Of a stretch of DNA of 15,851 nt, positions 1 to 15,851 are shown piece after piece. Location: positions 1 through 15,851 of the forward strand of contig JAGSPR010000113.1 of assembly GCA_018262455.1 (NCBI GenBank), read 5' to 3'. Position numbers and translations under genes: made by a program. The DNA comes from Deltaproteobacteria bacterium (lineage in GTDB: Bacteria > Myxococcota > Polyangia > Haliangiales > Haliangiaceae). A model generated the notes under the pieces. The model had not been told where the DNA came from, did no database searches, and saw only the letters and a list, made by a program, of their open reading frames with translations. The stretch's first letter is position 1. Each line of letters begins with the position of its first letter.

Positions 1-522
1 GGGCTCGTCCCGATCTCGGCGATGCTGACCACCGACGAGCTGTTCGATCGGGCCTACGGCCAGCACTACGCGTCGGCCGAGGCGCACAACACGACGTTCG
101 GTGGTAGCGCGATCGTGTGCGTCGCGGCGCTCGCGGCGCTCGACCTGCTCACCGACGAGCTGATCGCGCGGGTCGGCGAAGTCGGCGCGCGGTTTCGCGG
201 CAAGCTCGCGGCGACGCTCGCGCGCCACGAGCTGTTCGAGGAGGTGAGGGGCGCCGGACTGCTCGTCGGGATCGCGCTCAAGCCGTCGGATCATCCGTGG
301 CTGTCGTTCGAGCACTTCGGTGTCGAGGCGCTCGCGGACCAGCCGACGACCGGCGTGCTGCTCTGCCACCGGCTCTACAAGCGCGGCTTCTACTGCTTCG
401 CGTGCGGCCACGACTGGCGGATCCTGCGCGTGCTGCCGCGGTTCAATATTCCCGAGCCGGTGCTCGACACGTTCGTCTCCGCGATCGACGAGGAGCTGGA
501 GTATCTATGCAGCCTGACCTGA
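1..522 (+). CDS. PLP-dependent class III aminotransferase, C-terminal part (5' end outside window)
   Basis: The reading frame is open from base 1, so only the last 173 residues are seen. The segment with N-T-T-F-G-G-S followed by an Ala-rich helix matches the class III (ornithine/acetylornithine/GABA-type) aminotransferase fold, where this Thr contacts the PLP phosphate of the partner subunit. The later V-R-G-A-G-L-L-V-G-I block is the usual start of the small C-terminal domain. The PLP-binding lysine would lie upstream of the window. Such enzymes transfer an amino group from an amino donor to an aldehyde or keto acid; the substrate cannot be read here. The 3' end overlaps the SDR gene by 16 bases and carries that gene's ribosome binding site, so the two are translationally linked. 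The operon context (SDR, acyltransferase, lipid hydroxylase) suggests biosynthesis of a modified small molecule or lipid head group rather than arginine metabolism, but that is inference. Confidence 0.88.
   Translation, partial: GLVPISAMLTTDELFDRAYGQHYASAEAHNTTFGGSAIVCVAALAALDLLTDELIARVGEVGARFRGKLAATLARHELFEEVRGAGLLVGIALKPSDHPWLSFEHFGVEALADQPTTGVLLCHRLYKRGFYCFACGHDWRILRVLPRFNIPEPVLDTFVSAIDEELEYLCSLT
498..501 (+). promoter_or_regulatory. Shine-Dalgarno site for the SDR gene, inside the aminotransferase gene
   Basis: GGAG lies five bases before the ATG at 507, with an additional AGGAG at 491-495. It decides the SDR start, since the frame stays open much further upstream without a sensible N-terminus. 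Confidence 0.6.
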
Positions 523-1232
523 GCTCGCCCGCGGGCGCAGGGGACCCCCGCCGCGCCCTCGTGCTCGGAGGAACCGGCGCGGTGGGCAGCGCGGTGTTGC
601 GCGAGCTCGCGCGCCGCAGCGTTCCCGCGGCGTTCGGCTATCACCGATCCGCCGACAAGGCGCAGATGCTCGCGCTCGAGTACGGCCACACGGCATTTCA
701 GATCGACCTTGCCGATGCCGACGCGACTCGCGCCGCGCTCGATGCGCAGGACACCCCGGACGTGCTGATCCACTGCGCCGGGGTCAGCGCTCCGCGCACG
801 CTCGACGAGCTCGACGTCGCGGCCTGGCAGCATGCCATGGCCGTGAATACCCAGTCGGCGTTCCTGGCGTGCCAGTGGATCGCGGCGTGCGGCCGGCCGT
901 GCGATGTCGTGCTCGTCGGCGCGCTCGATCGTGCGCAGTCGCTGCCGTTGCCCGTGCACTTCGCCGCCACCCAGGGCGCGCTGTCGGCGCTGGTCATGGC
1001 GCTCGGGCACGAGCTCGGGCCGCGAGGGATCCGCATCAACCTCGTGGCGCTGGGCGTGCTCGATAGCGGGCTCTCGGACAGCCTCGTCGCCCGGCGGCGC
1101 AAGGACTACGAGACCTTCAGCGCGCTGCGCCGGATCGGCACGCCCGACGAGGCAGCGAAGACGATCGCGTGGCTCGCTCTCGAGAACACGTTCATCCAGG
1201 GCAAGGTCATTTCCGTGAATGGAGGCATCTGA
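507..1232 (+). CDS. Short-chain dehydrogenase/reductase (FabG-like) lacking the catalytic Ser-Tyr-Lys
   Basis: The 241-residue product has the length and layout of a classical SDR related to 3-oxoacyl-ACP reductase. It has a Rossmann Gly motif G-G-T-G-A-V-G at 21-27, an H-C-A-G-V block at 89-93 in place of N-N-A-G, the conserved structural Asn at 114, an E-L-G-P-R-G-I-R-I-N block at 169-178, and a typical C-terminus ending V-N-G-G. Aligned with FabG, however, the catalytic Ser position is Ala139, the Tyr is Phe152 and the Lys is Gln156 (F-A-A-T-Q instead of Y-x-x-x-K). NAD(P) binding may survive, but ordinary keto-reduction is unlikely. It may be a structural or regulatory partner, or use different chemistry. 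The start at 507 is fixed by a GGAG site. The gene overlaps the aminotransferase by 16 bases, and its stop overlaps the next start by one base, so it sits mid-operon. Confidence 0.9.
   Translation: MQPDLSSPAGAGDPRRALVLGGTGAVGSAVLRELARRSVPAAFGYHRSADKAQMLALEYGHTAFQIDLADADATRAALDAQDTPDVLIHCAGVSAPRTLDELDVAAWQHAMAVNTQSAFLACQWIAACGRPCDVVLVGALDRAQSLPLPVHFAATQGALSALVMALGHELGPRGIRINLVALGVLDSGLSDSLVARRRKDYETFSALRRIGTPDEAAKTIAWLALENTFIQGKVISVNGGI
1221..1225 (+). promoter_or_regulatory. Strong Shine-Dalgarno site for the 329-residue unknown protein
   Basis: GGAGG lies six bases before the ATG at 1232, inside the last codons of the SDR gene. It supports a start at 1232 rather than an upstream in-frame codon. 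Confidence 0.65.
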
Positions 1233-2221
1233 TGGCCGAGCACACCGATCGTATCCAACCATCGCGGTTCAATTCGCGCGGGATCTTCTTCTTCTCCGGG
1301 CGGATCCAGTGCCCGCTCGCCGGGATCGGCAGCCGCCCTGCCGATGCGAGTAACCGGCTCGTGCTCGACGACGCGATGAGCGAGGTGACGATCGATCGCG
1401 AGGCGCGCCGGATCACCGTCCGCAACGACCACGGCTACGCCAAGAAGACCAACGTCGCCGATCTCATGTTTCTCGCCGAGGGGGTCACGGGGTCCGGGGA
1501 GCGCTCGCCGTTCAGCATCCACCTCAAGGTCCAGAAGACCGGGCACAAGTACGGCGTCGATCTGCATCGCCACCTGCGCAACGGCAACCCGATGGTCCGC
1601 GCCGAGTACGAGCCGTACGAGGTCGTCGCGATCGACGGTGGCAAGTCCCTGGTGCTGCTCGATCAGCAGCGCACGGATCAACTGATCAGCAAGCCGTCGA
1701 TCGCGCTGAGGATCGTCAAGGCGTTCATGGCGATGAAGGACAACCTCGAGGGCCAGCAGCAGGATCCGGGTGCGCCTGGTTACCGCGTCGCCGATCTGTC
1801 GGTCGGGTTCGGTGCGCTCGGCCTCGACTACATGATGGCTCGCGCCCAGCTCGTGTCGCTCGACGGCGGCAACGCCGCGCTGATCGAGCGCGGCTCGGTC
1901 CCCGACATGCTGCGCGAAGGCGCGTGGGAGATGAAGTTGACCGCGCTGTCGGAGAAGTGGCTCCCGGAGGTCGTGCAGCGCGATCTGTTCCTCTACGGCA
2001 TCGACGAGCTGCCCCTGCTCGCCGAGGTCCGCCAGCGTGGCCTGCTCAAGGGCCAGACCCTCGCGTTTCGGTTCGACCGCACCGGTGGCACGGTTGCGCT
2101 CGATGACAAGTCGACGCCGTTGCCGGGCGCCCTCGACGTCGCGCGTGCGTACATCGAGTTTCACATGCTCGGCGGCCTGCTCGCCGAGCACGCCGAGTCG
2201 CGCGCGCGTCCGCCGGTGTAG
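1232..2221 (+). CDS. Conserved-looking protein of unknown function, 329 residues
   Basis: I do not recognise this family. The product looks soluble: there is no signal peptide and no convincing membrane segment. It mixes beta-rich stretches (residues about 17-150, including a G-H-K-Y-G-V-D-L-H-R-H segment) with more helical ones (about 150-260, including D-Y-M-M-A-R-A-Q-L and an acidic/aromatic W-L-P-E-V-V-Q-R-D block). Codon use resembles the neighbours, and the frame carries a strong Shine-Dalgarno, so it is a real gene. Its start overlaps the SDR stop by one base (TGATG), and its stop abuts the acyltransferase ATG with no gap, so it must be co-translated with both. Placed between a degenerate SDR and a membrane acyltransferase, it may be a subunit or enzyme of the same pathway. 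No function is assigned. Confidence 0.85.
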   Translation: MAEHTDRIQPSRFNSRGIFFFSGRIQCPLAGIGSRPADASNRLVLDDAMSEVTIDREARRITVRNDHGYAKKTNVADLMFLAEGVTGSGERSPFSIHLKVQKTGHKYGVDLHRHLRNGNPMVRAEYEPYEVVAIDGGKSLVLLDQQRTDQLISKPSIALRIVKAFMAMKDNLEGQQQDPGAPGYRVADLSVGFGALGLDYMMARAQLVSLDGGNAALIERGSVPDMLREGAWEMKLTALSEKWLPEVVQRDLFLYGIDELPLLAEVRQRGLLKGQTLAFRFDRTGGTVALDDKSTPLPGALDVARAYIEFHMLGGLLAEHAESRARPPV

Positions 2222-3307
2222 ATGCCCTCCGCGCGTCACCACGGCCTCGATACCGCGCGCGCGCTCGCGATGGTGGTGCTCCTCGCCACGCACGGCGCGC
2301 TCTCGTTCATGGTCACCCCGGTCGGCTGGGCGATCCAGGATCGCAGCCAGCACCTCGGGGTCGATCTGGCTGTCTGGATCGTCCGGGCGTTCGCGTTGCC
2401 CATGTTCTTCTGGCTGTCCGGGTTCTGCTCGCGGGCGGTGCTCGAAGGGCAGGGGGTTCGCGGGTTCGTGCGCCACCGCGTGACCCGCATCCTGCTGCCG
2501 CTCGTCATCGCGATCGTGCCGTGCTCGCTCGCGCTCGACGCGCTGTGGGACTGGGGCCGCGAGCTCGCGGGTCGGCCCGAGGTCGCGGCGAACGTGCCCA
2601 AGCTGCAGGGCTCGGGGCTGCCGATCACGCTCGGCCACCTCTGGTACCTGTACTACCTGCTCGCGCTCTCGGGGATCGCGCTGGCGGTGGTCGCCGTCAC
2701 GCGCCGCGGAAGGCTCGTGCTGCCCGGCGCCGCGATCCTCGCCTCCGTCGCGATCCTCGCGTGCGGCTCGCTCGCCGTGACCGGGATGCTGCAGCCCGAT
2801 ACCCCGCTCGGGTTCGCGCTCGACCCTGGCGCGTTCGCGTTCGAGGGTGCGTTGTTCGCCTGGGGCTGGCTGGTCCACGCCCGGCCCGGCGAGCTCGAGC
2901 GCTATGGAGCGCGCGCCTGGTGGTTCGTCGGCATCGCGGTCGCCAGCCTCGGAGCCGTCCTGCCGGCGCTGTACGACAGTGCGGATCCGGCGAGCCAGGC
3001 GCGCCCGCCGCTTTATGCGATCGCGGCCAGCGGCGTGTTCGCGCTCGCGGCGACCGGCGCGTTCATCGCCCTGTGCGTCCGCTACGCGAGGCGGCGCCAC
3101 CGCTCGCTGCAGCTCGCCTCCGAGGCGTCGTACTGGTGCTACATCGTCCACCTGCCGCTGCTCGTCCTGCTGCAGATCTCGCTGGCCGAGGTTCGGCTGC
3201 CCGGCGTGCTCAAGTTCCTCGCGATCGTCGCGGTGACCATGGTCGCGAGCGTGCTGTCCTACGCGCTCGTGATCCGTCGAGCTCCGCTGCGCCGGTTGCT
3301 GGGCTAG
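2222..3307 (+). CDS. Acyltransferase-3 family integral membrane protein (OafA/MdoC-like)
   Basis: The 361-residue multi-spanning protein starts with the family signature G-L-D-T-A-R-A, followed by hydrophobic residues and a His, with Arg13 and His24 as the expected acyl-transfer residues. The F-F-W-L-S-G-F segment near residue 62-68, the basic R-H-R-V-T-R loop after it, the H-L-W-Y-L-Y-Y-L motif near residue 140 and the late S-Y-W-C-Y-I-V-H-L-P-L helix are typical of Acyl_transf_3 proteins, especially the MdoC/OpgC-type branch. These proteins transfer acetyl, succinyl or other acyl groups from the cytoplasm to sugars, lipids or polymers at the membrane. The ATG follows the upstream TAG directly, with no Shine-Dalgarno of its own, so translation probably depends on coupling. 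The acceptor is not deducible. Neighbouring lipid-type enzymes make a lipid or glycolipid acceptor plausible. Confidence 0.9.
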   Translation: MPSARHHGLDTARALAMVVLLATHGALSFMVTPVGWAIQDRSQHLGVDLAVWIVRAFALPMFFWLSGFCSRAVLEGQGVRGFVRHRVTRILLPLVIAIVPCSLALDALWDWGRELAGRPEVAANVPKLQGSGLPITLGHLWYLYYLLALSGIALAVVAVTRRGRLVLPGAAILASVAILACGSLAVTGMLQPDTPLGFALDPGAFAFEGALFAWGWLVHARPGELERYGARAWWFVGIAVASLGAVLPALYDSADPASQARPPLYAIAASGVFALAATGAFIALCVRYARRRHRSLQLASEASYWCYIVHLPLLVLLQISLAEVRLPGVLKFLAIVAVTMVASVLSYALVIRRAPLRRLLG

Positions 3308-3312
3308 TCGTC

Positions 3313-4518
3313 GTGGGCGAGATCTCGATCCCGTACCTGTTCGCGGCGCTGATGGCGCTGGAGTTTGGCTACAACGCGATCCACCGCAAGCCCTATCAGA
3401 CGCCGCGCGACTCCGCGGTCAGCTTGATGGTCGCGATCCCGCACTTCGCGCTGCTGTCGATCGTGCCGGTGGTGTGGGTCGTGGTCTATCGCCACGTCCA
3501 GGCCGCGATGCCGGGCCAGCTCGCGATGGGCTGGTGGATCTGGCCGATGGGCATCGTCGTCATGGACTTCGCCGCATACTGGATGCACCGCTACCACCAC
3601 GCGATCAACCTCACCTGGGGTGTCCACTCGGTGCATCACTCGAGTGACGAGTTCACGATGACCACCGGCGGCCGCAGCTCGGTCGCCGAGCCGTTCGTCA
3701 ACGTGATCTCCGGCGCGTACCTGATCCTGGTGTTGCCGGCGGTCCTGGGCCTGCCGATCGTGGCCGCGGGGCTGGGCTGGCTCGTCAAGGACGCCTGGGG
3801 CTTTGCCGTCCACACCCGCAACATCGCCAGGCTCGGCCCGCTCGAGTACGTGATGGCCACGCCTTCGCACCACCGGGTCCATCACGCGATGAACCCGATC
3901 TACGCCGGCAAGAACTTCGGGTTCGTGTTCATCGTCTGGGACAAGCTGTTCGGCACGTTCCAGCCCGAGCTCGCGGCGATCGCGCCGATCTACGGGACCA
4001 CGCGCCCGCCGCGGAGCTTTCACCCGCTGAAGGTCGCGTTCCACGAGCTGGCCGCGATCTGGCGCGATGCGGTCGCGACGCGGCGGTGGCGCGACAAGCT
4101 GCGGATCTGGTTCATGCCCGCGGGCTGGCGCCCCGACGACGCGATCGCCGAGCCGGCGCAGCCTCGTACGCGCTACGCCCCACCGGCGCCGCGCGCGCTG
4201 TACGTTGTGGGGGGGCTCCAGCTCGGCTACCTGCTGGTCGCGGTGGTCCACCTCGCGGCCACGCTCGGCGATCACGGGATCGCGCCGGACCTCGGGTACC
4301 TCGGCTTCTTGATCCTCGGCGCCGCGATCCTCGGCGAGTTCTTCGAGTGCTCGCCGCGCTTCCCGGTGGTGGAGACAGCGCGCACGGTGAGCGTGCTCGT
4401 CCTGATCCTCTCGACCGGGACCTGGTTCGGCCGCCCGCTCGACGGCTTGCCGTGGCTGCTAGTCGTCGGATCGGGGGTGAACCTGGTCGTGGCGTGGATC
4501 GCGGCCCGGCTGCGCTGA
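3313..4518 (+). CDS. Sterol desaturase/fatty acid hydroxylase superfamily, AGMO-like di-iron membrane oxygenase
   Basis: The 401-residue product carries the eight-His-type di-iron pattern of the family: H-R-Y-H-H at 92-96, H-S-V-H-H at 105-109 and H-H-R-V-H-H at 186-191, set among membrane helices. The block H-T-R-N-I-A-R-L-G-P-L-E-Y followed by T-P-S-H-H-R-V-H-H and W-D-K-L-F-G-T-F closely resembles animal alkylglycerol monooxygenase (AGMO/TMEM195) and its bacterial homologues. After about residue 290 there is an extra hydrophobic C-terminal domain of about four helices, as in AGMO-length proteins. The expected chemistry is O2-dependent hydroxylation of a lipid chain or ether lipid; which one is unknown. 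I chose GTG at 3313 because it gives a family-like N-terminal helix; ATG at 3352 would cut into it. The gene follows the acyltransferase by five bases, and its 3' end overlaps the convergent flippase-like gene by 60 bases. Confidence 0.9.
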   Translation: MGEISIPYLFAALMALEFGYNAIHRKPYQTPRDSAVSLMVAIPHFALLSIVPVVWVVVYRHVQAAMPGQLAMGWWIWPMGIVVMDFAAYWMHRYHHAINLTWGVHSVHHSSDEFTMTTGGRSSVAEPFVNVISGAYLILVLPAVLGLPIVAAGLGWLVKDAWGFAVHTRNIARLGPLEYVMATPSHHRVHHAMNPIYAGKNFGFVFIVWDKLFGTFQPELAAIAPIYGTTRPPRSFHPLKVAFHELAAIWRDAVATRRWRDKLRIWFMPAGWRPDDAIAEPAQPRTRYAPPAPRALYVVGGLQLGYLLVAVVHLAATLGDHGIAPDLGYLGFLILGAAILGEFFECSPRFPVVETARTVSVLVLILSTGTWFGRPLDGLPWLLVVGSGVNLVVAWIAARLR

Positions 4519-5529
4519 CTCGAGGATGCTCCGCAACGCGCCGATCAGCGGCAGGTACGTCAGCGCCAGCCCGATCTGGAGGTACGCGGTGAGCGCGCGG
4601 TAGAGCAGCACCACCGCGAACGCTCCGCCGTCGGGCAGCAGGTGACCGAAGAACACGCCGGCGCCCGCCTCGGCGATTCCGGGTGCCGGCGCGATGTTGG
4701 TGAACGCCAGGTAGATGATCGCGAGCGGCACGATGGGCCCGATCGCGCGCGCGCCGAACATGTGCGCGAGCACGACGACGAGGCCCACGTAGGCCCCGTA
4801 GTACAGCACGTGGCTCGCGCACATCGCCAGCCAGCCACGCACGCCGGCGGCGCGAAACTTCGCCATCCGCTCGACCGATCGCCGCGCGATGCCGGCCCCG
4901 GCGGTGATGGCACGACGCGCCCGCGGACCGTGGAGCAAGGGCCGCCGCTCGAGCCACTGCTCGCCGTGCCCGATCCAGCGCAGCGAGGTCTCCGGCCACG
5001 CGGCACCGACGACGAACGAGCCGACAAGCACCACGCCGAACCCGATCGTGACCACGATCGACACGATCGCCCAGGCCGCGATCGGCGGCCCGTAGCCGAG
5101 CCCGAGCAGCACCCCGGCCAGGCCCATGATGAACGCGAAGCTCGTGGCGAACTTGCCGAACGAGATCACGAGCGAGGCATCGACCGGGACGCCTCGGCGC
5201 GCCATCACGTAGACCGAGACCGGCTCGCCGAGCATGCCGCCAGGGCTGATCCAGGTGAACAGATCGTTGGCGATCGACGCATCGAACGAGGCGCGGACGC
5301 CGACGTGGACCCCGAGCGCGCGCCCGAACACCCACAGCCGGATCATCTCGGCCACGAGCACCACCACGGCGATCCCGAGGAGGATCAGCGCGTTGCCCCA
5401 GCCGAGCCCCACGAGCTCGTGCCACGTTCGCGCGAGCGTCTCGCGCCCGGGGGCGGCCCACCACACGCCGAGCGAGGTGCAGCCGACGAAGCCGACCAGC
5501 ATCGCGGTCAGGCGTGGCCCCGGCTTCAT
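4459..5529 (-). CDS. Flippase-like domain membrane protein (UPF0104/TIGR00374, LPG-synthase TM-like)
   Basis: The 356-residue, strongly hydrophobic protein has about eight membrane segments. It shows features typical of the lysylphosphatidylglycerol-synthase transmembrane superfamily: an early helix pair, a W-I-S-P-G-G-M-L-G-E-P block near residue 93-103, and a late N-I-A-P-A-P-G-I-A-E-A-G block just before the final helices. The soluble aminoacyl-transfer domain of MprF is absent, so it is not an MprF-type lipid aminoacylase. Stand-alone members are generally thought to translocate lipids or lipid-linked intermediates across the membrane. It starts three bases after the radical SAM gene stops, making it the last gene of a four-gene minus-strand operon. 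Its final 60 bases overlap the 3' end of the AGMO-like gene on the other strand. It may flip the lipid made or modified by its neighbours; that is inference. Confidence 0.85.
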   Translation of the reverse strand: MKPGPRLTAMLVGFVGCTSLGVWWAAPGRETLARTWHELVGLGWGNALILLGIAVVVLVAEMIRLWVFGRALGVHVGVRASFDASIANDLFTWISPGGMLGEPVSVYVMARRGVPVDASLVISFGKFATSFAFIMGLAGVLLGLGYGPPIAAWAIVSIVVTIGFGVVLVGSFVVGAAWPETSLRWIGHGEQWLERRPLLHGPRARRAITAGAGIARRSVERMAKFRAAGVRGWLAMCASHVLYYGAYVGLVVVLAHMFGARAIGPIVPLAIIYLAFTNIAPAPGIAEAGAGVFFGHLLPDGGAFAVVLLYRALTAYLQIGLALTYLPLIGALRSILESAQPGRDPRHDQVHPRSDD

Positions 5530-5532
5530 GCG

Positions 5533-6978
5533 TCAGGGCCGACCACGTCCGAGCGTCACGAGGGGCGCCGCCGGCTGGGCGGCGAATCGCGCGTCGCGAT
5601 CGCGGTACAGCGTGTTGTAGGCGCACGACGGGATGTTCGTGCCATCGGGCTCGCGGATGCCGACACAGCACTGGCGGATCCGGTCGGTATCGAACGTGTC
5701 CTCGTCCATGTGCGAATGGATGTAGATCGCCTTCGAGCTGAGCTCGGCGCGGCGCAGCCGTTCGAGCGGCTCGAGCCCGGGCGCGAACACCGCGGTCGTC
5801 AGCTGCTTGAGCTTGCCGAGCACCGCTTCGGAGTCGGCGCACTCGAGCTCGCCGGCCCACAGGCGTGCGATGACATCCTGCATCCGGTGCTCCATCGGCG
5901 CGGTCGGCTCGAGGTAGAGCATGCCGGCGAGCATCTCGCGCAGATCGCCGGGAGTCATGAAGCGCGGGAACGGCAGCCAGCGACCATCGTCGAGCCGCAG
6001 CACGTAGGTCACCGAGTAGCAGAGCGGGTGGGCAGCGGGCGAGGGCACGAAGTCGGTGATCCGCAGCGTGCCGGCGGTCTGGGCCTCGATGTCGGCGAGC
6101 ACGTCGTAGGTCGAGTAGCGGCCGCGGCGGTCGAACGAGGTCCCGTTGTGGCCGGTGAAGGTCATCGTGTGGAGCTCGATGCTGCGGATGAAGTCCTTGC
6201 GCAAGGCGAGCTCGATGAACGCGCCGACCTCGTCGTCGTTGATGCCGCGCGCGAGCACCGGAAGGAGCGTGGTGTGGACGTTGTACTGCTCGAGCAGCTC
6301 GAGCACCCGCAGCTTGCCGTCGAGGAACTGGCCGCCGAGCATCTGCTGGTTGCGCTCGGGCTTGAACGAGTCGAACGACAGCACGATCCGGGCGTCGAGC
6401 TCGGCGAGCCGAGCGAGCAGCCGCTCGTCCTTGAGAAACCGCAGCCCGTGCGTCGACACGGTGATCCGATGGATGCCCTCCTCGACGCACAGCTCGACGA
6501 GTCGCTCGAACGAGGGGTGCTGGGTTGGCTCGCCGCCGGTGAGGTTGATGATGCGCTTCTCGGGATCGGTCTGCCGCAGGTGGTGCAGGATCGCGCGCAG
6601 CTCGGGCTCCGACATGTGATATGCGCCGGCGCCGTTCTTGTTGTGCGTGTAGCAGATCGGGCAGTCGAGGTTGCACGCGCTCGTGATCGGCACGATCGGC
6701 AGCTGCACCTGCTGCTCGTGGCTCGTGCACGGGCCGCAGTCGAACGGGCAGCCCTGGCTGACCTGCTTGCGCGCGGTCGGGCGGGCCAGCGCCGGGGCCT
6801 GGGCGATGATCCGCTCGTACCAGTCGGCGTTCGTGGCGATCGTGACCTCGGCGGCGCCGTGGAGGTCGCAGACCTTGCGCATCACGATCTCGCCGTGACT
6901 GCGCCAGACCTCGGCGGGCACGCCACGCTTGCACTGCGTGCACAGCGACGTCGTGGTGCGGAGGAGCCGATCGGTCAC
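5533..6978 (-). CDS. Radical SAM enzyme, COG1964 family (tetraether lipid synthase Tes-like)
   Basis: The 481-residue product has three Cys-rich elements. C-T-Q-C at 13-16 with C37 and H40 looks like a rubredoxin-like or zinc-type site. C-P-F-D-C-G-P-C at 77-84 is a second cluster motif. The radical SAM motif C-N-L-D-C-P-I-C is at 102-109, with G-G-E-P at 148-151. The C-terminal block F-D-T-D-R-I-R-Q-C-C, then P-D-G-T-N-I-P-S-C-A-Y-N (about 428-455), is characteristic of COG1964, the family containing Methanocaldococcus MJ0619 (Tes), which joins lipid tails by C-C bonds and holds several Fe-S clusters. Bacterial members are largely uncharacterised, so the exact reaction is unknown. GTG at 6978 overlaps the ABC ATPase stop by four bases (GTGA), fixing the start and showing coupling. 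Context with a FtsX/LolC-type transporter and a flippase-like protein supports a lipid substrate. Confidence 0.9.
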   Translation of the reverse strand: MTDRLLRTTTSLCTQCKRGVPAEVWRSHGEIVMRKVCDLHGAAEVTIATNADWYERIIAQAPALARPTARKQVSQGCPFDCGPCTSHEQQVQLPIVPITSACNLDCPICYTHNKNGAGAYHMSEPELRAILHHLRQTDPEKRIINLTGGEPTQHPSFERLVELCVEEGIHRITVSTHGLRFLKDERLLARLAELDARIVLSFDSFKPERNQQMLGGQFLDGKLRVLELLEQYNVHTTLLPVLARGINDDEVGAFIELALRKDFIRSIELHTMTFTGHNGTSFDRRGRYSTYDVLADIEAQTAGTLRITDFVPSPAAHPLCYSVTYVLRLDDGRWLPFPRFMTPGDLREMLAGMLYLEPTAPMEHRMQDVIARLWAGELECADSEAVLGKLKQLTTAVFAPGLEPLERLRRAELSSKAIYIHSHMDEDTFDTDRIRQCCVGIREPDGTNIPSCAYNTLYRDRDARFAAQPAAPLVTLGRGRP

Positions 6979-7625
6979 GACGACAGCTTGCCATCTCGCA
7001 TGCGCAGGATCCGACCCGCGCGTGCGGCAACTTCTGGATCGTGGGTGACGACGAGCACCGCCACGCCGTCGGCCTCGAGCAGGGCGTCCATCACCGCCGC
7101 CGCCGAGGCGGTATCGAGGCTGCCGGTCGGCTCGTCGGCGAGCACGAGGCAGGGCCGGTTGACGAGCGCGCGCGCCACCGCCACCCGCTGCGCCTCCCCG
7201 ATCGACAGCTCCGCGGCACGCGCCCTGGCCCGGGTCGCGAGCCCCAGCCGGTCGAGCAGGCGATCCGCTTCGCGCAGCGAATCGCGCCGCGATCCGGTCG
7301 CGCGCCACCGCGCGATCGCCACGTTGTCGCGCGCGCTCAGGTGCTCGAACAGGTTGTTCTGCTGGAACACGAAGCCGAGCCACGACAGCCGCATCTCGGC
7401 CCGCGTGATCTCGGTACAGCTCCAGGCGTCGCGCCCTCGCAGCGCGAGCGTGCCCTCGGTCGGGTGATCGAGTAACCCGAGCATCTGGAGCAGCGAGGTC
7501 TTGCCGCACCCGCTCGGGCCCATCAAGGCCACCGACTCGCCGTCTGCGATCACGAGCGAGGCGTCGTGCACGACCTCGCGAGTGCCGTGTCGTCGGGTCA
7601 GCCCGTGCGCCTCCAGCACGTTCAT
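6975..7625 (-). CDS. ABC transporter ATP-binding protein (LolD/MacB-type)
   Basis: This 216-residue stand-alone nucleotide-binding domain has all expected motifs: Walker A G-P-S-G-C-G-K-T at 36-43, Q-loop Gln88, signature L-S-I-G-E-A-Q-R at 140-147 (Ile for the usual Gly), Walker B ending L-A-D-E-P-T at 162-167, and switch His195. The T-G-S-L-D after Walker B is typical of the LolD/FtsE/MacB group that partners with FtsX-fold permeases, which is exactly what is encoded 20 bases upstream. Ala-rich stretches shorten the C-terminal part, but nothing appears missing. I chose ATG at 7625 because a GGAG lies six bases before it; a GTG at 7637 is the alternative. The gene's stop overlaps the start of the radical SAM gene by four bases. 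The pair likely drives mechanotransmission-type export or extraction of a membrane-embedded substrate. Confidence 0.93.
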   Translation of the reverse strand: MNVLEAHGLTRRHGTREVVHDASLVIADGESVALMGPSGCGKTSLLQMLGLLDHPTEGTLALRGRDAWSCTEITRAEMRLSWLGFVFQQNNLFEHLSARDNVAIARWRATGSRRDSLREADRLLDRLGLATRARARAAELSIGEAQRVAVARALVNRPCLVLADEPTGSLDTASAAAVMDALLEADGVAVLVVTHDPEVAARAGRILRMRDGKLSS

Positions 7626-7645
7626 GGAGCGCTCCACGTGCGCGG

Positions 7646-8908
7646 TCAATCGATCCTCCGCAGCACGATCGCGGGATCGGTGCGAGCCGCCCGCCACGCG
7701 GGGTAGCTGCCCGCCGCGATCGCCGTCACGACGATCACGATCGCGGGCACGAGGAACGTCGCGGTCGAGATCACCGGGCGCACGACCAGGCTCTCCCACG
7801 CGAAGATCGGGTGACCAGCGAAGTACTGGATCAAGCCGTAGCCGAGCAGCGAGCCGATCGCGCAGCCGATGCACGCCACCGCGAGTGCCTGCAGCACGTG
7901 GATCACGAAGACCTCACCACGGCCGAACCCGAGTGCCGAGAGGATCCCGATCTCTCGCCGGCGCTTGAGCACGTGGATGTAGAGCAGCGCCCACATCGGG
8001 ATCGAGATCGCCGCGATCACCATCGCGTAGGACACCGTGTGGATCGCGTGGTTCGCGCTCAGGTAGCTCGCCAGATACGGATCGTCCTCGCGCCACCCGA
8101 TCGCCTGGACCTCGGGCAAGCTCGCGTTGATCCGCTCCGCGAGCAGCGAGGCCGCTTCGTGATCGCGCAGGTGCACGACGATCGCCGAGGCGCTCGCCGG
8201 CGCGCCCGCCAGGTTGCCGAGGAAGCTGCGCTCGACGAACGCGAACCGGTAGCCACCGCCGCTGCCCACCACGATCCCGCGCACGATCATCGTGAACCGG
8301 CCGACGTTGTCCTCGCCGATCGCCGCGTCAGCCGGGCCGAAGATCACGCGGAGCTCCAGCGGATCGCCGACCGCGAGCCCGAGCCGGGTCGCCAGCGCCG
8401 ATCCGAGCAGCACGCCGCGATCATCGCCCTTGCCGAGCAGCGCCCCGCTCGAGAGGTGAAACGGCAGCAGCTCGCTGTCGACCTCGATCCCGTAGATTGG
8501 CGCTCCGAGGAAGCGCCCCGCCTTGCCGACCGCGCCGGGATAGACCAGGACCGGCGTCGCGGCCCGCGCACTGACAAGCGCGCCGATCCGCTTCGCCTCC
8601 GCCGTGCCGTCGTCGAATCGCGGCTGGTTGCGGGGCTCGACCCGGATGTCACCCGCGCCGCGGGTCAGCCCGTCCTCGAGCAGCGCGTCCGCGAACCCCG
8701 AGAGGTTCGCGGTGTTCGCGACCTGAAAGCCTCCGCCCGCGGCGATCGCGATCACGAGCAAGCCGAACGTCAGCTTGCCGCCGAGCAGGCTCTTGCGGGC
8801 GAGGAACACCAGCAGCCGGACATGCGAGCGTGACCGCCGGAGCGCGATCTCGTCGTGTCGAGTCACCGACGGGTTGTACCGCAGCCTGATGCCGGCGAGG
8901 CGCGTCAC
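7646..8908 (-). CDS. FtsX/LolC-like ABC transporter permease (MacB_PCD-type)
   Basis: The product, up to 420 residues, has the FtsX-fold layout: a short cytoplasmic N-terminus, one membrane helix near residue 46-62, a long extracytoplasmic domain (about 65-290), then three membrane helices. A typical cytoplasmic K-R-R-R-E-I-G-I-L-S-A-L-G-F-G loop follows the second helix, and a C-terminal Y-P-A-W-R-A-A-R-T-D-P motif closes it. These marks are shared by LolC/E and MacB permeases. Only one permease gene is present, so a homodimer with the adjacent ATPase is expected, unlike LolCDE. No adaptor or outer-membrane channel gene lies nearby. The start is uncertain: GTG at 8908 gives the longest form and GTG at 8866 is a good alternative (both lack a strong Shine-Dalgarno). 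It is the first gene of the minus-strand operon. Confidence 0.9.
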   Translation of the reverse strand: MTRLAGIRLRYNPSVTRHDEIALRRSRSHVRLLVFLARKSLLGGKLTFGLLVIAIAAGGGFQVANTANLSGFADALLEDGLTRGAGDIRVEPRNQPRFDDGTAEAKRIGALVSARAATPVLVYPGAVGKAGRFLGAPIYGIEVDSELLPFHLSSGALLGKGDDRGVLLGSALATRLGLAVGDPLELRVIFGPADAAIGEDNVGRFTMIVRGIVVGSGGGYRFAFVERSFLGNLAGAPASASAIVVHLRDHEAASLLAERINASLPEVQAIGWREDDPYLASYLSANHAIHTVSYAMVIAAISIPMWALLYIHVLKRRREIGILSALGFGRGEVFVIHVLQALAVACIGCAIGSLLGYGLIQYFAGHPIFAWESLVVRPVISTATFLVPAIVIVVTAIAAGSYPAWRAARTDPAIVLRRID

Positions 8909-8917
8909 CTTGCGGCA

Positions 8918-8945
8918 TTGTCGAGCCCCAAACTCTGGGTATGCT
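8918..8945 (+). promoter_or_regulatory. Possible sigma70-like promoter for the DUF4184 gene
   Basis: TTGTCG (8918-8923) and TATGCT (8940-8945) are separated by 16 bases, each matching four of six consensus positions. Transcription would begin only a few bases before the ATG at 8956. The site lies in the short divergent gap between the permease and DUF4184 genes. Support is weak in such GC-rich DNA. Confidence 0.3.
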
Positions 8946-8955
8946 GTGTGGCGAG

Positions 8956-9756
8956 ATGCCCTTCACGGCCGCGCACGTCCTGGCCGTCCTGCCCGGCCTG
9001 CGGTGGCACTCACGGCTCCGGCTCGATCCGACCTGCCTCGTCATCGGGAGCATGGCGCCCGACTTCGAGTACTTCGTGCGCGGCGAGCTCGTGGGCCGGT
9101 ACAGCCACACGTTCGTCGGCATCGCGGGGTGGGGCGTGCCGGTGACCCTCGTGGTCGCGGCGCTGTACCACCACGTCGTGAAGTGGCCCGTGCTGCTCGC
9201 TGCGCCGGCCGCGATCACGCCGCTCTTGGCCCGCCCGTGGCAGGCGCGCTGGACCGTCGGAGCGGTCATCAGCGTGGTGGTGTCTGCGGCGCTCGGCGAT
9301 CTCACGCACCTGCTGTGGGACGGCCTGACGCACGCGAACGGGGTGTTCGTCCGCCGGATCCCGGAGCTGCATGCTCCCTACGACTTGCCGGTCGTGGGAG
9401 GCATGGTCACGCATCGGATCCTGCAGCACACCAGCACGATCCTCGGGTTACTCGGGGTCGGCTGGTTCACGCTGCGGCGGATCCGTCACGCGGCCGGGCC
9501 TCCGCGGCAAGCCCGGCGCGCCCGCGCGCGCTGGATCATGGTCGGCTGCCTCGCCGTCGGCATCGCGCTGCTCGAGATCCGGCTGGTCTCCATGCACGTC
9601 CGCGACCCAGGCAGCGTGATCACGGCGGCGATCTCGGGAAGCCTCGCCGGCGCGATCGTCGCGGGGCTCTTCCTGCGCGGTGCCGGTCAGGCGTACGCGA
9701 GGCAAGTTGGCATGGCGACCGCCTCGCCGAAGCGCGTCGGTCAAGCGAGCAGCTAG
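8956..9756 (+). CDS. DUF4184 family membrane protein
   Basis: The 266-residue integral membrane protein begins M-P-F-T-A-A-H and continues with G-S-M-A-P-D-F-E-Y-F, the hallmark N-terminus of DUF4184 proteins, whose biochemical role is not known. Conserved His and Asp residues occur in and near the N-terminal half (H7, D40, and later H and D residues in D-L-T-H-L-L-W-D), which in related membrane hydrolase-like families could bind metal; that is only an analogy. About six hydrophobic segments follow, with a basic loop near residue 180-195. An in-frame ATG at 8941 exists, but 8956 gives the standard family start. It is a single-gene unit: divergent from the transporter operon and convergent with the aminotransferase gene, 14 bases away, with no visible hairpin terminator between them. 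Confidence 0.87.
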   Translation: MPFTAAHVLAVLPGLRWHSRLRLDPTCLVIGSMAPDFEYFVRGELVGRYSHTFVGIAGWGVPVTLVVAALYHHVVKWPVLLAAPAAITPLLARPWQARWTVGAVISVVVSAALGDLTHLLWDGLTHANGVFVRRIPELHAPYDLPVVGGMVTHRILQHTSTILGLLGVGWFTLRRIRHAAGPPRQARRARARWIMVGCLAVGIALLEIRLVSMHVRDPGSVITAAISGSLAGAIVAGLFLRGAGQAYARQVGMATASPKRVGQASS

Positions 9757-9770
9757 CGGAGGGCGGCGGC

Positions 9771-10988
9771 TCAGCGCAGCGTCGCGAGCGCCTTGGCGAG
9801 CCGGCCCACGCCGTCCTTGATGTTCGGCATGCCGGTCGCGTACGACAGCCGCACGAAGCCCGGCGCCCCGAACCCGGAGCCCGGGACCACGGCGACCTTG
9901 CCGACCTCGACGAGCCAGTCGCACAGCTGGACATCGTCGTCGAGCACCGAGCCTTCGGGCGACCGCTTGCCGACGAACTTCGAGAGATCCGGAAACGCGT
10001 AGAACGCGCCCTTCGGCTCGCGGCAGGTCACACCGGGGATCGCGCGGAGCAGCTTCAGCATCTCGAGCCGGCGCTCGTCGAACGCCTTGCGCATGGTGGC
10101 GACGCAGTCCTGCGGACCGGTGAGCGCCGCGAGCGTCGCGATCTGCGAGATGTGCGTCGCGTTCGAGGTCGACTGGCCCTGGATCTTGGTCATCGCCTTG
10201 ATCAGGGGCAGGGGACCCGCCGTGTAACCGATGCGCCAGCCGGTCATCGCGTAGGTCTTCGAGACCCCATCGACGAGGACCGTCCGCTTCGCGACCTCCG
10301 GAGACACCGATGCGATCGAGACGTACTCGGCGTCTCCATAGACGAGCTGGCGATAGATGTCGTCCGAGATGACGAGCAGATCCTTCTCGACGACCACCTT
10401 GGCGAGCGCCTCGATCTGCGCGCGCGTGTAGACGGCGCCGGTCGGGTTCGACGGGTTGTTGAGCACGATGGCGCGGGTGCGCGGCGAGCAGGCGGCGGCG
10501 ACCTGGGCCGCGGTGACCGCGAAGTCATCCTCGGCGCGGGTCTCGAGGGCGACCGGGCGGCCCCCCGCGAGCATCACCATGTCGGGATAGCTGACCCAGT
10601 AGGGCGCCGGGATCAGGACCTCGTCGCCCGGATCGATCAGCGCCATGAACAGGTTGTAGAGGCTGTGCTTGGCGCCGGTGGAGACCAGGATCTGGTCGGG
10701 CGAGAGCTCCATCTTGTGGACGGCGCCGAGCTCGGCGGCGATCGCCTTGCGCAGCGGCAGGATGCCGGCGACATCGGTGTACTTGCCGACGTTCCCGGGA
10801 TGCGCCGACAACGATGCGCGCGCGGCCTCCTTGATGTGGTCCGGCGTGTCGAAGTCGGGCTCACCGGCGCCGAAGCTGACGATGTCGATGCCGTCGGCCT
10901 TGAGCTTGGCGGCCTTGGCGGTGACGGCCAGGGTGATCGAGGGCTTGATCGGATCGAGACGCGAGGCGAGCTTCAATGGATAGGTCAT
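9771..10988 (-). CDS. Aspartate/aromatic-type class I aminotransferase (PLP-dependent)
   Basis: The 405-residue enzyme has complete class I fold motifs: G-A-G-E-P-D-F-D-T-P at 40-49, N-N-P-S-N-P-T-G at 177-184 with Asn181, Asp209 and Tyr212 for the pyridine ring and PLP oxygen, the Schiff-base lysine Lys244 in S-K-T-Y-A-M-T-G-W-R-I-G-Y, and the substrate-carboxylate Arg380 in G-F-V-R-L-S-Y. This pattern is that of the Thermus-type aspartate (or aspartate/prephenate) aminotransferase subgroup, which swaps amino groups between aspartate and 2-oxoglutarate and may also act on prephenate. Substrate choice cannot be settled from sequence alone. ATG at 10988 overlaps the coaD stop by four bases (ATGA), so it is the last gene of the rsmD-coaD-aminotransferase operon. 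Length and motifs are normal. Confidence 0.93.
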   Translation of the reverse strand: MTYPLKLASRLDPIKPSITLAVTAKAAKLKADGIDIVSFGAGEPDFDTPDHIKEAARASLSAHPGNVGKYTDVAGILPLRKAIAAELGAVHKMELSPDQILVSTGAKHSLYNLFMALIDPGDEVLIPAPYWVSYPDMVMLAGGRPVALETRAEDDFAVTAAQVAAACSPRTRAIVLNNPSNPTGAVYTRAQIEALAKVVVEKDLLVISDDIYRQLVYGDAEYVSIASVSPEVAKRTVLVDGVSKTYAMTGWRIGYTAGPLPLIKAMTKIQGQSTSNATHISQIATLAALTGPQDCVATMRKAFDERRLEMLKLLRAIPGVTCREPKGAFYAFPDLSKFVGKRSPEGSVLDDDVQLCDWLVEVGKVAVVPGSGFGAPGFVRLSYATGMPNIKDGVGRLAKALATLR

Positions 10989-11485
10989 GGCTGCTTCTTG
11001 TATTTCGCCGCGAGCGCCGCGACGACCGCGGGCGGCACGAGGCCTGTGACGTCGCCGTGGAGGCTAGCGACTTCCTTGACGAGAGACGAGCTGACGTAGT
11101 GATTTCGCTCGTCGGTCATGAAGAACACCGTGTCGACCCCGGGAGCGAGCCGGCGGTTCATGTGGGCGAACTGGAACTCGTACTCGAAGTCGGCGAGGGC
11201 GCGCAGGCCGCGCACGATGACCGTGGCGCCGCGGCTGCGACAGAAGTCGACGAGCAAGCCTTCGAAGACCTCGAACTCCAGGCGAGCTGCGTACTCCGGG
11301 AGCGCATCGCGGATGAAGCCGATCCGCTCGTCGGTGGTGAACAGGGGATTCTTGCGGATGTTGGGCGCGATCGTGACGATGACGCGCCTGAACACCGCGA
11401 GCGAGCGCTTGAGGATATCGAGGTGGCCGTTCGTGATCGGGTCGAAGGTGCCCGGGTACACGGCGATCGAGGTGGACTGCGTCAT
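10985..11485 (-). CDS. coaD: Phosphopantetheine adenylyltransferase
   Basis: CoaD transfers AMP from ATP to 4'-phosphopantetheine, giving dephospho-CoA, the penultimate step of CoA synthesis in the cytoplasm. The 166-residue length is standard. The nucleotidyltransferase motifs are intact: G-T-F-D-P-I-T-N-G-H at 12-21, R-G-L-R at 92-95 and V-S-S-S-L-V-K-E at 131-138. The start ATG overlaps the rsmD stop (ATGA), and its own stop overlaps the aminotransferase start in the same way. The rsmD-coaD pairing is a common bacterial arrangement and supports both calls. There is nothing unusual in the protein. Confidence 0.97.
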   Translation of the reverse strand: MTQSTSIAVYPGTFDPITNGHLDILKRSLAVFRRVIVTIAPNIRKNPLFTTDERIGFIRDALPEYAARLEFEVFEGLLVDFCRSRGATVIVRGLRALADFEYEFQFAHMNRRLAPGVDTVFFMTDERNHYVSSSLVKEVASLHGDVTGLVPPAVVAALAAKYKKQP

Positions 11486-12036
11486 GTAGGGGCCCCGTAG
11501 AACGAGATCAGCGTATCGCCGTAGCGTCGCTGGTCCGTTCGTACCAGAGATCCGAGGAGCTCGGGCGGTGCGTTGCGGCGATCGTGCTCGATGACGATCA
11601 CCGGATCCGGCGCGAGGCTCGCGGCGGGCAGCGCGAGCACGGCGCGGGTCGCGAGATCGGAGGCATACGGAGGATCCACGAACACGAGGCGCCACGGCGC
11701 GGCGGCAGGACGCCGGGCCACGGCGATCGCGTCGCCCGCGACCAGGGTGGCCCGGTCGTCGAGCCCGAGATCTCGCAGGTTGCCGCGGATCGCGGTGATC
11801 GCGGCCTTGCCGGAATCGACGAAGGTCGCGTGGGCCGCCCCGCGAGAGAGTGCCTCGAGCCCGAGCGCGCCTGACCCGGCGAACAGGTCGAGCACGTGGA
11901 TCCCGTCGAGCGGACCCAGGATCCGGTCGAGGATCTGGAAGACGGCTTCTCTGACTTTCTCCGAGGTGGGGCGCGTGGAGGCCCCGCTGGGGGCCCGCAG
12001 GACCCGACCGCCATGTGTGCCTCCCACGATACGCAA
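11482..12036 (-). CDS. rsmD: 16S rRNA (guanine966-N2)-methyltransferase
   Basis: RsmD methylates G966 of 16S rRNA in the assembled small subunit using S-adenosylmethionine. The 184-residue product begins R-I-V-G-G, as the family does, carries the R-P-T-S-E-K-V-R-E-A substrate block at 22-31, the SAM-binding L-D-L-F-A-G-S-G-A-L-G-L-E at 49-61 and the catalytic D-P-P-Y at 121-124. The first codon that gives this canonical N-terminus is TTG at 12036; the next possible start, GTG three codons in, would remove the conserved residues. No good Shine-Dalgarno precedes it. It heads the operon with coaD and the aminotransferase, and is divergent from the CoA ligase gene across 60 bases. Confidence 0.94.
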   Translation of the reverse strand: MRIVGGTHGGRVLRAPSGASTRPTSEKVREAVFQILDRILGPLDGIHVLDLFAGSGALGLEALSRGAAHATFVDSGKAAITAIRGNLRDLGLDDRATLVAGDAIAVARRPAAAPWRLVFVDPPYASDLATRAVLALPAASLAPDPVIVIEHDRRNAPPELLGSLVRTDQRRYGDTLISFYGAPT

Positions 12037-12059
12037 GCCCTAAGGGTGCCCGATCTTTT

Positions 12060-12088
12060 TTGTGGTCGCGGCGGGACTCCCTTACAAT
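12060..12088 (+). promoter_or_regulatory. Sigma70-like promoter for the CoA ligase operon, probably leaderless
   Basis: TTGTGG (12060-12065) and TACAAT (12083-12088) are separated by an ideal 17 bases. The -10 matches five of six consensus bases, and an unusually A/T-rich tract with six T residues (12056-12061) lies at the upstream edge. The start point expected seven bases after the -10 falls at about 12095, two bases before the ATG at 12097, so the mRNA would be nearly leaderless. No Shine-Dalgarno is visible. Confidence 0.6.
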
Positions 12089-12096
12089 TTGCGGGC

Positions 12097-13716
12097 ATGT
12101 CCGAGGTCGGGAACCTGGCAGCGTGGTTACTGGACCGCTCCCTCGCGAGCGGCGCCGGTCCCCGAACGGCCTTGCGCGAAGGCGATCGCGCCTGGACCTT
12201 CGACGAGCTCGCGAGCCAGGTCACGGGGCTGTCCTCCGCGCTCCGCGCCCTGCGGCTGCAGCGTGGCGAGCGGGTGCTGATCCTGATGCGCGACACGATG
12301 GAGGCCGCGGCGGCGATCCTCGCGGTGATCCACGCCGGGGCAGTCGCGGTCCCGGTCTCCGAGCTGTCGACGCCCGATGACGTCCAGGAGTACGTGCTGC
12401 ACGCCGGCGCGGTGATGGCGATCGTCGACGACTCGCACATGCAGGTGGTCGATGCCGTGCGCACCGTGACCCCGGATCTGCGCGAGGTGATCGGTGTCGG
12501 CGCCAAGCTACCCGGGACCCACGACTATCACGCGCTCGTCGTCTCGGCATCGCCGCAGCCGCCCGTGCCGATGGGCGAGTCCGACATCTCGGTCCTGCTC
12601 TACTCGGCGGGGTCGGGACCGGGTGAGCTGCGCGCCGTGCCGCACTCCAAGCGCACGATCATGGCGGCGCAGGCGTCGTTCGCGATCGACTTGCTGCAGC
12701 TGACGTCGGCGGACCGGATGCTCTCGGTGGCCCGGCTGTCGACGGCCTACGGGCTCGGCGCTGGGCTCCTGCTCCCGCTCGCGGTCCAGGCCGAGTCGCT
12801 GCTGTTTCCCGCACAGCCGCACTCGGACCTGCTGTTTGCGGCCCTGCAGAGCTACAGGCCCACGGTGCTGTTCGCGACTCCGTCGGTGTACGCGCAGCTG
12901 TCCCACGATGCCGAGGAGCGTGGGATCGCGCGCCCGCTTGCCCAGCTGCGCCACGCGGTCGCGGGGGCCGAGGGCATGCCCGAGCGGCTGATCCCGCGGA
13001 TTCGCTCGGTGCTCGGCACCGAGGTCATCGTCGGCTACGGGCTCACCGAGATCTTCCAGTTCGCGCTCGCGGGCCGCAGCAACGATCCCGGCGCTCGCCC
13101 CGGCGTGTGCGGCAAGCCGCTGGCGGGCGTCCAGGTCCGGCTGGTCGACGAGGACGGCGATCCCGTCGGCGTGGACGAGATCGGCACCCTCGAGCTGGCC
13201 TGCGGCTCGCTGTTCACCGGCTACTGGGGCGGCGGCGCGAGCCCCGGCGAGCATGACCTGCGGGCCGATGGCTGGTTCACGACGCGCGATCGCTTCATGA
13301 TCGATCGCGAGGGCTTCTATCACCACTGCGGGCGCGTCGACGATCTGTTCAAGGTCGGCGGCAAGTGGGTGTCCCCGTCGGAGGTCGAGCACGCGCTCGT
13401 CGCCCACGAGGCGGTGTGGGAGGCGGCGGTGATCGGCGCGGAGGATGACGAGGGGCTGATCAAGCCGCTCGCGTTCGTCGTCACCAACGTCGGTCAGGAC
13501 AGTGGCCCCAAGCTCGAGAGCGAGCTCAAGGAGTACGTCAAGGCCCACCTCGCCCCGTACAAGTACCCGCGGTGGATCGAGTTCGTCGACGCGTTGCCGC
13601 GCGGTCCAGGCGGCAAGCTGCTGCGCTACAAGCTGCGCCCGGCACGCCGGCGGCGACGGGCCGAGACCGGGCACAACGAGCCCTCGATCGATTCCGACAA
13701 GCCCAAGAAGGAATGA
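12097..13716 (+). CDS. ANL-superfamily acyl-CoA ligase, benzoate-CoA-ligase-like
   Basis: The 539-residue enzyme would adenylate a carboxylic acid and pass it to CoA. Motifs in order are an altered A3 P-loop at 169-183 (Y-S-A-G-S-G-P-G-E-L-R-A-V-P-H), A5 Y-G-L-T-E at 314-318, A7 T-R-D at 396-398 (usually T-G-D), hinge G-R-V-D-D-L-F-K-V-G-G-K at 412-423 and the A10 lysine Lys507 in P-G-G-K-L-L-R. The segment 217-268 (A-Y-G-L-G through T-P-S-V-Y-A) resembles benzoate and other aromatic acid-CoA ligases. The P-loop is one residue longer than usual and carries Arg where Lys is common, so activity or acid specificity may differ. A basic tail (514-539) is extra. The stop overlaps the next gene's ATG (ATGA). 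It is transcribed from the promoter just upstream. The acid substrate is unknown. Confidence 0.9.
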   Translation: MSEVGNLAAWLLDRSLASGAGPRTALREGDRAWTFDELASQVTGLSSALRALRLQRGERVLILMRDTMEAAAAILAVIHAGAVAVPVSELSTPDDVQEYVLHAGAVMAIVDDSHMQVVDAVRTVTPDLREVIGVGAKLPGTHDYHALVVSASPQPPVPMGESDISVLLYSAGSGPGELRAVPHSKRTIMAAQASFAIDLLQLTSADRMLSVARLSTAYGLGAGLLLPLAVQAESLLFPAQPHSDLLFAALQSYRPTVLFATPSVYAQLSHDAEERGIARPLAQLRHAVAGAEGMPERLIPRIRSVLGTEVIVGYGLTEIFQFALAGRSNDPGARPGVCGKPLAGVQVRLVDEDGDPVGVDEIGTLELACGSLFTGYWGGGASPGEHDLRADGWFTTRDRFMIDREGFYHHCGRVDDLFKVGGKWVSPSEVEHALVAHEAVWEAAVIGAEDDEGLIKPLAFVVTNVGQDSGPKLESELKEYVKAHLAPYKYPRWIEFVDALPRGPGGKLLRYKLRPARRRRRAETGHNEPSIDSDKPKKE

Positions 13717-14594
13717 TCGGCGCGCTGCTCGCTGTCGCCTGTGTCGATCGCGCGGTGCTGGCGCGGATCGCGGGCCCGATCGGCGAATCGGCACGCCGCG
13801 CCGCCACCGACCTGGCGACCGCATCGCCCGACGAGCGGCGCAGGTTGCGAGCGCGCATGCTCGCCGGCGCGACGGCACCGCTGCCCACCGGGATCCGCGG
13901 CGCGCACCCGAGCTGGATCGAGGCGGGGCTCGTCGGCCTGCCGGAGCGGGCGCGCCACGCGATCGCGAGCGGCACGCTCACCGCGGTCGATGTCTGGCTC
14001 GCGCGCTGGGCGTGCGCCGAGATCCCGCCGCTACCGGCGACCTCGGACCGCCCGGTCGGCTCGGTGTACGACGCGATCCGGCTCCCTGGCGACAAGCTGG
14101 TCGCGTGGTTATCGGAGATCGGCGCCGATCAGCTGGCCTTCGCGCTGCGCGCCGCCGGCCCCGACGCGCTCGCCCGCGTCGCCGCCAGTGCGCCGGACCG
14201 CGCGCTCGGCGCTCGGCTCGCGGTGGCCGCGGCGCGGCTCGACCGCCCGCCGCGGCTCGATGCCCTGGGACCGGTGCGCGCCGCGATCGCCCGCTGCCGG
14301 CTCGAGCGGCAAAGCCGCGAGGACCGGGATGGAATAGCGAGAGCGCAGCTCGAGCGGCAAAGCCGCGAGGACCGGGATGGAATAGCGAGAGCGCAGCTCG
14401 AGCTCGACGTCACCGCGCTGGTCCGGATCGGCGCTCGCGCGATCGCGCCGTATGTCGATGCGCTCGCGGCGCGCCAGCTCACGGTCCGGATGCCGCACTC
14501 GCTCGGGCTCGCGGTCCGTCGAGAGCTGGTCACGCACGCGAGCACCCCGGTCGACCGCTGTCCGACCTGGCGTGCGCTCGCCGCCGTGGACTGA
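13713..14594 (+). CDS. Unknown Ala/Arg-rich helical protein with an inserted 16-residue tandem repeat
   Basis: I do not recognise this 293-residue protein. It is very rich in Ala, Arg and Leu and predicted mostly helical, with no signal peptide or clear membrane span; residues about 120-180 vaguely recall the repeated helical blocks of FliG-like proteins, too weakly to assign. ATG at 13713 overlaps the CoA ligase stop (ATGA), so the two are co-translated and may cooperate. Residues 197-228 are two identical 16-residue units rich in Gln, Arg, Glu and Asp, unlike the flanking composition. Removing both leaves a continuous sequence (R-L-E-L-D-V), which suggests later insertion. Codon use outside the repeat fits a genuine gene. 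The coding status rests on the frame, the coupling and third-position GC. Confidence 0.75.
   Translation: MIGALLAVACVDRAVLARIAGPIGESARRAATDLATASPDERRRLRARMLAGATAPLPTGIRGAHPSWIEAGLVGLPERARHAIASGTLTAVDVWLARWACAEIPPLPATSDRPVGSVYDAIRLPGDKLVAWLSEIGADQLAFALRAAGPDALARVAASAPDRALGARLAVAAARLDRPPRLDALGPVRAAIARCRLERQSREDRDGIARAQLERQSREDRDGIARAQLELDVTALVRIGARAIAPYVDALAARQLTVRMPHSLGLAVRRELVTHASTPVDRCPTWRALAAVD
14301..14402 (+). repeat. Two perfect 48-bp tandem repeats plus a 6-bp partial third copy
   Basis: Units at 14301-14348 and 14349-14396 are identical, followed by CTCGAG of a third (14397-14402). Each starts with CTCGAG and contains a 13-base hairpin, GCGGC-AAA-GCCGC. The unit is 16 codons, so the frame of the host gene is kept. 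Its composition (AAAG, GGAATAG) differs from the surroundings. It may be a dispersed mobile repeat that landed in the gene and duplicated. Confidence 0.95.
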
Positions 14595-14718
14595 TCGGCG
14601 CGGAGGTGTGCTCCACCTACGTGTCGTCGCGATTCCTTTCGGATCGAGCGTGCAGCGCGATGACGAACCGCGATATCGTGGGCGAGGTCGTGCGCACTCA
14701 CCGACCTGGGGAGTCACC
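14595..14718 (+). other. Intergenic gap without a visible gene
   Basis: This 124-base stretch separates the unknown helical protein from the secreted protein gene. I see no RNA gene and no hairpin with a T-run. A -10-like TATCGT at 14674-14679 lacks a credible -35 box. The gap should hold the promoter of the downstream gene. Confidence 0.4.
14708..14713 (+). promoter_or_regulatory. Shine-Dalgarno site of the secreted protein gene
   Basis: GGGGAG sits five bases before the ATG at 14719. It decides the start and places the signal peptide at the very N-terminus. Confidence 0.6.
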
Positions 14719-15851
14719 ATGGGCTTGAAGTCTTTTCGCGTGCTCGCGGTCGCGGTCGCGCTGGTCGCGAGCGGCACCCGCGTGTCTCAGGCCGCCGATC
14801 GTGCGTTCCAGCCGGGGACGCTGATCATCCCGATGGATCTGACGTACCAGAGCACCGGCGTGTTCCAGGCGTACGGCCTCATCTATCAGCTGCTGCGCCA
14901 GGGCGTGCACGTGCACTGGGTGATCGATCCGAACAAGACGTATCACGATGCCCCGTGCAACTCGTCGACCGATCCGTGCCCGTGGGACTGCGCGATCGAA
15001 GGATCGGGCGTGAAGTGCGCGTTTCCGACCGAGAGCCCCGACTTCACGGCGACGACGAACGTGATCTGGGATGACGTCGGCGCCGTGTCACGGGGCACGG
15101 TGCTGGGCACCCATCGCTATCGTGGTGGTCCGCTGGTGATCGACGCCCCCGATCATGACAAGGCCCTCGCGATCATCGACATCTGGAATGATCAGGCGCA
15201 GTGGGCCGCGAACCCGTGGGCGATGCGCACCGTCTTCCACGTGACCTCCGTGCACGAGGCGACCGCCGCATTCACCGGGACCGTCGCCAAGGAGATGATC
15301 GCCGCGCCGACGATCGCGGTGTTCGCCGACGGCAACGAGGCGATCGCGACCGGCTACCTGCGAGCCGCCGGCATCCCGCAGTCCACCGGCGGCGAGTTCC
15401 CCGCGGCCAAGTGCGGGACGGCCAGCTGCGGCCCGGGCACCGCGAACCCCGACATGCTGACCGAGGAGGCGATCATGGGAGACCTCGGCACGTGCGACGC
15501 ACCCAACCTCGATCACCGCAACGGCGCGCTGTTCAAGGCCGGGCAGCCCGCGTTCTGCCAGATCATGTCGATGCACTGGGCCGTCACCGATCGCGAGACC
15601 GTCAAGTGCGACGGCGGGAACTGCCCGGCGACCCAGGCCGGGTGCACCGGCCAGCGGTTCACGTACAACGGCCACGAGGTGGTGGCCGAGGTCCGCGAGT
15701 TCCTCAAGGGCAATACCCACTTCTTCGCAGAGTGCCAGGCGGTGAACGCGTTCGAGGACACGACTCACAACCCGGCGAGGCCGATCCTCGACGACGCGGG
15801 CCGTGACGGACACTTCCTCACCACAACCGGCACCGCTCCGGCGTGTCCGTG
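14719..15851 (+). CDS. Secreted Cys-rich protein of unknown function (3' end outside window)
   Basis: At least 377 residues are seen and the frame runs off the window. A Sec signal peptide is clear: basic start (Lys4, Arg7), hydrophobic core 8-18, and a cut after V-S-Q-A near residue 25. The mature protein opens with T-L-I-I-P-M-D-L-T-Y-Q, then Y-G-L-I-Y-Q-L-L-R-Q-G-V-H-V-H-W-V-I. This strand-helix-strand start recalls class I glutamine-amidotransferase-like or ThuA-like folds, though no catalytic Cys/His is identifiable. More than a dozen Cys residues, several in close pairs (C-P-W-D-C, C-G-T-A-S-C, C-D-G-G-N-C), suggest disulfides and export to the periplasm or outside, in keeping with Cys-rich secreted proteins common in myxobacteria. 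It has its own Shine-Dalgarno and stands apart from the upstream operon. Function is not assigned. Confidence 0.85.
   Translation, partial: MGLKSFRVLAVAVALVASGTRVSQAADRAFQPGTLIIPMDLTYQSTGVFQAYGLIYQLLRQGVHVHWVIDPNKTYHDAPCNSSTDPCPWDCAIEGSGVKCAFPTESPDFTATTNVIWDDVGAVSRGTVLGTHRYRGGPLVIDAPDHDKALAIIDIWNDQAQWAANPWAMRTVFHVTSVHEATAAFTGTVAKEMIAAPTIAVFADGNEAIATGYLRAAGIPQSTGGEFPAAKCGTASCGPGTANPDMLTEEAIMGDLGTCDAPNLDHRNGALFKAGQPAFCQIMSMHWAVTDRETVKCDGGNCPATQAGCTGQRFTYNGHEVVAEVREFLKGNTHFFAECQAVNAFEDTTHNPARPILDDAGRDGHFLTTTGTAPACP

Follow-up and report, generated by a model that had tools for sequence, protein, structure and literature searches.

What might a bacterium make with a relative of the archaeal tetraether lipid synthase (Tes) that shares an operon with an ABC exporter and a flippase-like protein? 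We analyzed a 15,851-nt stretch of a Haliangiaceae contig (hereafter, the window) that carries such an operon. Using stop-to-stop frames as gene calls, we assigned the following features:

1..522, plus strand: class III aminotransferase, C-terminal 173 amino acids (PF00202, 9e-15)
525..1232, plus strand: SDR, FabG-like reductase (PF13561, 6e-27)
1232..2221, plus strand: HYP329, no family; C-terminal half with a chalcone-isomerase-like fold
2222..3307, plus strand: acyltransferase 3 family membrane protein (PF01757, 1e-29)
3307..4518, plus strand: fatty acid hydroxylase/sterol desaturase family protein, OlsE-like (PF04116, 2.5e-27)
4459..5529, minus strand: UPF0104/PF03706 (LPG_synthase_TM) flippase-like membrane protein (PF03706, 3e-16; 60 bits against a cut-off of 33.4)
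5533..6978, minus strand: clade A3 Tes-superfamily radical SAM (rSAM) enzyme, 481 amino acids, GTG start (Radical_SAM PF04055, 1e-24; Zn_ribbon_HMPTM PF23545, 1e-12; 7tol match, tree and ligand map)
6975..7625, minus strand: LolD/MacB-type ABC ATPase (PF00005, ABC_tran, 1.6e-29)
7646..8908, minus strand: FtsX/LolC-type ABC permease (PF02687, 3e-17; MacB_PCD, 4e-7)

The four minus-strand genes (permease, ATPase, rSAM, and PF03706 gene) form the operon proposed in the initial annotation, and its three junctions are as described there. A gap of 20 bases separates the permease stop codon (7648-7646) from the ATPase ATG at 7625, the rSAM GTG (6978-6976) overlaps the ATPase TGA (6977-6975) in a GTGA, and 3 bases lie between the end of the rSAM frame (5533) and the next ATG (5529). 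The start codon of the permease is uncertain (the GTG at 8908 or a later codon). On the plus strand, the aminotransferase is truncated by the window edge just past the KHLGG stretch of its relatives, which is presumably the site of the PLP lysine; full-length homologues occur in loci L012 and L172. The hydroxylase scores 60.7 bits with the OlsE model, under the cut-off of 475. Five neighbor genes (c8, c10, c11, c12, and c13) matched no family above its cut-off, and a DUF4184 gene (8941-9756), considered as a possible relative of the Massilia PF00882 gene located 3′ of A3, had no similarity to it by blastp.

The rSAM protein has 1,240 homologues at an E value of ≤1e-3 among 7,998 candidates scored, and it is therefore the product of a real gene and not of a chance frame. 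Its proposed place in the family that includes Tes was borne out. The two proteins are 28% identical (126/450 aligned columns), and the Tes structures 7tol and 7tom are its best solved relatives by both sequence (7tol E value, 3e-56) and fold. In a Foldseek search with the predicted model, 7tol ranked first (1e-27), at an rmsd of 18.9; the model is weak at the expected metal-binding parts (pLDDT of <50 at residues 60 to 120 and 423 to 480). Domain order and all four metal sites are shared with Tes (MJ0619). These are a rubredoxin-type CX2C-X20-CX2H site (C12, C15, C36, and H39; P0002 numbering), an N-terminal [4Fe-4S] site of the form CX3CX2C plus His (C76, C80, C83, and H86), the CX3CX2C radical SAM cluster (C101, C105, and C108), and a C-terminal [4Fe-4S] site (C319, C436, and C451). 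The last three cysteines align with C338, C455, and C470 of Tes, which we take to be the C-terminal [4Fe-4S] ligands. Across 11 aligned sequences, including that of the window, the cysteines of the clusters are invariant except for C437 (C or P), and the PDG...CAYN block is almost invariant.

Judged by its sequence, the enzyme is a true relative of the archaeal tetraether synthase but no Tes. With the Tes model NF045702, it reached 228.3 bits, about half of the curated cut-off (450), and thus failed the test; matches above the cut-off were found in none of five relatives' genomes. While all other metal ligands of Tes are conserved, Met439 is replaced by His420, and Tyr459 is replaced by Ile440; both positions are reported as completely conserved in 1,000 archaeal homologues in excerpts of PMC9433317. 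Two adenosine-contact residues are also altered (Arg210 to Leu and Gln268 to His), and the protein is ∼20 residues shorter than Tes (GDGT-MAS) ahead of the first C-terminal Cys. We therefore rejected membership in Tes on the basis of the model score and the loss of Met439 and Tyr459, and the same observations leave the earlier suggestion of Tes-like tail coupling, or of a membrane-spanning product, unsupported. We consider it improbable that the enzyme acts as a Tes in bacteria, joining phospholipid tails to give membrane-spanning (GDGT-like) lipids for flipping and export. The kinship with 7tol and 7tom and the conserved metal sites fit this reading, as do proposals that bacterial Tes homologues make branched GDGTs (brGDGTs) (parts of PMC8941075 and PMC10087280). 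The model score, the altered adenosine contacts, and the ACP and ketosynthase genes that adjoin the rSAM genes of many relatives count against it. So do the replacements of Met439 and Tyr459, although the M439A variant of Tes was still robustly active and Y459 proved nonessential (PMC9433317, in part).

To place the enzyme among its relatives, we sampled the best 80 (74 loci) of 283 confirmed relatives, so that distant members are undersampled. In addition to the window and Tes, 159 rows were chosen for the tree. Those that duplicated another row or lay wholly within one were dropped, which left 137, and the tree covers rows with at least ∼330 aligned residues, so that short pieces such as the L059 fragment do not appear in it. 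The tree was built rapidly under LG+G4, with SH-aLRT as its sole support measure and with long-branch warnings, and the branching order at the fork uniting clades A and B with four odd rows is not settled. The rSAM protein of the window falls in clade A (85/137 rows), which is duplicated in its lineage into A2 and A3, and it belongs to A3. In this COG1964 phylogeny, it did not group with any clade whose established function lies outside lipids. A literature search, which most subscription journals and preprints lay outside, returned no function for the clade, and we know of no product or reaction for any member.

The position of Met439 is His in 85/85 A rows and in 41/42 B rows (with one gap), whereas the position of Tyr459 is Tyr in 41/42 B rows and in none of the 85 A rows. 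Active-site residues of Tes are lost in A and kept in B, and the active site of B is the more Tes-like; clade A may therefore perform other chemistry. One such option, which we rate as rather unlikely, is that A3 is a radical methylase or another C-H modifier (a class D methylase, as MJ0619 was first annotated) that does not join chain carbons. The residue losses in A agree with this option, and the InterPro family was named Methyltransferase_Class_D; according to excerpts of the same source that gives this name, however, the assignment has not been corroborated for the type enzyme (PMC9433317).

Gene neighborhoods place the operon in a wider context. What had looked like a stand-alone operon appears to form one end of a bigger FASII-like cluster that is widespread in bacteria and includes two or three rSAM enzymes. 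The operon and a lipid-type pathway, both proposed in the initial annotation, are supported; the wider cluster was missed there, and the opposite-strand genes at 1-4518 are members of it. Clusters of relatives encode FabZ, a ketosynthase (KS) with a chain-length-factor (CLF)-like partner, FabG, a nitroreductase (NTR), ACP, extra FabG-like SDRs, often a class III aminotransferase, and rSAM enzymes of clades A and B; several have two KS/CLF-like sets. Among the 65 A/B loci of ≥10 kb, 59 have an SDR and 37 have at least two of KS, ACP, FabZ, and NTR. The other 28 show fewer than two of these four markers, and many of them are cut by a contig end. In L003 and L033, few cluster neighbors were seen. 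Control loci around five further family members, one from each of five of these genomes and with unequal flanks, carried none of the 13 sought roles.

Enzymes of the two clades occur together. A and B lie on one fetched locus in 21/22 A1 loci and 10/12 A0 loci; these pairs were counted from tree rows because the SPASM layout label also covers COG1964 genes without a clade label. A2 and B are also present in 7/8 A3-bearing genomes of the order searched, with clades told by identity bands. The catalytic C-H-K-H residues are found in 39/49 rows that best match KS profiles and in 0/9 CLF rows, and a KS with catalytic residues, a CLF-like partner, ACP, KR, and DH occur together in L172, G001, L177, and others. 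An example is a 20.6-kb contig of genome G409 (L172/L173). It holds SDR, B, FabZ, KS, CLF, KSb, a KS-like gene, SDR, NTR, and ACP, followed by A2, SDR, aminotransferase (AT3), SDR, HYP329, and acyltransferase. Convergent to these are a hydroxylase-type gene, the PF03706 gene, A3, and half of the ATPase. In the window itself, the cluster is visible as its aminotransferase-SDR-HYP329-acyltransferase end; judging from relatives such as L172, we expect A2, B, and the ketosynthases farther to the left, past the window edge.

That the four operon genes are neighbors in related genomes, as expected earlier, is true in part. In G409 (the genome of L001), the permease and ATPase residues 3 to 113 lie at the end of one contig, and ATPase residues 112 to 216, the rSAM gene, and the PF03706 gene lie at the end of another. 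In L059, the order is permease-ATPase-hydroxylase-rSAM, with the hydroxylase homologue between the ATPase and rSAM genes. Most A3 loci lack the permease: it was found near A3 in 3/25 loci of ≥10 kb (all Polyangium; ∼38 to 40% identical), and a homologue at 1e-15 was found in 3/11 genomes searched but not in G001, which contains the closest row of the tree (L012). The PF03706 gene is present in 12/25 of these loci, with a homologue at 1e-15 in 7/11 genomes. Because A3 seldom has the ABC pair nearby, export by this pair is not general. With the models of the LolCDE lipoprotein exporter, both proteins scored below the cut-offs (permease with lolCE, 69 bits, cut-off of 362; ATPase with LolD, its best model, 178 bits, cut-off of 308). 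LolD and MacB being the best ATPase models, and 22/25 A3 genes having no permease nearby, one could read the pair as an exporter of LolCDE/MacB type that moves a lipoprotein or drug and lies beside the rSAM gene by chance. We regard this as unlikely because the exporter adjoins different members of one cluster: A3 in G409 and L059, and acyltransferase-HYP329 in Polyangium (in G005, convergent to these genes and away from A3).

We conclude that the operon is probably the end of a type II FAS/PKS-like lipid cluster that handles late modification and export; product and reaction are inferred. The KS/CLF set would assemble a fixed-length chain on an ACP dedicated to it. B and A2/A3 would then abstract H atoms from the ACP-bound chain and form new bonds, most likely C-C by analogy with Tes at 28% identity. 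The aminotransferase and SDRs could leave the chain end with an amino or hydroxy group, with further decoration by the acyltransferase and hydroxylase, and the chalcone-isomerase-fold protein (HYP329) may hold the chain. The PF03706 protein would flip the lipid, and the LolC/LolD-type pair, where present, would remove it from the inner membrane. More tentatively, the KS/CLF line may hand its ACP-bound chain to an A+B pair that makes sp3-sp3 C-C bonds, either within a chain or between chains, giving a new class of cyclized or two-headed aminolipids, and the duplicated A (Myxococcota and Massilia type) may add a third radical step before export.

A cluster of this make-up invites comparison with known systems. 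Phytoene desaturase is part of the anammox ladderane set. Candidate clusters of anammox bacteria (Kuenenia) share with ours the FASII genes and paired radical SAM enzymes, comprising ACP, FabF, a noncanonical FabF, FabZ, and FabG (parts of PMC2649909 and PMC4790861). This similarity would suit a cluster that makes true ladderanes and is homologous to those of anammox bacteria, a reading that we hold to be highly improbable. HZS_alpha matched 76/392 Planctomycetota genomes; some of the matches fell in far longer frames, which probably do not encode hydrazine synthase. We used the 8 with a match in frames of ∼800 residues as anammox-type genomes. None of these eight had a match to the TrsS model at 1e-25 and hence to the rSAM family of the window, so the cluster is not the ladderane set, and we rejected homology to it.

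TrsS, a radical SAM (seleno)protein family (NF045646), is itself the second-best family model for the rSAM protein, but at 225.0 bits (cut-off of 490) the protein failed this test as well, and we rejected membership; A and B proteins score 225 to 272 bits with this model. L118 (351 bits) and L119 (317 bits), both also below the cut-off, branch outside A and B together with L082, which groups with L119, and have no FAS neighbors. Highly reducing type II PKS and aryl polyene clusters share KS-CLF, KR, DH, ACP, and an extra KS with the cluster described here (PMC8358021, in part); the latter differs by its two or three Tes-type enzymes and nitroreductase, and "radical SAM" does not occur in the text of PMC8358021. 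Within the same reach as above, the literature search returned no account of the A/B FAS-like cluster.

Bacterial Tes homologues have been read as hints of brGDGT production (PMC8941075, PMC10087280, and PMC11868695, each in part). Should a sizeable fraction of these hits prove to be A or B enzymes from FAS-like clusters, such inferences would need a clade check, for which a simple form is available: His at the place of Met439 marks both clades, and loss of Tyr459 separates A from B. Expression of ladderane candidate genes in E. coli gave no new product (PMC4790861, in part); the A+B pair gives access, in cultivable bacteria, to radical C-H chemistry whose substrates may be ACP-bound chains. 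By record label, the A/B cluster occurs in >10 phyla, and Massilia, Sorangium, and Polyangium records carry it. Organism names are given as written in the records; L021, for example, is a metagenome-assembled genome labeled Bordetella parapertussis, perhaps mislabeled.

The initial annotation had stacked four minus-strand genes into one operon, and this arrangement was borne out; permease and ATPase genes are 20 bases apart, ATPase and radical SAM genes overlap at GTGA, and 3 bases separate the radical SAM and PF03706 genes:

7646-8908, minus: ABC permease (start at 8908 or later)
6975-7625, minus: ABC ATPase
5533-6978, minus: radical SAM enzyme (group A3), GTG start
4459-5529, minus: PF03706 flippase-like membrane protein

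A convergent plus-strand operon (1-4518) carries the 3' end of a class III aminotransferase gene, followed by genes for a FabG-like reductase (SDR), a protein without family (HYP329), an acyltransferase 3 family protein, and a fatty acid hydroxylase; the hydroxylase and PF03706 genes, the last of each operon, share 60 bases (4459-4518). A DUF4184/Zn-dependent phospholipase C-like gene (8941-9756) is divergent from the permease, and blastp found no similarity between it and the Massilia PF00882 gene located after A3. An unknown frame (13572-14594) contains, at 14300-14403, 2.2 copies of a 48-base unit in perfect tandem (100% match), so that the peptide is repeated.

The radical SAM enzyme had been assigned to the family containing archaeal tetraether synthase (Tes; MJ0619), and the assignment held: Tes structure 7tol matched it at 3e-56 in two stretches covering almost the full length. 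A fold search also ranked 7tol first (1e-27), using a model with a pLDDT of only 68 and an rmsd to 7tol of 18.9. The Tes metal ligands numbered in PMC9433317 are all matched, as are three C-terminal cysteines. Membership in Tes itself or in TrsS (NF045646) was rejected, as scores fell far under both model cutoffs. Tes Met439 is replaced by His and Tyr459 by Ile; according to the same paper, both residues are completely conserved in archaeal homologues and neither is essential for turnover. The changes therefore argue against membership but not against similar chemistry.

In a tree of 137 rows, clade A comprises 85 (A0, 12; A1, 22; A2, 24; A3, 27, including the window protein) and clade B 42, with four odd rows meeting both at an unresolved fork. 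Tes lies outside A and B, together with two myxobacterial proteins in its own group, and so do three rows close to TrsS. Position 439 is His in all 85 A rows and in 41 of 42 B rows (one gap). Clade B retains Tyr459 (41/42), Arg210 (42/42), and Gln268 (41/42), whereas Tyr459 and Arg210 are lost throughout clade A (85/85) and Gln268 is His in A1 to A3, so the clades have specialized apart, and B looks more Tes-like than the window protein. By label, mostly from metagenome-assembled genomes, A and B rows span Myxococcota, Pseudomonadota, Verrucomicrobiota, Planctomycetota, Acidobacteriota, Bacillota, Spirochaetota, Campylobacterota, and Elusimicrobiota, plus the candidate phyla Rokuibacteriota, Walliibacteriota, Muiribacteriota, and Riflebacteria. 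A2 and A3 are chiefly Myxococcota and Pseudomonadota (A2 also has two Planctomycetota rows and one Walliibacteriota row). The two myxobacterial proteins (L075 and L076) retain Met439 and Tyr459 and lack two rubredoxin-site cysteines and all three N-terminal cluster cysteines. Three A/B loci carry an extra radical SAM gene of a separate COG1964 line (L054:7776-9938, L063:14314-15801, and L070:11363-12787).

An A or B row was present in 72 of 74 loci fetched around relatives, 65 of them at least 10 kb long. These 65 commonly encode SDR (59), ACP (39), class III aminotransferase (33), ketosynthase (KS; 32), nitroreductase (NTR; 31), FabZ (28), and a chain-length-factor-like partner (CLF; 28), and more rarely PF03706 (13), ATPase (9), hydroxylase (9), acyltransferase 3 (5), HYP329 (5), and permease (3). 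Two or more of KS, ACP, FabZ, and NTR occur in 37 loci and fewer in 28; none of these 13 roles was found in the 16 to 20 kb around five other family members, drawn from five of the same genomes. A1 shares a locus with B in 21 of 22 cases and A0 in 10 of 12, and the simplest sets (L063 and L070) read FabZ, CLF, KS, FabG, NTR, ACP, FabG, FabZ, A, B. C-H-K-H is present in 39 of 49 rows best matching KS profiles, and none of 9 CLF rows has it; the ten KS-profile rows lacking it look like further partner subunits. Aminotransferase genes accompany A0 in 1 of 12 loci, A1 in 10 of 21, A2 in 15 of 17, and A3 in 17 of 25. Within the order of G001, the nearest tree relative, A3 occurs in 8 of 35 genomes, 7 of which also have A2 and B.

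The radical SAM family, type II FAS/PKS clusters, and bacterial Tes matches were each already known, the last linked to brGDGTs as a hypothesis in PMC8941075, PMC10087280, and PMC11868695. Within the partial texts reached by our literature search, we found no description of a Tes-family pair clustered with a KS/CLF-ACP set. The anammox set was ruled out as the cluster's identity, the radical SAM family being matched in 0 of 8 anammox-type genomes.

The best complete relative is G409, the genome of L001. One of its contigs (20.6 kb; L172, L173) carries SDR and B on one strand, and then FabZ, KS, CLF, KSb, a KS-like gene, SDR, NTR, ACP, A2, SDR, aminotransferase, SDR, HYP329, and acyltransferase. 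Running towards these are a hydroxylase-type gene (partial match, 37% identical), PF03706, A3, and, cut off by the contig end, the ATPase's C-terminal half. The KS-like protein directly after KSb (L172:7882-9024) has a degenerate C-terminal domain, so that two KS-plus-partner sets are present in this cluster. At the end of a second contig, a PIG-L-type deacetylase gene (L170:4502-5350) immediately precedes the permease (62% identical), which is followed by the N-terminal ATPase half. In L059, a single strand reads permease, ATPase, hydroxylase (57% identical), A3, an order that ties the window's hydroxylase to the radical SAM/exporter operon.

The demonstrated part of the mechanism consists of the gene content and its co-location, the conservation of the metal sites, and the structure of the clades. 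A chain would be built on ACP, A and B would abstract hydrogen and then form bonds, an amination step may take part, and the product would be flipped and then exported. Export is the least certain part because a permease is missing from 22 of 25 A3 loci. The four-gene neighborhood noted initially recurs only in part: permease and ATPase share a strand with A3 in L059, and in G409 the set is split over two contigs. At 1e-15, 3 of 11 genomes searched had permease homologues, and G001 was not among them. In Polyangium (G005), a permease (57% identical) and its ATPase adjoin the acyltransferase and HYP329 genes at a distance from A3; another permease, located near A3, shares only 40% identity. A PF03706 homologue occurs in 7 of the 11 genomes searched.
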